A DNA stretch of 64,000 nucleotides from the NCBI RefSeq assembly GCF_000013445.1, contig NC_007796.1, positions 2,516,936 to 2,580,935 on the forward strand, read 5' to 3'. The stretch is from Methanospirillum hungatei JF-1 (GTDB lineage: Archaea > Halobacteriota > Methanomicrobia > Methanomicrobiales > Methanospirillaceae). This document shows, in pieces, positions 1 through 64,000 of the stretch. Numbering within the stretch: the first letter of the stretch is position 1; each line of letters opens with the position of its first letter. Below the pieces are notes generated by a model. The model made no database searches. It was not told where the DNA came from and saw only the letters and a program-made list of their open reading frames with translations. The translations under genes were made by a program, and so were the position numbers.

Positions 1-287
1 CTGTTGAAGGCGAATTCAGCAACCCATATGCATATGCCAAGGCCCGTGCAGCATACGAAATCGCGCAGGCAGTAGCCGGTGTCAATGTCAAGGGTTGTTT
101 CATGACCAAGGGCTTTGAGAACTACACCCCAATCGTTGCATCCGCACATGAGATGATGCGCCAGGCAATGCTCCTCTGTGAAGAAGCACGCGAGATGGAA
201 AAGGCAACTGACGCTGTCATCCGCAAGCCGCACAAGAACGATGGAACCCGGGTTGCAAAGAAGACCCTCATCAGCAAACCAGAGTAA
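1..287 (+). CDS. mtd: F420-dependent methylenetetrahydromethanopterin dehydrogenase, C-terminal part
   Basis: Partial gene running in from the left edge; the reading frame begins at base 3 and ends at TAA 285-287. The 94 visible residues match the C-terminus of Mtd, with [37 protein letters not shown] and a final [16 protein letters not shown] stretch that I recognise from the Methanopyrus enzyme. Mtd reversibly reduces methenyl-H4MPT to methylene-H4MPT with F420H2 in the cytoplasm. The product is the substrate of Mer, encoded 1.1 kb away on the other strand. A hairpin followed by a T-run lies directly after the stop. Confidence 0.93.
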
Positions 288-291
288 ATTA

Positions 292-313
292 AACCCTTAC
301 GGGTTCTTTTTTT
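292..313 (+). terminator. Hairpin plus T-run terminator after mtd
   Basis: AACCC (292-296), loop TTAC, GGGTT (301-305), then seven T from 307. The perfect 5-bp stem followed by a T-run sits 5 bp after the mtd stop and 8 bp before the convergent GalT-like gene ends. Archaeal terminators need mainly the T-run; here a stem is present too. Confidence 0.75.
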
Positions 314-320
314 CCCTGAT

Positions 321-1253
321 TTACGCACCATTATTCGTACGCCACAGCCCACCGAGATCTTCCGGTAAAGTCAGAATGACCGGTTCAAGATGAAGTTTTT
401 CCATAAAAGCCGTGTCAGATGTTGAAAGCGAATTGGGATTTATGCGTGCTATGAGAATGGCAAATGCAGAAAAAAAGTTACGTTGATTCTCCTGCCCGAA
501 GAAAACAGACAAATTCCAAGCCCCATGACCGATATCCTGATAGAAATCAAGAACACGGACGAGGTCATCAGAAAATGAACGAACCGATTTTTTAAAATCT
601 GACACGGTTACACCAGGAAGGACACACCGTATCTCCTTTTCTCCGACCGGAACAGGATGAGCATACCAGAAAAGATTCAATCCATCCAGAAATCGTTTCG
701 AGGTTACTTCATGCGAACAGAGATCAGACCACCAGGAACGGGCATGCTTCTGAAAATAATCCCGTGAACCCTCGAGATACTTCATCGGAAGAGTATCAGG
801 AACAGGATCAGCAAGACCCTGGAGATGAGGGTGAGGAAGTGATGCACCGGCGGAGGGGAGAAAATTCCAGTTTATTGAGACATATCCGGATCGATTTTCC
901 AGGATCTGTATCTGGGCCATGAGCGCATCATGAATCTGATCACAGGTGAAGGAGCGGACCTGGTGCTCCCTGGTCATCACAGTGACAATGTGATATGATG
1001 CGAAGGGATAGAGGTTCGGGAATGTTATGCTCTCACCAATAATCAGGCGGGAACCATCAGGAAACACCGGCGTTACTTCAGTTACAAGACCCTGACAAAA
1101 GGGACACCCTTCTGAAGAATAAACCGGAATATCTGGGACTCCGATACCGCGTTTCAAGCGCTCCGGACAGATGCGTGATCTCATACCGGTGAGAGAATCA
1201 GTCCTGAACTCAATAAATCCGCTATCGTGTTCATGGCGACTGGTCAGAAACAT
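321..1253 (-). CDS. GalT-like nucleotidyltransferase (HIT superfamily)
   Basis: A 310-residue protein related to galactose-1-phosphate uridylyltransferase. CPFC at residues 50-53 fits the zinc-binding CxxC of GalT. NWNFLPSAGASLPHPHLQ, with the His-Pro-His at 141-143, is the HIT-type active site in which the second His would carry the UMP intermediate. A predicted role is UDP-sugar formation for glycan or glycoprotein synthesis; the real sugar substrate cannot be told. It stands alone, convergent with mtd and 145 bp downstream of mer on the same strand. It could equally be an ADP-sugar or other NMP transferase of the same fold. Confidence 0.75.
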   Translation of the reverse strand: MFLTSRHEHDSGFIEFRTDSLTGMRSRICPERLKRGIGVPDIPVYSSEGCPFCQGLVTEVTPVFPDGSRLIIGESITFPNLYPFASYHIVTVMTREHQVRSFTCDQIHDALMAQIQILENRSGYVSINWNFLPSAGASLPHPHLQGLADPVPDTLPMKYLEGSRDYFQKHARSWWSDLCSHEVTSKRFLDGLNLFWYAHPVPVGEKEIRCVLPGVTVSDFKKSVRSFSDDLVRVLDFYQDIGHGAWNLSVFFGQENQRNFFSAFAILIARINPNSLSTSDTAFMEKLHLEPVILTLPEDLGGLWRTNNGA

Positions 1254-1375
1254 TTCATCTTCCCAATATCCCCTATGAGGATATCAGTTTTACCCTGATC
1301 CAGGAGCCGAGTACATATTCAGCACAATGAATTTTCAAAGAATTATCTAACGATACAGACAGGCACAGGGCGATT

Positions 1376-1382
1376 AAAAAAA
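1376..1382 (-). terminator. T-run terminator after mer
   Basis: Seven A on the plus strand (seven T on the minus strand) 16 bp beyond the mer stop, without a clear stem. It fits a simple archaeal oligo-T termination signal. Confidence 0.55.
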
Positions 1383-1398
1383 GATATGGTATATGATT

Positions 1399-2385
1399 TT
1401 ACACGACGTATTTGCCGAGAAGACGGATGGAGTTTACCATATCCGGACCAAGTGGTGAACCAAAGATGATCTGGGTAACACCGGATTTTAACAGGTCCTC
1501 ACACTTTTGCTTGACAGTGTCCGGATTTCCTGCAATGGTAAATGCGTCAATAGTTGCATCATCGACATTCTCACCTGCGGTCTTAAAATCAAACTTTGCA
1601 AGTGCTGCTTTTATGTTGGCAACCTTGGCAAGATCGAGTCCATGACGCTGGAGGAGAGGTTCTGGTGAACCGGCGGCGATGAAGGCGGCAACAATCTTTG
1701 CTGCGTTCCGTGCCTTCTTCTCGTTCATGTCGATAGACATTGCAGTGTATGCACCAATGTCAAAGCCCTTCTTGCCTACCTTCTCACAGGCTGCCTTGAT
1801 AATTGGGATGGCAACGTCGAAGTCCTTCGGGTTGGATGCGTTAATCAGGGCACCGTCTCCGATGGTTCCGGCAAGTTCGAGAACTTTTGGCCCCTGGGCC
1901 CCGATATAGACTGGAATTCCCTTCTTTCCAGGAAGGCTGACACCGGTGAGCTTTGCGCCATCGTAGTCAAAGAACTTCATCCCACTCTTCTTTACTTCTT
2001 CTCCGCCCCAGAGTTTGCGCATCTGAACAACTGCCTCCTCGAGACGGCCGACCGGCTTCTCAGGATTGATGGCTAATTTTGGAAGGGTTGAAAGGTCACC
2101 AGGTCCGATACCCATGACTGCACGGCCATCGGATATCTCATTCAGGGTACATGCAAATGAAGCCATTGCAGCCGGAGTGTCGGTGAAGGCGTTCATAATT
2201 CCCGGACCCATCTTCAGGGTGGTGGTTTCCTGTGCAATTGCGGCAAGGGTCGGGTAGCAGTGGCGGTTGTTATAGTGGTTGGTGATCCATGCAAAATCGA
2301 TATCTTTCGATTCTGCAAGCTTACAGTAGTTGACTACCTGTTTGACGGTAATGTTTCCCGGAACGAATTCTATTCCATAACTCAA
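1399..2385 (-). CDS. mer: 5,10-methylenetetrahydromethanopterin reductase
   Basis: F420-dependent Mer of the bacterial-luciferase-like TIM-barrel family; it reduces methylene-H4MPT to methyl-H4MPT, the step after Mtd. Diagnostic segments are YGIEFVPGNI at the N-terminus, DFAWITNHYNNRHCYPTLAA, KMGPGIMNAFTDTPA and GRAVMGIGPGD. The frame is open to a GTG at 2394, but that GTG is part of a GAGGTG ribosome-binding site; a TTG at 2383-2385 lies six bases after it and gives an N-terminus matching other Mer proteins ((M)SYGIEF), so I place the start there (328 aa). An oligo-T signal follows the gene. Its 5' neighbour is divergent across about 280 bp of A+T-rich sequence. Confidence 0.93.
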   Translation of the reverse strand: MSYGIEFVPGNITVKQVVNYCKLAESKDIDFAWITNHYNNRHCYPTLAAIAQETTTLKMGPGIMNAFTDTPAAMASFACTLNEISDGRAVMGIGPGDLSTLPKLAINPEKPVGRLEEAVVQMRKLWGGEEVKKSGMKFFDYDGAKLTGVSLPGKKGIPVYIGAQGPKVLELAGTIGDGALINASNPKDFDVAIPIIKAACEKVGKKGFDIGAYTAMSIDMNEKKARNAAKIVAAFIAAGSPEPLLQRHGLDLAKVANIKAALAKFDFKTAGENVDDATIDAFTIAGNPDTVKQKCEDLLKSGVTQIIFGSPLGPDMVNSIRLLGKYVV

Positions 2386-2666
2386 GGTTAACACCTCATT
2401 TCTGTATTAATACCCATACCGGTAAAAATATTATCATTTGATATTGGATATTTTGAGATTTTTTGCCAGTGAAAAGGGAAAATCAGATAGAAATGACCCA
2501 CTCATTGAAAAAATTACTGCAATATTCTGGATAACGCATCGGTTTCTCTTAGATAATCGCACATTATGTGGATATCTCTAGTACAGGAATCAGGAACACT
2601 TGTATCAGATGAACAGAATACATATACACAGATCCTCGTGAGCAAGTACGGGCGTGATATAACACT

Positions 2667-3812
2667 ATGAGACTGCTGATTCTCGGGCTTGGGACTGCAG
2701 GAAGTAAGATAGCAGACGCAATTATCCGGCCATCTGGTCACTCCGCACGATGTTCAGACCTTCATGCCATTGCAGTTGACAATGACCCTGAAATTCTGGA
2801 GCATCTGACCCATATCGGAGAGGAGGCGAAATTTTACTTTCCTAAAGATGATATCGAAGCCCCGGAATTACTCACCACCAGATTTACCATCGATGAAGTA
2901 AAGTCGAAACTGAAAGGATTTGATGTGGGTACACACGATGCCGTTCTGGTATGTGCAGGCCTTGGAGGAGGACTGGTAAGTCTTGTTCCACACCTCGTCT
3001 CGATTATCAGGGAGACAATGTTTGAACCTGTCTTTGCCCTCGTCACCATCCCAACAGAAGATGAGGGGGAATCACGTCTTTTCAGGGCCATGAAGAACCT
3101 GCAAATGATCCGGCCTCTGGTTGACGGAGTCATCATCTTTGATAATCAACTCTGGCTTGACAAGGCACGGGGAGAACTAGCAGAAACGACCCTTGAGCAG
3201 CGGCCTGTCGGAATTGCAGAAAAATTCTGGATACCTGGAACATCTGAAAAGAGAGGTATCGAGCCATATGATCTTGTTAACCGGCATATTGCGCGAAGGA
3301 TTCGGTTACTGGTGCATGCAGGTGAGATACAAAAGGGAGTTCCTCAGACCGTGCTGGACTCCCGCGAGATACTCAATACCATCACCGGCATGTCATACAT
3401 CACCATCGGCCTTGCAGAAGAAGAGCTGCCGGAGCATGGCAGAATCAGCATTCTCAGGCAACGAAGCGAAACCCGTGTCGGGAGACAGGAACGGGCTGCC
3501 CGCATAGTCAAACTTGCAGAAAAGGCAGTGTTCCGCGACATATCATCATATTGTGATTTTTCAACCGCAAAAAAGGCTCTTATCCTGTTATCAGGCCCTG
3601 AAGAAGAGTTGTCCATGAAAGGCTACATGGCCGTGAGAAAATGGATCGATGAAAGTATTGACGGGTTTGAGATGCGGGCAGGCGATATACCGGTCTCATC
3701 CAGGCAGTCAAACCGTGTTTCAGTTCTCATTGTCTTCTCAGGTCTGAAGACCGTCACCAGAGTTCAGGAACTCTATGAACGCTTTGGACAAAAAAGAGAT
3801 GATCGTGAATAA
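2667..3812 (+). CDS. Divergent tubulin/FtsZ superfamily protein
   Basis: A 381-residue protein with an FtsZ/tubulin-type Rossmann start (LILGLGTAGSKIADAI, residues 4-19), an NDPEIL segment where FtsZ has its NTD/ND loop, and a glycine-rich T4-like loop CAGLGGGLVS at about 96-105. The canonical tubulin signature GGGTG(T/S)G is not kept: the threonine and following glycine are replaced. This argues against plain FtsZ or CetZ and for one of the archaeal FtsZ-like side families; whether it binds GTP or polymerises is open. It starts at ATG 2667 with a possible TATA element (catatacac) about 40 bp upstream. Its stop codon directly abuts that of nrpR. Sequence similarity is clear only at fold level. 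Confidence 0.65.
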   Translation: MRLLILGLGTAGSKIADAIIRPSGHSARCSDLHAIAVDNDPEILEHLTHIGEEAKFYFPKDDIEAPELLTTRFTIDEVKSKLKGFDVGTHDAVLVCAGLGGGLVSLVPHLVSIIRETMFEPVFALVTIPTEDEGESRLFRAMKNLQMIRPLVDGVIIFDNQLWLDKARGELAETTLEQRPVGIAEKFWIPGTSEKRGIEPYDLVNRHIARRIRLLVHAGEIQKGVPQTVLDSREILNTITGMSYITIGLAEEELPEHGRISILRQRSETRVGRQERAARIVKLAEKAVFRDISSYCDFSTAKKALILLSGPEEELSMKGYMAVRKWIDESIDGFEMRAGDIPVSSRQSNRVSVLIVFSGLKTVTRVQELYERFGQKRDDRE

Positions 3813-4763
3813 TTATCGATCGACGACACGTGAAAAGGGGATCGTACCGGCACCAATCTCAGTCTTTAATTTATAACCTGCTTCCACGGCGCCACCTATC
3901 GAATTCATGCCAGAATATGACACCAGTGAGATCCGATGAGGATCGGTGAGCAGATTAAAAATCCTCCCCTTTCCCATCATAAGGGGAAACCGAAACCCGC
4001 AGGCCTGCATCTCCTGAATGAGTGTTTGACTGCGCTCCTCGGCAGCACCCGGGATCTGGCGGACATTTGCCAGCAATATTCCTGAACCGGTGTTGATATA
4101 CTGATTGATAGAAGTGAGACCAGCTCCGAGGAAGAGCTGAAGAGAGTCGACCGTTGAGCCCTGGTACCCGATAATATTCATAAACCGAACCGGTTTTTTA
4201 TCTTCTATCTGAATTGTCCCGCCATAGGCTACCTTTACCGGGATGCCATTATGCTGGAAAACGCCGTCCATGGTAATGCTGCAGACGGTCAGAATACCGG
4301 TGTGACCCGAAGGTACCCGTGGATCCCGGTCAATTACCGAATATCCGGAGAAGAAACTACACCCTGCATCCCTGACTTTGTCAAACATCTGTGAGACTGG
4401 TTCAAGTATTTCATCAGGGACAATGGTGAGATTATATGCCACATCCCCGGTAGAGGTCGCTGGATCAAAGGTACTTCTAAAGGCGAGCCGTTCAAGTTTT
4501 GATATTACAAACCCGATCCGATCGTCAACAAGAGCACGATCGGTCTCCATGATCCCGGATGGGGTGAGAATCCGTCCCTGATTACCAACCTTTTCAGTAA
4601 AACCCCGGGTATCAAGATACCTCAAATAATACTGAACTGCACGGTCTGTCATCACATAGCCCCGTTCTGCCAGCATTTCAGACAGGCGTTTGGCTCCCAT
4701 CGGTTCCTGGTGTTCCTTGAGGATGCGAAGAATTTCGATGTATTTATGCTCGGTCTTGATCAT
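3813..4763 (-). CDS. nrpR: NrpR-type nitrogen-responsive transcriptional regulator
   Basis: A 316-residue protein with an N-terminal winged helix (residues 1-70, YIEILRILKEHQEPMGAKRL) followed by one NrpR (DUF128) domain with PDEILEPVSQMF, GGTIQIEDKKPVRFMNIIGY and the closing GMNSIGGAVEAGYKL. NrpR represses nitrogen-fixation and glutamine-synthetase genes until 2-oxoglutarate binds. This is the one-domain form, unlike NrpR of Methanococcus with two such domains, so it may work as a homodimer or with a second subunit. The frame is open further upstream, but ATG 4761-4763 overlaps the dcd stop in ATGA and gives the proper N-terminus. No operator could be assigned. Confidence 0.85.
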   Translation of the reverse strand: MIKTEHKYIEILRILKEHQEPMGAKRLSEMLAERGYVMTDRAVQYYLRYLDTRGFTEKVGNQGRILTPSGIMETDRALVDDRIGFVISKLERLAFRSTFDPATSTGDVAYNLTIVPDEILEPVSQMFDKVRDAGCSFFSGYSVIDRDPRVPSGHTGILTVCSITMDGVFQHNGIPVKVAYGGTIQIEDKKPVRFMNIIGYQGSTVDSLQLFLGAGLTSINQYINTGSGILLANVRQIPGAAEERSQTLIQEMQACGFRFPLMMGKGRIFNLLTDPHRISLVSYSGMNSIGGAVEAGYKLKTEIGAGTIPFSRVVDR

Positions 4764-5197
4764 CGTGCTGTTACCACCCCATGACTGTCCTGATACCTGC
4801 CGGAATACCCGGCACCAGGTGCGTCTACCTGTTGAAAGACCATCTGCACTATTCTGTCGCCTTCCTGCACAGATACATCTTCTGTTCCACAATTATACAG
4901 ACATAAGGTGAGATGACCGCGAAAGCCGGGATCCACAAACCCTCCACTGATGAAAATTCCGCGCCGTGCAAATGAGGAACGACACCGGAGTGTGGCTGCA
5001 ATATCAACAGGAAGTTCAACCCATTCCTTACTTGCAAGAAGCGTCATCATATTCCTCCGGATGACGGAGGGTTCTGATGCTCGCAGGTCATAGGAGGCGG
5101 GTTGCTGACTCTCCTCTGCATAAGGCCTGAGAATAATACCTCCTTCTTCAGCAGATAACTGGAGACGGGCACGAATTGACTGCGATGACAGGATCAT
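4760..5197 (-). CDS. dcd: dCTP deaminase / dUTPase family protein
   Basis: A 145-residue trimeric dUTPase-fold protein. RSSFARRGIF (73-82) followed by GGFVDPGFRGHLTL (85-98) is the nucleotide-binding motif that carries the catalytic residues in Dcd and Dut, and the end GYSGRYQDSHG resembles the C-terminal phosphate-binding arm. It makes or removes dUTP in thymidylate precursor supply and uracil avoidance. At 145 residues it is shorter than most Dcd proteins (about 180-200), so deaminase, diphosphatase or both are possible. It is the first gene of a two-gene operon, overlapping nrpR by four bases. Confidence 0.8.
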   Translation of the reverse strand: MILSSQSIRARLQLSAEEGGIILRPYAEESQQPASYDLRASEPSVIRRNMMTLLASKEWVELPVDIAATLRCRSSFARRGIFISGGFVDPGFRGHLTLCLYNCGTEDVSVQEGDRIVQMVFQQVDAPGAGYSGRYQDSHGVVTAR

Positions 5198-5250
5198 ATC
5201 CTACAGGTGGGAGAATAAAGATTATCAGCCTATGGATTATAATTCTGAGG

Positions 5251-5322
5251 GGATCCATAGGGTAGCGGATATCCTACCGGGCTTCGGACCCGGAGACGTG
5301 GGTTCGATTCCCACTGGATCCG
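5251..5322 (+). tRNA. tRNA-Arg (anticodon TCG)
   Basis: A 72-nt cloverleaf: acceptor GGATCCA pairs with TGGATCC (5315-5321), discriminator G, D-stem GGGT, anticodon stem CCGGG/CCCGG with loop CTTCGGA giving anticodon TCG, and T-arm GTGGG-TTCGATT-CCCAC. No intron is seen and CCA is not encoded. The 3' end is six bases from the stop codon of the convergent surface-protein gene. Confidence 0.95.
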
Positions 5323-5328
5323 TCTCTT

Positions 5329-6753
5329 TTACAACGATTTTCTTCGGTTGCTGTGACTTCTTCTGCGAGGCCGTTGTCTTTTTGATAAGAACATAAAAAG
5401 GCCTGCACCGGCAATAAGGAGAATCAATGTTGCTGCTACAGGAATGAATGGAAAGGGAGCAGAGGAACCATTGCTGACTGTGGCAGGATTATGAAGCACT
5501 ATGGTATTTGGGTTCGTTTCTGTATTTGCAGATGTTGAATTGGGATAATAGCCTCCTTTTTCTGCTTTGATGCGATACATTTTTCCTTCGATTGCAGGGA
5601 GCATGCATGTTCCGTTCAGATCCGTCTCACATGAGTTCAGGGTTTCCTGGGCATCTCCAAGAAGAAACACTGACACTTCCCGCAACGGAGCACCATACGC
5701 ATCAATGACCTTTGCTTCAAGGTCGATGAACTCACTTTCAAGCACTACTACGAGTTCACTAGTCTCTTTCCCAGGAGTAAAGGTCAGGGTATTTCTTTTA
5801 TAGCCATCACGGTTCACAATGAATTCATATGGCCTGATCTCAAGTGACGGGATCATCAGCCTGCCAAATTCATTGGTATCACCAATCATGATCCCATCCA
5901 TCTGAACAGATGCATTGGACAGGGGTTTTTGATCTCTGTTATACACTGAAACAAAAATAGTAGATTTTGCCTTTACCAGGGGGAAATCGACCACCTGATC
6001 CTCAAACGAGATGGTTCTGGAAACATGTGACGGCTCATACCCGTCGGCAGAGATATCAAAAATATGTTCTACATTTCTGCTAATATTTGAGATGAGTATC
6101 CCCCGATCATTCGTTGTTCCAATCTTAATCCCATCAGCCTCAATATGAGCTGACTGAATCGGATATGAACTCACAGAATCCAGCACTCGAATTGAGATTC
6201 TGTCATTTCGGACAAGGGAGTACTGGACTGTTGTTGAATCCCCCCCGGTTACAACGGTATCATGAATTGCCTGAAAATTCGGGGCATTTATCTCAAGGCT
6301 GTATACCTGATCTGCCCGTAGACCAAGGGAGGCCTTCCCTTCAAACCCGGAACGGGCCTCATACCTGATTCCATCCTCGCTGGTCACAACGATATATGCA
6401 TCCTGCACAGGTATGAGCGTGTCAGCATCAAATACCTCCACATGGAGAGTGCTGTTTCGGACCAGAAGCGGAACCAGAATCGCAGTATCATTCTCTGTCG
6501 GTGATCCGGTCCATTCGGTATAGCCACCCTTTACAACCCTGATATTTGGCAGATGCCCTTCAAAACTCAGGTTATATGCGCCGTTCACATCAGTTTTCCC
6601 TGCAATTTTTCCATCTGCATAAATTATCGCTTCAGGTATCAGCACAGTTCTGTCAGACTGTTCAAATACAATGACCATCACCGAAGAGCCGGAAACAAGG
6701 CACAGTGACAGGACCAGACATAGACTGACGATACATACAGCGGAAAAATGCAT
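5329..6753 (-). CDS. Exported, membrane-anchored protein with carboxypeptidase-regulatory-like repeats
   Basis: 474 residues: a signal peptide (residues 1-24, VCIVSLCLVLSLCLVSGSS), about four or five beta-sandwich repeats of 80-90 residues, and a C-terminal membrane helix (AATLILLIAGAGLFMFLS) followed by an Arg/Lys-rich tail. Each repeat carries phrases such as PEAIIYADGKIAGKTDVNG, QSAHIEADGIKIGTTNDRG and SNASVQMDGIMIGDTNEFG, typical of the CarboxypepD_reg-like / PEGA group. It is probably displayed outside the membrane, below or in the surface layer, with a structural or adhesive role. No enzyme domain is visible. Convergent with tRNA-Arg. Confidence 0.75.
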   Translation of the reverse strand: MHFSAVCIVSLCLVLSLCLVSGSSVMVIVFEQSDRTVLIPEAIIYADGKIAGKTDVNGAYNLSFEGHLPNIRVVKGGYTEWTGSPTENDTAILVPLLVRNSTLHVEVFDADTLIPVQDAYIVVTSEDGIRYEARSGFEGKASLGLRADQVYSLEINAPNFQAIHDTVVTGGDSTTVQYSLVRNDRISIRVLDSVSSYPIQSAHIEADGIKIGTTNDRGILISNISRNVEHIFDISADGYEPSHVSRTISFEDQVVDFPLVKAKSTIFVSVYNRDQKPLSNASVQMDGIMIGDTNEFGRLMIPSLEIRPYEFIVNRDGYKRNTLTFTPGKETSELVVVLESEFIDLEAKVIDAYGAPLREVSVFLLGDAQETLNSCETDLNGTCMLPAIEGKMYRIKAEKGGYYPNSTSANTETNPNTIVLHNPATVSNGSSAPFPFIPVAATLILLIAGAGLFMFLSKRQRPRRRSHSNRRKSL

Positions 6754-6781
6754 ACCTGATATAGTGTGTTGGTGGTTCTAT

Positions 6782-6788
6782 AAAAAAA
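6782..6788 (-). terminator. T-run terminator after AMP phosphorylase
   Basis: Seven A on the plus strand, 18 bp beyond the AMP phosphorylase stop on the minus strand; oligo-T of the archaeal type, no stem seen. Confidence 0.55.
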
Positions 6789-6805
6789 GGATACGGGATA
6801 ACCCG

Positions 6806-8356
6806 TTATTCAAGATTTCTGGATCTCCCGGGTACCCACTCTCTGACATTGGGGACACGGTCGATTAGCATACCCTCAACCATAACCGGCCTGAGTCTTC
6901 GTGCTTCCTCAATTGCTTTTTCAAGCCGCCATTTCCGGTCTGCATAGATCGTGAAGATGGGGTCACCCTTGGAGAGGCTGGTGCCATGTTTAGCATGAAG
7001 ATAGAGCCCTGCTCCATGATCTGCTGGCGCACCTGCGGTCCGTGCAATTGTTATCAGGGAATGGTTGTTCAGATCAATAACATACCCGGTACTGTCTGCA
7101 CGGACCGTGTAGAAATGCTCTCCCACCGTTATTTTTTCCGAACTTACATCAGGTGTTCCACCCTGAACTGCGATGATATCAAGGAATTTTTTGAGTGCCT
7201 TTCCTGACCGCAGTATCTCAAGGGCAAGGTTTGCCCCCTCACCACGGTTTGCTTTTCCTGCAAGTTCCAGCGCAATACCCGCAATTACACAGCTCTTCTG
7301 AATGAGTGACCGGGGGGAATCACTTCCTTCCAGAACACTGAGTGCCTCCTTAATCTCCAGCTTCGGCCCAATCGCCCGGCCAACCGGGGCATCACCGTAA
7401 GTCAGAGCACACTCAACCCGCATATTGAGCCGTTCTCCAAGATCAATGAACTGCCGTGCAAGTTTTTTCCCTTCTTCTATGGTATGCACCTTGCAGTATT
7501 TTCCGACCGGTATGTCGATGGCAACGACATCTGCACCTACTGCAAATTTTTTGGCCATAACACTTGCAATCATCTGACCGATCTGATCAATCTTAAAAGG
7601 GTACTCCTGAATGATGATCTTATCATCAGCAGGTGCAATATTCGTGGCACCTCCCCAGACAATCACCCCACCGGTCTTTATGGTCATCTCCTGAACTTCT
7701 GATGCACTAAATTCAACCGGGGCAAGAACCTCCATAAGATCTGCTGTCCCTCCTGCTCCGGTAATTGCCCGTGAACTGGTCTTGGGAATTAAAAGACCGC
7801 TTGCAGCAATAATGGGAACGACAATAAGTGATATCTTATTGCCCGGCACACCCCCGATTGAATGTTTATCGACGATTGGTCCGGCATGGAATGAGAGCTG
7901 GTCACCTGTCTCAACCATGGCACGGGTAAGTGACTCAATCTCATCCATGTCCAGTTGATTGATATAGGAACTTACAACAAAAGCGGTAATTTCACTCGGG
8001 GAGAGTGTATCCTGAACAATATCAGCAACAATAGCCCTGATATCCTCACGGGTCAGTTTCTCTCCTTCCATCTTCTTTTTTATATAATCAAGAGAAACCG
8101 GACGGTCTGCAACCCTGACCTCGACAACCTCATTTTCGGTAAGGGTCAGTTGCTCATTCGTGTGATGGTACACGCCAATACGGCCCTGGTCGATAAGAGT
8201 GCCAGTTGTCTCCACATAATCTACGGTAGCCTTGCCGGTAACAGGAGAAGAGATGACAATCCGGTCACCCGCAAGCACTCCGAGTGATTTTGCATCATTA
8301 TGATGTAAGAGAATTCCCCGTGCAGCAATATCCACCAGTCGGACGGTAAGTCTCAT
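6806..8356 (-). CDS. deoA: AMP phosphorylase
   Basis: A 516-residue archaeal enzyme of the thymidine-phosphorylase superfamily. It splits AMP (also CMP, UMP) with phosphate into the base and ribose-1,5-bisphosphate. An N-terminal extension of about 85 residues marks the archaeal AMPpase. It is followed by the phosphorylase fold with [11 protein letters not shown] (165-175), [19 protein letters not shown] and a glycine-rich C-terminal domain with [12 protein letters not shown]. Its product is the substrate of the isomerase at 55.1 kb and then RuBisCO. A TATA-like element 27 bp before the ATG suggests a leaderless message. Confidence 0.93.
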
Positions 8357-8379
8357 ACCCGGTATATGCAGCCTGATCC

Positions 8380-8387
8380 TATTTATG
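8380..8387 (-). promoter_or_regulatory. TATA box of AMP phosphorylase gene
   Basis: On the minus strand CATAAATA, centred about 27 bp upstream of the ATG at 8356. With the usual archaeal TATA-to-start distance, transcription would begin at or beside the start codon, so the message is probably leaderless; no ribosome-binding site is needed or seen. Confidence 0.55.
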
Positions 8388-8414
8388 GCCGTAGGATTTG
8401 GATATAGAGATTTG

Positions 8415-8421
8415 AAAAAAA
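8415..8421 (-). terminator. T-run terminator after the surface-layer gene
   Basis: Seven A on the plus strand, 17 bp after the stop of the S-layer gene read on the minus strand. It lies close to the downstream AMP phosphorylase promoter and so separates the two units. Confidence 0.6.
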
Positions 8422-8437
8422 GGAAGTGTTAGTTGGT

Positions 8438-11026
8438 TTAGTTCCGGCGCATTACAAAGAATGCGACTGCACCAAGACCTGCAAGGGCAACCAGTGCACC
8501 AAATCCTGGGGACTGCTGGGTCGGCTCAGGGGTTGGTGGAACGGTGGTTGGCTCAGGGGTTGGTGGAACAGTGGTCGGTTCCGGAGTCGGGGTTTCATTG
8601 ACTACCGGTGCTTCGGTTGGTGCAACAGTTGGTGCTACGGTCGGGATAGCTCCAGCCTCAACAACGTTGAAGAGTGCAGTCTCGACGGTGTTGGTGGTCA
8701 CACCAGAGACACGGACGATGTACTCATCCGGCTTGAATGTGCTTGCATCAACATTGAATGCCCACTTGTTCAGACCATCAGTGCCCTGCTGGACCTTGAC
8801 AGTTCCGGTTGCACCGCTGAACTCACCACTCTGTGACTTGTCGGTCGGCTTGAATGAGGATGAAGTTACCTCGACAAGCAGATCATTGTCGTCATACATG
8901 AGGTTGGTGGTTCCGGCGATCTCGAACTTGGATCCTACAGCCTGCTCACCGATCGGGTTGATGGTGATCTTGGGCTCCTCAACGAGGAACTGCATCTTGG
9001 TGTAGGTATCGTCGACCATTGGAGAGTTGATTGCCTGGATAAGTGCTTCTGCAGCGTCAGTTCCCTGAAGTGCTCCGGATCCGCCAAGCTTGAACACCTG
9101 GGAGTTCCGGGTCGGGTAGGAACCATAGACGTACTGTGGCTCGAGCGGGTTGTCTGGATAGACATCAAACTCGTTGTTGTACATCGGGTGCTGGACTACG
9201 ACGAAGTACTGTCCTGCATAGAGGGATGAGGTCGTTGCACTCTTGATCTCGTGCTCGAATGACATGTCATCGTTCACGGATTCTGTTGCATAGAGAACCT
9301 TGTTCTTTCCAAGAATCCAGATTGCGACACCCTTGGACGGATCGCCTTCTGCAGTACCACGGAGGTACATCTTGTCACCCTTTGCAACAACACTTGCAGA
9401 TGCGGTTGCCTGGATGTATGGCTTCTTGATAACGAGAGATACGGTGTCGTACTGTGCGTCGCTCAGGTGATCCTTGTCACGTGGAGCGCTGACAGCATAC
9501 ACGGTGTAAGTTCCTGCATCAATCTCAAGGTTGGCAGTCTGCCACTTGAACTCGTAGGTGTCGTCATCCTGAACGTCAGCCTGATCAAAGGATGCCGGCT
9601 GGTCGTTGTTGACTTCCTTACGTGGAGATTTCAGCATTCCTCCTCTGGTTGGGAGGTTTGGACCGGTAATATACAGATAGGTAACGTCAGTCTCGGAGTT
9701 GGTACCGGAGAGTTTGACTTCCTCACCAAGGTAGTAGCTCTGGTCTCCAGATGCAACGATAGTAACATCGCCCTTTTCTACCTTGACATCGACCTCATCA
9801 GACTTGTACTGACTTCCGGATTTGCGTTCTACACGGATAGTGTACTTCTTGTCCTTGGTGTCCTTGGAAGTCTTCCACTCAACGGTTCTGGTTCCACTGG
9901 AGTTCAGTTTCACAAGTGCGTAGAACTTGGTTCCGTGGAATTCTGGGTCGTCGGGGACATCCTGCTTGATGCTCTTCCCTGCTCCACCTTCATACTGGTA
10001 CTTACCGATCTCGTATGGTCCTGCTGCAGCGTCCTGCTTGACATCAACCTGTGCGTCGAGGATCATAGGTGGCTGGTCATCAGGCTGGCCGGTCATTGAG
10101 CCAGTTCCCTTTGCCCAGACATAGTACTCAGCATTTGGGACACCAGTGATGGTTACAGAGAAGGGGTTGCCACGGACTACTGTGTCCTTGTTGGCTTCGA
10201 TCTTCACCTGGTCGGTGGCGATCTGAACACTCTTTACCGCAGAGATGGTCTTCCCGGTGTAGTCTGAACCGTCGGGTGCAGTATACTGATCCTTCATGCC
10301 GTTGGCGTTACACTCTGCCCAGACGGTGTAGGTACCTGCCTTATACATGCGGTTCCCATACTTGTCCTCGGCTGCAGTGTTCCATCCATCGTTGGATGCC
10401 GGCTCAGTGTGCTTGTTGTCAGGGCTTACCCAGTACCAGAGCTGCTGGTTGACAGCAAGATTCGTCAGCGAAATTTCCTTTCCGTTGTTTCCGACAAGGT
10501 TGGTGTAGACACCACCATCTGCACTCTTTACTTTGATCTTGAAAGGTGCATCTGCAGGCTGGTACCCTGGACGGGTGATGATGCTCTGCATGTTGGTCTC
10601 AACGACAAAGTTCCCGTAGTTGCCGACCGGAATTGCCTTACCGGTGACGTCTTCATTCACGGAGCCGTCCCAGATCTTCAAGTTCAGAGAGGGTTCCTTG
10701 ATGTTGAATGCGAGCGGGCCTTTTACGCTGCCGTTCCACTGATACCAGTTGCCGGTCTTTCCGACGAAGATATCAGGAGAAACATAAAAGTTCTGTGCAT
10801 TCGTAACCTGCTGAATATCTGCAGGCTGTTCAGTCTCGGTGTTGGTACCTGGCTGCCACCATGCGATCTGGCTGGATCCACCGGTTGCTGCAGAAACATC
10901 AAGTCCCTTCTCACCAAGGAAGACTTCTCCTCCGGCTGGGATCTTGTTGATTGCTGCAGATGCCGGGAATGCAACAAGTGCAAGTGCAACAAGCACCATC
11001 ATGACAACTGCAAATTTTGCGTTCAT
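8438..11026 (-). CDS. S-layer type surface protein with PGF-CTERM anchor
   Basis: 862 residues from the ATG at 11026, chosen because GGAGG lies seven bases upstream; an in-frame ATG 33 bases earlier has no such site. A signal peptide (about 1-24, ending PASA) is followed by several Ig-like or S-layer beta domains, a Thr/Pro-rich stalk with TPEPTTVPP repeats, and the C-terminal PGF-CTERM signal SPGFGALVALAGLGAVAFF plus MRRN. That signal is cut and lipid-anchored by archaeosortase ArtA in other euryarchaea. Sequons such as WNGS and LNSS are present. A strong promoter, structured leader and terminator suggest a very abundant protein, probably the cell-surface layer beneath the sheath. Confidence 0.85.
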   Translation of the reverse strand: MNAKFAVVMMVLVALALVAFPASAAINKIPAGGEVFLGEKGLDVSAATGGSSQIAWWQPGTNTETEQPADIQQVTNAQNFYVSPDIFVGKTGNWYQWNGSVKGPLAFNIKEPSLNLKIWDGSVNEDVTGKAIPVGNYGNFVVETNMQSIITRPGYQPADAPFKIKVKSADGGVYTNLVGNNGKEISLTNLAVNQQLWYWVSPDNKHTEPASNDGWNTAAEDKYGNRMYKAGTYTVWAECNANGMKDQYTAPDGSDYTGKTISAVKSVQIATDQVKIEANKDTVVRGNPFSVTITGVPNAEYYVWAKGTGSMTGQPDDQPPMILDAQVDVKQDAAAGPYEIGKYQYEGGAGKSIKQDVPDDPEFHGTKFYALVKLNSSGTRTVEWKTSKDTKDKKYTIRVERKSGSQYKSDEVDVKVEKGDVTIVASGDQSYYLGEEVKLSGTNSETDVTYLYITGPNLPTRGGMLKSPRKEVNNDQPASFDQADVQDDDTYEFKWQTANLEIDAGTYTVYAVSAPRDKDHLSDAQYDTVSLVIKKPYIQATASASVVAKGDKMYLRGTAEGDPSKGVAIWILGKNKVLYATESVNDDMSFEHEIKSATTSSLYAGQYFVVVQHPMYNNEFDVYPDNPLEPQYVYGSYPTRNSQVFKLGGSGALQGTDAAEALIQAINSPMVDDTYTKMQFLVEEPKITINPIGEQAVGSKFEIAGTTNLMYDDNDLLVEVTSSSFKPTDKSQSGEFSGATGTVKVQQGTDGLNKWAFNVDASTFKPDEYIVRVSGVTTNTVETALFNVVEAGAIPTVAPTVAPTEAPVVNETPTPEPTTVPPTPEPTTVPPTPEPTQQSPGFGALVALAGLGAVAFFVMRRN
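8523..8590 (-). repeat. 27-bp tandem repeat encoding the Pro/Thr stalk
   Basis: Two nearly identical 27-bp units beginning at 8523 and 8550 (ggctcaggggttggtggaac in each) plus a degenerate third encode TPEPTTVPP repeats just before the PGF-CTERM anchor. Such repeats form an extended, often O-glycosylated linker; repeat number could vary between strains. Confidence 0.8.
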
Positions 11027-11085
11027 TACATGTCCTCCGAACAAACGTTCGATTCGCATCTATCCGCCGATCAGCCATTGTTATT

Positions 11086-11099
11086 GGTGACTGTTCACC
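11086..11099 (-). promoter_or_regulatory. Small hairpin in the S-layer mRNA leader
   Basis: GGTGA / TCACC arms around a four-base loop, in the roughly 100-nt leader between the TATA box and the ribosome-binding site of the S-layer gene. It could stabilise the transcript; function is inference. Confidence 0.4.
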
Positions 11100-11155
11100 G
11101 GACAGATACTCTATACTCCGAGAAATCGAAGTATGACTAGATATTTGTGAAATGC

Positions 11156-11164
11156 CTTTTATAT
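11156..11164 (-). promoter_or_regulatory. TATA box of the S-layer gene
   Basis: On the minus strand AAAAAGGATATAAAAGG holds a near-ideal archaeal TATA box with purine-rich BRE in front. Transcription should start near 11130-11137, giving a leader of about 105 nt that ends in GGAGG before the ATG at 11026. Confidence 0.7.
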
Positions 11165-11390
11165 CCTTTTTGGTATGGAACCCTTTGAAAATAATTATCA
11201 GAGACCCCATTTTTTCATATTCTCAAAATTTCATCGGATTTCCTGATCGCCATCCGGATCCAGGTTAACAGAACCATTATGTATCATCTCACAAAGGCAT
11301 CTTTTCGCGCATTGAATACTCCGATACTCAGGGGCATTCTTCAGATGTAAAAACAATTATATGGAAGAAAAGATAACATATAAAGGCTTC

Positions 11391-11463
11391 AGCCCGATAG
11401 TGTAGAGGTCAATCATACAAGGCTCTGGACCTTGTGACAGCAGTTCGAATCTGCTTCGGGCTA
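11391..11463 (+). tRNA. tRNA-Gln (anticodon CTG)
   Basis: A 73-nt cloverleaf: AGCCCGA pairs with TCGGGCT, discriminator A, anticodon stem CAAGG/CCTTG with loop CTCTGGA (anticodon CTG), T-arm GCAG-TTCGAAT-CTGC. CCA not encoded. The discriminator base directly adjoins the stop codon of the convergent fibrillarin gene. Confidence 0.95.
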
Positions 11464-12102
11464 TCATTTTTCAAAATTTTTACTTAGAGAATATATTCCC
11501 CATACCGCTGTATGACCAGTATGGTACCTGTCCAGATCAAGAACTGCAGGATCGGTGATTCCACCATGTTCAAGCAAATTCACCACCTCAACAATTCTAT
11601 CCTCTCTTTTTTTATCAGTCCCCATTGATAACAATTTTAAAAAGAGTATCAGATGTCCTCCTTGCTTGAGAAAAATGAGATTTCTCAAGGCAATTTCAGC
11701 CTGGTCACGCTGGGCAATATCCTGAATGAGAAGATCCACCGGCTCGACGAAGGGAAGATACCGTTCGGGATATCGTGCATCTTCAAATAATGGGATAATG
11801 TTTTTTCGTGCCCGGGCAAGGCGGATAAGACTTCGTACCGGCCGGGGAGAGAATTCCACTGCATACACGACCTCCGCGTAATCAGACAGGAATGAGACCG
11901 TTGACCCGGCAGCGGCGCCAAGATACAAAATACGGGCGTTTCTGACAGGAGGCTCACCATGTATATGGCATAATGCAGCAACCTTACTGTGGCCAGGATC
12001 CCATATCCGCATACCATGATACACACGGTCTCCAGGTAAAACTGCTCCGGGAGATAATAATTTTCCATCCTGCCAGATCAATCCGTCTTCCCTGCCCGGC
12101 AT
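11464..12102 (-). CDS. flpA: Fibrillarin-like rRNA/tRNA 2'-O-methyltransferase
   Basis: 212 residues with the fibrillarin SAM-binding loop ARILYLGAAAGSTVSF (56-71), YAVEFSPRPVRSL, LIQDIAQRDQAEIALRN and the final H-T-A-V-W-G-IY strand. It is the catalytic subunit of the archaeal box C/D RNP, which methylates ribose 2'-OH at sites set by guide RNAs. The start overlaps the end of nop5 by 25 bp, so the two are translationally coupled. It is the last gene of a three-gene minus-strand unit and ends against tRNA-Gln with no base between. Confidence 0.94.
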   Translation of the reverse strand: MPGREDGLIWQDGKLLSPGAVLPGDRVYHGMRIWDPGHSKVAALCHIHGEPPVRNARILYLGAAAGSTVSFLSDYAEVVYAVEFSPRPVRSLIRLARARKNIIPLFEDARYPERYLPFVEPVDLLIQDIAQRDQAEIALRNLIFLKQGGHLILFLKLLSMGTDKKREDRIVEVVNLLEHGGITDPAVLDLDRYHTGHTAVWGIYSLSKNFEK

Positions 12103-12965
12103 ATCTTCTCACCAGCTTTTCTGATAAACTCATCATCTAAAGCTCCCCTGAAATAATCTATCCTTGCAGCGATTGCCAGCTGACATGCAAGTACTCTGCT
12201 CACTCTTCCTCTGACCCGTCGTTTTGCATGATGGACTCCCTTATACTGGTATATGATACCATGTTTCGGGGGATTTGTCCCGCTTGTCAGATGCATAAAT
12301 AATGATGGTCCAGCTCCCAGTACCTGAATTGATGCTGCGGGCATACCGGCAAGATGATATTTACTTCCCGCTCCTGCAAGAAGACGGGCACTCACAAGTG
12401 GGCCGCATAAGGCAGACATATTTGGCAGGCATTTTGTTGCGTAATCACGAACATTCTGTGAGATAAGAGTCCGGGATTCACGGAACCGCTGGATATTTCT
12501 TGCAAGGTGACTCATCGGTTGCGTCTGATCTTTTGCCAGACTCTCGATAAGAGAACTGATATTCCTTTCATACCCGGATAGTCCGGCGGGGTGCAGTGCA
12601 ATATAGTAATCCTCAATCTTCTCCGACAGACGGGCAATAGATTGATCAATCTCATCAAGGATTCTGATAAGATGGATGAGTGCTGCCTCGTCTTTATCAC
12701 ATCGCTCTTCTAGGTCACGAATAGTCAGCCCGATTGCAATGTCCTGAAGGATTGACAGATATCCATTCCGGTCAGGAACAAACCCGGCGCTGACTGCCTC
12801 CTCCCAAAGAGGTAAGGGGAGTAATTCCGATTTGCCACGGCTCTCGCGTATAGTGTCGATTATATCCGCCAAGGATGAAGTGGCAGGAGTCAAAAAATCC
12901 GCCGGTCCCTGTTGAAGGGCCTCATACCAATACTGAAATGCCCGATTGACCTGATTTTTGGCCAT
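12078..12965 (-). CDS. nop5: Nop5/Nop56-like box C/D RNP scaffold protein
   Basis: 295 residues: an N-terminal fibrillarin-binding domain, a central coiled coil (about 95-135), and a Nop domain with MSALCGPLVSARLLAGAGS, AASIQVLGAG, PKHGIIYQ and RGRVSRVLACQLAIAARID. It bridges L7Ae-bound guide RNA and fibrillarin. The C-terminus stops soon after the Nop domain, without the long Lys-rich tail of eukaryotic Nop56/58. It is followed by flpA with a 25-bp overlap and preceded at 5 bp by a TctA-like permease gene. Confidence 0.93.
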   Translation of the reverse strand: MAKNQVNRAFQYWYEALQQGPADFLTPATSSLADIIDTIRESRGKSELLPLPLWEEAVSAGFVPDRNGYLSILQDIAIGLTIRDLEERCDKDEAALIHLIRILDEIDQSIARLSEKIEDYYIALHPAGLSGYERNISSLIESLAKDQTQPMSHLARNIQRFRESRTLISQNVRDYATKCLPNMSALCGPLVSARLLAGAGSKYHLAGMPAASIQVLGAGPSLFMHLTSGTNPPKHGIIYQYKGVHHAKRRVRGRVSRVLACQLAIAARIDYFRGALDDEFIRKAGEKICRAGKTD

Positions 12966-12970
12966 TTATA

Positions 12971-14176
12971 TCACCATACCCCAAATGAATAGAGTATTAC
13001 CGGAATGGTAACAACCCCCATGCAGGGAACCCGTGAGACCGCAATCATCTCAGGTATCATCCCGATTCCCGTTGCAAGTATGAGAATTACCAGCCCGAAG
13101 GGACCGGTCAGAATACCACACACCAGAACAAGCGTGATTGCAACCCCGGTATTCAGATACGAACTATTCAGACCGGATAAGGATGAAGCCGTCCCGGCAA
13201 GACAAACAGTAATTCCGTACGCACCAAGGGCAGCAAGGCATGCGATTGTCAGAAGAAAGAGGATAGGTGGCGTTTCAAACCCGGAAAATGCGGCCATCAC
13301 CCCGTTTCGCATTCTTCCAATGGCAACAAAAACTGCGATACCAATAATACTGTTTGCGAGAGTTGAAGCACCAATCGCAGCAAGGTAATGAAATCTCTCC
13401 TGATCATACGGAATCCAGCCGGAGATTACGGTATTGGCACTTGCAGTTGATAAGCCAGGAAGCCATCCAACAACCAGTCCGGCAAGTGTCCCGGGAAGAG
13501 CAGCACGAGCCACAGTCCTGGTCGGGATTGAGAGACCTGAAAACCGCTGCCTTGGAATGGTCCCTTCAGACGCCGTCAGAAGGAACGGGAGACCAAATAA
13601 ACCGGTCAAGAGTGGCATAAGGATGCTCCCCGCTCCAAGGGTGTTCCATGAGAGGTACTCAAACCTGAAGGCAAAGAGACCAAGAATGCCAGACACAAGG
13701 CAGATGGCACAGAGCCAACCTGCGGCTTCACTGCGCACGATGACCATCCCCATTATCAAAACCAGGAGTGAACCGGTCAGGATATCAACAGAGGACTGAA
13801 GAAAGGGGATAAACCATAGTGCCGCAAGAGCCAGCGGGATAGCAAAGATGACTCCCCATAGACTTCCAAGGGCTGATATTCGGACCGCTTCTTCCCCTTT
13901 TCCATCAAGCGTGAGAGAGTGAGCCGGCAGAACCGAGAGGGAGGTCCCGTCATCCGGCACCCCGAGGAATGTAGCCGGAATTATTTCAAGAAACGAATGG
14001 GTGATGAGCGTGGCAATAAGGATCGCTGCCATTCCCTCCGGTCCCAGGAGAGGAAGGAGAGCAGGAGAAAATCCAAGGAGAAGGGCTGCTATCATGTTTG
14101 CATGGATTCCAGGGGTCAGACCACTGATTATCCCACACATCATCCCCCCCGTTATACCGGCCAAAACATGAATCAT
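12971..14176 (-). CDS. TctA/DUF112-family integral membrane protein
   Basis: 401 residues with about ten or eleven membrane helices. The N-terminal GGMMCGIISGLTPGIHANMI and FLGVPDDGTSLSVLPAHSL resemble the glycine-rich repeats of the tripartite tricarboxylate transporter large permease (TctA) and archaeal DUF112 proteins. No TctB or binding protein is encoded nearby, so substrate and even transport activity are unknown. It heads the nop5-flpA unit; why a permease is tied to rRNA methylation is unclear, and the link may be only co-transcription. Divergent from hemD. Confidence 0.7.
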   Translation of the reverse strand: MIHVLAGITGGMMCGIISGLTPGIHANMIAALLLGFSPALLPLLGPEGMAAILIATLITHSFLEIIPATFLGVPDDGTSLSVLPAHSLTLDGKGEEAVRISALGSLWGVIFAIPLALAALWFIPFLQSSVDILTGSLLVLIMGMVIVRSEAAGWLCAICLVSGILGLFAFRFEYLSWNTLGAGSILMPLLTGLFGLPFLLTASEGTIPRQRFSGLSIPTRTVARAALPGTLAGLVVGWLPGLSTASANTVISGWIPYDQERFHYLAAIGASTLANSIIGIAVFVAIGRMRNGVMAAFSGFETPPILFLLTIACLAALGAYGITVCLAGTASSLSGLNSSYLNTGVAITLVLVCGILTGPFGLVILILATGIGMIPEMIAVSRVPCMGVVTIPVILYSFGVW

Positions 14177-14255
14177 CTGGTTCTCATGGATTTAAGTGTA
14201 TAGAACGCATAAAATATCCGCATCCGTTCTGAATAAGAGGGGCCAGGGGGATGAT

Positions 14256-14951
14256 ATGCGGATTGCAATTACACGTCTGAAAGGAAAAGAGGGAGATGAC
14301 CAGGCAAGGTGCGCACGAAGGGGGCATGATTGTTACCCGGTCTCTCCACTCATCGGAGAGATGAATCCTGACCAGATTGATGCATTTATTCAGGATGTAA
14401 AGGACAGGAGATTTGACTGTATATTCTTTACCAGTGCCCTTCCGGCCCACCAGATTGGACCATATCTGCATGACCTGCCACTTCCCAGGGTCATAGCAAT
14501 CGGTCCGCAAACCGCGAAAGCTCTCAGAGAATTTGGCATCATGTGCGAGGTGCTCCATGAATTTTACTCACGGGCATTCGTTCCCTTCCTGGGGGACTGG
14601 ATCGTAGGGAAAAAAATCGGCATCCCCCGATCTGATGCACCAAATGATAAACTCCTCCAGGGAATACGGGATGCCGGTGGTTTTCCAATTGAATTTCAAA
14701 TTTACGCACTCATCCCGACGTATGAACTGCTCAACCTTGACAAGGCGGAGGGCATTCTTTTTACCAGTGCCTTGTCATTTAAATCGGCTATCTGGAAACG
14801 CCGGGAGGATCTTATCCTTATGGCTATCGGAGAGGTAACAGCGGGGGCCATGGAGGAAGCAGGCCTTATGCCTGATGTCGTAGGGGATGGATCTCTCGAA
14901 GGGACACTCGATGAACTCAATCTCTTTCTTCTCATGAATCCGGGTGGATAA
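14256..14951 (+). CDS. hemD: Uroporphyrinogen-III synthase
   Basis: 231 residues in the two-lobed HemD fold: MRIAITRLKGKEGD at the start, FDCIFFTSALPAHQIG, VIAIGPQTAKALREFG, and in the second lobe KIGIPRSDAPND and GILFTSALSFKSAIWK. It closes and inverts ring D of hydroxymethylbilane, feeding cobalamin, F430 and sirohaem synthesis. ATG 14256 is preferred over an upstream in-frame ATG because of the preceding purine-rich aggggg and the match of the N-terminus to the family. It shares one base with cbf5 (TAATG). Confidence 0.87.
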   Translation: MRIAITRLKGKEGDDQARCARRGHDCYPVSPLIGEMNPDQIDAFIQDVKDRRFDCIFFTSALPAHQIGPYLHDLPLPRVIAIGPQTAKALREFGIMCEVLHEFYSRAFVPFLGDWIVGKKIGIPRSDAPNDKLLQGIRDAGGFPIEFQIYALIPTYELLNLDKAEGILFTSALSFKSAIWKRREDLILMAIGEVTAGAMEEAGLMPDVVGDGSLEGTLDELNLFLLMNPGG

Positions 14952-15883
14952 TGGAACGATCCTCTTCATTTCTGGCACATATTGCTGCACACCAGGGATC
15001 GATCATCCTCATCGATAAACCCCGTGGGCCATCCAGCCACCAGGTAGCAGCATGGGTCCGGGAGATTACTGGTGTATCATCCGTTGGTCATACCGGAACC
15101 CTTGATCCCCCGGTCTCCGGAGTACTTGTCATTCTTCTCGGGCGGGCAGTCCGACTTACGACCATTCTGCATCAGGACGATAAGGAATATGTGGCACTGC
15201 TCAGGCTGCAGGGAGATGTATCAGATGCAGAACTTGCTGAAGTCATTGAGCACTTCACCGGAAGGATCTACCAGCGGCCACCCAAGCGGAGTGCAGTAAA
15301 ACGTGCCCTTCGAATCAGGGAGATCCATGAACTGGAGATGCTGGGAAGGGACGGAAGACTTGTTCTCTTCAGGGTGAAATGTGATTCAGGCACCTATATC
15401 AGATCACTGTGTCATCATATCGGCATGGCCTGTGGGGTGGGGGGAGCGATGGTTGAGCTCAGGCGGACCAGATCAGGTCCCTTTTCCGAGAAGGATTGTG
15501 TCACCCTTCATACCCTCCGCGATGCAGTTGAGAAGGCACGTGCAGGCGATGATACGTATCTTAGGAAGATTATACGATCACCTCTTGAAGCATTGCACGG
15601 GTTTCCAAGGATACAGATGAAGGAATCAGCGGCTGATGCGATCTGTCATGGTGCCAGACTCTCTTCACGAGGCGTTGTCAGCCATGATACATTCCAGATG
15701 GAGGATCTGGTTGTCATGTTGGCCGGAGATGACTTTATCGGAATCGGTGAGGCTCTGGTTTCAAGTTCGCGGATTGTGCCTGGTGAAAAGGGACTGGTTG
15801 TCGCACCTCGCCTTGTCATGCAGGATATCGGAGTATACCCTGCAGTCTGGAAAGCTCATAAGCCAAAGAGAGAAAAGTCTTAA
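14951..15883 (+). CDS. cbf5: Cbf5 / dyskerin-type rRNA and tRNA pseudouridine synthase
   Basis: 310 residues: a TruB-like catalytic domain with GHTGTLDPPVSGVLV (catalytic Asp about residue 52), CDSGTYIRSLCHHIG and GAMVELRRTRSGPFSE, then a C-terminal PUA domain (from about 222; ICHGARLSSRGV). Cbf5 is the catalytic core of the H/ACA guide-RNA particle with Nop10, Gar1 and L7Ae, and can also act alone on tRNA U55. It follows hemD with TAATG coupling; tRNA-Ser lies 38 bp after its stop. Confidence 0.93.
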   Translation: MERSSSFLAHIAAHQGSIILIDKPRGPSSHQVAAWVREITGVSSVGHTGTLDPPVSGVLVILLGRAVRLTTILHQDDKEYVALLRLQGDVSDAELAEVIEHFTGRIYQRPPKRSAVKRALRIREIHELEMLGRDGRLVLFRVKCDSGTYIRSLCHHIGMACGVGGAMVELRRTRSGPFSEKDCVTLHTLRDAVEKARAGDDTYLRKIIRSPLEALHGFPRIQMKESAADAICHGARLSSRGVVSHDTFQMEDLVVMLAGDDFIGIGEALVSSSRIVPGEKGLVVAPRLVMQDIGVYPAVWKAHKPKREKS

Positions 15884-15921
15884 AACAACTGACTGCCAAC
15901 ATATGTAGGCATCTTTTATTT

Positions 15922-16005
15922 GCTGAGGTAGTCTAGTCTGGGAAGGCGCAAGATTGGAAATCTTGTGGGAGCAATCCCTCGGGAGTTCAAATCTCCCCCT
16001 TAGCG
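15922..16005 (+). tRNA. tRNA-Ser (anticodon GGA)
   Basis: An 84-nt class II tRNA: acceptor GCTGAGG pairs with CCTTAGC, discriminator G, anticodon stem CAAGA/TCTTG with loop TTGGAAA (anticodon GGA), a long variable arm GGGAGCAATCCC, and T-arm GGGAG-TTCAAAT-CTCCC. CCA not encoded. It marks the left boundary of the sheath locus. Confidence 0.95.
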
Positions 16006-16373
16006 TAAATTTCTTTTAATTCTGTTTTAGATCTGTCAAGATATTTTTATTGTCTCCACAATGGGTTTCGAGAGTTAGAAATTTTAGGATCGATTGGGAC
16101 TTTTTGTAGACACTCTCTTCATTTTTTGTTCCTTACCTTTTGTCCTGTGATATTAATCTCTGGAATATCAAGAATGGAAATTCTGGCTCATGTAAAAGAA
16201 CATTTAGGAATCATATAGATATAGCATTATACGATTTATATTAGATTGGAAGCCCAATACAACCTACTACAGAGAAACTGGCGGAGATGAGAGAGACACT
16301 ATGCATGTGAATGTGAGCGGCTCTTACATCCAAATCCAACAATATGGAAGGCTTGACAACTCAAGAAAAAATA
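16006..16373. other. Intergenic stretch between tRNA-Ser and the sheath-type gene
   Basis: About 370 A+T-rich bases with no supported gene. A 25-codon frame at 16301 lacks a ribosome-binding site and any recognisable motif. A-rich sequence near 16358-16363 (T-run on the minus strand) could terminate the sheath paralogue. No repeat of the tRNA 3' end was found, so there is no sign of an integration site. Confidence 0.5.
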
Positions 16374-17195
16374 TCAGGTGACTGATAGACCAGACTGGTA
16401 ATCAAACGCTTTTGAAAACTTGACTATCCCCCCACTTACTTTTGCCTTATCTTTCATTGAGTTTGTTGCTGATGTCCTGTTCCATGATGCCCCATCATCA
16501 CGGGCTTCCATGATATCAGCAGAAAACTCTGTTGCCACTGTCCCGATTGCATACCCCAGACCAGATACAGGATTTGGTGTGAGATCGATCTGGTATGATA
16601 GAGCGGACGGAACTGATCCATCAGCGGCTACTATCCTGGCTTTCGCTGACGTTGAATACTGGGCACTGTTTACATTGATCAGTGAACTTCGTGCCCTGAC
16701 CGTATTACAGAAGGCCGGAACTGTAGCCGAAGAACCGGATGAAAACACACACCGGCCGATACCATTCGTATCTGAATAATTCCCACCTGAGTTTATGACC
16801 AGGGATTCGTCTGCTATGAGGTGACTGCCATCGATACTCTCATATGTTACTACTTTGTCTGTTTCAAAGTTATAGAGACCCTTTGTCTGATTCCTGGAAT
16901 CAAAATCAAGAGAACTGCTCAGCATCAGATGCCCCCCGTTCGTCATCAATGAATCTTTGTAGAGTAAGGACGCCATTGTCTCGTTCGGTCCAAAGATTCG
17001 ATCTTCTAGTGTTCCGGATGAAATTGTCCAGTCGAACGAGGTATCAGTGCTGACGTATCCGATAACGTCGATCAGAGTCGTGATCGATATCTGCTGGTTT
17101 TCAGGCGTTGCATTCGGAAGAAAGTCGGCCCCTATTGGAGATGATACTAAAAATAATGCCATAACGGCAATTACAGCTATTCGTATCCAAAACAT
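16374..17195 (-). CDS. MspA-like sheath protein paralogue, short and sequon-rich
   Basis: 273 residues with a signal peptide (1-23, ending IGA). It aligns end to end with the larger protein at 19965-21098: PENQQISITTLIDV, SLDFDSRNQTKGL, GRCVFSS with PAFCNTVRARS, INVNSAQYST and a closing SGGIVKFSKAFDYQSGL. It lacks a segment of about 100 residues found in the middle of the larger one. Two Cys (149, 163) are kept with the same C-x13-C spacing. Five N-glycosylation sequons (NAT, NET, NQT, NYS, NRT) are present, against none in the larger protein. ATG 17195 follows GGTGGGTGGGG; an in-frame GTG at 17204 is the alternative. Role: probably a minor sheath or spacer-plug component (inference). Confidence 0.75.
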   Translation of the reverse strand: MFWIRIAVIAVMALFLVSSPIGADFLPNATPENQQISITTLIDVIGYVSTDTSFDWTISSGTLEDRIFGPNETMASLLYKDSLMTNGGHLMLSSSLDFDSRNQTKGLYNFETDKVVTYESIDGSHLIADESLVINSGGNYSDTNGIGRCVFSSGSSATVPAFCNTVRARSSLINVNSAQYSTSAKARIVAADGSVPSALSYQIDLTPNPVSGLGYAIGTVATEFSADIMEARDDGASWNRTSATNSMKDKAKVSGGIVKFSKAFDYQSGLSVT

Positions 17196-17235
17196 AAACC
17201 CCACCCACCAATGCTAACTGTATAGTTGTCAGGAT

Positions 17236-17258
17236 AGTATAAGTACCTAATCAGGTAC
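17236..17258 (-). promoter_or_regulatory. TATA-like element and adjoining inverted repeat before the sheath paralogue
   Basis: A TATA-like ACTTATACT (minus strand, 17236-17244) lies just downstream of the inverted repeat GTACCT-AATC-AGGTAC (17243-17258). The repeat may be an operator, or part of the 3' end of the preceding oligosaccharyltransferase gene together with the T-run at 17260-17265. Confidence 0.4.
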
Positions 17259-17282
17259 TAAAAAAGAGGAAAACTGAGATAA

Positions 17283-19805
17283 TTATGTATAGTACTTCTC
17301 TATCTGTGATTCATCAACATCAATAGTTTGGTTTGTTTCTATGATACGATAGGGCCCGGTTGTTTTGACATCATATGGGGAATTCGTAGTTGCATAGGGG
17401 AGAGTAAAGGTGCCATTCTCACTCTGCTGACGGTAGGTGAAATGACGGCCCTGGTTCGTTACGATGGGGACTTCGATGGTTCCGGTTCCGGGGATGGTGT
17501 ATCCCTTGACCCGTTCGAAGATCTTGATGTTGTTGAGGGTTACGTCGCCAGGGAAGGTTTGGGTTCCATTAGATTCATAGATGAGACGGTAGTTTTTGAG
17601 GGCTGGGGTGTCGGTGATGGGGGAGGTGTACATCAGAGATATTATCTCTGTGTTAGACCAAGGTTGAGACAAGAATTGAATTGTCTGGGTCTGATCAATG
17701 GGATACATCTTTTGAAGGAGAGGAACTTCTTTACCTGACACGATTGTGCTTTGATATTGAATAACCACACTGCCATTGGCGTGCACATACGACCCATCAT
17801 TAGCGTGAAGCTTAACAAGAGTAGTATTAAAAAATGCGGGTTTCATTCCTAGCATCGGAGTAAGTATCGAAGAGGTTTTACTTGCTCGATTATAAAAAAC
17901 AAAATAATAAGGATCTTCATCTGGTTGTGCAGGTATCCATTTTTGAATCATGGGAAAATCGTTAAATAAATACTCATTTGTAGTAATAATATATTTTCCA
18001 TGTAATTGTGAGGCGATCATTTCTGCTTGAATATTAGAATCAGCAAGGAGGAACTTAGCTACAGGAACGATATTATCCTGAAAAGGAGAGGTTGCAGGAA
18101 TTTTATGAGCCAAGACAAGGATCCAGTGCCCACTAGTCCACCAAGATATTACCGTTGATATATTTTGGGGATATGAAAAAGATTCCTTATAGATTGAATA
18201 ATAATCAGGAACATCGGTGTTATTTTGCTGAGATAACCATTTTAATGATTGAATCCATTCATCATTTATAGAATCTTTAGGAGTTTCATTTAATCCAACC
18301 TCCATCGCAACAGGAATAGAGAGAATAGTGATCATAGTTATTAAAAAACCAATGCAAAGAATACCCTTGTTATTAATAAAAATTATTTTCCAGAAAAATT
18401 TATTTTTATTATCTTTTTGAATTTTATGATGCCTTACCTGAATTTTATCGTACAGTGCGGAAAGAAATACTCCAGCCAATATGACAAAAATTTCACCACT
18501 ATAATATTGAAATCGGACAACTAGTAAACTTATTACTATATAGACTGATGCCCATATAATAACAGCTAAATTAAGTGGATTTTTCGTCCGATAAAATTGG
18601 AAACATAATATTAAGAATCCAAAACAGGAAAGAATTGCAGTAATATTAAAAACTTTTAGAAACGTGAAAATATTGGATGATTGCATCTCTTGAATTGTTA
18701 CAGAGGTACCATTTAGCGCAAAAAATCTAGTTACCATATTTGTAAAACTATTAGAAATTTCCGAATTAATTAAAATTAATAAGGCCGAGAAAACAAAAAA
18801 TATCATTAACAATATTCCTGTATAAAAAAACCTATTTTTTGCAACTATGAATCTCGATAATATATAAAGAATACCTGATTCAGCAATTATTCCTGCAGGA
18901 ATGAAAAGATGAATTATCGAATATTGCCCTAATGACCACCCTGATACCTGGATCCCGCTTAAAGCAAATAAAATTATGAACAGGCCAAAAATTATCCCAT
19001 TCATTACAAAAATCCGACTATAGTCTGATTTTTCTGTAATAAGAACTGGTAGGAAAAATGTAAATAGGGCAATAATTATTGCAATTAAGGTACAAGTAGG
19101 CATCGTCATAATAGCCAGGTAATAGAGAATGCCACAAATTATTGAAAGTACTATTACCAGATTCTGGATTTTAGAATTCCCAAAATAGTGATGTGACCAA
19201 CTCTTTGTAGATAAAGGTGCCTTCCATTTGGTTCTGTTATTATTATTAGCATTAAAGTAGGATAATAAGATAAAATAACTGATAAAAAAAGAAGAAGTTA
19301 CGACAACCTCCATTATATGATGATCGACATCACCAAAAAATGACCTGAAGAGGGTTTCTCCCCCGACAACACATATTAAGATCGCAGCGAACCAGCCGGC
19401 TTTAACATCCCAAATTATTTTACCGAACATATAACAGAGAGGAATGAGAACCATACCCAAAATGACAGGAACCCATGAAATTGCACGAATAATATCGCCC
19501 TGGATAGAAGCATTTAGTATTAAAGCAATTAAACTGCTAAACAAAGGGAATACCGGCCCCCAATCAACAATCTTACCATTTGGATAAGATAAGAATGGAT
19601 CAAACCATGAGTAATTCGGAAAATGATGAATTATTTGTTCTACTTGTCGGACGGTATACCAAGGATCTGTCGATGAGACTATGGGCTGTATCGACTCTAG
19701 GAGAAAATCCGATGGCAATAATCGAATCCATAACCCTAATATCACAAAACAAAAAACAATTATACCTAAAAGGATATTTAAACGGCTAATTGAGGACAAA
19801 TTCAT
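17283..19805 (-). CDS. aglB: AglB/STT3-type oligosaccharyltransferase
   Basis: 840 residues: about 12-13 membrane helices (1-510) and a C-terminal extracytoplasmic globular part. Donor and metal-binding motifs are seen at TDPWY (Asp 47) and GDVDHHIMEV (Asp 159, Asp 161). At the acceptor-binding site the protein reads WWTSGHW (555-561), where the family signature is WWDxG: the Asp is a Thr. AglB transfers a lipid-linked glycan to Asn of N-x-S/T outside the membrane. The gene is strongly A+T-rich over its membrane part but near the local average over the last 140 codons. It sits between two sheath-type genes on the same strand. Confidence 0.88.
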   Translation of the reverse strand: MNLSSISRLNILLGIIVFCFVILGLWIRLLPSDFLLESIQPIVSSTDPWYTVRQVEQIIHHFPNYSWFDPFLSYPNGKIVDWGPVFPLFSSLIALILNASIQGDIIRAISWVPVILGMVLIPLCYMFGKIIWDVKAGWFAAILICVVGGETLFRSFFGDVDHHIMEVVVTSSFFISYFILLSYFNANNNNRTKWKAPLSTKSWSHHYFGNSKIQNLVIVLSIICGILYYLAIMTMPTCTLIAIIIALFTFFLPVLITEKSDYSRIFVMNGIIFGLFIILFALSGIQVSGWSLGQYSIIHLFIPAGIIAESGILYILSRFIVAKNRFFYTGILLMIFFVFSALLILINSEISNSFTNMVTRFFALNGTSVTIQEMQSSNIFTFLKVFNITAILSCFGFLILCFQFYRTKNPLNLAVIIWASVYIVISLLVVRFQYYSGEIFVILAGVFLSALYDKIQVRHHKIQKDNKNKFFWKIIFINNKGILCIGFLITMITILSIPVAMEVGLNETPKDSINDEWIQSLKWLSQQNNTDVPDYYSIYKESFSYPQNISTVISWWTSGHWILVLAHKIPATSPFQDNIVPVAKFLLADSNIQAEMIASQLHGKYIITTNEYLFNDFPMIQKWIPAQPDEDPYYFVFYNRASKTSSILTPMLGMKPAFFNTTLVKLHANDGSYVHANGSVVIQYQSTIVSGKEVPLLQKMYPIDQTQTIQFLSQPWSNTEIISLMYTSPITDTPALKNYRLIYESNGTQTFPGDVTLNNIKIFERVKGYTIPGTGTIEVPIVTNQGRHFTYRQQSENGTFTLPYATTNSPYDVKTTGPYRIIETNQTIDVDESQIEKYYT

Positions 19806-19934
19806 TTCTATCTCAATTATTTTTCATCTACAACATCATTAAATCATCTTTCGATGAGTGCATTCTCTAACCAAAAATCAGACTCATTCGTTGGAAGAAT
19901 TACAGATAATGGATGTAATAATTCCAGATATGGT

Positions 19935-19942
19935 AAAAAAAA
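19935..19942 (-). terminator. T-run terminator after the sheath protein gene
   Basis: Eight A on the plus strand (eight T on the minus strand) 22 bp beyond the stop of the sheath protein gene. It would end a highly expressed one-gene transcript before aglB. Confidence 0.65.
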
Positions 19943-19964
19943 GATTGAATTATAGATTTACTAA

Positions 19965-21098
19965 TTAGAAAGTAAACCCTGATTCGTAGTTAAAGGTCTT
20001 CTGGAAGTTCTTGATACCGCCAGTGACGGATGCAGTGTCCTTCCAGTTGTTGGTTGCGGATGGAACCTGGTTCTTGCCACGTGCTTCCATGATGGAGCCG
20101 CCGAAGAGGGTCTTTACAGTTCCGTCTGCAAATCCACTGCCAGAGTTGCTGTCAGGGGTGACGGCGATCTGGTAGTTGAGTGCTGCTGGGATATCACCGG
20201 TTGCTGCTACTGCACGTGCTGCACCCTTGGTTGAAACCTGTGCACTGTTGATGTTTACAAGTTCGCTCTTTGCCTTGACGACATTACAGAATGCCGGGAA
20301 GTACTCGGTAGATGCTGCTGCAAAGACACAGCGGATGCTGTCTGCAGTCTTCTCCCAGTTACCTGCTACATCAAGAGTCCACTCTTCTGCACCAACGAGG
20401 TGTGCACCCTCGGTGCTTGCATAGGTCAGAACCTTCTCAACTTCGAGGTTGTTCAGGCCTTTGCCCTTGTTGCGTGAATCAAAGTCAATGTTCTCATTGA
20501 GTGCGAGTTTACCACCGTTTGAACGGAGGGTGTCAGTCCAGGTCAGAATTGCGATCTCTTCACCTGCATAAAGCTTGCTGTCGTGAATTGCTCCCGGAAT
20601 CTTCACTGTGCTGTCTGCATAGTTAAAGTTTGCCTCGATATATGCTAAGTAATTTGCATAAGTGGTGCTACCGAATAATTCTGGATCCATGTAGTTTGTG
20701 TTGACATCTACTGGAACATTTAATTTAGTAAGGTAGAAAACTCCACCGATGTTCTTGTATGATAAGTAATCAGAGGCTGCATTTCCATACAGATTTGCCC
20801 ACTCAGTTGCTTTGGTCTGAAGATAATTAAGCTGTGCAGGGGTCAAAACAACTGCATTGCCTGCAAGGGCATCAAAGTTGTTATTATCAAAGATTACTCC
20901 CTCTGCAACAGAATTCTGAGAGTCAATGGTCCACTGCATTTCGCTTTCCTGGCTGACTGCGCCAGTGACATCGATAAGGGTGTCAATGGTAAAGATCTGG
21001 TTCTCTGGAACCTGCTGCGGGAGCCGGTCTGCAGATGCAAATCCGGTGACTGCAACAAGTGCAACCAGTGCAAGAACAATTGCGTATCCGAACTTCAC
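19965..21098 (-). CDS. mspA: Major sheath protein, MspA-like
   Basis: 377 residues (about 40 kDa) with a clean signal peptide (1-23, ending ASA). Size, signal peptide and amino-acid composition fit MspA, the amyloid-forming protein of the Methanospirillum sheath; I recognise it from that description, not from a search. It has just two Cys (257, 271), Gly/Ala/Asn/Thr-rich beta-prone sequence, and no N-x-S/T sequon. Residues about 72-180 form an insert missing from the paralogue at 16374-17195. The start is GTG 21098, with GGAGG eight bases before it. A TATA box, a short leader with a perfect stem-loop, and an oligo-T terminator point to a strongly expressed monocistronic gene. Confidence 0.78.
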   Translation of the reverse strand: MKFGYAIVLALVALVAVTGFASADRLPQQVPENQIFTIDTLIDVTGAVSQESEMQWTIDSQNSVAEGVIFDNNNFDALAGNAVVLTPAQLNYLQTKATEWANLYGNAASDYLSYKNIGGVFYLTKLNVPVDVNTNYMDPELFGSTTYANYLAYIEANFNYADSTVKIPGAIHDSKLYAGEEIAILTWTDTLRSNGGKLALNENIDFDSRNKGKGLNNLEVEKVLTYASTEGAHLVGAEEWTLDVAGNWEKTADSIRCVFAAASTEYFPAFCNVVKAKSELVNINSAQVSTKGAARAVAATGDIPAALNYQIAVTPDSNSGSGFADGTVKTLFGGSIMEARGKNQVPSATNNWKDTASVTGGIKNFQKTFNYESGFTF

Positions 21099-21119
21099 GT
21101 AAATTTCCTCCTACATTTC

Positions 21120-21138
21120 ATGCTGATACTCTCAGCAT
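21120..21138 (-). promoter_or_regulatory. Perfect stem-loop in the sheath protein mRNA leader
   Basis: ATGCTGA and TCAGCAT form a perfect 7-bp stem around a 5-base loop. It lies between the TATA box and GGAGG, so it would occupy much of the roughly 45-nt leader. It is likely to protect the 5' end or tune translation of this abundant message. Confidence 0.55.
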
Positions 21139-21163
21139 CAACAAAACAAGGTTGTGTGTAACC

Positions 21164-21173
21164 TCATAAATAG
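21164..21173 (-). promoter_or_regulatory. TATA box of the sheath protein gene
   Basis: On the minus strand ACTATTTATG, placed so that transcription would start near 21145, about 45 nt before the GTG start. Confidence 0.55.
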
Positions 21174-21382
21174 TTTCCCGGAAAAAATGTCGTTGATTGA
21201 CGATAAATCTATTCGTTTTGATCTTTTTGGGAAAAACCTTTTCTGATAAAATAACCCATATTTCTTCTAAAATCTCGAGATTATTCAATTTTTTCAGGAA
21301 TCGTAAAATCATATAAGGACAGCCGTGTCGAATTCTCATTTCCATCGCCCTCAACTATCTCTGAGCGAGAATCAGAATGACA

Positions 21383-21583
21383 TCATATTTGAGCTTCAGC
21401 AATTTTTCCCTCTTCACCTTCAATCACAATGACTACATCTTTTGAAGAATGGTTTTGAACATACCCCGCTAATTCAAGACTATCAGCAATATCCTCAACT
21501 TTATCCCGGAACCCTACTCTTTGGACTTTCCCTTTTACTGAAATGTGAAATTGTTTCCTTATTGAATCGGACATGATATACAA
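21383..21583 (-). pseudogene. Acylphosphatase, truncated at the C-terminus
   Basis: 66 codons with a good acylphosphatase N-terminal two-thirds: GKVQRVGFRDKVEDIA holds the phosphate loop and catalytic Arg, and LAGYVQNHSSKDVVIVIEG the catalytic Asn. The frame then stops after AEAQI, about 25 residues short of the usual 90, and neither other frame continues the family sequence (which should run on to a final G-F-x-I strand). The stump lies directly upstream of the sheath gene. Either it is a decayed gene or a very short variant; loss of the last two strands argues for decay. Confidence 0.65.
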
Positions 21584-21691
21584 ACACCAATCAATTTATA
21601 TGTACACTACTCTGCATATATCTTCTGTGCAGCCTGAATCTATACTCTCTTCAACCATAAATGGCATAAACAATACACAAATGAGACAAAC

Positions 21692-22417
21692 TCACTTCCT
21701 CGCAACCGTCAGATACCCACTATGACACACCTTTGTCGAAGGCCTCGTCCCTCTCTCGCTCCGGTCCATCTCCCGCATAATACTCTCATGGGCAGTAACC
21801 TCTGAAAAGAGCCCGGAGGCCGTATCAAACACAATCCCCATCTGTTCAAAGAACGGTGTATAGCAGACCAGGTACCCACCTGAACGGATCAGGGAGAAAG
21901 CATGGATGACATGCTCTTTCGTTACTCCAAGGTCAAGGTGGACAATATCATACTGCCCGTCCATCTCCAGGACATCCCGGTTCACCACCTCAATATTTGA
22001 AAGCCCGGTCTCCCGGATACTCTCTTCTGCGATCCGGAAAAACTCCTCCCTTCGTTCACAGGTCGTTACCTTTCCGGCAACTCCGGCAAAAAAGACTGCC
22101 GCAACTCCGCTCCCGGTCCCGGCATCAAGGACATGATCATACTTATTCATCGCAGTCAGGCCAATCACCAGCCCTATATCCCGGGGAAGCATGGGTGCCC
22201 CGCTCCGTTTTGCCTGCTCAAAAAAGTCTGTTGCCCGAGGAAGGCGTATAACCAGTTCCTTTCCGGATTTGGTCCTGATGATATCGCCCGGCTCCTTTCC
22301 GGCGATGTGGGAGAGATCAACCATCCCAAGATCGGTCCCGAGACTCCCCTCCCCGGCTCGGACAACATAGATCTTACCTTTCCCGGAGAGGATCACCCGG
22401 TCTCCGGCTGCTATCAT
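21692..22417 (-). CDS. TrmI-like tRNA (adenine-N1)-methyltransferase
   Basis: 241 residues: an N-terminal beta domain (GDRVILSGKGKIYVV), then a Rossmann methyltransferase with VLDAGTGSGVAAVFFA, VTTCERREEFFRIA and a D-x-x-H-L-D-L motif near 160. This is the archaeal TrmI layout, methylating N1 of A57/A58 in the tRNA T-loop with SAM. The order of domains and the RPRDIGLVIG-like PMLPRDIGLVIG segment support it. The start overlaps the NAC stop in ATGA. Last gene of a four-gene minus-strand unit with recJ-like, PUA and NAC genes. Confidence 0.82.
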   Translation of the reverse strand: MIAAGDRVILSGKGKIYVVRAGEGSLGTDLGMVDLSHIAGKEPGDIIRTKSGKELVIRLPRATDFFEQAKRSGAPMLPRDIGLVIGLTAMNKYDHVLDAGTGSGVAAVFFAGVAGKVTTCERREEFFRIAEESIRETGLSNIEVVNRDVLEMDGQYDIVHLDLGVTKEHVIHAFSLIRSGGYLVCYTPFFEQMGIVFDTASGLFSEVTAHESIMREMDRSERGTRPSTKVCHSGYLTVARK

Positions 22418-22749
22418 GAAGACAGACGAAGGATCGCTTCTGCAATATCTCCTTTCGTCTCAACAAGAGCTGCCTTTGCTGCTTCCGGTGTCACATGTGC
22501 CTGCCCGGCAACAAGCTCCACGTCCTCATCAGGAATGACCGCTTCAGCCTCTTCAAACCGTGGCTCACCGGTTATCTGCCAGGTGACAGTGCCCTGCATC
22601 TTCATGATGGCAACCTCGGCCTGGTCAAACACATACCGGCCCTTAGGGGTGGTAATGACAATCTCCTGCACATCTTCAATCGGCTTGATATCCATCCCAA
22701 GCTGTTTCATCATCTGTTTCATCTTGCGGGGGTTCATTCCAGGTATCAT
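22414..22749 (-). CDS. nac: Archaeal nascent polypeptide-associated complex protein
   Basis: 111 residues: a short basic N-terminus (NPRKMKQMMKQLGMD), the NAC domain (VQEIVITTPKGRYVFDQAEV), then a C-terminal UBA domain (VTPEAAKAALVETKGDIAEA). Archaeal NAC is a homodimer that binds ribosomes and nascent chains. It lies 2 bp after the PUA gene and overlaps the TrmI-like gene by four bases, tying it to translation and RNA modification. Confidence 0.93.
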   Translation of the reverse strand: MIPGMNPRKMKQMMKQLGMDIKPIEDVQEIVITTPKGRYVFDQAEVAIMKMQGTVTWQITGEPRFEEAEAVIPDEDVELVAGQAHVTPEAAKAALVETKGDIAEAILRLSS

Positions 22750-22751
22750 GA

Positions 22752-23210
22752 TTATTCCTCTTTTTGTATGCCGTGTCTGACCGATACTGCCATCCCGGTT
22801 TCACAGGCCATCATCTCTGTGCCGGATACGACAGCCTCGCCAATTGCGATAAACCGTCCGTCTCCATCGATCACAATAACCTCATCACCGGCGTGGATAC
22901 CCGGATCAGCATCGGTAACATGCCTGCAGAAGAGGTTTTTTCCGGCTGCGATGAAGTTTACCACATCCTCTCTGAGCTCGACCCGACCCGTTTGGCCGGG
23001 CAGGGCTTCATGGAGCCGCTTTCCCCCGGCAAGCCCAAGGGTCAGACGACCGTCATGAGCACGAAGGGTTGCAAGGCGTTTTCCATCAAGGAGAACCTGA
23101 CGGACTCCGCCACGTCTGGATGTGATAAACCTGCAGGAATCAGGAAATAATAGTACACCTATACCCCTGCCAAACTGGAGATCAGCGATGGTCCTGACAC
23201 GACTGAGCAT
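22752..23210 (-). CDS. PUA-domain RNA-binding protein
   Basis: 152 residues with an N-terminal half of unknown fold and a C-terminal PUA domain (about 70-150) that contains the usual start ELREDVVNFIAAGKNLFCRH, then DPGIHAGDEVIVID and GRFIAIGEAV. It resembles the PUA proteins associated with archaeal tRNA-guanine transglycosylase but has no catalytic domain of its own. A tRNA or rRNA modification or maturation role is likely. It overlaps the RecJ-like gene by 29 bp and precedes NAC. Confidence 0.78.
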   Translation of the reverse strand: MLSRVRTIADLQFGRGIGVLLFPDSCRFITSRRGGVRQVLLDGKRLATLRAHDGRLTLGLAGGKRLHEALPGQTGRVELREDVVNFIAAGKNLFCRHVTDADPGIHAGDEVIVIDGDGRFIAIGEAVVSGTEMMACETGMAVSVRHGIQKEE

Positions 23211-24588
23211 ATTGCTGCGCTAATATTCGGTTGACATCTTCGATAAATGCACGCTCTTCTTCCTTAGGTATAAAGGCTCCGGCAGCGATCCGGTGACCTC
23301 CTCCGGAACATCCCTCACGTCCCTCGCATGCCAGAGTGAGTGCCTGCTGGAGATCAACTCCTTTACTCACCACCTCCGGACGGGTCCGCATGGATATCTT
23401 CGTCATCGACGGGTCAAGGGAGTCCTCGCACATGATCAGGATAGGTTTTTCTGGATTAAGCCGGGAGAGTGCCATTCCAGCACCTATGCCCACAATAGTA
23501 TCCGGGAACCGACCGCCTACATGAATGTAGAGCATATGGGAGAGCTCTGTCACACCCGTTTCGGTAATATAGAGCATGACCTCGCGTATCTTGCTCCGGT
23601 GATTGCGGAGCATATGTTCCGCCTCCCGGTAGGCAACCATCCGGTCACCACGACAAATAGCCCCTCCAAGCTCAGGTCGCTGCCACCTCCCACATGAATT
23701 CAGCATCGTTGCAAATTCTGAGGCATTCCGAAGTGATGCCTGATGCCGGTCCTCGTCAGGGAAGAGATAGTGGTCGGCAAAGAGTCGCCCGGTGTCCTTC
23801 CCATGAGCAACCATCTGTTCAATGACTGCACAGCATACCTGCTGTTTCTGATCAAATGAGAGATCCTCCCAGACCGGCCACCGGTTTGGCTGGATGGGGG
23901 TAATACCGATCCGTTCAAGAAACTTCCCGGCACCATCCGGGTCCCTGCTTACTCCGGGGATATCCATGTCATCTGAATATGCCAGGGACTGGGGAAGCGG
24001 CCGGGTGGATATCCCGTAAATATTGAGATCATGCTCCCAGAGCTCCACAGTACCCTGCCTGACCCCATCCTGCAGGATCTCCCGTGCCGGGCCGGTAAGG
24101 CAGAGATGCTCCCTATCCATCATATCACCGATATTACCGATGATTGCAAGCTTGGCAAGATCAGTATTGATCGAGTCCAGCTCCCTTGCAAGCAGATATG
24201 AGACCCCCGCAGCACTCATCTTCTCATGTCCATGGTTCAGACAGTTCACCTCGATGAAGGGATCGCCATGTTCTGCCGGCTGGCTGACATGATGATCGAT
24301 GATGATCGTTCTGGAGGGTTCAAGTCCCTTCTCAAGAAGCATCTGCTGCTGACCGGAGCCGAGGTCGGAGAATATCTTCAGGGAAGAGTCATCCGGGATC
24401 TGGTCAAGGGTCAGGGGATCGAGCTGACGGACAAAAGTAGTGGAAACGCGGATGCCATCACGGCTGAGAGCCTGTGCCAGTATAGCCTCACTGCTGATCC
24501 CATCCGCATCAATATGAGAGATGATGGTCACCTCCTCACATGAACGGACTGCATCAGCAGCAGCCCTGATATCCTCAAGAAGACTCAT
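23182..24588 (-). CDS. RecJ-like DHH-family single-strand exonuclease
   Basis: 468 residues of the archaeal RecJ/GAN type. DHH motifs: SHIDADGISS (about 24-33), a D-L-G metal motif, IIDHHVS (about 95-101), a further NIGDMMDR region, and DHHA1 with CSGGGHRIAAGA near 435-446. Such proteins associate with GINS/CMG replication helicase or act in DNA repair. It is first in the unit with PUA, NAC and TrmI-like genes, with a long start overlap to the PUA gene. Exonuclease polarity and RNA versus DNA preference cannot be told. Confidence 0.85.
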   Translation of the reverse strand: MSLLEDIRAAADAVRSCEEVTIISHIDADGISSEAILAQALSRDGIRVSTTFVRQLDPLTLDQIPDDSSLKIFSDLGSGQQQMLLEKGLEPSRTIIIDHHVSQPAEHGDPFIEVNCLNHGHEKMSAAGVSYLLARELDSINTDLAKLAIIGNIGDMMDREHLCLTGPAREILQDGVRQGTVELWEHDLNIYGISTRPLPQSLAYSDDMDIPGVSRDPDGAGKFLERIGITPIQPNRWPVWEDLSFDQKQQVCCAVIEQMVAHGKDTGRLFADHYLFPDEDRHQASLRNASEFATMLNSCGRWQRPELGGAICRGDRMVAYREAEHMLRNHRSKIREVMLYITETGVTELSHMLYIHVGGRFPDTIVGIGAGMALSRLNPEKPILIMCEDSLDPSMTKISMRTRPEVVSKGVDLQQALTLACEGREGCSGGGHRIAAGAFIPKEEERAFIEDVNRILAQQYAQSCQDHR

Positions 24589-24665
24589 TCAGGTACTATA
24601 TGGAGGTATGAGAAAAAGAGGAATGTGCAGGGAGTAAAATAGTAGAGGAGAGAGAGGAGGATTTC

Positions 24666-26105
24666 ATGACTGTCATCATTCAAGGCAGATCATTTCCGGA
24701 TGACCTGACACAATATGCAGAATTTATCGGGCAGGGATTATTATCACCGGAAGAGATGCGACGGATTGATCAGAACGCACAGGCCCTTGGCATCAGTGGA
24801 CTGGAACTTATGGAATCCGCCGGGACCGGACTTGCGATGGCTGCACGCCAGTATCAGCCCGGAAAAATACTCATTCTGTGCGGAAGCGGAAATAATGGCG
24901 GTGACGGAATGGTGGCAGCCCGCCATCTTGCAGGTGAGGCAGATATTACCGTCTTCTGGTATGACTCGGGAAGACAGACCGACTCAACAAGAACACAACT
25001 TCAGCGTCTTCTCTCTTGCAGTGTCACATCCATCCCATTCCGCAGCAGGGATGACCTGATTGAGCATACCCGGATCTTTCAGGATACCGACCTTATCATT
25101 GATGCTCTTCTTGGAACCGGAGGAACGGGTTCGGTCCGGGAACCTGTCAGAACCTGTATCGAATTTGCAAATAATGCAAAGGCACCGATCCTCTCTGCCG
25201 ATCTCCCATCACCAGGTATCATCCCGGATAGGATCTGTGCATTTCATCGGGCAAAAACCGAAGGAGCACATATCTATGGCATCGGGATTCCTCTTCTCGC
25301 TGAAATTAGTACAGGACCTGGAGATCTTCTTATCCTCCGGAACCGGAACCCGGACAGCCACAAGGGCGTGGGAGGCAACATACTTGTTATCGGGGGTGGC
25401 CCATACCAGGGAGCTCCCTACCTTGCCGGGCTTGCAGCACTCAGGGCTGGTGCAGATATCGTCCGGGTTGTAAGCCCCCATTACCTGCCTGAACCGGATA
25501 TTATTCATGTTCCTACAGCCGGTGATCGAATTACCACAGCAGACCTTGCCACCATCATACCCTTGTGTAAACAGGCTGATGTCGTCCTCTGTGGCCCGGG
25601 TCTTGGTCCCGAATCCCATGATGTCATCACATCCCTCGCCCCCTATATCAGAAAAGGAGTCTTTGATGCTGATGCATTGAGAGATCCTCTCCCTGTTGCG
25701 GGAGAATCACTCTATACACCCCACGCAGGAGAGTTTGCCCGGATGTCCGGCCTTAGCCCTGGAAAGACACCACGGGAGCGGGCACATGCAATAATGAAGG
25801 CACAGATATTAGGGACAGTTCTGCTCAAGGGAGCGGTGGATGTCATCTGTGACGGATCACGGGTCAGGTTTAACCAGACCGGCACACCCGCCATGACGAC
25901 CGGTGGGACCGGGGATGTGCTTGCCGGAGTATGTGCAGCTCTGATGGCTGTTGTTCCTGCATTTGAGGCAGCGTGTATCGGAGCCTATGTCACAGGGCGC
26001 GCAGGTGAACTCATCACACAGACCTGTGGGTATGGGATGACAGCCCGTGACCTCCTTACGGCAGTACCTCAAGTATTGTTCAGGAGCACTTCTGAGAGAG
26101 AATAA
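24666..26105 (+). CDS. nnr: Bifunctional NAD(P)H-hydrate epimerase / dehydratase
   Basis: 479 residues: an N-terminal YjeF_N epimerase domain (about 25-215) with LMESAGTGLA and ILCGSGNNGGDGMVAARHL, then an ADP-dependent dehydratase domain of ribokinase fold (about 230-475) with GNILVIGGGPYQGAP, LCGPGLGPES and TTGGTGDVLAGV. It repairs hydrated NADH and NADPH. ATG 24666 follows GGAGGA. It shares one base with moaC (TAATG). Confidence 0.93.
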   Translation: MTVIIQGRSFPDDLTQYAEFIGQGLLSPEEMRRIDQNAQALGISGLELMESAGTGLAMAARQYQPGKILILCGSGNNGGDGMVAARHLAGEADITVFWYDSGRQTDSTRTQLQRLLSCSVTSIPFRSRDDLIEHTRIFQDTDLIIDALLGTGGTGSVREPVRTCIEFANNAKAPILSADLPSPGIIPDRICAFHRAKTEGAHIYGIGIPLLAEISTGPGDLLILRNRNPDSHKGVGGNILVIGGGPYQGAPYLAGLAALRAGADIVRVVSPHYLPEPDIIHVPTAGDRITTADLATIIPLCKQADVVLCGPGLGPESHDVITSLAPYIRKGVFDADALRDPLPVAGESLYTPHAGEFARMSGLSPGKTPRERAHAIMKAQILGTVLLKGAVDVICDGSRVRFNQTGTPAMTTGGTGDVLAGVCAALMAVVPAFEAACIGAYVTGRAGELITQTCGYGMTARDLLTAVPQVLFRSTSERE

Positions 26106-26575
26106 TGCCGGTATTTACTCATCTTGATGATGACCGTGCCAGAATGGTGGATGTATCCGCAAAAGGGGAAGTCTACCGGAAAGCGGTCGCTACAGGAACG
26201 ATAACCCTTCGTCCTGATACCCTGTCTGCGATCCGGGATGGCACTGTTGTAAAAGGGAACGTTCTTGCAACTGCCAGAGTAGCCGCTACACTTGCGATTA
26301 AAGATACTCCGCGGCTTATCCCGATGTGCCATGCAATTCCCGTTCATGGGATTGATATCACCTTTGATTACACAAAAACGGGAATCACAGCCACAGTTAC
26401 GGTCATATCTGCCGGCAAAACCGGGGTTGAAATGGAAGCACTTGTCGGTGTGAGCACCGCCCTGCTCACCATCTGGGATATGGTAAAATCTGCCGAGAAG
26501 GATGAGAAAGGGCAGTATCCGGTTACCGGCATCTCTGATATCAGGGTACTTGAAAAAGTAAAACAGGACCTGTAA
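26105..26575 (+). CDS. moaC: Cyclic pyranopterin monophosphate synthase
   Basis: 156 residues with the MoaC hallmarks MVDVSAKGEVYRKAVA, AATLAIKDTPRLIPMCH, TGVEMEALVGVSTALLTIWD and DMVKSAEKDEKG. It converts 3',8-cyclo-GTP, made by MoaA, into cPMP for molybdopterin or tungstopterin, needed by formylmethanofuran and formate dehydrogenases. Coupled by TAATG to nnr; other mo genes are not in the window. Confidence 0.95.
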   Translation: MPVFTHLDDDRARMVDVSAKGEVYRKAVATGTITLRPDTLSAIRDGTVVKGNVLATARVAATLAIKDTPRLIPMCHAIPVHGIDITFDYTKTGITATVTVISAGKTGVEMEALVGVSTALLTIWDMVKSAEKDEKGQYPVTGISDIRVLEKVKQDL

Positions 26576-26592
26576 GGCAGTCATCAAGAGCA

Positions 26593-26603
26593 GATATATA
26601 TCC
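26593..26603 (+). promoter_or_regulatory. TATA box of the L15e-prefoldin superoperon
   Basis: GATATATATCC, about 90 bp before the L15e ATG and 18 bp after the moaC stop, so transcription likely starts near 26620. A ten-gene plus-strand cluster follows. Confidence 0.55.
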
Positions 26604-26629
26604 TGTATGAGAGACCTGTAATGGACTTT

Positions 26630-26668
26630 CGGGATCCGTCCCGTTAGGAATGTAGCCTGATTCAGGCT
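26630..26668 (+). promoter_or_regulatory. Two hairpins in the L15e mRNA leader
   Basis: CGGGA-TCCG-TCCCG (26630-26643) and AGCCTG-ATT-CAGGCT (26654-26668) are both perfect stems, lying in tandem between the predicted start of transcription and the L15e ATG at 26685. They could be a ribosomal-protein binding site for feedback control; this is inference. Confidence 0.5.
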
Positions 26669-26684
26669 GAACCTGGTGAACCGC

Positions 26685-27275
26685 ATGACAAAATCTATGT
26701 ATGCATATGTCAGGGATGCATGGAAGATCCCTGATGATACCGGAGTCAAAGCCCTCCTGTGGGAACGAATGCAGGACTGGCGCCGGGAAGGAAGTATTGT
26801 TCGTGTCCGCAGACCAACACGGATTGATCGTGCCCGTGCTCTTGGATACAAGGCAAAACAGGGTATCGTTGTAGTCCGTGTGAAGGTCCGCCGTGGAGGC
26901 CGCCGGGCATCCAGATATGTTCGTGGACGTCGTACTGCACGTATGGGTGTAAACCGGAAGACCATGGGGAAGAGTATCCAGCGGATCGCTGAAGAGCGCG
27001 CCTGCCGGAAGTACCCAAACATGGAAGTCCTGAACTCATACTGGGTTGGAGAAGACGGACGTCAGAAATGGTACGAAGTTATCCTTCTTGACCCGCATCA
27101 CCCGTCTATTATCAATGATAAAACCCTGAACTGGATATCAAAACCAGGGCACCGTGGCCGGAGTGAGCGTGGACTGACCAGTGCTGGTGTCAAGGGCCGT
27201 GGCATGCGCAGACGCGGGAAAGGTACTGAAAAGTGCCGTCCATCTGTCCGGGCTAATGCAAACCGGGCCAAATAA
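26685..27275 (+). CDS. rpl15e: Ribosomal protein L15e
   Basis: 196 residues, very basic. [63 protein letters not shown] and WYEVILLDP are all L15e signatures. It is a large-subunit rRNA-binding protein of archaea and eukaryotes. An in-frame GTG lies three codons before the ATG; the ATG at 26685 fits the family and has GGTG upstream. First gene of the cluster, 10 bp before rpp30. Confidence 0.95.
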
Positions 27276-27285
27276 CCTTTTTTAA

Positions 27286-27927
27286 ATGCACGTCTTTGAC
27301 GGTTGCGTTTTTCCTTATCCTTCCGGAACGGTAAGTATTGCCAGGTATGCACGGGAGCTTTCTTCACTTGGGTTTTCTGGGTGCGTTGCTGCGAGCATGG
27401 CACCGGTAAACAGGATATATGACATCCCGGTCTGGACAGCACGATATCTGACGGAGGTTCCGGCCCGTCTTCTCAGCAGAGAAGCAGGAAGATCCGTACA
27501 GGTGAATGATCTCGTGTATGTACAGGCGGGAGATGCCGGATATAACCGGAATATCCTCACTACGCAGGGCGTCCATGTCATGACCAATCTGCATACAACT
27601 CCGAAGGACGGGTTTGACCGGTACTGTGCACAACTTGCCGCCGAACGGGAGATTGGGGTGGATCTATCAGTCAGACCCCTCATTGAACTTCGTGATGGTG
27701 CGAGGCAAAAAGTCATCAGAAGATATGAAGAGATTTTTACGCTTCAGAACCGGTATGAATTCCCGATTGTGCTGTCAAGTCATGCCTCTGATATAACCCA
27801 TCTAAAAAGTCCCCGGGAAATGATACGACTCTTTTCACTTGTATGGAAGGATGAGAACCTATTATGGGAGTCTCTGGAGAGCATCTGCCGGATAAAAAAC
27901 CGGACCGGACCGGTTGTGGAGATATAA
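27286..27927 (+). CDS. rnp3: RNase P protein component 3 (Rpp30)
   Basis: 213 residues in a TIM-barrel (PHP-like) fold. MHVFDGCVFPYPSG at the start, GVDLSVRPLIELRDGAR, and FPIVLSSHASDITHLKSPREM near the end are typical for archaeal Rpp30. With Pop5 it forms the subcomplex that activates the catalytic domain of RNase P RNA for tRNA 5' processing. Its stop codon directly precedes the pop5 start. Confidence 0.88.
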   Translation: MHVFDGCVFPYPSGTVSIARYARELSSLGFSGCVAASMAPVNRIYDIPVWTARYLTEVPARLLSREAGRSVQVNDLVYVQAGDAGYNRNILTTQGVHVMTNLHTTPKDGFDRYCAQLAAEREIGVDLSVRPLIELRDGARQKVIRRYEEIFTLQNRYEFPIVLSSHASDITHLKSPREMIRLFSLVWKDENLLWESLESICRIKNRTGPVVEI

Positions 27928-28413
27928 ATGCGTCTTCGCCCGTCCATGCGTGAAAACTTCAGATATGTTCTTGTTCGGATTACTTCGGATTCTGTTTTTG
28001 AATCGCGTGATCTGTACCGATCGATTGCAGAGTCGGTTGTCAGCCTGTATGGTGATCGTATCACGGCGCAGATCTGGCCGTCTGTCATGCAGGTATCTGG
28101 TTCTTATGCAATTATCAGATGCAGGCGCGGTCTTGAGCACGATCTTGAGACTGCTCTCTGTGCGATATCGCAGATTCAGGGCACACCAGCAGCAATACAC
28201 CCGCTCAGAACATCAGGAACGATCCGGACACTGAAAGAAAAGATGCCGCTCTGCACCGAGAAACGAAGCGCAAAAGCCGTGATATCAGGAGTTCCCTGTG
28301 ATGTTGTTGTTTCTATGCAGGGAAGGATAGATCTCAAAGAAAAGGGGATTTATCATGAGATACCACGGTACATAACAGAAGAAGATACTGAGGACCTGTA
28401 CTATGATGAATAA
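27928..28413 (+). CDS. rnp2: RNase P protein component 2 (Pop5)
   Basis: 161 residues. MRLRPSMRENFRYVLVRI and SGSYAIIRCRRGLEHDLETAL match Pop5 (RNA-binding alpha-beta fold). The last 40 residues form an acidic extension seen in several archaeal Pop5 proteins. It pairs with Rpp30, encoded immediately before it, and overlaps psmA by 11 bp. Confidence 0.88.
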   Translation: MRLRPSMRENFRYVLVRITSDSVFESRDLYRSIAESVVSLYGDRITAQIWPSVMQVSGSYAIIRCRRGLEHDLETALCAISQIQGTPAAIHPLRTSGTIRTLKEKMPLCTEKRSAKAVISGVPCDVVVSMQGRIDLKEKGIYHEIPRYITEEDTEDLYYDE

Positions 28414-29122
28414 TAATCAGGCCGCATATGATCGCGCCATTACTGTTTTCAGCCCGGATGGGAGATTATACCAGGTTGAATATGCACGTGAGGCGGTCAA
28501 ACGCGGCACAACTGCAGTTGGAATAAAATGCCAGGAGGGCGTCGTCCTGATAGTTGATAAACGGATCAACTCCCGCCTTCTTGAGGCCAATTCAATAGAG
28601 AAAATTTTCAGGATCGATGAGCATATCGGAGTTGCGTCATCCGGGCTTGTCGGCGATGCACGCGCACTGGTCGACCGGGCCAGAATCGAAGCTCAGATAA
28701 ACCGGGTCACCTATGACGAACCGATCGATGTCGAGACCCTTGCAAAGAAACTTGGCGACCATATGCAGACCTATACCCAGTTTGGCGGGGCACGCCCCTA
28801 TGGGACTGCACTCCTTATTACCGGTATCTCTGACGGCCAGTTCCGTCTTTTCGAAACAGATCCGAGTGGCACCCTTCTTGAATACAAGGCAACCGGAATC
28901 GGAACCGGCAGACCTGCCGTGATGAAACTGTTCGAGGAAGAATACACTCACGAATGTTCCATAAAGGATGCCATTACCCTTGGTCTGAAAGCACTTCATG
29001 AAGCAACGGAGGGAAAGTTCGACGTGAACACCGTTGAGATCGGAGTAATTACAAGGGAGGAGGAGCAGTTCAGGAAGATGTCACGTGAAGAGGTTCTGTC
29101 CTATATCGGACAGCCACAGTAA
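28403..29122 (+). CDS. psmA: Proteasome alpha subunit
   Basis: 239 residues: the alpha-subunit N-terminal gate and helix AYDRAITVFSPDGRLYQVEY, then AREAVKRGTTAVGI, SSGLVGDARALVDRARIEA and GGARPYGTALLITG. It forms the outer rings of the 20S proteasome and controls substrate entry with the PAN ATPase. Two ATG codons in a row open the gene. The position between pop5 and SDO1 is the conserved archaeal order. Confidence 0.96.
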   Translation: MMNNNQAAYDRAITVFSPDGRLYQVEYAREAVKRGTTAVGIKCQEGVVLIVDKRINSRLLEANSIEKIFRIDEHIGVASSGLVGDARALVDRARIEAQINRVTYDEPIDVETLAKKLGDHMQTYTQFGGARPYGTALLITGISDGQFRLFETDPSGTLLEYKATGIGTGRPAVMKLFEEEYTHECSIKDAITLGLKALHEATEGKFDVNTVEIGVITREEEQFRKMSREEVLSYIGQPQ

Positions 29123-29143
29123 CTGGAACAGGGAGGCAGACCG

Positions 29144-29839
29144 GTGATATCACTCGATGATGCAGTTGTTGCAAAACTTGAGAGCCATGGTGAGCGGTTT
29201 GAGATCCTGGTAGATCCGGATTTGGCCGCAAAAATCAGGCAGGGTGAAGATATCCCAATTGAGGATGCGGTTGCAGCACTCCAGATCTTTGAGAACGCTT
29301 CCCAGGCTGAACGGGCATCAGAGGAGTCCCTCAAAAAAGTGTTCAAAACAACAGAATTTGAACCGATCGCATTACACATCATCCGCAAGGGAGAGATTCA
29401 CCTTACCTCAGAGCAGCGAAAGGTCCTGACCGCGGAAAAACGCAGACAGGTCATCACCTTTATCGCGCGGAATGCAGTTAATCCCCAGACCGGACATCCT
29501 CACCCGCCACAACGGATTGAACTGGCAATGGAAGAAGCAAAAGTCCATATTGATCCATTCAGGAGTGTAGAGGAACTGGTAAAGGACACGATGAAGGCAC
29601 TCAGGCCTCTTATCCCGATCAAGTTTGACGAAGTCAGGGTTGCAGTCAGGATCCCGCCGGATTATGCACCCCGGGCGTATGGTGAGATCTCAGCCGTAGC
29701 TGCCATCGAGAAAGAAGAATGGCAGAAGGACGGGTCATGGATCTGTGTTGTGGTAATCCCTGCCGGAATACAGACCGAGTTCTACGACCTGATTAACCGG
29801 ATCAGCCATGGGAACGCAGAGACAAAGATCATCAAGTAA
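29144..29839 (+). CDS. sdo1: Ribosome maturation protein SDO1 (SBDS homologue)
   Basis: 231 residues: the N-terminal FYSH domain (LDDAVVAKLESHGERFEILV, VFKTTEFEPIALHIIRKG), a helical middle domain (QRIELAMEEAKVHIDPFRS) and a ferredoxin-like C-terminal domain. SBDS releases the anti-association factor aIF6 from the 50S subunit with EF-2. The GTG start at 29144 has GGGAGG upstream. Exosome genes, usually next, are absent: L37Ae begins 52 bp later. Confidence 0.94.
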   Translation: MISLDDAVVAKLESHGERFEILVDPDLAAKIRQGEDIPIEDAVAALQIFENASQAERASEESLKKVFKTTEFEPIALHIIRKGEIHLTSEQRKVLTAEKRRQVITFIARNAVNPQTGHPHPPQRIELAMEEAKVHIDPFRSVEELVKDTMKALRPLIPIKFDEVRVAVRIPPDYAPRAYGEISAVAAIEKEEWQKDGSWICVVVIPAGIQTEFYDLINRISHGNAETKIIK

Positions 29840-29891
29840 CTATAAGTGTATTTGAATCCAACAAAAAAGGACATCTAGGTAGGTTTTGAAT

Positions 29892-30179
29892 ATGGCCAGA
29901 AAAATGGTAAAGGCAAAGGGGAGGGTATCCGGCTCTACGGGCAGATTTGGTCCGAGATATGGTCGGTTTATCAGGAAACGAGTACGTGATGTTGAACTGA
30001 TTTCAAAAGCAACACACACCTGTCCCCGCTGTGATACCGTTTCAGTAAAACGGAAAGGAACGGGCATCTGGGAATGCAGAAAATGCTCATTCAAGTTTGC
30101 CGGCGGCGCATATGTCCCGGTCACTCCGAACCTGAAGGTTGCCCTGCGTACTATTGAGCGGACAGTAAAGGAGGCGTAA
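29892..30179 (+). CDS. rpl37ae: Ribosomal protein L37Ae
   Basis: 95 residues with the C4 zinc ribbon CPRC and CRKC (about 37-55), [19 protein letters not shown] and [10 protein letters not shown] large-subunit protein. ATG 29892 is chosen over an in-frame TTG two codons earlier because MARK is the conserved start. It is followed at 7 bp by rpoP. Confidence 0.95.
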
Positions 30180-30186
30180 AGCTTCT

Positions 30187-30321
30187 ATGCCTGGGTCGTA
30201 CAAGTGTGCCCGGTGTAAACAAAAGGTCGAGATCGATATGAATGTCCGGTGTCCCTTCTGCGGGCATCGGATCCTTTTTAAAGAACGGGGAGCAGCAATC
30301 AAAGAACTCAAGGCCAGATGA
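30187..30321 (+). CDS. rpoP: DNA-directed RNA polymerase subunit P (Rpb12-like)
   Basis: A 44-residue protein beginning [16 protein letters not shown], with the zinc ribbon CARC...[13 protein letters not shown]. This is the archaeal homologue of Rpb12, a small subunit on the outside of RNA polymerase close to subunits D and L. It overlaps the next gene in ATGA. Confidence 0.93.
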
Positions 30322-30731
30322 CTCTGGTCACTACTTCCCGTCGTTCCACTTTGGCAACCAGATCGATAGCCAAGGATCTCGCATTTGCAACCGGGGCCGG
30401 GTATCTGTCACGGGGAAAGCACGGACTTCGTGAGATCTCCGATGAGCATGACCTTTTCATCGTATTTGAGCAGCAACGGGCAGGAATACTGATGACGCTC
30501 TATCGTGAGGGCGAACCATGCCTCATGCGAATCATCAAAAAGCATGACACGGGTGTTCGTGAGGGGCATCTGTATAGGGGTATCAGAACATCAGACCATG
30601 AACTGGGCGGGATTCTCGAGGGGACATGCACCGTTGATTATCTTGATCACAATGATCTGGTACTTGCCTTTGACGGCCCACAGAAACGGTGCATGACGCT
30701 CATACTCGGCAGGGTACTGGATGATGCATGA
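30318..30731 (+). CDS. Brix-domain ribosome biogenesis protein (Imp4-like)
   Basis: 137 residues with the Brix start [28 protein letters not shown] and [20 protein letters not shown]. Archaeal Brix proteins correspond to a single half of eukaryotic Imp4/Rpf-type factors and probably help pre-rRNA folding. It is overlapped at both ends: four bases by rpoP and 11 bp by the Pcc1 gene. Confidence 0.85.
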
Positions 30732-30981
30732 AGCAATCTTCACCTTTGAAACACCCGATACCGGAGTAATTGTCAGGTCGTTGCTACCTGAGGCAGAAAC
30801 CGATGGAGCGGGCAGATCCTGGGGAACAATAACAGAGACGTCTGAATCATCATTTGAAATCCGCATCAGGGCAGAAGATCTGACCGCGCTCAGAGCGGCT
30901 CTGAACACCTGGCTCAGACTGGTTCAGATAGCTGAAGAGATGGTACAGACAACTAAAAAGGCGGGAAGAACAAATGAATAG
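30721..30981 (+). CDS. pcc1: KEOPS complex subunit Pcc1
   Basis: 86 residues with [42 protein letters not shown] and LRLVQIAEEM, the compact alpha-beta fold of Pcc1. It is the dimerisation subunit of KEOPS, which makes t6A37 in ANN-decoding tRNAs with Kae1, Bud32 and Cgi121. Tandem ATGs at 30721 and 30724 are both possible starts. Confidence 0.85.
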   Translation: MMHEAIFTFETPDTGVIVRSLLPEAETDGAGRSWGTITETSESSFEIRIRAEDLTALRAALNTWLRLVQIAEEMVQTTKKAGRTNE

Positions 30982-30993
30982 GAGGAGTTAAGG

Positions 30994-31356
30994 ATGCAGA
31001 ATATTTCGCCAAAAGTGCAGAACCAGATAAATATGCTTCAGCAGATGCAACAGCAGATGCAGACCATCCTCTCTCAAAAGAGCCAATATGAACTGGCTGC
31101 GCAGGAAGCACGAAGAGCGGTTGAAGAACTGAAGGAAACAGATGACTCTGCTGCGGTATATATGAACGTGGGAACTGTTGTCATGCAGAAACCTAAATCT
31201 GAAGTCATCTCCAAAGTCACTGAGAAGATCGAAACACTGGAGATCAGGATCCGATCAATAGAGAAGCAGGAGAAGATGCTTCAGGAAAAGTTTGAAAAAC
31301 TTCAAAGTCAGGTTCGTTCAGAAATTGAGGGACGAAAAACCCCCGACGCAAACTGA
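30994..31356 (+). CDS. pfdB: Prefoldin beta subunit
   Basis: 120 residues: two long coiled-coil helices (about 5-48 and 75-112) around a beta-hairpin with DDSAAVYMNVGTVVMQKP, the archaeal PfdB pattern. The hexamer alpha2-beta4 hands unfolded chains to the thermosome. GGAGG precedes the ATG. It ends the superoperon, 17 bp before tRNA-Leu. Confidence 0.95.
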   Translation: MQNISPKVQNQINMLQQMQQQMQTILSQKSQYELAAQEARRAVEELKETDDSAAVYMNVGTVVMQKPKSEVISKVTEKIETLEIRIRSIEKQEKMLQEKFEKLQSQVRSEIEGRKTPDAN

Positions 31357-31373
31357 ATCCATATCTTTTTTGA

Positions 31374-31458
31374 GCGAGGATTGCCGAGCCAGGTCAAAGG
31401 CGACGGATTTAGGGTCCGTTCCCGAAGGGGTCCGGGTGTTCAAATCGCCCTCCTCGCA
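31374..31458 (+). tRNA. tRNA-Leu (anticodon TAG)
   Basis: An 85-nt class II tRNA: acceptor GCGAGGA pairs with TCCTCGC, discriminator A, anticodon stem ACGGA/TCCGT with loop TTTAGGG (anticodon TAG), a variable arm around TCCCGAAGGGG and T-arm GGGTG-TTCAAAT-CGCCC. CCA not encoded. Confidence 0.95.
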
Positions 31459-31560
31459 TTCTTCATGAAACTGTGCCAGTTGATATCACTACGTTTTTTA
31501 TTCACGGAAATCAATACTTCTCCAACTGCTCATTATAGAATTGGGATTGTGGGGATTGTG

Positions 31561-33423
31561 ATGTGGCACATACAAAAATCGGAAGTGTGTACCCGGCAAC
31601 AGGATATACTCAGAATTGTCCGGGTAATAGTGCTGGGAGTACTTCTTGTAACAGGTATTTTTGTTGGGGTGGGATCTGGCAAACCCCAGGCAAAAGAAAC
31701 TCTTGATTCAGGGCCTGATGTTGCAATAATTGATGCATCAGTCAAGATGGACATCTCTGAAATGGGTGAGATCACCTTGGGAACGATCCCTGATGAACGA
31801 TTAATCGTTACCATCACGGTTCAGAATACGGGGAACCGGGAAGCTCCCGGATACAAACTCCGTGCATATCTTGTACGGGTTGGCAGAGAGGATGAGATCG
31901 GAACTCAGATCGGGGGTGATATTACCGACACCAGACTTGGCGCAGGTGAGACCCGGACATATACCAAGAGCTGGTCTCTGCCAACACACCTGAAGAGGGG
32001 GGAATACCGGGTCATGATCGTCCTTGATACAAGCAGTTATTTTATTGAGCCTGATACTGACAACAACCGCATGACAAGTCAGCAGCCCGTCGTTCCCGGA
32101 GCGCTTACCGGACCGGAAGGATCAATTCCGGTATATTCACCTGCAGAGATTACCAAGCCCGGGTATTATGTATTAAAGCGGGACATCGACGGGCGAAAGA
32201 AGATGAATGTTTTTGAGATAAAAACATCAGGAGTAACCATCGACGGGGGAGGCAATACTATCAGAGGCTTGTCATCGGGATTTAACTCTGGAATATATAT
32301 CAATGCAGGAACCGCAATCCGGGATATCACCATCAAAAACGTGGTAATTGAGGGAATGGATGCAGGCATCTGGATGTACAAGGTAAGTAACAGTGTTATT
32401 ACAAATTGTACAATCAGAAACACTGCTAACATGGGTCTCCGGCTTGATCAATCCAATCAGAACCAGATTTTTGATAATACGTTTGAGAAGAATGCCATAG
32501 GTATCGGAATTTTCCAGTCCAAAGATAATCATATCTTCAATAACCTCTTGAAAAACCCGCATAATGCAGTCGTGAATGAAAATGAGCGGAATATGTGGAA
32601 CACCGATCTCAAATCAGGAACAAATATCATCGGTGGTAGTATGATTGGAGGAAATGCCTGGTTTGATGAGACGGGTGAAGGAGGATTTTCTGCATCCGCT
32701 CAGACCTATTCCCACGAAGGTATTTCTGATTCACCCTATTCACTGAATGCAAACAATATAGATCTCTACCCACTCTCCCGGTCACCCTCAAAACCATCGG
32801 TTGCTACAACTCCGGTACCAATATATACGCCAATCCCGACAGATACTCCTGTTCAGGAATGGAGTGATTCAAAGTCAGAGACCCCTCCTGAAGAACCAGT
32901 ATCTGACCAGGTGAGTGAGCCATTAATGCCGGATGTGGTTAATGCCAGTACCGAAGAAAGCACACCTCTACCAGAACAAAGTCAGAATATCCAGACTGAA
33001 GAAGCAGGAAATACAGAAGAACCTGAACCAGCCCCTCCGTCACGTCCTCTTTCACCCTATGCAGACATCAGTGTAAAAGAGATCACAGGACCTGAAACCG
33101 GCTGTCCGGGAACCGAATTTAACCTCTCTGCAGTTATTGAAAACACCGGCGGGTATGATGCTGATGCATTCCAGGTCAGATTCTACCTGACTGAAGATCG
33201 TCAGATAGATGGGAAAGATATCTTTCTTGGAGAGAAGACAGTTCGTAACCTTCCATCAGGGAGCGAGCAGACTCTCACAGAATCTTTTATCATCCCAAAA
33301 TTGATCGGGCTCAAAAATTATTACCTGGCAATCGTCACGAACACAGATAATTCAGTGTTTGAAGATAAAAAAGAAAATAATAACGGATATTCATCCATTC
33401 GGATGGCAATCCGGGATTGTTAA
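31561..33423 (+). CDS. Cell-surface protein with CARDB and right-handed beta-helix domains
   Basis: 620 residues from ATG 31561, the first Met that gives a basic stretch and membrane helix (about 18-36, VIVLGVLLVTGIFVGVG). An open frame continues upstream into tRNA-Leu and is not credible. Domains: CARDB (about 50-170, VAIIDASVKMDISE, TVQNTGN), a NosD-type parallel beta-helix (about 190-360, GVTIDGGGNTIRGL with N-x-I-x-N-x repeats), a Pro/Thr/Glu-rich linker (about 400-500), and a second CARDB (ADISVKEITGPETGCPGTEF). It is probably anchored in the membrane and binds or scaffolds surface glycans. Ends directly against the FKBP gene. Confidence 0.75.
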   Translation: MWHIQKSEVCTRQQDILRIVRVIVLGVLLVTGIFVGVGSGKPQAKETLDSGPDVAIIDASVKMDISEMGEITLGTIPDERLIVTITVQNTGNREAPGYKLRAYLVRVGREDEIGTQIGGDITDTRLGAGETRTYTKSWSLPTHLKRGEYRVMIVLDTSSYFIEPDTDNNRMTSQQPVVPGALTGPEGSIPVYSPAEITKPGYYVLKRDIDGRKKMNVFEIKTSGVTIDGGGNTIRGLSSGFNSGIYINAGTAIRDITIKNVVIEGMDAGIWMYKVSNSVITNCTIRNTANMGLRLDQSNQNQIFDNTFEKNAIGIGIFQSKDNHIFNNLLKNPHNAVVNENERNMWNTDLKSGTNIIGGSMIGGNAWFDETGEGGFSASAQTYSHEGISDSPYSLNANNIDLYPLSRSPSKPSVATTPVPIYTPIPTDTPVQEWSDSKSETPPEEPVSDQVSEPLMPDVVNASTEESTPLPEQSQNIQTEEAGNTEEPEPAPPSRPLSPYADISVKEITGPETGCPGTEFNLSAVIENTGGYDADAFQVRFYLTEDRQIDGKDIFLGEKTVRNLPSGSEQTLTESFIIPKLIGLKNYYLAIVTNTDNSVFEDKKENNNGYSSIRMAIRDC

Positions 33424-34050
33424 TTACTCTTTCTTTTCTGTACTATTCTCTTTTTCAAGAGTGATTGGAGTAATATTCCGGACCGTTACTTCAAAGGTAA
33501 GAGCTTTTCCTGCAAGAGGACTGTTCAGATCAAAGGTGACATTGGTTGCATTCATATCAGCAATAGTAGCCTGGAAGAGTTGTCCACCGTCAAAGAGCGT
33601 TACACGATCACCAACAGTTGCGTTCTCGCCAGCCGGGATAAATTCAATCGGCATCGAAACGATCTTTGCCGGATCATATTCACCATATGCCTCTTCAGGG
33701 GAGAGGGTAAACTTCTTTGTTTCATTCACCTCCATGCAATGAAGGGCTTTGTCAAAGCCGGGGATTGCCCCACCAGAACCAAGTATCAGACTGAATGGCT
33801 GACCACTCGTATATGAACTGTCAAATTCTGTTCCATTGTCAAAGGTTCCGATATAGTCTACCTCGATAAGATCTCCGGTCTGTGCACCGCCAGTACATGC
33901 AACAGCCTGGGTTTCTGCTGGAGGTATGGTCTGGACCTGTTCAGGCGGGGTTGTTGTACACCCGCAGATGAGTGCTGCTGCGATAAGAAGAATTGCACCT
34001 GCAATACCAAGACAGGTACTGCATCCGCTGATGCTGAAACGTTTCTCCAT
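33424..34050 (-). CDS. Membrane-anchored FKBP-type peptidyl-prolyl isomerase (SlyD-like)
   Basis: 208 residues: a hydrophobic leader with a lipobox-like LICGC (about 27-31), a short Thr/Pro spacer, then an FKBP domain with inserted flap: GDLIEVDYIGTFDNGTEFDS, LGSGGAIPGFDKALHCM, KKFTLSPEEAYGEYDP. The order fits archaeal SlyD/FKBP26-like proteins. Exposed outside the membrane, it would assist folding of exported proteins such as the many beta-domain proteins encoded nearby. Its stop codon abuts that of the CARDB gene. Confidence 0.85.
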   Translation of the reverse strand: MEKRFSISGCSTCLGIAGAILLIAAALICGCTTTPPEQVQTIPPAETQAVACTGGAQTGDLIEVDYIGTFDNGTEFDSSYTSGQPFSLILGSGGAIPGFDKALHCMEVNETKKFTLSPEEAYGEYDPAKIVSMPIEFIPAGENATVGDRVTLFDGGQLFQATIADMNATNVTFDLNSPLAGKALTFEVTVRNITPITLEKENSTEKKE

Positions 34051-34120
34051 ACTCAGCTCTTGGAGGATGGCCGGGAAAAGAGTTCTCTCAAAACCCTGAT
34101 ACTGGTGGCACGAGCATCTG

Positions 34121-35215
34121 TTAAAAATCCGGGGTGATGATCAGGTCTTCTGGTTCATGCGCAAGGCCGATGGCAGCAAGAGAACCGATAATCCCTCCAC
34201 CACCATAGGTATAAATCCCACACTCACGGGCACACTGGCGCGCCTCCTGACAGGTAATCAGACTGGTTCGGGCCCGAAGTCCATATTGATATAATAAATC
34301 CGGGATCAGAAATCCTGTCTTAATCGCGATGCCCCACCCGTCTGACACACTTTCATCGCCGATAAACCGGACGGCTGCCTTTCTGATAAGGTCGGCTTTT
34401 TCAGGAACCACTGCCAGTTCTATGGCACTACAGGAGTTCCCTGCAGTCTTCTCCGGAAGATCCTGCCAAAGCATGGCGATGTGATGGCCAATGGGAAATG
34501 TGCCCGACAATTCTGACAGGTAATCAAGAAGGGCTATTGCAAGGGCAAAGGTTGCCCCCTCTTCAAACCGGTCGGTATTGTCAATTCCAATGATAATATG
34601 CACGAGCGCCTGCGTTCTGATACAGCCCTCAGTCGCCTGCTCATGCCTGACCGTATCAACGTTGATGACCCCTTCTGCCCTACCCATCATCCCGGTCAGT
34701 GAGAATGCCGGACCCCCCACGGAACGGATTCTCTGCACAATTTCATCCCCCTCCTGCCATATCCCGGTTACCGCGACGGCCGATTCTGGCCAGAGTCCTA
34801 CCGTACTCTCATACTGTCCCATCCGAACAAACTCACGAAGGATCGTCCCCTGACGGATGATCCTGATCTCCGGGTTGGCTTTGGCATGATGCCTCGCACA
34901 AAATGCAGCACAGGCACTGGACAGGCACTCATGCACAATCTCCACCATATCACCATCGACAGCGGTGAAGATCCTCCGGCATGCGGTTCGGGGTATGGCA
35001 CTGACAGCAGCATACCTGCTGGGAGCACGGCCATGAGGCTGAGTGAGCACCGTCAGACATCCCTCATCAGATAACCGGACAATCCAGTCCCGTGCAGTAC
35101 TCCGGGGGATACCGGCTGACTGTGCAAGATCATCCACCGTAAAAGAACCCTTACGGAGGGTCAGCTTTCGCATCAGCTTCAGATACGAACGTCTGCGCTC
35201 AATTACCCCCTGCAT
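34121..35215 (-). CDS. HTH protein with TiaS-like catalytic-type domain
   Basis: 364 residues from the ATG at 35215; the frame stays open upstream into hom, but this Met begins a credible winged helix (about 1-65, TVDDLAQSAGIPRSTARDWI). The rest recalls the kinase-like domain of TiaS (tRNA-Ile2 agmatidine synthase): IIIGIDNTDRFEEGATFALA where TiaS has GIDDTDS, and a late GGGGIIGSLAAIGLA. No OB-fold or zinc ribbon for tRNA is seen. It could be a regulator that senses a nucleotide or small ligand, or an unassigned enzyme. Overlaps hom by 17 bp. Confidence 0.6.
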   Translation of the reverse strand: MQGVIERRRSYLKLMRKLTLRKGSFTVDDLAQSAGIPRSTARDWIVRLSDEGCLTVLTQPHGRAPSRYAAVSAIPRTACRRIFTAVDGDMVEIVHECLSSACAAFCARHHAKANPEIRIIRQGTILREFVRMGQYESTVGLWPESAVAVTGIWQEGDEIVQRIRSVGGPAFSLTGMMGRAEGVINVDTVRHEQATEGCIRTQALVHIIIGIDNTDRFEEGATFALAIALLDYLSELSGTFPIGHHIAMLWQDLPEKTAGNSCSAIELAVVPEKADLIRKAAVRFIGDESVSDGWGIAIKTGFLIPDLLYQYGLRARTSLITCQEARQCARECGIYTYGGGGIIGSLAAIGLAHEPEDLIITPDF

Positions 35216-36191
35216 ACCTGTCACGAATTGAAAGGATATCTCCAAGGACCGCACTTGCTGTCTCAAGCGATCCGGCCCCTTTCCCTGAGAAGACCAGATC
35301 CCCGGCAAGATCGGTACGCAGGATGATTGCATTTAAAGACCCGTGAACAACAAGCGGATGATGCCGGGGAATGATCCGTGGTGACAGCCGGTAGAGATTC
35401 TTTCCGGGGATTATCTCTCCGATGAGCCGTATCGTTGCATCCTGCTCTTCTGCAAGCCTGATTGCTTCTTCGGTCAGGAGATCAATCCCGGTAATATCAA
35501 TATCTTCAAGCGTTATCCGCTGGTTCAGGACCGTATTTGCTAATATTACCAGTTTTATTGCAGCATCAATGCCTTTTACATCATACGTCGGATCTGCCTC
35601 AGCATACCCCAGAGCCCGTGCCTCGTCAAGTGCCTGCTTATACGACAGCCCCTCTTCAGCCATCCTGGTCAGAATGTAATTGCAGGTCCCGTTCAGAACT
35701 CCATACAGGGCCTGCACCTCATTCCCACCAAGTGACTCAAGAAGCGTATGCAGAATGGGGATCGCTCCGGCAACGGTTGCTTCAAACCGGAAGGAAACCC
35801 CTGCTTTATCCGCCTCCTGTTTCAGCTCATGATAATGCAATGCGACCGGGCCCTTGTTTGATGTGACCACATGACAACCCCTGGATAATGCAGTCCGGAT
35901 ATAGGAGGTTGCAGGCTCCCCGGTTGCTGCATCTGTCGGGGAGACTTCTACCAGTACATCATAGGGAGCCGTCCGGACAACGTCATCAGCAGTAATGGAG
36001 ACATCGCCGCACAGTCCGGTCTCTCTCTTGCGGGACAGGAGATCTGACGGTGAGATACCATCCGAATGAATCATTCCGGACCGTGAATCTGCAACACCGG
36101 TCAGCACAATCCCGAGATCTTTTCTGGTTATCGCTTCCAGGATACCCCGGCCAACAGCACCGGTCCCGATAAGTGCAATACGGATGGCCAT
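35199..36191 (-). CDS. hom: Homoserine dehydrogenase
   Basis: 330 residues: NAD(P)-binding IALIGTGAVGRGILEAI (4-20), DVLVEVSPTDAATGEPA, GCHVVTSNKGPVALHY, and the catalytic domain with GAIPILHTLLESLGGNE, LNGTCNYILTRM and EARALGYAEADPTYDVKGID. It makes homoserine for threonine and methionine. It has no C-terminal ACT domain; a separate ACT protein is encoded one base upstream in the same operon. Confidence 0.95.
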   Translation of the reverse strand: MAIRIALIGTGAVGRGILEAITRKDLGIVLTGVADSRSGMIHSDGISPSDLLSRKRETGLCGDVSITADDVVRTAPYDVLVEVSPTDAATGEPATSYIRTALSRGCHVVTSNKGPVALHYHELKQEADKAGVSFRFEATVAGAIPILHTLLESLGGNEVQALYGVLNGTCNYILTRMAEEGLSYKQALDEARALGYAEADPTYDVKGIDAAIKLVILANTVLNQRITLEDIDITGIDLLTEEAIRLAEEQDATIRLIGEIIPGKNLYRLSPRIIPRHHPLVVHGSLNAIILRTDLAGDLVFSGKGAGSLETASAVLGDILSIRDRYAGGN

Positions 36192-36192
36192 A

Positions 36193-36690
36193 TCAGAACT
36201 CCAGGGGCTCTATCATCAGGATATCCTTCTGCTTTGACACATCACGAAGGATTTCAATCGCCTGATCCATATGTTCCCTGCTCAATGCTTTGATGGTACA
36301 CTTTGCCGAGCTTCGTTCATGTATGGCAGGCATGGCAAGACTCATCCGCGTAACCTCTGCAAAACCGGTACTATCAATCCGATCAACCGTGTCACCGAGG
36401 TTTGTATGAATCAGATGGCCGATGAGAATGACCGATTGCTGATAATGCATCCGCTCTTCTCCAAATCTGATGACGGTTATCCCCCGCTCCTGAAAGAGTT
36501 TCAAAAGAGCGTCCAGCCGCTCCTGGGGGATTTCAATAACAACTTCCACCCCAAGGGAACCCTTGTCTGATGAAAAGTCATGTTCATGAATGACCGTCTT
36601 GATATTTCCCCCGGCATCGGAGATCGGCATCAGTGCTGCAACCAGCTGACCTGGCGTATCACGGATTTCAAGTTTCATCGAGACCTGCAT
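36193..36690 (-). CDS. Stand-alone ACT-domain regulatory protein
   Basis: 165 residues from ATG 36690, which follows GGGAGGAGATGT; a longer frame has no such site. Two ACT-like halves: MKLEIRDTPGQLVAALMPIS at the start and VTRMSLAMPAIHERSSAKCT later. ACT domains bind amino acids, and the one-base gap to hom suggests that it confers threonine or other feedback on homoserine dehydrogenase. The arrangement is known from other methanogens. Confidence 0.82.
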   Translation of the reverse strand: MQVSMKLEIRDTPGQLVAALMPISDAGGNIKTVIHEHDFSSDKGSLGVEVVIEIPQERLDALLKLFQERGITVIRFGEERMHYQQSVILIGHLIHTNLGDTVDRIDSTGFAEVTRMSLAMPAIHERSSAKCTIKALSREHMDQAIEILRDVSKQKDILMIEPLEF

Positions 36691-36733
36691 ACATCTCCTC
36701 CCTGCATTATTAAACCAAAATTCTGCATTTTTT

Positions 36734-37675
36734 TCACCGGAACGGGGTATTATCACTGGTAATGATCACCGACATCGAAAATCCGTCGCCAAACGGATCT
36801 TCATCATACAGTGTTGTAATCTGGGTCCTGTTTGTCCCGTTCACTGATGTATTGTTCCCGTAAATATCCACCGAAACACCTGCTTTACTGAATGAATAGA
36901 GCGGATCGCCGAGCGGGATAGACATATCATCCTGATAACTGGTATTACTAAAGACATGAAGACCGGTCTGGCTCTCTATTCCTGCATTTTGCAGATTTAT
37001 TCCGGCAGGCGGAAGAGAGAAACTGAACGTGGTCTTTCGTTCAGGTGCAACAAAGACCTCCATGGTCTGATTCTGATATCCGGGCTTTCCTATCTCAAGA
37101 ATGTGAGGACCTGACTCAATTCCGTTCAGGGCGAGGGGCGTTACACCGCGCACCTCACCATCCAGAAGAACGATGGAGTTATCCGGACTGCCGGTCAGCA
37201 TAAGCCCGCCGGTTGTGCGGGAGGGATGAGTGCCGGCACCATACACCGCTGCGTTATGGACCGGTACCGCTTCGCTTACACTTCCCTGATACTCGGCATT
37301 TCCCAGATAGGATACACGTATATATTCAGCAGGGGTGTGATTCCCCCTGAAAAATTCAAATTTCCCTGTCCGGTCTGTCGCATCAACCGCAATTCGCTCA
37401 AATGGATATGCCGGATCACCATCAGGAGAAGACTCCAGGCTTACCCGTTTGTTCCCAAGAGGAGAGCCGGATGCATCAGTCAGTGTTCCGGTCACGGTAA
37501 AGGCGTACCCTTCCGGAGGGTTTTCAGGTGTCACTGTTATTGATATCAGTGTCTCCTGTTTATCTGCGGCTGCCCAGGAACATATAAAGCACGTTACCAG
37601 AAAGAAGATGAGAAGCGGGATAGAGATCCAATGCCCTGAACATATCCCCGAATAGTTCCCCATATCAGATTTCAT
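36734..37675 (-). CDS. Exported PEGA-domain protein
   Basis: 313 residues: a signal peptide or anchor (about 16-38, IPLLIFFLVTCFICSWAAA), an Ig-like domain (45-140, ISITVTPENPPEGYAFTVTG), a PEGA domain (about 155-230, SPDNSIVLLDGEVRGVTPL, HILEIGKPGYQNQTMEV) and an unassigned C-terminal domain. Several sequons lie near the end (NTS, NNT, NGT, NRT). There is no C-terminal anchor, so it is either secreted or held by its N-terminal helix. A surface role is inferred. Confidence 0.7.
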   Translation of the reverse strand: MKSDMGNYSGICSGHWISIPLLIFFLVTCFICSWAAADKQETLISITVTPENPPEGYAFTVTGTLTDASGSPLGNKRVSLESSPDGDPAYPFERIAVDATDRTGKFEFFRGNHTPAEYIRVSYLGNAEYQGSVSEAVPVHNAAVYGAGTHPSRTTGGLMLTGSPDNSIVLLDGEVRGVTPLALNGIESGPHILEIGKPGYQNQTMEVFVAPERKTTFSFSLPPAGINLQNAGIESQTGLHVFSNTSYQDDMSIPLGDPLYSFSKAGVSVDIYGNNTSVNGTNRTQITTLYDEDPFGDGFSMSVIITSDNTPFR

Positions 37676-37758
37676 GAACTGAGGGATTATTTCGTGGCAA
37701 AAATCATGAACATACCGTTCTGAAGATCAGTGCCCCAATCCAGGTCTCTTGAAAAAAT

Positions 37759-38325
37759 TTAAAACGCGAATCCTGCTTTGCCACTTGTTGGTACAAATTC
37801 AGGATTGCCCTTCTCATACTTTATGATGATGGATGCAAACTCCTCGGCTGCCTCAAACCCCATGGCAGTGACGATCCTGTCCTTATATACAACCGGTTTA
37901 TTCTGAATGATTGCATCCTCTTTCATCATCTCACGGACAGTAAGACCAGGGGCCACTGTTGCAATCTTCTTCTTTAGTATTCCTGCTTTTGCAACTACAA
38001 TCGGAGCATTATCAATAGCCGCAACGACCTTCTGTCTGGTATTGAAGATCGTAACTAATTCGATGAGATGCCGGTTATTCCAGAGATGTACCTGGGTTCC
38101 CGGGCCTCCGACGATCATCAGGGCATAATAATCATCAACACCGGATAGCAGAACATCTTCAAAGGTCCGGTTTACTTTCGCCTTCTTGCCAAGGACGCCC
38201 ATTACCACTCCGACGTGCGTCGATGCAAGTTCATACGTCACCCCGGCCTCCTGAAATTTTTTAACCGGAATCAGGAGTTCCTCATCTCTGAACTTTTCAG
38301 GAGGAATCGCGATGAGTACCTTCAT
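37759..38325 (-). CDS. DJ-1/PfpI family protein without the nucleophilic Cys
   Basis: 188 residues in the class I amidotransferase-like fold: KVLIAIPPEKFRDEELLIPV with the conserved Glu region, YALMIVGGPGTQVHL, then VVAAIDNAPIVVAKAG. In DJ-1 and PfpI the nucleophile elbow reads A-I-C-(H/N)-G; here the Cys is Asp. The Glu near residue 15-16 remains. The protein is therefore unlikely to be a standard protease, glyoxalase or deglycase and may bind ligands or act in regulation. Confidence 0.75.
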   Translation of the reverse strand: MKVLIAIPPEKFRDEELLIPVKKFQEAGVTYELASTHVGVVMGVLGKKAKVNRTFEDVLLSGVDDYYALMIVGGPGTQVHLWNNRHLIELVTIFNTRQKVVAAIDNAPIVVAKAGILKKKIATVAPGLTVREMMKEDAIIQNKPVVYKDRIVTAMGFEAAEEFASIIIKYEKGNPEFVPTSGKAGFAF

Positions 38326-38412
38326 ATCATTATCACTGTTATCAGAAGCATATTAACCATATTGAATCCTTCTGCTGAAACTATCAAATTCACAGACAAC
38401 GCTTAGATACTG

Positions 38413-39372
38413 ATGCCAAATCTCAATATCGCCTACCTCGGACCAGAGGACCTGGTAAAAGAACTGGGGAAAAAAGGCACTTCAACCGACATAACCTTCT
38501 ATAACATGAAAAAAGGGGGAGTAACATTAACGATTATTGAGCCCTCCCGATACCCGGAAAAGTTGTCATCCCTCTTTTACACGGCATCCCTTGCAGATCT
38601 TGCTGTACTGGTAATTGATGCCCTGAGCGCGAAGCTGGGAGAGATAATTCTGATGCTGAACGCGGCCGGGGTGAAAGACGGTGTGTTCATCCTGAGAAAT
38701 TACCTTGACAAGGGACAGATTGCACCGCTCATCCGGGGTACTGTCCTGGAACAGTATACAGAACTTCCAGATGATCCGGTCGTGCTGCGTGAGTGGTTGT
38801 GGAACCGTGCAGGAGAACAAAAATCTGCGCGGAATACTGAAAAGGGCAGTGTTCCCATCGATCATCACTTCAATGTGAAAGGAATCGGGACTGTCATTCT
38901 CGGATGTGTGCAGGAAGGGACTATAAGGCGCCATGATCAACTGACAGTCCATCCCTTAGGAAAGCAAGCCCAGATACGTTCAATCCAGATGCATGATGAT
39001 GATGCAGAGGAGGCATCTGCCGGAGACCGGGTCGGGTTGGCCCTGAAGGGAATTGAGGCTGACGATCTTGACCGCGGATTTGTTCTTTCATCAGATCCAC
39101 GAATCATCTCATCTCTGAAGATCACTGGAACCGCAGATATCATCCCCTACTGGCCACAGCCATTGAAAGAACAGATGGTTTTGTATGCCGGACACTGGAT
39201 GCAGTTTCTCCCCTGCAGGGTATCAGCAGTGAGTGATGCAGGTGATTTCAGAAAACCGACCCTCACCCTTGAGTTTGAGCGGGAATTGATATACCTCCCT
39301 GGTTCGGTCATCATCCTCCATTACCTTGAGAGTGAAAAACTGCGGATTGTCGGGACCATCACGATAGGCTGA
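38413..39372 (+). CDS. EF-Tu/SelB-like protein with a degenerate GTPase domain
   Basis: 319 residues. Domain II of translational GTPases is clear (about 150-225: VKGIGTVILGCVQEGTIRRH, AGDRVGLALKGIEADDLDRG), followed by a domain III-like barrel. The N-terminal 120 residues look like a G domain that lost its motifs: no GxxxxGK(S/T) P-loop, IIEPSRYP in place of DxPGH, and LRNYLD near the NKxD position. It cannot be an ordinary GTPase. It may bind tRNA or the ribosome as an accessory factor. It lies 5 bp before the YgiQ gene, probably in one operon. Confidence 0.7.
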   Translation: MPNLNIAYLGPEDLVKELGKKGTSTDITFYNMKKGGVTLTIIEPSRYPEKLSSLFYTASLADLAVLVIDALSAKLGEIILMLNAAGVKDGVFILRNYLDKGQIAPLIRGTVLEQYTELPDDPVVLREWLWNRAGEQKSARNTEKGSVPIDHHFNVKGIGTVILGCVQEGTIRRHDQLTVHPLGKQAQIRSIQMHDDDAEEASAGDRVGLALKGIEADDLDRGFVLSSDPRIISSLKITGTADIIPYWPQPLKEQMVLYAGHWMQFLPCRVSAVSDAGDFRKPTLTLEFERELIYLPGSVIILHYLESEKLRIVGTITIG

Positions 39373-39377
39373 CCCTC

Positions 39378-41240
39378 ATGAAACACCCCAAGCAGCCTCA
39401 TTTTTTACCAATATCCCATGAGGAACTTCGGGTACTCGGTATCGATCAGCCGGACATCATCATGGTATCTGGTGATGCGTATGTTGACCACCCCTCGTTT
39501 GCAGCAGCGCTTCTTGGCCGTGTTCTCTGGGATGCCGGATTTTCTGTTGCGATAATACCACAGCCGGATCCAAAAAATCCGGAGACATTCCGTGAGTTCG
39601 GAGAGCCAAGACTCTTTTTCGCAATCTCCGGGGGGAGTGTTGACTCCATGGTGAGTAACTATACTGCTGCACGAAAGAAGCGGTCAGATGATGCCTACTC
39701 GCCTGGCGGTATACCACGAAGACCGGATCGGGCAGTCCTCGTTTATACCGATATCATTCACAGGCTGTTTCCCGATATACCCATCATCATCGGCGGGATT
39801 GAGGCATCACTCAGACGGTTTGCCCATTATGATTACTGGTCTGACTCTGTCAGGCAGTCAATCCTGGCAGATGCACCTGCAGATCTTCTCGTCTTTGGAA
39901 TGGGGGAGACCGCCCTGTGCACTATTGCCCAGCATGCAGATGCCGGAGAAAAACCTGGAGATATGCATAATATACCCGGGACTGTCTGGAAAATTCCCCC
40001 TAAACAACTCCATGCTCTTCATATACCTGATCTGTGCACTCTACCGGCATATACAAAAGTTCGTGAAAATCCCGATGATTTTTGTCTGGCGCATACCCTT
40101 ATATCACAAAATCAGAACCCTTTTGTGGGCAGGCCCCTTCTGCAGCAACATCCAAAGACAGTAATAATCCAGAACCCTCCATCACTCCCGTTGAGTCCAC
40201 ATGACATGGACCGGATATATGATCTCCCCTATACCCGGGAAAAGCATCCCTCGTACCAGGAAGATATTCCTGCACTCACTCCGGTCAGGTTCTCAGTGAT
40301 TTCACACCGGGGATGCTATGGAAATTGTAGTTTTTGTGCCCTTTCCATGCACCAGGGAACAATCATTCAGAGCAGAAGCCGCAAATCCATTTTGAAGGAG
40401 ATTGCATCATTTCAGAACATGCGTGGATTTTCAGGGATCGTCAGTGATGTCGGTGGACCAAGTGCAAATATGTACGGGGATTTTTGTCAGAACTGGGAGA
40501 AGAATGGTGCATGCACCGATAAGGAGTGCATCCGCTGCCCGGTGGTCAGATCAGGCATTCATGACTATCTTGACATGCTTGATGAAGCTGAAAAACTCCC
40601 CAAAGTAAAACACGTATACATCGGCTCCGGGCTCCGGTATGATCTCATCCCCCTTGACACAGACTGTTTCAGGCAGATTTCCCGACATATATCCGGACAG
40701 ATGAAGGTTGCACCTGAGCATATCATAACGACAGTGACCGGGTTGATGAACAAACCAGACCAGGAATGTTTTGACCGGTTCAGAATATTTTTTGAGAAGA
40801 ATCAGAGGGGGAAACAGTCACGGCAGTACCTGATTCCGTATCTGATGTCAGGCCATCCGGGCTGCACACTTTCAGATATGATCTCCCTTGCCGAATATCT
40901 CCGGGATACCGGCCTATACACTGAACAGGTCCAGGACTTTACACCAACACCCATGACTACCTCAACCTGCATGTATGCAACCGGACGTGATCCCAGGACA
41001 GGAAACCGGGTACATGTTCCAAAAGGGGAGGAGAAAAAGATCCAGCGAGCCATTCTTCACTGGAAAAACCCTGCAAACTATTCACTTGTTCTGGAAGGTC
41101 TGACCCGTGCCGGGCGAAAAGACCTCATAGGTAATACGGGCAGATGCCTGATTCCGGCACGAAAAACGGGGGAGATTAGGGCGACGCGAAAAAAGATCAG
41201 TCCTTATGAGCATTATCAGGGATCTTCACCCCGCAACTGA
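39378..41240 (+). CDS. YgiQ-family radical SAM protein
   Basis: 620 residues. The UPF0313 N-terminus (PISHEELRVLGIDQPDIIMV, GDAYVDHPSFAAALLGRVL), IIIGGIEASLRRFAHYDYWS, then the radical SAM cluster site GCYGNCSFCALSMHQG (CxxxCxxC), a Cys-rich insert (CTDKECIRCPVV), and VAPEHII. The reaction is unknown; the N-terminus recalls cobalamin-binding domains of related enzymes. It overlaps the convergent AhpD-like gene by 44 bp. Confidence 0.88.
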   Translation: MKHPKQPHFLPISHEELRVLGIDQPDIIMVSGDAYVDHPSFAAALLGRVLWDAGFSVAIIPQPDPKNPETFREFGEPRLFFAISGGSVDSMVSNYTAARKKRSDDAYSPGGIPRRPDRAVLVYTDIIHRLFPDIPIIIGGIEASLRRFAHYDYWSDSVRQSILADAPADLLVFGMGETALCTIAQHADAGEKPGDMHNIPGTVWKIPPKQLHALHIPDLCTLPAYTKVRENPDDFCLAHTLISQNQNPFVGRPLLQQHPKTVIIQNPPSLPLSPHDMDRIYDLPYTREKHPSYQEDIPALTPVRFSVISHRGCYGNCSFCALSMHQGTIIQSRSRKSILKEIASFQNMRGFSGIVSDVGGPSANMYGDFCQNWEKNGACTDKECIRCPVVRSGIHDYLDMLDEAEKLPKVKHVYIGSGLRYDLIPLDTDCFRQISRHISGQMKVAPEHIITTVTGLMNKPDQECFDRFRIFFEKNQRGKQSRQYLIPYLMSGHPGCTLSDMISLAEYLRDTGLYTEQVQDFTPTPMTTSTCMYATGRDPRTGNRVHVPKGEEKKIQRAILHWKNPANYSLVLEGLTRAGRKDLIGNTGRCLIPARKTGEIRATRKKISPYEHYQGSSPRN

Positions 41241-41652
41241 TGCATTCCTCAATCGTATCTGAATAGGTCCGGTATGCATCAGCAAGTACGGTAGACTGGG
41301 ACGTGAGTCCGGCAATCATGATGGCTTCAAGGATCTCATCAGGATTTGCACCTTTCCGAAGAGCTGCCTGGACATGATAATCAGTACAGTGATTACAGCG
41401 GAGGGCAGCAGATACAGCAAGACTGATGAGTTCTACAATCTTTGGATCGAGTGTTCCGGTCTTCAGAACGGAGTTTTTATACAGCAGGTGGGAGATGAGC
41501 ACTTCAGGCCGCTCTGACATCCGTTCAAAGATGAGTGGAGCCCGTCCGTAATCCTTGCGGATCGCCTCAACCCATCCCTGTGCAGTTTCGGCAGCCCCCT
41601 TTTCGAGGACCTCTTTGATGATTTTTTCAAATCCGTTTTTTGGTTTACCCAT
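41197..41652 (-). CDS. Carboxymuconolactone decarboxylase / AhpD-like protein
   Basis: 151 residues with the AhpD-type motif LRCNHCTDYHVQAALRKG (CxxC about 88-91 with His after) in an all-helical fold, and a second CxxC near the C-terminus (ECISCG). Probably a thiol peroxidase or redox partner in oxidative defence. Its 3' end overlaps the YgiQ gene by 44 bp tail to tail. Confidence 0.82.
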   Translation of the reverse strand: MGKPKNGFEKIIKEVLEKGAAETAQGWVEAIRKDYGRAPLIFERMSERPEVLISHLLYKNSVLKTGTLDPKIVELISLAVSAALRCNHCTDYHVQAALRKGANPDEILEAIMIAGLTSQSTVLADAYRTYSDTIEECISCGVKIPDNAHKD

Positions 41653-41756
41653 AGAAACAGCCTGACCAAAGGTCTGTCCTGAGAGATGTCATACTTACCG
41701 GTCATCTCATTCTTTCAGGATAATAATTTCATTACAGCAGGTGGATCTCTTATACT

Positions 41757-42620
41757 ATGAATGGAAAAAAGAGCCTCATCCTCATAGTACTGGTTCTGAC
41801 CTGGTGTATGTTCCTGGCCGGGTGTACCAGTTCTCCCCCTCAAAAGGAGCCTGCAACACCATCTCCAACAAGTACCCCGACCCCGGCTCCGCTCCCCCCC
41901 ACAGCTGAAGAGACACCGGTTTCTGAACCAGTTCCCGAATATACCATCTTCGATGGTCCGGTGGCTGAGCCTCCTGCAGAACTTGAGGTATCAGTATCAG
42001 CACGAAAAGATCCGGTGTATAACCTTATCACGGTTGTTTTTGACGGTGGCAAAGGCCAGCAGCTGGTGCAGTCCATCAATGTCCGGGTTACTACTTCAGA
42101 TGGGATCGTGACCGAACTACCTCTTCCGCCAAACCGGGGTGCAGAGATCGAATTTACCGGTTCAAAAGCGGTTGATCGTGTGCAGGCCGCTGCATATTAC
42201 AAAAACGGGGCATCCTACCTTATTCTTGACCAGAATGTCGGACAGACACGGGCAGGTATTTTGACCGCAACACCAACGGTGCCAAGTGCCCCTGAAACCT
42301 CCTCGAACAGCTTGTATGATGGTCCGGTAACTCAGCCACCCAAGAATCTGATGGTTCAGGTGGATGTTATCAAGGATCCCGTGTACCGGGTTATTACCGC
42401 AACATTCAGGGGAGGTCACGGGCAGTCCCTTGTCAGAACAACTCAGATACATGCCCTGCTCTCAGATGGATCAGAAGTAACCAAAGACCTTGCCAGCAAT
42501 ATCGGGAGCATCGCAGAGATTCAGGGGACAGCAGGAAATGATAAAATTCAGATCGTGGTCTTTTACAAGAACGGTGAACAGTATAAAATAAGTGAGAAGG
42601 TATTCGGCCCAAGAGGCTGA
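41757..42620 (+). CDS. Lipoprotein with two tandem copies of one beta domain
   Basis: 287 residues: signal peptide with lipobox FLAGC (Cys about 23), a Thr/Pro-rich linker, and two homologous domains of about 95 residues. Unit 1 begins IFDGPVAEPPAELEVSVSAR, unit 2 LYDGPVTQPPKNLMVQVDV; both go on with KDPVY, then F(D/R)GG(K/H)GQ, and end with YKNG. No known domain name comes to mind. Probably held to the outer membrane face by lipid. Ends directly against a PEGA gene. Confidence 0.72.
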   Translation: MNGKKSLILIVLVLTWCMFLAGCTSSPPQKEPATPSPTSTPTPAPLPPTAEETPVSEPVPEYTIFDGPVAEPPAELEVSVSARKDPVYNLITVVFDGGKGQQLVQSINVRVTTSDGIVTELPLPPNRGAEIEFTGSKAVDRVQAAAYYKNGASYLILDQNVGQTRAGILTATPTVPSAPETSSNSLYDGPVTQPPKNLMVQVDVIKDPVYRVITATFRGGHGQSLVRTTQIHALLSDGSEVTKDLASNIGSIAEIQGTAGNDKIQIVVFYKNGEQYKISEKVFGPRG

Positions 42621-43568
42621 TTATCTCTTTTTTCGAATGAGTGCCACACCACCAAGGGCGCCAATCACTGTGCCGATAAGCAGGGGACTTTGTGTCGGTT
42701 CGGGGGTCGGTGTCGCCTCCGGAGTGGTATTCACCGGTTTCGGAGTCTCTATTACGATCGGAATTAACGTTCCAAACACCGGAACAGTCTGTCCGATCAT
42801 GACAGAGGTTTCACCATTCCAGTCCTGATATCCGGGAAGTGTGAGTTGTATCTGGACAGGTCCTGCCGGGAGATCCGGTATGGTAACCGGCGTGATTCCC
42901 ACGGGAGCACCATTCAGGAGAACATTTGCCGAAGAAGGTTCTGATGAGACCTGAAGTGAACCGGTGGTGATCGGGGTGAGGGTCACTCTGATCTTGGTGT
43001 TCATATTTGGCTCAACATATACCCGTTCAAACCAGTCCTTGTATCCAGCCAGGGTTATCTGGATGTTACGATACCCGGCGGTGATGTCACGAAGAACATG
43101 TATGCCTGACTTGTCGATAAAACCGGATGAAATACCATCAACAATAACCTCCCCGCCTGGCGGGCTTACTGCCAGGGACAGAGTACCAGTCTTTGCCGGG
43201 GGAAGGGCAGTCAGGGTACCACGGATGATATTACTCTTTCCTGGCTTTGGAGCCTGAACCAGTGTCTCATTGTATGTGGTATATCCGGGAGCGGTGATCA
43301 TCAGCTGATAATTCACCGGGCGGTTACTTGTTTCGGCCTCAACAAGCAGCGAACCTTTCTGGATGGTACCGACAAATTCACCATTGAAATACACCGATGC
43401 ATTCTCTACATTTGACCTGATTTCGTAATACGAGGTCATAGCAGGAGATTCTTCAGCAACTCCCGGACAGAAGAGCGTGAGTAATCCTGCAATCAGGAAT
43501 AAAAATAATATATTGGATTTTTCCATAGTCATTCTCATAGAACTTTTCCTCACCATATTTCTCCTCAA
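42621..43568 (-). CDS. Exported PEGA-domain protein with C-terminal anchor
   Basis: Up to 315 residues; a Met at codon 15 gives a more usual signal peptide (MEKSNILFLFLIAGLLTL). Three PEGA-like repeats: ASVYFNGEFVGTIQKGS, GEVIVDGISSGFIDKSG and ANVLLNGAPVGITPVTI, each followed by a G-Y-x-x-W/Y strand. The end has a Pro/Thr stalk, hydrophobic LLIGTVIGALGGVALI and KKR, a membrane anchor or sorting signal. It is the third gene of a co-directional PEGA cluster. Confidence 0.75.
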   Translation of the reverse strand: MRRNMVRKSSMRMTMEKSNILFLFLIAGLLTLFCPGVAEESPAMTSYYEIRSNVENASVYFNGEFVGTIQKGSLLVEAETSNRPVNYQLMITAPGYTTYNETLVQAPKPGKSNIIRGTLTALPPAKTGTLSLAVSPPGGEVIVDGISSGFIDKSGIHVLRDITAGYRNIQITLAGYKDWFERVYVEPNMNTKIRVTLTPITTGSLQVSSEPSSANVLLNGAPVGITPVTIPDLPAGPVQIQLTLPGYQDWNGETSVMIGQTVPVFGTLIPIVIETPKPVNTTPEATPTPEPTQSPLLIGTVIGALGGVALIRKKR

Positions 43569-43582
43569 TCTACCATGAACCC

Positions 43583-44242
43583 TTATCTCCTGCGTATCTG
43601 CCCATATGCAACCATAACTCCGGCAACAATGAGAAGCATTGTTACCAGAACCGACGGACCACCTGAAGCAGAAGAAACCGGTGTTTTGGATACTGGAACC
43701 AGAGTTCCTGAGAGGACAGTTGTCTCCCCGCCGGCAACGTCAGTTTGTGTTGACCAGTCCTGGAATCCGGAAAGACGTAACAGTACCACATGTGATCCGG
43801 CCTCTACCTCAACTACTGCGGGAGTAATGCCCTTGTACAGATCATCCACATAAATCTGCACATTTGGAGGAGATGACGAGATATCCAGTGATCCCATCAA
43901 CTTCCTGCTCAGGTCTATTCTGATCTCGGCAGGGAGACCATCTGGGACATTTACCCACATCTCCTGGCTTGCATACCCTGGAAATGACCCTGTTACGGCA
44001 TGTTCACCAACTGTGATATTATCAATGATCAGAACCCCTGACTCCGGAACCTGTCCAGCCACTCTGCCATCAAGGGCGATATCCATGCCGACCGGGCTTC
44101 CATCAACATGCAGGGTTCCGGTCGCCTGATAATCCCCACCGGTCAGTTCTGGAGATGCTATCCCTGCTACCGGAAGAATAAGATGAAAAAGGAGAAAGCA
44201 GGAGAATACTCCGGCCATCACAAGAAAATGAATGGATCTCAT
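43583..44242 (-). CDS. Exported PEGA-domain protein
   Basis: 219 residues: signal peptide (1-28), two PEGA-like repeats (MDIALDGRVAGQVPESG; VQIYVDDLYKGITPAVVEV with HVVLLRLSGFQDW), and a C-terminal helix VLVTMLLIVAGVMVAYG with an Arg tail. The start overlaps the stop of the gene before it in ATGA, and the next PEGA gene follows at 14 bp. Confidence 0.75.
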   Translation of the reverse strand: MRSIHFLVMAGVFSCFLLFHLILPVAGIASPELTGGDYQATGTLHVDGSPVGMDIALDGRVAGQVPESGVLIIDNITVGEHAVTGSFPGYASQEMWVNVPDGLPAEIRIDLSRKLMGSLDISSSPPNVQIYVDDLYKGITPAVVEVEAGSHVVLLRLSGFQDWSTQTDVAGGETTVLSGTLVPVSKTPVSSASGGPSVLVTMLLIVAGVMVAYGQIRRR

Positions 44243-45066
44243 TGCTTTACAGGCTCCGTCACATCTGCTGTAACCACCGGTTCAGGTGCCGGAGTGGAAA
44301 CAAGGACTGCCTCAACTGAACCCAGGCTCCCCCCTAGCACAGACACATTGGCAACCCAGTCCTGATACCCGGCCTTCCTGATCATGACCGTATGTTCACC
44401 GGTTGTTATGTCTTTCATGCGTAACGGAGTCAGTCCGACCATCCGGTTGTCAACAAAGATCTCTCCCCCATCTGGATTTGAGTAAACATTCAATTCACCC
44501 AGCGGTGAAGGGATCATCTCAACCCGGTAGGTTGTAGCGGCATTGTCATCTACATAGAGCTGATCCGTGATCGTCTGATCACCCGGTTTTTGCGCGTTGA
44601 CGACATACAATCCCCGTGGCACCGTGTATGCGATCAGGATTCCTGAATCAGGAGTTGTACCCATACTTTTATCATTTAATAGAAATTCAGCTCCGGCAGG
44701 TTCGCTGATAAACCGTACCATCCCGGTGCGTTCATATGAGGTCTTACTCAGGTCTATCTTGTATGCAATCGTCTTTCCAGGCTCGGTCTGGACATATGGC
44801 CCTGCATAGGGCAGATACCCGCTGTACTCCATCCGGACATTCTTCCATGACGGTGCAACCGTCGTATCGACCGGGATTGTTAATTTCCCGTTTGATATAA
44901 ACCCCATATAGAGGGTATCAAAATAGACCCGGGCACCTTCCAGATCTGATCTGACTTCAATATAACCGATTCCGGGAGATGAAAACCGCTTCTCATCTCC
45001 GAGTGCCTGACAGCAGAATATGGTGGAAAAGAGCACCAGACTTGTCAGTAACATATGCCAGTTCAC
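44239..45066 (-). CDS. Exported PEGA-domain protein
   Basis: 275 residues: signal peptide (1-23), then PEGA-like repeats ARVYFDTLYMGFISNGK, AEFLLNDKSMGTTPDSG and GEIFVDNRMVGLTPLRM with HTVMIRKAGYQDW. No C-terminal membrane helix is seen, so it may associate with its neighbours. It is first in the three-gene PEGA unit. An 800-bp stretch with few coding features lies upstream. Confidence 0.75.
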   Translation of the reverse strand: MNWHMLLTSLVLFSTIFCCQALGDEKRFSSPGIGYIEVRSDLEGARVYFDTLYMGFISNGKLTIPVDTTVAPSWKNVRMEYSGYLPYAGPYVQTEPGKTIAYKIDLSKTSYERTGMVRFISEPAGAEFLLNDKSMGTTPDSGILIAYTVPRGLYVVNAQKPGDQTITDQLYVDDNAATTYRVEMIPSPLGELNVYSNPDGGEIFVDNRMVGLTPLRMKDITTGEHTVMIRKAGYQDWVANVSVLGGSLGSVEAVLVSTPAPEPVVTADVTEPVKQ

Positions 45067-45178
45067 TTCACATCAACCCCTTATATGTGAGCATGGGCGA
45101 TGAACGCTCATAATTCTTTGGAATAGTCATCCTCATACAATAATCATGCAGGGGAAGAGAAAGAGGAGGTTTACGGAT

Positions 45179-45436
45179 TTAAAAATCAGAGAAATTCAGA
45201 TAATGCATGACTTCAAGCTGGTCCAGAAACCGGTCATCAGATTGTACCAGGTCAGCGATGGCACTGCCTGGTTTATCTGATGATACTTGGGCGGGAGATT
45301 CTGTCGTCATGGTAAGAGCATGGAATACAGGTAAATCCAGAAACCCGGACTGGTGCGGGATCACGGTCTTGGAAGGGGAGTACCACACAGAGGGAACATA
45401 CGGAGCATCAGTGTAGGAGGACATGAATGACTGCAT
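45179..45436 (-). CDS. Possible small protein, 85 residues
   Basis: An open frame with ATG at 45436 preceded by AGGTGA six bases upstream, which favours it being real. The product is Ser/Asp/Pro-rich without hydrophobic segments or known motifs. It lies alone between the PEGA cluster and a membrane protein, downstream of several hairpins that could form its leader. It might also be chance coding. Confidence 0.4.
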   Translation of the reverse strand: MQSFMSSYTDAPYVPSVWYSPSKTVIPHQSGFLDLPVFHALTMTTESPAQVSSDKPGSAIADLVQSDDRFLDQLEVMHYLNFSDF

Positions 45437-45477
45437 TATATTTCACCTGTGTTTTTTTGAGGAGGATACGGAGGTTC

Positions 45478-45617
45478 GGATCATTCGATCCTGCTCACAG
45501 GTCTTCCTGTGACATCACCATCGTTGGCTGAAACTGCAGATAAGGGTTGAATAAGAAATTCTGTTGAATCCGTTCAGACTGATTTCGATACGGATGATCC
45601 TGACCCGGAGGGATCAT
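45478..45617. other. Cluster of three hairpins in a gene-poor stretch
   Basis: Perfect stems GGATC-ATTC-GATCC (45478-45491), CACAGG-TCTT-CCTGTG (45496-45511) and ATGATCC...GGATCAT (45594-45617, 10-base loop). They fall in the 430 bp between the small frame and the membrane protein at 45867, where no other gene is seen. They could be a structured leader or a small RNA; strand is uncertain. Confidence 0.4.
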
Positions 45618-45757
45618 GCAGAGAAAAACATTCCGATTGCTGGATCAGCACATCTGTGCGGGTTGAAAATGACTGAAACAGGTCACAGAATCCATCTAGA
45701 TCTTTGAGCCATTAGAGAAGGTATTATCTCGAAATGGTAAAGTAAAAACTATCAAAA

Positions 45758-45779
45758 ACTGGTTGCAACCAGTTGCAAC
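45758..45779. promoter_or_regulatory. Palindromic operator-like site with repeated GTTGCAAC
   Basis: ACTGGTTGCAACCAGT (45758-45773) is a perfect 16-bp palindrome, and its core GTTGCAAC occurs again at 45772-45779. The A+T-rich sequence after it and the gene at 45867 suggest a regulator binding site at a promoter. Confidence 0.5.
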
Positions 45780-45866
45780 ACCATAATTTTTGATTTTTTC
45801 AAGAGCGGATATTCTCCTTGTGCGGAGGTTAAAAATAATTATCACCTGAAAACCAGACATGATTGT

Positions 45867-46220
45867 ATGACGGAGGAAGTCCTAAAAATTCAGTCAGTGC
45901 ATCCCATCTCACTCATACAATGCCTCATACCTTTTGGTGCCCTAATTGGTATGATCTCGGGAATTTTTCTCACACTTTTTGGTTTTGGAGTTTTTTGGCT
46001 TCGTTTTCCATCCCATTTGGGTCTCCAAGAGATTTTTGATCCTCTCATTATCTTTGGGACGATAACCGGGGCATTTTTTGGTGTTGTGATGGGTGTGATC
46101 AGTTCAATAATCCTTGGATCGATAATCGCCATTATATTCAATCAGACATGCCGAATAACTGGTGGGCTGATATTAAAGGTAAAAAGGGGAGAGGATCTAA
46201 ACGAGCATTCCAGTCTCTGA
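45867..46220 (+). CDS. Small membrane protein of unknown function
   Basis: 117 residues with about three membrane helices: LIPFGALIGMISGIFLTLFG, a middle segment LIIFGTITGAFFGVVMGVIS and IILGSIIAIIFNQ. Gly-rich helices suggest tight packing. I do not recognise the family. The palindrome 90 bp upstream may control it. The 3' end overlaps mmp7 by 24 bp tail to tail. Confidence 0.6.
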   Translation: MTEEVLKIQSVHPISLIQCLIPFGALIGMISGIFLTLFGFGVFWLRFPSHLGLQEIFDPLIIFGTITGAFFGVVMGVISSIILGSIIAIIFNQTCRITGGLILKVKRGEDLNEHSSL

Positions 46221-47135
46221 AAACGGCTTTACTTTCAGCAAAATATAATCCCGCATTCTGGATGGCCGGATATCACAGACATCGGCAATTCTGATCCCGG
46301 CCTCAATCTCGATCTCCCTGATCTCTGCAGCATAAGGATCATACGGAAGTTTTATCCTTGTGCCGTCCATCTGCACAACAACCGGAATAGGTGAGGTCAC
46401 TTCATGGATAGCAGGCACGTTCTCAAGGATGATATCCATAAGTCGGGCAGGTGTGACAGACAGGGGATCTTTAGCAATCCCGATTCGCTTCTGATCAATA
46501 ACGCGGGAGACCTCCTCTACAATCTCATCAAGTCTGGCCAGCTCATGCGGTTCCTTGGTCCGGTGCATAAACCTGCCAAGACCGCCGATATATCCTGCAA
46601 CCGGTGGATCTATTATCTTCATCAAGGTTTCTTTTGTCGGACCACCACAGACAACAATCGGCACCTGTATGCCCCGCCTGAAGGTAGGCATCTTCTCTTT
46701 TATACAGGTTTCAAAGTTGCCAAAGAGGTATATTGCAAGATCATGCTCATTGATGATATCCCGCTCCTCATCAGACAACAGACCGATTCGTTTGCCAAAT
46801 CCGCGTGCAAGCCCGATCATGTTGGTCTTTGCACCGGCTGTCCGGAGATATTCAGCAACATCACATGAGGCATGAGGGAGATGATGAATCTCAAGTGACA
46901 TCGAGACTACTGCAATCTCAGTCCCGACAAGCGGGGCTGGTTTAACCTCGCCGGCAAGGGGACGGGAGACTGTTTTTAAAATCTCAATATCTTCCTTCGG
47001 GATTAGAGCCTGGAGAACGACTTCCTGGGCAATCATATGTTTCTGAATGATATACCCGCCCATATCCTCGATAAGGTCCAGGATCTCATCATGACGAAAG
47101 ACGCCCCCCTTGTAGGTTATAGGCACCAGGATCAT
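46197..47135 (-). CDS. mmp7: Methanogenesis marker protein 7
   Basis: 312 residues. The start VPITYKGGVFRHDEILDLIE and DMGGYIIQKHMIAQEVVLQ are typical of the methanogen-specific marker 7 family. Mmp7 has been found in the component A3a complex that activates methyl-coenzyme M reductase. The internal VVCGGPTKETLMKI region looks like a small-molecule or metal binding loop. Last gene of the operon; overlaps mmp17 by four bases. Confidence 0.88.
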   Translation of the reverse strand: MILVPITYKGGVFRHDEILDLIEDMGGYIIQKHMIAQEVVLQALIPKEDIEILKTVSRPLAGEVKPAPLVGTEIAVVSMSLEIHHLPHASCDVAEYLRTAGAKTNMIGLARGFGKRIGLLSDEERDIINEHDLAIYLFGNFETCIKEKMPTFRRGIQVPIVVCGGPTKETLMKIIDPPVAGYIGGLGRFMHRTKEPHELARLDEIVEEVSRVIDQKRIGIAKDPLSVTPARLMDIILENVPAIHEVTSPIPVVVQMDGTRIKLPYDPYAAEIREIEIEAGIRIADVCDIRPSRMRDYILLKVKPFSETGMLV

Positions 47136-47716
47136 GATGCAGCCTCCATTATCCTGAACTGCTCATCAACAAGAGGGGTGACATCTTCAGGCAGAGTATT
47201 TTCACTTGCGACAAACCAGAACCTGCCATTATGAAAGTTCTGCTTTTTCACCCGGAAACCCTCCGGACAGATGACCTGCATGGAGTAGATGAGATCCTTA
47301 AAGAGCCCCTCGGTCGGATCTGCAACCGCCAGATCTTCAATGCCGGATGAGGCCGCATCCCCGGAGGTCAGAATCTCGATGGTAAACCGGTCCGGCTGTG
47401 ATACCTGATCTTTTCCATAACTCTTCCAGAGGATTTGCAGAAGATCTGCAAGGAACGTCTCATCTGCGATTGCCAGAGTAATCTTTTGCCCATCATAGGT
47501 AACTCCAGCAAGATCTGACACGGTAATTGTTCGGGGCACAGTTCGTGTGATCCCCACCGCCACAAAAACAGGAACAGATGGATCTATAAAAATCCGAAGT
47601 CTCTCCAGGACTTTGAGGAGATTATGATCCGTGATCACCGTTGAAGCGATCCGCCGGTAGAGCTGTCCTCCAACCGGTTCGGTTGAGTCTACCTCAAAAT
47701 ACTCCAGCGTCGACAT
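47132..47716 (-). CDS. mmp17: Methanogenesis marker protein 17
   Basis: 194 residues with EYFEVDSTEPVGGQLYRRIA, VLERLRIFIDPSVPVFVAVG and FWFVASENTLPEDV, as in the marker 17 family of methanogens. It is a component of the MCR activation complex together with Mmp3 and Mmp7; its own activity is unknown. Six bases downstream of mmp15. Confidence 0.85.
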   Translation of the reverse strand: MSTLEYFEVDSTEPVGGQLYRRIASTVITDHNLLKVLERLRIFIDPSVPVFVAVGITRTVPRTITVSDLAGVTYDGQKITLAIADETFLADLLQILWKSYGKDQVSQPDRFTIEILTSGDAASSGIEDLAVADPTEGLFKDLIYSMQVICPEGFRVKKQNFHNGRFWFVASENTLPEDVTPLVDEQFRIMEAAS

Positions 47717-47721
47717 ACCAA

Positions 47722-48963
47722 TCAGCTCTTCTCCACAAATCCTGAAGACAATAATGCGGCTCCGACCGAACCGATGTACTGGGAATGATGAGGAACAACA
47801 ATCTCGGTCTGGAGCAGGTTTCCCATGGCCCGTACAAGACCCTGGATTAGTGACGTCCCTCCGACCATGACGACCGGTTCTTTAATATCTATCTCTTGGA
47901 GTTGCTGCTCAAAGACCTGTTCGGCGACAGAATGACAGGCGGCGGCGGCAACATTCTCTTTTGAGTGCCCTTCTGCAAGGGCATTTACCAGGCTCTGTGT
48001 CCCAAAGACGATACAGTAACTGTTCATTGGGACATCTTCTCCCATCCCCTTCATGGCTAACGGGCCCAGCTCGGTAATATCTACTCCTAACCGTTTTGCC
48101 GTCATCTCAAGGAATCGCCCGGATGCCCCGGCACAGATACCTCCCATGGTAAACGTACCCGGGATACCATCAAGGACAGATATGGCTTTGTTATCCATAC
48201 CTCCGATATCGATCACAGTTGACGGACCATGCTGACAGTCGGCGAGGAAGACAGCACCTTTACTGTTTACCGTCAGCTCTTCCTGAATGAGGTCTGCCCC
48301 GATACGCTCCCCTATGAGGAACCGGCCATACCCGGTTGTCCCAACAGCATCAAGATCCTCACGTGTGACGCCGGCTTCTTCAAGTGCAAGAGCGATGACC
48401 TCATCTGCACTGGTCAGTACTTCAGTTGTCGGACGCCAACCGGTTCCGATGATCTCATTGTCCTGCATGATCACCGCCTTTGTTGTGGAGGAACCGGAGT
48501 CTACCCCCATGGTAAGACCGGTCTGACGCTCACGGGCTAGAAGGGCACGCCGCCGTGCAATCGTCGTCAAGGCCTCCATCCTCGTAAGAAGGGTCCCGGA
48601 GGTTGTCCGTTCGGTGAAGGAGTAACTGACCACGGGAAGCCTCGAGTGTTCATGGATGTACCGCCGGAGTTCATTCCTGACAATCGCCGCCTCCGCACAT
48701 CTGAAACATGATGCAATAAATACTGCATCTGCTTCTGCTGAACCTTCTACCAGGGCAACGGCACGGGCGATGGCAAGTTTCAGATCACCGGATTTGACAT
48801 CAAGTCCGAAATCCCTGAAATTTCTCCGGATATCGGACAGTGAGAGATCAGGGAAGAAGACCTCTGCCCCAACGGCCTCAGCTGCTGTGTAAATCTCTTT
48901 CTGGACTCCTGAATACTCAGGTCCGCAGGATAACTGGGCAATACGGACAGTCTCTTCCTTCAT
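47722..48963 (-). CDS. mmp15: Methanogenesis marker protein 15, BcrAD/HgdC-type ATPase
   Basis: 413 residues. The ASKHA ATPase fold shows [42 protein letters not shown] and [20 protein letters not shown], which holds the Cys that binds an intersubunit [4Fe-4S] cluster in 2-hydroxyacyl-CoA dehydratase activators. By analogy it could use ATP to drive a low-potential electron onto Ni(I)-F430 of MCR. The N-terminal 140 residues have additional Cys (CFRCAEA). Overlaps mmp5 by four bases. Confidence 0.9.
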
Positions 48964-49406
48964 GATGAACCTCCAAGACCGGTGAGGAACTCTTTGACCC
49001 TCCGAACAAAGATGATCCCTTCTTCCTCATCGGCAGGATAGTCAAGTTCAAGGATGGGGACCTTCTTTTGTTTCACAAGGAATTCCACCAGTTCATCGGT
49101 TCTGGCACATCCCATACACCCAAAAGCAAAATCCGGATTCCTGACAATAATGGCCGCCTCAGCCCTGTCAATCAGGGGACCAAAAAGAGACATACGCCCC
49201 CTGACACCGGATGGCACTTCAACAGCAGCCCACCGTAGCCCCTTCTTTGCATCATCAGGAGTCATCTGAAGGGGTGGAGAATCAAGACCTGCTGTCTGGA
49301 TACGTTCCCGAACCGAAAGAGCGGTTCCCAGAGGCTTATGACCAAACCGTGCGACAAGATCTGAGAGGATAAGACTTGTTGCCGGATAGATAAACACCTC
49401 TGCCAT
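48960..49406 (-). CDS. mmp5: Methanogenesis marker protein 5
   Basis: 148 residues, with [19 protein letters not shown] holding a CxxC, and [15 protein letters not shown], typical of marker 5. It resembles the subunit of dehydratase-type enzymes that supplies Cys ligands and may partner Mmp15 (inference). Its start abuts the mmp6 stop and its end overlaps mmp15 in ATGA. Confidence 0.85.
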
Positions 49407-49862
49407 TCAGGCCTCCTGTTCGATCAGTTCCATCAGTCTTTTCACCGATAATCCTTCCGTTTCTTTTTGTTCTGATCCATGAACCGGTCTCTCAGATGGC
49501 GATTCCAGCTCTTCAAGTCCGATTGCGATTCTCCTGATAAAACCCATCTCATATTCATGTCCAAAATATCCTGGTCGTGCTCCCCCGAGATTTGCCCGGC
49601 ACCGGCGGGGATCACCGGGTGGAAAACCCCGGTCCTTTACATAGATATGTGCCGGATCAAGCGCTCTGATATGTGCGATAACCCGTTCCACCTCCTCTTC
49701 TTCGCCGGTGATCTGCAGGCCAAAGCAGGTCTCTTTTATCATGACCCTGCCTGATACCTCATAGGCCCGTGCTGCAATGTCATCGGGTGTTGCCTTATAC
49801 GATTCAATAAAGACGTATTTCGTAACGGTCCCGGCATACAGTGGCGGAATTGTTCCCTTCAT
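49407..49862 (-). CDS. mmp6: Methanogenesis marker protein 6
   Basis: 151 residues: YVFIESYKATPDDIAARAYE, MIKETCFGLQITGEEEEVE and DRGFPPGDPRRCRANLGGARPG, the conserved stretch of marker 6. Function within the MCR activation complex is not known. Overlaps the mmp3 stop in ATGA. Confidence 0.87.
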   Translation of the reverse strand: MKGTIPPLYAGTVTKYVFIESYKATPDDIAARAYEVSGRVMIKETCFGLQITGEEEEVERVIAHIRALDPAHIYVKDRGFPPGDPRRCRANLGGARPGYFGHEYEMGFIRRIAIGLEELESPSERPVHGSEQKETEGLSVKRLMELIEQEA

Positions 49863-51388
49863 GGCCTGACCTCCCTGAAGAACACAACCTCTCCTTCTTC
49901 CAGCCCTGCAATCTTTTCCATATCGATCACGGTACCGATGATATTTGTTCCGGAGAACGGTTCAGAAGTCGGACCGAACTCTGATGAAGGAACAGACCTC
50001 ACCCCGACGATTCCAACCCCCTTACAGGAATCATTCGTCATCGCAAGCACACCTGCTTCAACTGATGAAACTGGAGTGTTCTCAGGGATCACATTTGTCG
50101 TCTTCGGAATTTTTGCTTTAAAAAGGGTGACTTCATCAAAGGAGAAGAGCATCGGAAGTCTTCCGACTGCGTGATACTTAAGGCCTGAGAATTCCCTGAA
50201 AATTTTACAGGTCCGGGGGGCATTCACATCATCAAGAGTGATAGATATAACTTGTTTGTCAGGTATGGTCTCGACCTCTACAAGACCCTGGGCAAGTACC
50301 TCAAGGGTAGTCGCTGGTTTTTGTTTAATGACTACACGGTCAGGACCGTCAACATCAGGGGTGAGCGTAAGATGAAGCGCTTCTGCCCGTTCCCGTGCCA
50401 TCGCAAGCGGCAGTCCAATCAGGTCGACCTGTGAGGGTTCAATCTGAATGCTCAACCGGTCACCCTCCTGCGCAATTTTACAGAGTTCGATACCATGGAC
50501 AACATGGCCGACGACGGTATGAGCAAGACTTCTTGGGAGATCCTGAGTATAGATATATAGTGATCCGCGGTTTTTCCCGGATGTCCGCATTAACACTGTT
50601 CCTTCCCGTCTGCCTGAACATGCTTCACAGGGAACATCAGTCCCTGTCAGGACATCGCATCTGATATGAGTGCTCAATCGTTTGTCAACAATAAATACCC
50701 GGTTCAGGAGAGCGAGAAGCATCCGATCAACGCTGACCGCGGTTTTTGGATCATACCCATCAAGAGTTTTTCCTTCGGCCTGAACCCTGATATGCGTGAT
50801 GATGTGCATTCCCTCTTCAAGAACAACTGAACCATCCGTTGTTGTTCTGGCGTCAGAAGACTCAGCAAACGAAATAACCGGCTCAATGGATATAATCTGA
50901 TCCGAATCACTGAGCCGATCCAGAACACCCATCCCGGAGATGACTTTTGCAATTATCCCATTCTCTACAGGACCGCCGTGATCTGCGGCATGTGTCTTTT
51001 TACAGAATACCAGAAATGACCGTGCAGGGTCATATCCTCCGCATCCGAGTGCCAGATCCCCGCGTTCATACCGGGAAGGTTTTCTGGAAGGAGTAAAAGA
51101 TGAGGGGAAAGGACCAAAACTTGCAACCTGCAGATCATGCCAGCCTGATTGTATACCGGAAAGACCGGTCAGGATCTCCCCCGCACAAGTCCCGGGCATA
51201 GTTTCCACAACCACTTCGCCAGCGGTTGTTTTTATAAGAAATTCTTTCGTCTCTGCCTGACTGACGGTGACCGGCCGTAGTATGCCAATGCAGAGACTCC
51301 GGTCACGGTCTGGCAGAAGATCATCAATTGTGAATCCGTCTGGTACTGTGGTGATCGTTCCATCAAAATGGATTGTGGGCATTGCCAC
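49859..51388 (-). CDS. mmp3: Methanogenesis marker protein 3
   Basis: 509 residues. It starts with a TGS-like IHFDGTITTVPDGFTIDDLL, and has HAADHGGPVENGIIAKVISG, a C-E-A-C motif (residues near 265) and a cyclophilin-like stretch TNVIPENTPVSSV close to the end. Mmp3 is a known part of component A3a for MCR activation. It follows atwA at 5 bp. Confidence 0.88.
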   Translation of the reverse strand: MAMPTIHFDGTITTVPDGFTIDDLLPDRDRSLCIGILRPVTVSQAETKEFLIKTTAGEVVVETMPGTCAGEILTGLSGIQSGWHDLQVASFGPFPSSFTPSRKPSRYERGDLALGCGGYDPARSFLVFCKKTHAADHGGPVENGIIAKVISGMGVLDRLSDSDQIISIEPVISFAESSDARTTTDGSVVLEEGMHIITHIRVQAEGKTLDGYDPKTAVSVDRMLLALLNRVFIVDKRLSTHIRCDVLTGTDVPCEACSGRREGTVLMRTSGKNRGSLYIYTQDLPRSLAHTVVGHVVHGIELCKIAQEGDRLSIQIEPSQVDLIGLPLAMARERAEALHLTLTPDVDGPDRVVIKQKPATTLEVLAQGLVEVETIPDKQVISITLDDVNAPRTCKIFREFSGLKYHAVGRLPMLFSFDEVTLFKAKIPKTTNVIPENTPVSSVEAGVLAMTNDSCKGVGIVGVRSVPSSEFGPTSEPFSGTNIIGTVIDMEKIAGLEEGEVVFFREVRP

Positions 51389-51393
51389 TCCTG

Positions 51394-52998
51394 TTACTCT
51401 TGTGCCATCCGTTCCCGTTCCTGCTCGGTAATCTCTTCCAGTACCTCAGCTGTCGGTCCAATCTTTACGATCTTACCAAACCGCATAAGGGCACACCGGT
51501 CACAGATATCCCTGACAAAATCCATGTCATGTGAGACCACGATGAAGGTCTCTTCCATCTCTTCCCGTGCGTGCATGATGGAATGCTTGACATCGACCTT
51601 GGTAATCGGATCCATTGTTCCGGTTGGCTCGTCTAATACAACAATATGTGGTTCACGAATAAGAACCTGAGCCAGAGCGACCCGGTGCCGCTCACCTTCA
51701 CTCAAAGTTGATGGAAGACGTTCCAGTACCTCACGTGCTTTCTCCTCAGTAAATCCTGCCATCTTCAGAGTAATGATGGCTTTCCGCATTGCAAGTTCCT
51801 TTGGAAACTCAAGTCCGATTGCATCGGTCAGATTATCCAGAATGGTCCGGTGGGGGAAGAGATCATATTCCTGGTGCAGAAGACCAATATACTGTTTTGC
51901 CCGTCCACGAAGGTCAAAGCCGGGTTTTGTCATATCAACCCAGTCTTCTCCGACAAGAACATTGAGTTCACCGGCTGTCGGTTCAATAACACCCGCTATC
52001 ATCTTGGAAAGAGTGGTCTTCCCGGCACCTGATGTTCCGATGATTCCAAAGATTTCCTTGTGAAATACTTCAAACTGGACTGAATCAACCGCTTTTATTA
52101 GCCCCCGATCAACGGAAATATACCGTTTTGAAAGTTCACGTGTCTTGAGGATCTCCTTACCCAGTTCAATCTCACAGAACTTTTCAAGGTCAGAAAATCC
52201 TTCCATAAAGACCTCTATAACCTCATCCGGAGTCCCGATCTTTTTTATTGCACCATTTTCAAGAAGAATTGCCCTGGTCACCACATCCTCAAGGATCTGG
52301 GTAAAGTGTGAGGTTACAACCATGGACATGTTCGAAGCTTTGGCAGCAGCTTCAAGCATATTATGAACAAGATTTGCCGTTTTGGGGTCAAGAGTTCCAG
52401 TCGGCTCATCGGCAAAGAGACAAAAAGGTTCCTTTGCAAGCTGACGTGCAAGCACCACCCGCTGTTTTTCTCCCCCGGAGAGATCTCGTGCGATATGCAT
52501 CATCCGGTGTGAGAGATGGACCTGATCAATAAGATCTGCAGCACGTCCCACAGATTTTTTTGCAGGATATCCAATATCCTCGAGGGCGCGGAGAACATTA
52601 TCGATGACCCGGTCGTTCCCATACAACGCAAAAGTTCGCTGAAACATGATCGCATTTCGTTTCATGATCCGTCGTTTCAGCGCTTCATTTGCGGGATCCC
52701 AGAAATCAATATCCTGGGGAGTCATTGTCCCACCACACACCGGACATGGCTCTCCTACCTTACTCTGTATCCCGACATATTCACATGATTCACAAAGAGC
52801 CATGTGGTAGATGATCTTTCCAGAGGTGGGAGGCTGATCCACACCCCGGAGCAGGTGCATGAGCACTGTTTTTCCAGCACCGCTCCTGCCGATGATACCG
52901 AGTATTTCTCCTTCCTCAAGAGTGAAGGAAATATTTTTCAGGACCTCCTTTCCGTCGAAGGCCATAGTAAGGTTATCAACCGTGATCAGGGGTCTCAT
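51394..52998 (-). CDS. atwA: MCR activation component A2 (AtwA), tandem ABC ATPase
   Basis: 534 residues with two soluble ABC domains and no membrane helices. Domain 1: Walker A GRSGAGKTVL, a zinc ribbon insert CESC...CPVCGGTM, signature LSGGEKQRV, Walker B LFADEPTG. Domain 2: GTSGAGKTTL, LSEGERHRV, VVLDEPTG. AtwA supplies ATP hydrolysis for reductive activation of methyl-coenzyme M reductase, working with the marker proteins encoded behind it. First gene of the seven-gene operon, with its own TATA-like element. A HAD protein is encoded 97 bp upstream. Confidence 0.92.
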   Translation of the reverse strand: MRPLITVDNLTMAFDGKEVLKNISFTLEEGEILGIIGRSGAGKTVLMHLLRGVDQPPTSGKIIYHMALCESCEYVGIQSKVGEPCPVCGGTMTPQDIDFWDPANEALKRRIMKRNAIMFQRTFALYGNDRVIDNVLRALEDIGYPAKKSVGRAADLIDQVHLSHRMMHIARDLSGGEKQRVVLARQLAKEPFCLFADEPTGTLDPKTANLVHNMLEAAAKASNMSMVVTSHFTQILEDVVTRAILLENGAIKKIGTPDEVIEVFMEGFSDLEKFCEIELGKEILKTRELSKRYISVDRGLIKAVDSVQFEVFHKEIFGIIGTSGAGKTTLSKMIAGVIEPTAGELNVLVGEDWVDMTKPGFDLRGRAKQYIGLLHQEYDLFPHRTILDNLTDAIGLEFPKELAMRKAIITLKMAGFTEEKAREVLERLPSTLSEGERHRVALAQVLIREPHIVVLDEPTGTMDPITKVDVKHSIMHAREEMEETFIVVSHDMDFVRDICDRCALMRFGKIVKIGPTAEVLEEITEQERERMAQE

Positions 52999-53047
52999 CT
53001 TGCAAACACCTTTCGTAAGGTATGGTTAGCACTGATGCGTATTACAT

Positions 53048-53056
53048 CTTTATTTC
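53048..53056 (-). promoter_or_regulatory. TATA-like element before atwA
   Basis: On the minus strand GAAATAAAG, about 50 bp before the atwA ATG at 52998. It suggests that the activation operon can be transcribed independently of the upstream HAD gene. Confidence 0.4.
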
Positions 53057-53095
53057 TGCATGTGAATTTTCACGATCGGCAAATCCCCTTCAGGA

Positions 53096-53911
53096 TTACG
53101 ACTTTTCCAAGACATCATACACAATATCAGGAACCATCCGAAGGTCACGAATACAGTAATCGGCCTCGGAGATCAGTTCATGAGGTTTAACTGAAGGTTG
53201 TTGATTACTCAAAATCGCAATATCTGCAGCACGCATTGCTTTCAAATCATTGATGGAATCACCTACCATCATAACAATATCGTATTGCTGTTTCAAATCA
53301 CGGACAATCTTCTCCTTGATCGCAGGAGTTGCCACCCCGAATACCCGGTCCCGTGGAATACCCAGATAATCTGCCATGCGTTCCAGCTTCGCCTCCCGGT
53401 CCCCTGATGCAATGTACGTAAAAACTCCCCGGCGGTGAAGAGCACTGATGGTCTCCTGTGCTCCTGGAAACGGAGTTCCACCTGCCGTCACACAGAATTC
53501 AATGATCATAAGACCGGTATGAACGATGAGGCCGTTATTTAATGCAACTATCTCCTGCTCCTTGATTTCTGACCAGATAATCCGCATACATTCCTGCATA
53601 TCTCCGATTTTCGCCTGCCTGTCATCATGAAGGATGGTTTTCACAGCCTCTTTTTCAATAACCTTCCTGGTGCAGGAGATCCCAAATGCGATATCGTGAT
53701 CCCTGATGAAATCTGAAACCAGAAGGTCAGGAGATGCCTTCATAAAATCCCGGGAATGGCCATGCAGGACGCATAATACGCGATCAGGATCTGCATAGGT
53801 AAGCATGGTGGTCTCGACGTCTACGAGCAGTTCGCCGGTCCGTACATCCTTTGCAATCCGGTACGTCCGCAGCAAAGTGCCGGCACTATCAAACACAACA
53901 GCGACGTGCAT
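53096..53911 (-). CDS. HAD-superfamily protein with altered acid/base residue
   Basis: 271 residues of the haloacid dehalogenase fold. Motif I reads VFDSAGTLL (7-15): the nucleophile Asp is present but the second Asp of DxDGT is Ala. Motif II is likely YIASGD, and motif IV MMVGDSINDLKAMRAADIA is complete. The ending resembles the ATPase P-domain group of HADs, which have D-K-T-G-T. Without the acid/base residue, dephosphorylation would be slow; a phospho-accepting or binding role is possible. It lies just before the atwA operon; an insertion sequence ends 17 bp before its ATG. Confidence 0.7.
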   Translation of the reverse strand: MHVAVVFDSAGTLLRTYRIAKDVRTGELLVDVETTMLTYADPDRVLCVLHGHSRDFMKASPDLLVSDFIRDHDIAFGISCTRKVIEKEAVKTILHDDRQAKIGDMQECMRIIWSEIKEQEIVALNNGLIVHTGLMIIEFCVTAGGTPFPGAQETISALHRRGVFTYIASGDREAKLERMADYLGIPRDRVFGVATPAIKEKIVRDLKQQYDIVMMVGDSINDLKAMRAADIAILSNQQPSVKPHELISEADYCIRDLRMVPDIVYDVLEKS

Positions 53912-53919
53912 GAAGGCTC

Positions 53920-53928
53920 TATCAGATA
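53920..53928. repeat. Left target-site duplication of the insertion sequence
   Basis: TATCAGATA, repeated at 55009-55017. Because TATC and GATA are complementary the exact limit between duplication and terminal repeat is ambiguous (5, 7 or 9 bp). Confidence 0.7.
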
Positions 53929-55008
53929 GGAGTTACGCAGTTAACTTTTATTATAGAAAGATCTATATATATTGACAACGCCTATAATATACGTGCCTAT
54001 AACGAAGCAGCCTTCAGATGTAGATTATATCAATTACCTCATCGCAGCTCGATGCGACGTTTCTTGTGTAAAAGTCGCTGATTGTTATTCGACGTCTGAA
54101 TTCTCGATATCACATGATACCTTCAATCGATTCCTAACAAGACAGTCTCTAACTCCTGAGACGTTGTGGGCTGAAGTTGAGGCATATGTTGACAGAAAAA
54201 GGGGCTGGTTGGTTCTGGATGACACTATTCTAGATAAAAAACATTCCAAAAAAATCGAATGTACATATTACCAGTGGAGTGGAAAAGAGCACAAAGTAAT
54301 CAAAGGAATAGGATTGATTACCTTAATTTGGACAGATGGAATCACTTCATTTCCAATTGATTATCGAATTTATGATAAGGATGTTGATGATAAGACCAAA
54401 AATGATCATCTCCAAGAAATGGCCTTGACAGCTTTCAAAAGAGGATTTACTCCTGCCTTTGTCATGTTTGATAGTTGGTATTCCGGAAATGAAAATTTGA
54501 AGTTGATTAACCGTCTTGGATGGTTTTATTTCACACGAGTTAAGAAAAATCGTATGGTCAATCCCGATGCCCAAGGTAATGTTCAAGTGTCATCATTAAA
54601 TATACCAGAGGAGGGATTAGAAGTCCATTTAAAGAAATATGGATTTATTCGTCTTTTTCACTCACTAAATCGTAAAGGTGTAAGTAGATATTGGGCAACC
54701 AATTTTTTGCCGATGAATAATGAAGATAGGCTGGTTTTACAATCTATTTGCTGGACAATCGAGAATTATCATAGGGCTATCAAAGAACTATGTGGTGTCG
54801 AAAAATGCCAAGCTAGAAAGGGAATTATCCAACGAAATCATATTAATTGCTCACTTCGGGCATATTTACGATTCGAAGTCAATAAATTTTTGAATGGTGT
54901 TACTCCGTACGATGCTCAATGGCAAATCATAAAAGTTGGAATTTCAGAATATATTCAGAACCCAAAATATGCGCTATAAATTTTTTAGAGGTTGTTCTGC
55001 GTAACTCC
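53929..55008 (+). mobile_element. Complete 1.08-kb insertion sequence, IS4-superfamily type
   Basis: Perfect terminal inverted repeats GGAGTTACGCAG (53929-53940) and CTGCGTAACTCC (54997-55008), extendable by four bases, flank a single DDE transposase gene. Direct repeats of up to 9 bp lie outside. The element is A+T-rich against its surroundings and looks recent and intact. It separates the HAD gene from the ribose-bisphosphate isomerase gene. Confidence 0.9.
53993..54979 (+). CDS. DDE transposase of the insertion sequence
   Basis: 328 residues from GTG 53993 (335 from an in-frame TTG at 53972). The catalytic triad is visible at WLVLDDTILDKKHSKK, FVMFDSWYSGNEN and ENYHRAIKELCGVEKCQARK, as in the IS4/IS701 superfamily with the Y-x-x-K-x-x-C type C-terminus. 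A TATA-like CTATATATA ends at 53970, so a leaderless message from GTG 53993 is likelier than the TTG that touches the TATA box. No internal stop or frameshift. Codon use is A+T-rich, unlike the neighbours. Confidence 0.88.
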   Translation: MPITKQPSDVDYINYLIAARCDVSCVKVADCYSTSEFSISHDTFNRFLTRQSLTPETLWAEVEAYVDRKRGWLVLDDTILDKKHSKKIECTYYQWSGKEHKVIKGIGLITLIWTDGITSFPIDYRIYDKDVDDKTKNDHLQEMALTAFKRGFTPAFVMFDSWYSGNENLKLINRLGWFYFTRVKKNRMVNPDAQGNVQVSSLNIPEEGLEVHLKKYGFIRLFHSLNRKGVSRYWATNFLPMNNEDRLVLQSICWTIENYHRAIKELCGVEKCQARKGIIQRNHINCSLRAYLRFEVNKFLNGVTPYDAQWQIIKVGISEYIQNPKYAL

Positions 55009-55017
55009 TATCAGATA
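55009..55017. repeat. Right target-site duplication of the insertion sequence
   Basis: TATCAGATA immediately after the right terminal repeat; same as 53920-53928. Confidence 0.7.
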
Positions 55018-55118
55018 ATACAGAAGGAGAACAGATAATACCCGATGGCCAGATTTAGGATCTGCAAATGTCAGGGATATGCCAAGAATTATTCTGATAA
55101 GAAAAGATAACAAGAGAT

Positions 55119-56075
55119 ATGACGCTTGAAGAGACTGCCGGAAAGATCAGATCCATGGAAATAAGGGGTGCTGGCAGGATTGCGAGAGCTGCTGCCAGAG
55201 CCCTCTATGAACATTCCATGGAAGCGGAAAGCGCAGATCTCGCCCAATACTGTCAGAGGATGTATGCAGCTGCAGAACTTCTTGTTTCAACACGGCCGAC
55301 TGCAGTCTCACTTCCCAATGCAGTCAACCTGGTCATGAAACCACTTAAAAATGAATCCGACCTTTTCACCGCCAGACATAATCTGGAGGAACGGGCCCTT
55401 GCATTTATCAAACGTTCTGAAGAGGCAGTCTCCCGGATTGGAACCATCGGAGCCAGGCATATCAGGGATGGTGATGTGGTCATGACCCATTGCAACTCCG
55501 AAGCTGCGCTTGCCTGCATTCTCAAGGCCCACCAGCAGGGAATGGATATCGAAGTCTATGCAACGGAGGTCCGACCACGCAACCAGGGGCATATCACCGC
55601 TAAAACCTTATCTGATGCAGGCATAAAAACGAACTTCATCGTTGATTCTGCAGCCAGATATTTCATGAAAGAGGTGGACATCTGTATTACCGGGGCAGAT
55701 GCAATCACCGTCAATGGTTCAATCATAAACAAGATAGGGACATCACAGATAGCTCTTGCCGCCCATGAAGCACGGGTGAGTTTTGTGGTTGCAGCAGAGA
55801 CATACAAATTCGCCCCCTGTACGATTCTTGGAGAGCGAATTCTCATAGAAGAGCGTTCACCAGATGAGATACTCTCCGGTGATATGAGAAAACAACTACC
55901 GCATGTCACCGTGAGAAATCCTACCTTTGACATTACACCAGCCGATTATGTTGACCTCATTATCACTGAGGCCGGTGTTTATCCCCCGGAGATGGCATAT
56001 ACCGTTATTAAAGAACAACTCCACTGGGATACCGAGGATATGAGTTTAGAGCTTCCCTATTGCGAGGAAGAATAA
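55119..56075 (+). CDS. Ribose-1,5-bisphosphate isomerase
   Basis: 318 residues of the eIF2B-alpha-like isomerase family. The catalytic Cys lies in VMTHCNSEAAL (Cys 125) and the catalytic Asp in ITGADAITVNG (Asp 194), spaced as in the Thermococcus enzyme. It converts ribose-1,5-bisphosphate from AMP phosphorylase into ribulose-1,5-bisphosphate. One base separates it from the RuBisCO gene, so the two are co-transcribed. Its upstream region is cut down to 100 bp by the insertion sequence. Confidence 0.9.
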   Translation: MTLEETAGKIRSMEIRGAGRIARAAARALYEHSMEAESADLAQYCQRMYAAAELLVSTRPTAVSLPNAVNLVMKPLKNESDLFTARHNLEERALAFIKRSEEAVSRIGTIGARHIRDGDVVMTHCNSEAALACILKAHQQGMDIEVYATEVRPRNQGHITAKTLSDAGIKTNFIVDSAARYFMKEVDICITGADAITVNGSIINKIGTSQIALAAHEARVSFVVAAETYKFAPCTILGERILIEERSPDEILSGDMRKQLPHVTVRNPTFDITPADYVDLIITEAGVYPPEMAYTVIKEQLHWDTEDMSLELPYCEEE

Positions 56076-56076
56076 C

Positions 56077-57276
56077 ATGACAGACGTTATTGCAACATAT
56101 TATTTCAGACCACGAGAAGGAGTCACTCCTGAATGGGCTGCACAGGCTATCGCAGAAGAACAGACGACCGGAACCTGGACCGACATCTCCACACGGCAAA
56201 ACTATGTCCACTACCTGGATGGCGTTGTGGACGAAATTCATCCCAGTGGTGGCGGGTACACCTGCACAATTCGGTACCCGTCAGAGATATTTGAACCTGG
56301 AAATATCCCCCAGTACCTCTCGGTTCTTGCAGGCAACCTTTTTGGTCTCTCCCGGATAGCAGCAGTGCGACTGGTGGATGTGGAGTTTTCGCGTGACATT
56401 GTCCCCTTTAAAGGACCGAAATTCGGGATAGAAGGGGTCAGAAAACTGGCAGGCACTGTTGACCGGCCTCACGTGGGAACAATCATAAAACCTAAGGTTG
56501 GTCTGAACCCGAAAGATACGGCCGCAGTCGCATATGAGGCTGCGATTGGTGGCGTGGATCTGATCAAGGATGATGAAACCCTCACCGATCAGGCATTCTG
56601 TCCTCTTGGAGAACGGCTTCCTCTCATTATGGAACAACTTGACCGGGTGAAGAGTGAGACTGGACGGAATGTTCTCTATGCAGTAAACATCTCTTCTGCA
56701 GGTGACAAAATCGTCCAGCGGGCACGAGAAGCGGCGAGGATGGGTGCAAACATGCTCATGATTGATGTCATCGTGTGTGGTTTCGATGCAGTCAGGGCAG
56801 TCGCAGAAGAGCCTGGAATCAATCTGCCCATACATGTTCACCGGACCATGCATGCGGCAATTACAAGAAATCCGGAACACGGGATTGCTATGCGCCCCAT
56901 ATGCCGGCTTGTGCGGATGCTTGGCGGGGACCAGCTCCATACCGGGACAGTTTCAGGAAAGATGGAGCACGATGTCACGGAGTTGCGCGGTGATAACCTG
57001 GCCCTGACTGAACCATTCTTTGATCTGAAACCGACATTCCCCGTTGCTTCAGGCGGACTCCATCCGGGAGGGGTCCATAAAGAGGTCAGCATGCTCGGAC
57101 GGGACATCATTCTCCAGGCAGGCGGAGGAATTCACGGCCATCCGGACGGGACACGGGTAGGTGCAACAGCAATGAGACAGGCAGTTGACGCCGCCGTTGC
57201 CGGGATTTCACCAGCGACATATGCAGAGGACCATCCCGAGCTGAAACGGGCACTGGATAAATGGGGAATTGCATAA
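56077..57276 (+). CDS. rbcL: Ribulose-1,5-bisphosphate carboxylase, type III
   Basis: 399 residues. Active-site motifs are complete: GTIIKPKVGL (134-143), the carbamylation site GGVDLIKDDE with Lys 164, Asp 166 and Glu 167, HVHRTMHAA, and loop 6 HTGTVSGKMEHD; length and sequence fit archaeal form III. With RuBP from the isomerase encoded just before, it yields two 3-phosphoglycerate. In Methanospirillum a phosphoribulokinase-based reductive hexulose-phosphate pathway has also been reported, for which this enzyme would serve too; no kinase gene is in the window. Confidence 0.95.
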   Translation: MTDVIATYYFRPREGVTPEWAAQAIAEEQTTGTWTDISTRQNYVHYLDGVVDEIHPSGGGYTCTIRYPSEIFEPGNIPQYLSVLAGNLFGLSRIAAVRLVDVEFSRDIVPFKGPKFGIEGVRKLAGTVDRPHVGTIIKPKVGLNPKDTAAVAYEAAIGGVDLIKDDETLTDQAFCPLGERLPLIMEQLDRVKSETGRNVLYAVNISSAGDKIVQRAREAARMGANMLMIDVIVCGFDAVRAVAEEPGINLPIHVHRTMHAAITRNPEHGIAMRPICRLVRMLGGDQLHTGTVSGKMEHDVTELRGDNLALTEPFFDLKPTFPVASGGLHPGGVHKEVSMLGRDIILQAGGGIHGHPDGTRVGATAMRQAVDAAVAGISPATYAEDHPELKRALDKWGIA

Positions 57277-57285
57277 CTAATATAC

Positions 57286-58110
57286 ATGGAAATACCATTT
57301 GTCAAACTCCACGGAAACGGGAATGACTTTATCCTGATCGACGAGTACGCAGGTGAAAAAATACCTGATGACATGAAAGGTCATTTTGCTGCAGTCTATT
57401 GTGACAGAAAGTTCGGGATTGGTGGGGATGGTGTTCTGTTTCTCCTGAAATCGAACGATGGTATCAGGATGCGCCTCTTCCAGCCTGATGAGAGTGAGGC
57501 AGAGATGTGCGGGAATGGCATCAGGTGCCTGGCCAAATACGCCTTTGATGCCGGATATGTGAAAAGCCCCTGTACTATCCAGACTCTTGCCGGACCGGTC
57601 ATGGTTAGGATGGAGTATGATGAGGACGGCGACTTTATGGCAGAAGTGGAGATGACACCGCCCATATATGAAAGTCCGGGGATACCGGCCAAAGGGAAAG
57701 GTGATTTTCATGAGATAATCAACGGGTACGAAGTATTTGCCGTCAATACCGGTGTCCCTCATGCAGTCATCTTTGTCAGGGATCTCGACTCCCTTGATCT
57801 CATAAAAATGGCCCCTCCAATCAGGCACAGCCAATTCTTCCCATCCGGAGCAAACGTGAATTTTGTGGAGATAACCGGAGAAAATTCGATTCAGATCCGG
57901 ACCTTTGAACGGGGCGTCGAAGCGGAGACACTCTCCTGTGGGACCGGTGCCACGGCCTCAGCTGCAATCGCGTACCGCCTCTCTAAAACCGGTCCTGTTG
58001 TCGAGGTGGAGACTATCGGCGGGCCTCTAACTATCACCATAAAAGATGGAGCCTTCATGAAAGGTCCCGCAGATACGGTATTTACCGGGATGCTTCATCT
58101 TGACGGGTAA
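57286..58110 (+). CDS. dapF: Diaminopimelate epimerase
   Basis: 274 residues with both catalytic Cys: EMCGNGIRCLAKYA and LSCGTGATASAAI, plus FVKLHGNGNDFILID at the start and NTGVPHAVIFV. It turns LL- into meso-diaminopimelate for lysine synthesis. Nine bases after the RuBisCO stop, so probably in the same transcript though unrelated in pathway. Overlaps the next gene by 29 bp tail to tail. Confidence 0.95.
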   Translation: MEIPFVKLHGNGNDFILIDEYAGEKIPDDMKGHFAAVYCDRKFGIGGDGVLFLLKSNDGIRMRLFQPDESEAEMCGNGIRCLAKYAFDAGYVKSPCTIQTLAGPVMVRMEYDEDGDFMAEVEMTPPIYESPGIPAKGKGDFHEIINGYEVFAVNTGVPHAVIFVRDLDSLDLIKMAPPIRHSQFFPSGANVNFVEITGENSIQIRTFERGVEAETLSCGTGATASAAIAYRLSKTGPVVEVETIGGPLTITIKDGAFMKGPADTVFTGMLHLDG

Positions 58111-58798
58111 TTTCCCCTCTGTTTTTTCCGCAATACCCTGCGATTTTTCCTGCGGAGAGTGCCAGAAGTAAAAATCCGCATACAGCACCGATCATAAGCA
58201 GTACCGTTGTCAGGGGTGATGAGCCAAATGAGCTCTCACCACCACGAATAAGAAGAAGGACGCCTTCAGGTATCGCTTTCGCAAAGGAACTGTGAAGAAG
58301 AGCAGGATCATACACTGCGGTTCTGCTTACCCATCCGGAGAGGTGCAAACTTGTGCCAAGCATAATCCCCCCGGTCATGAGCAGGGCGGTTGTTCCACTT
58401 AAAATATCCATTATCCCGCCTTCAGAGGTTACCAGTTCCTGAAACAGGTATCCTGCCTGGTGACCCAGGAAGAGGAGAAGAAAAAACTCTGCGGGCAGAA
58501 AGAGAGAGGATGCCGCCGGCCAGACAGACACCCAGAATGTCTCTGTGGCAATCAGGGCCAGTATGCATGAGAGTAAAAACCTCCGGCGGTTACCCCTCAT
58601 ACCATATATGCCAGTAATGAAAAGAAGTGTCAGAAATAGTAGAATAACTGGTCGTGCTGATGGGTCAGAGGGCAGGACAGGCACAATGATCACCATCGGA
58701 ATGAGTGCAAGGAATAATATCGGCAGATCATTCCAGACTTTTCTGCTACCCTTCAATACATATCCATACGTATCCGGATTTTGCCGGATGATATCCAT
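58082..58798 (-). CDS. Membrane protein of unknown function
   Basis: 238 residues from ATG 58798; a Met 25 codons earlier is less likely since MDIIRQNPDTYGYVLKG looks like a true start. About six membrane helices (LFLALIPMVIIVPVLP, VILLFLTLLFITGIYG, LLSCILALIATETFWV and others), with an extracellular stretch holding SGWVSRTAVYDPALLH. No family recognised and no transport motif seen. Convergent with dapF, divergent from the TPR gene. Confidence 0.6.
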   Translation of the reverse strand: MDIIRQNPDTYGYVLKGSRKVWNDLPILFLALIPMVIIVPVLPSDPSARPVILLFLTLLFITGIYGMRGNRRRFLLSCILALIATETFWVSVWPAASSLFLPAEFFLLLFLGHQAGYLFQELVTSEGGIMDILSGTTALLMTGGIMLGTSLHLSGWVSRTAVYDPALLHSSFAKAIPEGVLLLIRGGESSFGSSPLTTVLLMIGAVCGFLLLALSAGKIAGYCGKNRGEITRQDEASR

Positions 58799-58901
58799 AA
58801 CAATATTTTTTCCTCTCCGAAGATGAACTACACGGAAGAATTGATGAATATCTTTAATGCACTCTGCGGGCAATCATGTGATACCGGAATCAGGATGATC
58901 T

Positions 58902-59639
58902 ATGGTCGATACTATCAGTGACAAGGAGGCAGAACGCTGGAAGTCTGAAGGTATCCGTTATGCCACAAATCAGAAATTTGAAGACGCAATTCACTATTTT
59001 GAGAAGGCATCCGCACTAAATCCGGTTGATGAGGAGATATATTTCCAGAAAGGCCTTGCGTTTATGAACCTCATCCGGTACCAGGAAGCAGTTGAGGCCT
59101 TTGAGGAAGCCCTCAAATTAAACGATAAAGATCCCCGGTACTGGCTCTATATGGGAATAAACTACTTTTTTATGGGCCGGTATAGTAAGGCTATTCCCTG
59201 TTTTAACATGGTCCTTGAGATAGATCCGACCAATCTTCATGCATTAAGCAACAAAGGTTCCGCTCTTGCGGAGATCGACAGGCACCAGGAATCTGTCGAG
59301 TGTTTTAACCGGATCCTCGAACTTATACCAGGGGATGTCAATGCACTTTTTAATAAAGGGATCAGCCTGATGAAACTGAAAGACTATAAATCTGCAATCG
59401 GATGCTTTAAAGAGATATTAAAGCAGGATGCAGAGGACTCCGATGCATGGTTTGAACTTGGAAACTGTCTTTCAAAGACTGACAACTGCAAAGAGGCTAT
59501 CAAGTGTTTTGACCGGGTTATCAGGATTGAGCCTAACCATGCGGAAGTGTATGATGCAAAGGTGGAATGCCTCCGAAGTCTTGGCCTGAATGATGAGGCA
59601 GATGAACTCATTGCAAAACGTGAGATGGACGACTGGTAG
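58902..59639 (+). CDS. Tetratricopeptide repeat protein
   Basis: 245 residues made of about six TPR units of 34 residues (ALNPVDEEIYFQKGLAFMNL, LNDKDPRYWLYMGINYFFM, IDPTNLHALSNKGSALAEI, IPGDVNALFNKGISLMKL and so on). No signal peptide or other domain, so a cytoplasmic scaffold or partner-binding protein. Stands alone between a membrane protein and purA. Confidence 0.85.
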   Translation: MVDTISDKEAERWKSEGIRYATNQKFEDAIHYFEKASALNPVDEEIYFQKGLAFMNLIRYQEAVEAFEEALKLNDKDPRYWLYMGINYFFMGRYSKAIPCFNMVLEIDPTNLHALSNKGSALAEIDRHQESVECFNRILELIPGDVNALFNKGISLMKLKDYKSAIGCFKEILKQDAEDSDAWFELGNCLSKTDNCKEAIKCFDRVIRIEPNHAEVYDAKVECLRSLGLNDEADELIAKREMDDW

Positions 59640-59701
59640 GTCCATCGATCACCCGATAATCTAAATCTTTATTTCTCCCGTTCTCCTATGCAATAGGTTG
59701 G

Positions 59702-60715
59702 ATGAGTTGTACAATAATCGTGGGCGGGAACTTTGGTGATGAAGGGAAAGGAAAGATTGTTTCTCATGTTGCTCACCAGGATCGCCCGACAATAATCACA
59801 CGGGGAGGTGTTGGTCCGAATGCGGGACATACTGTTATGGTCGGCGAGAAAAAATTCGGCGTCCGCATGTGTCCGTCCGGATTTGTCTATCCTGATGCCA
59901 GACTGATGATCGGAACCGGTGTGCTGGTAGATCCGCGTGTATTCAAACATGAAATTGAGGTTCTCGGAGTGGAGGGAAGGATATTCCTGGATAAGCGGTG
60001 TGCAATCATTGAAGAAGCACATATTCAGGAGGATAAAACCAACACGCACCTGTCGAAAAAGGTCGGATCAACCGGCACCGGATGTGGCCCTGCAAACCGC
60101 GATCGTGCCATGCGGGTTGCCAGACTCGCGCGTGATATTCCTGAGTTGAGTTCATATCTTGTCGATGTCCCACTTGAGGTGAATACCGCGCTTGACAATG
60201 ATGAAAATGTTGTGATTGAAGGGACACAGGGGTTTGGAATTTCTCTCTACTTCGGCCATTATCCGTTCGTTACCAGCAAAGACACCTGTGCTGCACAGAT
60301 GGCGGCAGATAATGGTGTCGGGCCGACCAGAGTGGATGACGTCATTGTTGTGTTTAAGGCTTTCCCGACCAGAGTAGGAGAAGGTCCCTTCTCAACTGAG
60401 ATGTCCAGTGAAAAGGCACATGAAAAGGGCATTCAGGAGTTTGGAACGGTTACCGGCAGAGAACGGCGGATTGGAACCTGGGACGGAGAGATGGCCAGAT
60501 ATGCTGCTATGATAAATGGATGCACCCAGGCAGCTATCACCGGAATTGACCACGTGGATCCCTCCTGTTTTGGTGCTACCCAGTACTCACAGCTGACAAA
60601 GACTGCGAAGGATTTCCTGAAACAGGCCGAAGATGACATCGGTGCACCGGTAACACTCATCTCAACCGGACCTGAACTCTCCCAGATTATTGATATACGG
60701 GCCGAATACGAATGA
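59702..60715 (+). CDS. purA: Adenylosuccinate synthetase
   Basis: 337 residues, the short archaeal form (bacterial PurA is about 430). GGNFGDEGKGKIVSHVA holds the P-loop, GGVGPNAGHTVMVG the IMP site, and GSTGTGCGPANRDRAMR and EGTQGFGISLYFGHYPF follow. It makes adenylosuccinate from IMP, Asp and GTP on the way to AMP. It overlaps the following Trm112-like gene in ATGA. Confidence 0.95.
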   Translation: MSCTIIVGGNFGDEGKGKIVSHVAHQDRPTIITRGGVGPNAGHTVMVGEKKFGVRMCPSGFVYPDARLMIGTGVLVDPRVFKHEIEVLGVEGRIFLDKRCAIIEEAHIQEDKTNTHLSKKVGSTGTGCGPANRDRAMRVARLARDIPELSSYLVDVPLEVNTALDNDENVVIEGTQGFGISLYFGHYPFVTSKDTCAAQMAADNGVGPTRVDDVIVVFKAFPTRVGEGPFSTEMSSEKAHEKGIQEFGTVTGRERRIGTWDGEMARYAAMINGCTQAAITGIDHVDPSCFGATQYSQLTKTAKDFLKQAEDDIGAPVTLISTGPELSQIIDIRAEYE

Positions 60716-60888
60716 AACGCGAATTATACGATATACTCTGCTGTCCGGTCTGCAAGGGCGACCTTGAACTGAAAGTGACAGAAGAGAATGACATTGAGAT
60801 CATCACCGGGTCACTCATCTGCCACGCCTGTTCAGTTACATATCCGATAGAAGACGGGATTCCAAACCTTCTTCCCCAGAACATCTAA
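60712..60888 (+). CDS. Trm112-like zinc-ribbon protein
   Basis: 58 residues beginning MKRELYDILCCPVCKGDLEL, then a second C-x-x-C in LICHACSVTYPIEDGIP and the closing NLLPQNI. This is the Trm112/UPF0434 fold. In archaea such proteins bind and activate several methyltransferases for tRNA, rRNA and release factor. Overlaps purA by four bases and precedes cbiB at 5 bp. Confidence 0.88.
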   Translation: MKRELYDILCCPVCKGDLELKVTEENDIEIITGSLICHACSVTYPIEDGIPNLLPQNI

Positions 60889-60893
60889 TACAG

Positions 60894-61814
60894 ATGATAA
60901 TCCAACTACCTGTCCTTTTTTTTGCACTCCTGATCGACCGGGTGTGCGGTGATCCCAAGACCACCCTCCATCCGGTGGCCCTGATCGGCCAGGTAATTGG
61001 CTGGTGGGGAAGACCGGAACAATATCCGAAGCCATTTCACCGGTTTATTGGTGTTATCGGGTGGCTTGGGACTGTAATTCTCTTCACTATGCCTTTTGCT
61101 CTCTTCCAGATGGCTGCACCATGGTATGTATACCTGATAGCCGGCCCGTTTCTCCTCAAAATCTGCTTTGCCTGGAGAGCACTTGAAGAGCATGCCAGGG
61201 CGGTTGCACAGGCAGCATCCAAGCAGGAACGGGCACACCAGGCCTCTCTTTTGGTATCCAGGGATACGTCAGTACTGACCGAGGAGCAGATCCTCTCTGC
61301 CGCCTATGAGTCAGTTGCAGAAAATCTCAATGACAGCATCATCGCTCCCCTCTTCTGGTTTCTCATCCTTGGCCTGCCAGGTGCTGCGATGTACCGGGCG
61401 ATCAATACCATGGATGCCATGCTGGGGTATACTGATGAGCGAAAAGACCTGGGATGGTGTGCAGCCAGAATGGATGATATCTTCTCCTTCATTCCTGCAC
61501 GAATATGCGGCCTTCTGCTTTTCATCATGTATGCTATGAAGGGAAGAATCAAACCAGCTTACGCAATCTTCATTCGTGACCGGAAAAAGAGACCAGGATT
61601 TAACGGAGGCATCCCTATGTCCCTGATAGCCGGAGGGGAGGGGATACTCTTTGAAAAACCCGGGATGTACCGGATAGGAGAGGAGATTAAGACCCTTCGG
61701 GAGGCTGGTCCCTCGATAATCCGGACGGTTCGTCTTTCAACCCTCCTTTTTTGTTTGTTTACCGGTATCGCACTAGTATTATTGGACGGTGTGCCCAACA
61801 TATACGGAATATGA
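60894..61814 (+). CDS. cbiB: Adenosylcobinamide-phosphate synthase
   Basis: 306 residues with four or five membrane helices. [56 protein letters not shown] and the [12 protein letters not shown] segment are CbiB/CobD hallmarks. It attaches aminopropanol phosphate to adenosylcobyric acid in cobamide synthesis, needed for the methyltransferase Mtr. Overlaps pdxS in ATGA. Confidence 0.93.
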
Positions 61815-62707
61815 TACTTGAAGACCTCCGGTTCGGCACCGAACTTATTAAACGGGGATTTGCGTCCATGCAAAAAGGGGGCGTAATAATGGATGTGGTA
61901 TCTGCCGAACAGGCCGGTATTGCAGAAGACGCAGGAGCAGTTGCGGTTATGGCACTTGAGCGTGTTCCTGCCGATATCAGAGCAGCGGGCGGTGTTGCCC
62001 GGATGGCAGACCCAAAAAAGATAATCGAGATCATGGACGCGGTCTCCATCCCGGTCATGGCAAAAGCTCGGATTGGTCATTTCGTTGAAGCACAGGTGCT
62101 TGAGGCACTGGGTGTTGACATGATCGACGAATCAGAGGTCCTGACCCCTGCTGACGAAGAATACCATATCGATAAGACAAAATTCACCGTCCCCTTTGTC
62201 TGTGGTGCACGAAATCTTGGTGAGGCACTGCGCAGGATAAACGAAGGAGCAGCCATGATCCGTACCAAGGGAGAAGCAGGTACAGGAAATGTTGTGGAAG
62301 CGGTGCGGCATAACCGGACCATCCTCTCAGAGATCAGAAAACTCAAAGGGATGGAAGAGATTGAACTCGTGAAACGGGCACGGGAACTTGAAGCCCCTGT
62401 TGATCTTTTAATTGAAACCGCAAAGCGTCAGCGTATTCCGGTTGTTAACTTCTCTGCAGGAGGCATAGCAACACCCGCAGACGCAGCACTCATGATGCAG
62501 CTTGGAAGTGACGGAGTATTTGTCGGTTCAGGAATCTTCAAATCTGAACAGCCTGAACTCATGGCAAAAGCTATCGTTGAGGCAGTAAACCACTACAATG
62601 AACCTGCTGTGATAGCTGAGGTCTCCAAAGGGCTGGGCAATGCAATGCGTGGTCTTGACATCCATGCCCTCCCACCTGAAGAGGTGCTCTCAAATCGTGG
62701 CTGGTAA
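61811..62707 (+). CDS. pdxS: Pyridoxal 5'-phosphate synthase subunit PdxS
   Basis: 298 residues. [20 protein letters not shown] at the start, [36 protein letters not shown] with the substrate Lys, and [14 protein letters not shown] with the second Lys. The TIM barrel joins ribose-5-phosphate, glyceraldehyde-3-phosphate and ammonia into PLP. ATG 61811 overlaps the cbiB stop; an upstream in-frame Met inside cbiB is not used. Confidence 0.96.
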
Positions 62708-63287
62708 TGCTGCGGTTGGTGTCCTGGCACTCCAGGGAGATGTTTCCGAACACATCTCGGCATTTGAGTCGGCAATACAGAACCTGGGACTGAACATCCC
62801 GGTTGTTCCCGTTCGAAAAGCGGAGCAGATTTTGGATCTGATGGCGCTTGCAATACCAGGTGGTGAATCCACAACCATCATGCGGCTCATAGAAAAGAAC
62901 GGAATGAGAAACATCATTCAGAATTTTAAGGGAGGTATCTTTGCAACCTGTGCTGGCATGGTTGTGTCTGCACGGGACCTTATCAACGAAACCAGGTTTA
63001 CCCCTCTTGACCTCCTCGATATCACCGTCAACAGAAATGCATTCGGAAGGCAGCGCGAATCTTTTGAAGCGGACCTTCAGATATCAGGATTTGATACCCC
63101 GTTTCATGCAATATTCATCAGGGCACCGGTGATCACCAGAGCAGGGCCGGATGTTACCATCCTTGCAGAGATTCCACAGGGGATCGTGGCGGCAAAAAAA
63201 GGGAAGAAACTCATCCTCTCCTTTCACCCGGAGATCAGCCATGACCTCCGGATGCATGAGTACTTCCTGAAAGATATGCTCGGCTAA
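62697..63287 (+). CDS. pdxT: Pyridoxal 5'-phosphate synthase glutaminase subunit PdxT
   Basis: 196 residues from GTG 62697, with GAGGTG upstream and an 11-bp overlap with pdx[38 protein letters not shown] with the catalytic Cys, and SFHPEI with His and Glu complete the class I triad. It releases ammonia from glutamine for PdxS. Confidence 0.94.
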
Positions 63288-63293
63288 AAAGAA

Positions 63294-64000
63294 TTACTTC
63301 GCTTTTCCCTGATTTTTCACCGCTTCCATGGCGGCCTTTACCTTCTCCTCATCGCCAAGATAATAGGATCTGACCGGTTTGAGGTTGTCATCCAGTTCAT
63401 ACACCAATGGTATACCGGTCGGGATATTCAGATCAGGGATGTCAGTATCTGATATATTGTCAAGATGTTTGACCAGGGCCCGCAGGCTGTTCCCGTGAGC
63501 CGTTATCAAAACCCGCTTTCCTGATCTGATAACCGGAGCGATCTCGTCATTCCAGTACGGGATGAACCGTGCTACCGTATCCTTCAGACACTCGGTCATC
63601 GGCAGATCGCTTCTCTTTATCTCCTGGTACCGGCGGTGATAGGATGGATTATCGAGGTTATCCGGAGTATAGGCCGGTGGAGGGATGTCATAGCTTCTTC
63701 TCCAGATATGAACCTGCTGTTCACCATACTTCTCCACCGTCTCGATCTTATTCAGCCCGGTCAGAGCCCCATAATGACGCTCATTCAGGCGCCATGTCCG
63801 GATCACCGGAATCCACATAAGGTCCATCTCTTCCTGAATAAGCCAGAGTGTCCGGATGGCACGTTTCAGAACTGACGTATACGCAAGGTCAAACTCAAAA
63901 CCCTGCTCCCTGAGCGCTTTGCCTGCAGCCCGTGCCTCATCAATGCCCTGGGGGGAGAGATCAATATCACGCCAGCCGGTAAACCGGTTCTCCCGGTTCC
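63294..64000 (-). CDS. gpmA: 2,3-bisphosphoglycerate-dependent phosphoglycerate mutase, N-terminus cut off
   Basis: The frame stays open to the right edge; about 10-12 N-terminal residues including the RHG phospho-His motif lie outside. Visible: [18 protein letters not shown] at the edge, [31 protein letters not shown], and [16 protein letters not shown] with the second catalytic His. It interconverts 3- and 2-phosphoglycerate. A dPGM is noteworthy in an archaeon, where the cofactor-independent type is common. Convergent with pdxT, 6 bp apart. Confidence 0.92.

Follow-up and report, generated by a model that had tools for sequence, protein, structure and literature searches.

The window analysed here, a stretch of 64,000 nucleotides from Methanospirillum hungatei JF-1, holds at positions 16374-21098 the main sheath locus of this archaeon. 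Three same-strand open reading frames of 276, 840 and 377 residues make up the locus, and the ORF calls, all on the (-) strand, together with a TIGR04154 match bear out the initial annotation in placing an AglB gene between the genes of two exported proteins. The parts of the locus are as follows:

19965..21098, (-): MspA/SH (Mhun_2271), 377 aa, GTG start, signal peptide at residues 1-23, cap insert at about residues 61-169, cysteines C257 and C271
21099..21180, (-): MspA promoter (AAACTATTTAT) and 5' leader with a hairpin, GATGCTGA-GAG-TATCAGCAT and TGTAGGAGG; 99-100% identity over 83 nt in five species
19925..19964, (-): T-run directly after the MspA stop, a likely terminator, at the same place in all five species with the gene trio
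17283..19805, (-): AglB/STT3 paralogue, 840 aa, with WWTSG replacing WWDYG; assigned from TIGR04154, motif alignment, GC, trees and a fold match
17205..17282, (-): spacer between AglB and the short SH gene with a TATA-like element (CTTATACTATCC), similar in the trio species and in genome G009
16374..17204, (-): short SH paralogue without a cap, 276 aa (or 273 if counted from the likely ATG)

The larger outer protein has 377 residues, a mass of 40.5 kDa and the residues T86, S144, N157, C257 and C271, while the published sheath protein MspA/SH of M. hungatei JF-1 is described with 377 residues, 40.6 kDa and the residues T86, S144, N157, C257 and C271 (PMC6242892, PMC10593813). Because length, mass and every residue cited in the two papers match, with no difference found, its sequence identifies it as MspA/SH, Mhun_2271 itself (WP_011449234.1), as had been supposed. 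One of the papers gives MspA a single cysteine, at position 271 (PMC6242892); the sequence has two, at 257 and 271, in agreement with the other (PMC10593813). MspA was found in purified sheaths by mass spectrometry (PMC6242892) and is known from the literature to be exported and to polymerise into the rings of the amyloid sheath with its cap facing outward. A comparison of its sequence with solved structures returned no match, and the neighbourhood published in these two papers carries no link to AglB or to a short paralogue.

Both outer proteins have the hydrophobic N-terminal stretch, the LIDV region, the DFDSRN motif and the C-x13-C pair (C257/C271 in MspA, C152/C166 in the short SH) that had been noticed from the DNA, and all of these are present in the translations. 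At about 48% identity over the aligned parts (E 1.5e-56) and with shared invariant columns, the resemblance is far beyond chance, and the short protein is a true uncapped SH paralogue of MspA: it has the N-terminal part and the core in common with MspA, and is devoid of MspA residues 61-169 (approximately), the published cap region. The larger protein thus does carry an insert, but the alignment corrects its span from 72-180 to these residues. Translation of the short SH probably begins at an ATG three codons in (MFWIRIAV...), since this start is common to its relatives. A search with MspA recovered six homologous genes besides MspA in JF-1 (not counting a weak, partial hit within a 509-aa frame), and since six internal homologues were published in 2018 (PMC6242892), the short SH is, by elimination, among them. 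SH proteins with a small cap or none are known from across the archaea (PMC11576556), and the short SH has the core of this family of capped and uncapped members without the cap, so that the earlier view of a hitherto undescribed second sheath subunit was overstated. Its AlphaFold model is beta-rich, with about ten strands and a mean pLDDT of 72.9, where the criterion for the SH core is two six-stranded beta-sheets; neither viral structures nor the PDB yielded a convincing match to it, and the highest Z, 6.8, falls in the range given for models that have no clear relative. Viral SH-like proteins have been published (PMC11576556), and viral contigs screened with MspA and the short SH, and with the locus AglB, gave no hit, an absence that weighs little given the narrow pattern prefilter.

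Our searches and gene maps covered 12 Methanospirillum genomes, and the trio MspA-AglB-short SH is kept in order and strand in five of them: JF-1, G002 (the M. hungatei M59 MAG), G004, G006 (a MAG) and G011 (M. stamsii Pt1). The upstream genes of JF-1, trmI-nac-PUA-recJ, are common to G004, G006 and G011. Downstream in JF-1 come truB, uroporphyrinogen-III synthase, nop5, fibrillarin and an S-layer gene, a block that lies about 50 kb off in G004 and about 110 kb off in G011 and in G006 is found on a different contig, so that the trio holds together although its flank has moved. The S-layer protein gene (8438-11059, (-)) and the trio are separated by about 5 kb in JF-1 but lie far apart in these three genomes; its 873-aa product, with DUF3821 and PGF-CTERM domains, matches the description of the S-layer protein Mhun_2263 (PMC11641113). 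Elsewhere the arrangement differs: MspA and the short SH gene are 181 bp apart in G009 with no AglB between them, no MspA or AglB lies within 8 kb upstream of the short SH gene in G005, and the G003/G010 clade has, at the same syntenic place, a tandem pair of uncapped SH genes without any AglB. The trio is likewise absent from 13 genomes with SH genes from other genera of the order, where no intact AglB stands beside any SH gene. The proposal that the three genes stay together in related genomes thus holds for five Methanospirillum genomes and fails for G009, G005, the G003/G010 clade and the 13 genomes from other genera. In G058, of a related genus, a decayed AglB fragment is found some 6 kb from an SH-like gene (L193, G058:C65; 5192-5662 and 11473-12129). 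The 2024 survey of the SH family states that no conserved context was observed for sheath genes (PMC11576556), and describes neither a conserved AglB between two SH genes nor the division of sequons set out below; the trio therefore seems to be newly observed here, over a limited range, in keeping with the earlier claim that the association is undescribed, which we did not find reported either. Synteny alone would not establish function.

The middle gene encodes an AglB/STT3 protein (TIGR04154, 566.6 bits, cut-off 450; also Pfam STT3, AglB_core-like and AglB_L1), whose AlphaFold model matches A. fulgidus AglB (Foldseek to 7e9s, E 2.4e-37). With archaeal AglB (TIGR04154; A. fulgidus 3waj, 5gmy, 7e9s) it has in common the fold, the C-terminal domains and the catalytic motifs, and the metal-binding EL1 Asp, the EL2 DHH and the TIXE Glu are invariant in all five locus AglBs in our motif alignment. 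It differs from these enzymes in the WWDYG and DK/MI motifs, which together make up the pocket that takes the Ser/Thr of the sequon (PMC8342417, PMC3703281). The first reads WWTSG in JF-1, SWEYG in G002, WWDYG in G004, WWNFG in G011 and WWGFG in G006, being altered in four of five with T, E, N or G in place of the WWD Asp, and the DK Lys is missing from all five. This second loss is less telling because one AglB pair lacking the Lys retains WWDYG. All 22 other full-length AglBs of the genus that were aligned retain WWDYG (a divergent JF-1 paralogue with TPWVYG was excluded), and the WWD Asp is kept in the sampled AglBs from other genera. The divergent paralogue (G000:C1:3425421-3427445, L127) also lacks several other conserved positions, and JF-1 has at least four further AglB-like genes besides the one at the locus. 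The locus AglBs form one clade in trees built separately from residues 1-720 (98/98) and 721-840 (99/97), and this clade adjoins the genus-wide Methanospirillum AglB in the whole-length and N-part trees with moderate support (92/93, 88/87), from which we conclude that the locus enzyme is a duplicate of the genus-wide one. That unrelated AglBs were inserted independently at one place is disfavoured by the grouping of the locus AglBs in the N-part tree as well as in the C-part tree, although long branches meet there. The frames are open in all five genomes (810-840 aa), with pN well below pS, and we infer an active enzyme with altered acceptor recognition.

A single operon for the trio is not supported. 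In each of the five trio species MspA is followed by a T-run and the short SH gene is preceded by a TATA-like element, which is weakest in G011; the element also occurs in G009, which has no AglB at this place. Published transcript data rank the SH genes besides Mhun_2271 and Mhun_1947 very low (PMC11576556). Taken together, the two signals and the ranking argue for separate transcription units. The leader of MspA folds into a hairpin in which some changes are paired, gave no Rfam match above the gathering score, and may mark main sheath genes. It (GTTGATGCTGAGAGTATCAGCATGAAATGTAGGAGG; 21099-21180 (-)) also precedes nine or more uncapped SH genes in the other Methanospirillum clade (L206-L218, in G010 and G003). 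In the clade of G003, G007 and G010 we observed no capped MspA orthologue; SH genes there are uncapped and multiplied (e.g., L130, L196), several of them with an MspA-type leader.

N-X-S/T sequons are unevenly distributed over the sheath proteins. There are none in MspA of JF-1, G002, G004 and G006, where shuffled sequences give 4.5-5.0 (fractions as low: 0.002-0.008), and a single one, in the cap, in MspA of G011; the Mhun_1947 group, which is the second capped SH, is likewise depleted, and the short SH with 3-5 sequons and other uncapped SH with 2-6 are close to expectation, in a shuffle test that ignores species relatedness and the sequence constraints of an amyloid core. The JF-1 short SH has five (N31, N74, N105, N142 and N242), and N242 and T244 are invariant in ten of ten uncapped SH. 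N157 of MspA, proposed as a possible glycosylation site (PMC10593813), is outside any sequon (N-F-N). The idea of an AglB dedicated to MspA as an ordinary N-glycosyltransferase is therefore weakened, because MspA is sequon-free in four of the five species and the acceptor pocket of the enzyme is altered; the locus AglB probably does not decorate MspA in the usual way.

Divergence along the locus is mosaic in the comparison of JF-1 with its nearest relative, G002 (one of the analyses behind these values covered seven of ten species pairs). Three flanking genes have pS of 0.15-0.29, the short SH 0.33, the genus-wide AglB 0.28 and the last 120 codons of the locus AglB 0.41, against 0.70 for the N-terminal part of the locus AglB and 0.72 for the MspA cap, a value inflated by cap alignments at 36% identity. 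The spacer between MspA and AglB is diverged as well, and the MspA leader and the spacer between AglB and the short SH gene are similar. GC content is 33% in the N-terminal part of AglB (residues 1-720), 47%, or flank-like, in its last 120 codons and 40% in the cap. With divergence in the MspA cap and in AglB residues 1-720 far above that of their flanks, the pattern suggests recombinational exchange and is what one would expect if a tract reaching from the cap to around codon 720 of aglB had been replaced. The MspA core between the two, at pS 0.30 and 93% identity, neither proves nor excludes a single continuous exchange, given the codon bias of the gene. Mhun_1947, another capped SH, has a cap without such a jump in divergence (96% identity). 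A generally fast evolution of the locus AglB in every species pair is not supported, as the G006-G011 pair has 69% identity in the locus AglB and 70% in the genus-wide one; between the halves of the clade the locus AglB is far more diverged, at 33-37% compared with 59-77% by region for the genus-wide AglB. In the S-layer cassette switching of Clostridioides difficile, recombination alters a structural gene of the outer surface together with the genes beside it. This serves as an analogy only: there is no homology, and the exchange proposed here would be between species and concern an amyloid sheath and an oligosaccharyltransferase.

How the enzyme came to stand between two sheath genes, and what it does there, can be read in several ways. 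We tentatively favour decoration of the outer face of the sheath by a duplicated AglB with altered acceptor choice, the short SH being a minor N-glycosylated subunit and cap and enzyme being exchangeable. Trees and synteny indicate that AglB was duplicated from the genus-wide copy and stood between the sheath genes already at the base of the M. hungatei/M. stamsii clade. Its retained metal-binding residues and open, constrained frame make it probably an active glycan-transferring enzyme, whose Ser/Thr pocket has changed in a different way in each species, so that acceptor choice may be altered or relaxed. Most likely it would act on the caps and on the minor uncapped short SH, itself probably an N-glycosylated subunit of rings or hoop edges, transcribed from what would be its own promoter. 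Cap and enzyme differ strongly from species to species, in the manner of an exchangeable surface cassette, with leader, core and short SH constant. The absence of the enzyme between MspA and the short SH gene in G009 and near the short SH gene in G005 indicates that it is dispensable. Two further points tell against the favoured reading: the four or more other AglB-like genes of JF-1 could glycosylate the sheath, and the transcript rank published for SH genes other than Mhun_2271 and Mhun_1947 is very low (PMC11576556). A bolder form, in which the locus AglB no longer reads N-X-S/T, glycans sit at species-specific sites of the sheath, and cap and enzyme are exchanged as an outer-face cassette, we regard as rather improbable.

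A serious contender, possible if not probable, is that the gene owes its place to history: an old duplicate serving other surface proteins (S-layer, archaellin, pilins) or drifting towards loss would simply have recombined along with its neighbour. Its absence from G009 and G005, the altered pocket, the decayed fragment in G058 and the lack of any sign of co-transcription with MspA (T-run, promoter signals) would all follow; intact catalytic residues in five open frames of 810-840 aa with pN well below pS, and a trio order kept in five species despite a rearranged downstream flank, speak against it. We think it unlikely that the locus AglB works as an ordinary N-X-S/T oligosaccharyltransferase with the short SH as its partner, the pocket changes being tolerated. 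The short SH alone of the pair does carry conserved sequons (three to five, N242/T244 being invariant across ten uncapped SH), and the G004 enzyme retains WWDYG, but the Asp and Lys lost in four and five of the five enzymes, respectively, belong to the Ser/Thr pocket (PMC8342417, PMC3703281), and uncapped SH with sequons exist in genomes without such an AglB. Least credible, indeed very improbable, is the module of the initial annotation, with AglB dedicated to MspA and the short SH forming plugs or caps: the gene order conserved in five species and the survey authors' suggestion of small-cap SH as possible hoop connectors or plug supports (PMC11576556) agree with it, yet MspA has no sequons in JF-1, G002, G004 and G006 and the transcription signals are separate.

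The gene association around this known sheath protein is thus real and apparently unreported. Sheath genes had been reported without informative neighbours, and a conserved AglB with an altered acceptor pocket provides a concrete candidate for a sheath-modifying enzyme. Its natural WWD changes would test how strictly the WWD motif dictates the sequon, and the division of sequons, avoided by the main capped subunits and kept by the minor uncapped one, predicts which sheath proteins would bear N-glycans.

What the first reader, a model, noticed from the sequence alone, without database searches (positions are those of the whole stretch)
16374..21098. Opposite sequon content of the two sheath-type proteins
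Reading every Asn in the 377-residue protein I find no N-x-S/T, though it is Asn- and Ser/Thr-rich. The 273-residue paralogue has five (NAT, NET, NQT, NYS, NRT). Loss of all sequons from an amyloid that must pack tightly, and their gain in a paralogue beside AglB, suggests that glycosylation decides which of the two can enter the amyloid lattice.
Basis: partly seen in the sequence, partly recalled or inferred. Interest (0 to 1): 0.72.

Follow-up and report, generated by a model that had tools for sequence, protein, structure and literature searches.

The report
Sheath amyloid purged of sugar-attachment sites
The protein that builds the tough outer tube of a methane-making microbe has had its sugar-attachment signals selected away, while its shorter relatives keep them, and the sugar-attaching enzyme encoded between the two genes has, in most related species, lost the part that reads those signals.

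Summary
MspA/SH (19965-21098, -) has 0 N-x-S/T sequons against 4.9 expected (P 0.004). The short paralogue (16374-17204, -) has 5 against 3.4, which is not an excess. Across the genus, 11 capped MspA-type proteins hold 4 sequons against 47 expected, while D-x-S/T, Q-x-S/T, reversed and N-P-S/T motifs are not depleted. Secreted-type proteins of the same genome are sequon-rich (1.3x). So the loss is real, specific and conserved.

The paralogue's sequons are mostly retained rather than gained, and all lie in predicted loops. Two congeners lacking any capped form carry sequons in nearly all their sheath-type proteins. A nested capless class has sequons exactly where its cap was. Cap and glycans look like alternative outer coverings, within this genus only.

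The adjacent AglB cannot be read as the paralogue's glycosyltransferase. In one fast-evolving clade at this locus, 4 of 5 copies lost the WWDYG aspartate that reads Ser/Thr (WWTSG, SWEYG, WWNFG, WWGFG), against 1 of 106 other AglBs of the order, while all tested catalytic residues are kept. Such changes abolish activity in Campylobacter PglB. The locus pairs a sequon-purged amyloid with an oligosaccharyltransferase probably blind to standard sequons.

The parts
19965..21098 (-). MspA / SH (Mhun_2271 in print), major sheath amyloid protein, 377 aa, GTG start; no N-glycosylation sequon
   Evidence: identity with Mhun_2271/WP_011449234.1 from PMC6242892 and PMC11641113 passages and size/genome match; not matched by accession here
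20565..20927 (-). hypervariable stretch of MspA (aa 58-178) holding the outward-facing cap domain; 33-35% identical between JF-1 and G177 at aa 81-160 while flanks are 72-100%
   Evidence: windows; alignment; cap faces the exterior per PMC10593813
17283..19805 (-). AglB-type oligosaccharyltransferase paralogue (840 aa) between the two sheath-type genes
   Evidence: TIGR04154 566.6 bits (cut-off 450); PF02516/PF22627/PF18079; fold match 7e9s TM 0.74
18129..18143 (-). WWTSG in place of WWDYG (aa 555-559): the Asp that reads the +2 Ser/Thr is Thr
17958..17960 (-). Asp616 at the position aligned with the pocket lysine (Lys618 of A. fulgidus AglB)
19665..19667 (-). Asp47 of the first DxD motif, kept
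19317..19325 (-). Asp161-His162-His163 of the second metal motif, kept
18687..18689 (-). Glu373 of the TIxE motif, kept
17286..17606 (-). AglB aa 734-840: 91-97% identical to G177, against 15-78% over aa 1-733 (mosaic gene)
16374..17204 (-). short capless SH paralogue, 276 aa, five sequons
17106..17114 (-). sequon NAT31 (site A, +3 Pro)
   Evidence: loop in model
16977..16985 (-). sequon NET74, in the loop where MspA carries its cap
16884..16892 (-). sequon NQT105
16773..16781 (-). sequon NYS142, conserved as NY[ST] in 7 of 7 orthologues
16473..16481 (-). sequon NRT242 (site B), conserved in 7 of 7 orthologues

Best explanation
MspA and its capped relatives have been purged of N-glycosylation sequons by selection, so that canonical AglBs cannot glycosylate them during export (depletion shown; reason inferred). 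Capless SH relatives in the genus keep sequons, or have them where a cap was, and these lie in loops, several on the cap side (loops predicted; cap side inferred from strand order). A ~100-residue hypervariable cap and N-glycans are thus read as two alternative coverings of the sheath's outer face in Methanospirillum. The AglB between the genes does not serve the paralogue's sequons: it kept the tested catalytic residues but, in four of five species, lost the Asp of the Ser/Thr-reading pocket (shown). It is therefore either an oligosaccharyltransferase with a changed acceptor rule or one no longer acting on peptides (inferred). Other AglBs of the genome, with intact WWDYG, would glycosylate the capless paralogues and the S-layer (inferred).
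For: Depletion: 4 vs 47.4 in 11 capped proteins, against D-x-S/T 56/53.4, Q-x-S/T 44/23.3, S/T-x-N 37/46.9, N-P-S/T 2/1.6, N-x-x-S/T 45/48.7. Cap only 2 vs 13.4, rest 1 vs 32.8. Background: 61 secreted-type JF-1 genes 178 vs 137, 190 without TM 271 vs 252. Site A/B occupancy: capped 0/11 and 0/11, short 5/7 and 7/7, G163/G167-type 17/18 and 17/18. Cap-to-sequon reversal: three capless proteins (L008, L071, L073) group with the capped ones (95/95), keep the IHD-KL stub and carry NG[TS] and NRT at the cap site. AglB: Asp lost in 4 of 5 locus copies against 1 of 106 others (Fisher 4e-6); metal ligands, TIxE Glu and R431 kept; the five form one clade with sisters that keep WWDYG; near-universal columns that deviate concentrate at 546-591 (9 of 14 vs 12 of 62, P 0.0017). 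The pocket role of WWD and the inactivity of CjPglB W457S, D459V and D459N(+S492C) are from PMC3703281, PMC8342417 and PMC3527161. The two most transcribed SH genes of M. hungatei are Mhun_2271 and Mhun_1947 (PMC11576556); the capped, sequon-free L007 is probably Mhun_1947 (inference from position).
Against: Sequon avoidance is not tied to the cap outside the genus. Capless SHs of genus g5 are depleted too (16 vs 63.6). Of five proteins of other genera with caps of 80 residues or more in the printed part, three carry 2-3 sequons. Within the genus, 4 of 11 capped proteins have one sequon; a partial capped MspA (STE_32) has two and a partial capped form in G201 has one. The AU test does not reject the capped proteins as one clade without the capless class (p 0.169). 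G182's locus AglB keeps WWDYG. No glycoproteomic data were seen. The 11 proteins are related, so shuffle P values overstate independence.
Confidence: 0.55

Rival explanations
1. One reading: N-glycosylation decides which paralogue can enter the amyloid lattice; the glycosylated short protein is kept out or caps growth.
For: Strong, specific sequon purge in the capped proteins. PMC11576556 names Mhun_2271 and Mhun_1947 as the main transcribed SHs, so the short paralogue is probably not a main sheath component. Sequon avoidance, weaker, runs through the whole family (rest 135/237.6).
Against: G163 and G167 have no capped SH (36 of 36 and 47 of 47 candidates scored, none covers the cap), yet 17 of 18 sampled SHs carry sequon A and 17 of 18 sequon B. 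The five sequons lie in predicted loops, none in strands. The exterior cap is purged as well.
Confidence: 0.15
2. The locus AglB is an active oligosaccharyltransferase with a rewritten acceptor rule: it modifies non-sequon Asn residues, most likely in the co-varying MspA cap, so MspA shuns N-x-S/T to stay out of reach of the canonical AglBs while being served by its own.
For: Catalytic residues intact, ORFs intact in five species. Cap and AglB body are both hypervariable while the rest of the locus is conserved. A published docking suggests Asn157 in the cap as a possible glycosylation site, and it lies in no sequon (PMC10593813). Pocket remodelling is concentrated around WWDYG.
Against: The replacements differ in every species (T, E, N, G), as expected for relaxation rather than one new rule. 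G182 keeps WWDYG with a sequon-free MspA. Two loci with an MspA-type gene lack the AglB (STE_32/G202; G201:C5). Comparable PglB changes abolish activity.
Confidence: 0.2
3. The locus AglB has drifted after its sheath substrate lost its sequons: it is non-functional on peptides, or only consumes lipid-linked oligosaccharide, and is being replaced or lost.
For: Asp lost at least twice with different residues; fast branches (0.46-0.5 vs 0.05 for canonical AglBs of the same pair); JF-1/G177 dS 1.53 vs 0.34 for the canonical AglB; gene absent between MspA and the short SH in STE_32. LLO hydrolysis without peptide is known for OSTs (PMC8342417).
Against: Five intact ORFs of 812-846 aa; every tested metal ligand kept; the last ~107 residues are strongly conserved; dN/dS 0.06-0.27 where calculable, on saturated dS.
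Confidence: 0.3
4. The sequon difference is a by-product of composition or beta-structure, without selection on glycosylation.
For: Shuffles ignore structural context; Asn and Ser/Thr are unevenly placed in beta proteins; NN and N-[ST] counts vary between groups.
Against: N-P-S/T, D-x-S/T, Q-x-S/T, reversed and N-x-x-S/T motifs are not depleted to any like degree in the same proteins, and the hypervariable cap is depleted too.
Confidence: 0.07

Closest known systems
MspA / SH sheath amyloid of Methanospirillum hungatei (Mhun_2271; PMC6242892, PMC10593813)
   Same: The 377-aa gene is this protein: size, genome, signal peptide and family expansion agree; the cap faces outwards.
   Different: The sequon purge, the cap-versus-sequon pattern and the syntenic AglB were not found in the passages read; PMC10593813 lists Thr86, Ser144 and Asn157 as possible glycosylation sites, none in a sequon.
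AglB / STT3 / PglB oligosaccharyltransferases (A. fulgidus AglB-L, 3waj, 5gmy, 7e9s)
   Same: Whole-length homology (E 4e-48), fold (TM 0.74), DxD, DHH, TIxE and Arg motifs.
   Different: WWD Asp lost in 4 of 5 locus copies and pocket Lys not conserved; the rule that paralogues of one organism share one Ser/Thr-pocket type (PMC3703281) does not seem to hold here.
C. jejuni PglB WWDYG mutants (PMC3527161)
   Same: W457S and D459N/V correspond to natural residues or positions here (Ser in G177, Asn in M. stamsii; Thr, Glu and Gly at the Asp in the others).
   Different: Those are laboratory loss-of-function mutants; here the changes are fixed in an intact gene next to the sheath genes.
Diverse cap domains of archaeal sheath proteins (PMC11576556)
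   Same: Caps vary or are absent on a conserved amyloid core.
   Different: The link between cap state and sequon content was not found in the passages read there.

Membership tests
AglB/STT3 oligosaccharyltransferase | Family profile over its cut-off | tested here: met
   TIGR04154 566.6 (cut-off 450); PF02516, PF22627 and PF18079
AglB/STT3 oligosaccharyltransferase | Membrane plus globular fold of AglB | tested here: met
   AlphaFold pLDDT 86, pTM 0.86; 7e9s TMq 0.74, E 9.6e-39
AglB/STT3 oligosaccharyltransferase | DxD/DHH metal ligands and TIxE Glu | tested here: met
   D47, D161, H162, H163, E373 and R431 in 5 of 5 locus copies
AglB/STT3 oligosaccharyltransferase | WWDYG sequon-reading motif | tested here: not met
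   WWTSG here; SWEYG, WWNFG, WWGFG, WWDYG in the other four locus copies. Homologue of AglB; sequon OST activity not claimed
AglB/STT3 oligosaccharyltransferase | Glycan transfer to N-x-S/T | not testable with these tools
   needs enzyme assay
SH/MspA sheath amyloid (377-aa protein) | Homology to, or identity with, the proteomically identified sheath protein | tested here: inconclusive
   size 377 aa, strain-specific genome size and an M. stamsii orthologue at 66-69% agree with PMC6242892; accession not compared
SH/MspA sheath amyloid (short paralogue) | SH beta-core homology | tested here: met
   48% identity over the core; long beta strands in model, pLDDT 79
SH/MspA sheath amyloid (short paralogue) | Assembles into the sheath | not testable with these tools
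   needs sheath proteomics
N-glycoprotein (short paralogue) | Occupied sequon | not testable with these tools
   needs glycoproteomics

The most novel reading that the evidence does not exclude
A sheath-dedicated oligosaccharyltransferase has abandoned the N-x-S/T code: with catalytic site intact and Ser/Thr pocket rebuilt, it glycosylates non-sequon asparagines in the hypervariable cap of an amyloid that has purged all standard sequons, giving the cell two separate N-glycosylation codes.
Probability: 0.18. Interest if true: 0.9.

Novelty: new variant of a known kind. Interest (0 to 1): 0.62.

Why it matters
The WWDYG motif is described as strictly conserved in oligosaccharyltransferases, and paralogues of one organism are said to share one pocket type. 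A natural clade that drops the sequon-reading Asp repeatedly while keeping the catalytic residues, always beside the gene of a nearly sequon-free amyloid, gives a direct handle on whether the N-x-S/T rule can be left behind. The near-complete, motif-specific purge of sequons from a functional amyloid is strong sequence evidence that N-glycosylation and this lattice conflict, and the cap/sequon pattern makes a testable statement about what covers the outside of archaeal sheaths.

Tried and rejected
Considered and rejected: that the paralogue is sequon-enriched (5 vs 3.4, P 0.24; 28 vs 22.5 in 7 orthologues). That a cap always excludes sequons (capped SHs of other genera carry them). That the WWD change is an alignment error (seen directly in the sequence, same column in 111 proteins). 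That AglB proximity is general for SH genes: it holds in 5 Methanospirillum genomes; MspA and the short SH are adjacent without AglB in STE_32, and the G201:C5 capped gene has none within 3.4 kb on the side that the contig holds. That viral SH-like proteins test the lattice idea: one hit only, with two sequons, so uninformative. A look for a new acceptor motif in MspA gave nothing convincing. Foldseek with the short SH model gave no meaningful PDB match (TM at most 0.21).

Limits of the counts: one search's 11 capped proteins leave out L055 (0 sequons vs 3.3), dropped as near-identical to L007 at its C-terminus, and the partial protein of STE_32 (2 sequons); the partial G201:C5 protein (1) and the full G201:C69 protein (0) were read later. 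One search is mechanical gene calling on 20 stretches of 20 kb plus the window; 325 genes, of which 287 fell into the three classes reported. The 111 AglBs are those of at least 650 aa among loci taken from the best-scoring matches; the genomes were not exhausted. Of the 50 AglB cores (all keep Asp), 30 are best matches, some already among the 111, and 20 come from other families of the phylum. Printed output was cut in the middle. No Rfam, tandem-repeat or promoter search was made because nothing pointed to RNA or regulation.

Papers: PMC6242892, PMC10593813 (one whole section plus passages), PMC11576556, PMC11641113, PMC3703281, PMC8342417, PMC3527161, PMC4287180: passages only; other papers: search listings only. 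'Not found in print' rests on those searches alone.
Full report
WHAT IS THERE. The window lies in a 3,544,738-base single-contig genome. The 377-aa gene at 19965-21098 (-) matches in size the major sheath amyloid MspA/SH (Mhun_2271, WP_011449234.1) of Methanospirillum hungatei JF-1 described in PMC6242892 and PMC10593813. Downstream on the same strand lie an AglB-type oligosaccharyltransferase (17283-19805) and a short SH paralogue (16374-17204), with gaps of 159 and 78 bases.

OBSERVATION. MspA has 33 Asn and 56 Ser/Thr but no sequon (expected 4.87 in the mature part, P 0.004). The paralogue has the five sequons listed, expected 3.43. The four syntenic orthologues of MspA have 0, 0, 0 and 1; those of the short protein, JF-1 included, 3-5 in 7 of 7.

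IS IT MORE THAN CHANCE? In 11 complete, distinct capped SH proteins of the genus, N-x-S/T occurs 4 times against 47.4 expected. In the same proteins D-x-S/T is 56/53.4, Q-x-S/T 44/23.3, S/T-x-N 37/46.9, N-x-x-S/T 45/48.7, and N-P-S/T, which cannot be glycosylated, 2/1.6. The hypervariable cap alone has 2 against 13.4 and the rest 1 against 32.8; one further sequon spans the cut. A sample of the same genome gives 178 vs 137 in 61 secreted-type genes and 271 vs 252 in 190 genes without a membrane segment. The depletion is therefore specific to the motif that AglB reads. Weaker depletion runs through the family: 135 vs 237.6 in 109 other SHs, 16 vs 63.6 in 37 from one genus. The proteins are related, so the P values are not those of independent draws; the poorly conserved caps are the nearest to independent.

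GAIN OR LOSS? Two positions recur in capless proteins: site A (LPN[AQ]TPENQ at the mature N-terminus) and site B (WN[KRQ]T before SATN). They are filled in 0 and 0 of 11 capped proteins, 5 and 7 of 7 short locus proteins, 17 and 17 of 18 capless proteins of G163/G167, and 24 and 30 of 109 others. In capped proteins site A reads LPxQVPENQ with x = Q, S, G, Y, T or H. So the capped clade lost sequons. Site A has Pro at +3, which disfavours glycosylation (PMC8342417), so its conservation may be structural. In a tree built without cap and sequon columns, a class of three capless proteins (one in JF-1, L008) groups with the capped proteins (95/95), still bears the IHD-KL stub that follows the cap, and has NG[TS] and NRT exactly there. 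The simplest reading is a lost cap and sequons in its place. The AU test does not exclude the capped proteins as a clade of their own (p 0.169).

DOES GLYCOSYLATION GATE THE LATTICE? In the model of the short paralogue (pLDDT 79, pTM 0.72) all five sequon Asn lie outside strands; 9 of its 15 mature Asn do, so this alone is weak. N74 sits in the loop that holds the cap in MspA; by strand order N142 and N242 are on the same side (inference). Genomes G163 and G167, with all 36 and 47 candidates scored, show no SH covering the cap, so their sheaths should be built from capless, sequon-bearing SHs. PMC6242892 reports M. lacunae sheaths to be even more stable; that these genomes are M. lacunae or close kin is my inference. 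For the gate model, the most transcribed SHs of M. hungatei are Mhun_2271 and Mhun_1947 (PMC11576556), the second probably the other sequon-free capped protein L007. I favour cap and glycan as alternative outer coverings in this genus over a lattice gate; outside the genus the pattern fails in 3 of 5 capped proteins printed.

THE AGLB IN BETWEEN. It is an AglB by profile (TIGR04154 566.6 against 450), by alignment to A. fulgidus AglB (E 4e-48) and by fold (7e9s TM 0.74). Its WWDYG reads WWTSG. The other four syntenic copies read SWEYG (G177), WWNFG (M. stamsii), WWGFG (G171) and WWDYG (G182). Among 106 other distinct AglBs of the order the Asp is kept in 105; the exception is a divergent JF-1 STT3 homologue, L005. 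Twenty AglB cores from other families of the phylum all keep it. D47, D161, H162, H163, E373, R431 and the second Trp and Gly of the motif are kept in all five; the Lys column of the DK motif is Asp (JF-1), Asp (G177), Val (M. stamsii), Ile (G171) and Ile (G182), and is Lys in 75 of 106 others. Of 76 near-universal columns the locus copies deviate at 9-13, the 105 other AglBs at a median of 0 and a maximum of 6; deviations crowd into residues 546-591. The WWD residues and the second DK/MI residue form the Ser/Thr +2 pocket (PMC3703281, PMC8342417), and PglB W457S, D459V and D459N(+S492C) were inactive (PMC3527161). The five copies form one clade whose sisters keep WWDYG, so the Asp was lost at least twice and four different residues stand in its place.

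MOSAIC LOCUS. Between JF-1 and G177 the canonical AglB is 91% identical (dS 0.34) and the short SH 89% (dS 0.45), but the locus AglB is 56% (dS 1.53). Its last 107 residues are 91-97% identical, the first 733 only 15-78%; the MspA cap is about 33-35% identical while its flanks are 72-100%. The AglB is absent between MspA and the short SH in the STE_32 MAG. Divergent alleles seem to have been exchanged here; a virus-driven cause is conceivable but untested.

VERDICT. Observation confirmed and strengthened. Whether that enzyme has a new acceptor rule (my estimate 0.2), is peptide-blind or decaying (0.3), or still reads sequons weakly is open. Searches of the held library listed no paper on these points, which covers open-licence papers only and rests on listings, not on reading each paper.

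Noticed in passing
window 8438-11059 (-): S-layer protein (NF041431, DUF3821, PGF-CTERM; Mhun_2263 in print by inference) about 5 kb from the short SH; 3 sequons against 6.9 expected.
   Followed up: partly
L005 (G000:C1 about 3425424-3426695): A divergent STT3 homologue of the same genome with PWVYG for WWDYG and weak similarity to AglB (94.6 bits).
   Followed up: no
L128, L129, L132, L141, L147, L203: AglBs of other genera with the first Trp of WWDYG replaced (LWDYG, LWDSG, SWDYG) but Asp kept; these genomes also carry SH genes.
   Followed up: no
window 17286-17606: The last 107 residues of the locus AglB are far more conserved between species than the rest, suggesting recombination within the gene.
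   Followed up: partly
window 20565-20927: The MspA cap is hypervariable while signal peptide and parts of the beta core are conserved even at synonymous sites.
   Followed up: partly
L322 (G201:C159, about 736-1134, -): An orphan C-terminal AglB fragment (similarity over about 100-130 aa) in another genome of the genus.
   Followed up: no
G167 and G163 genomes: Very large expansion of capless SH genes (44 and 30 match segments), several in tandem.
   Followed up: no
L380 (IMG/VR contig): SH-like protein (ORF 309 aa) on a viral contig with site A sequon NQT and one more, NAT.
   Followed up: no
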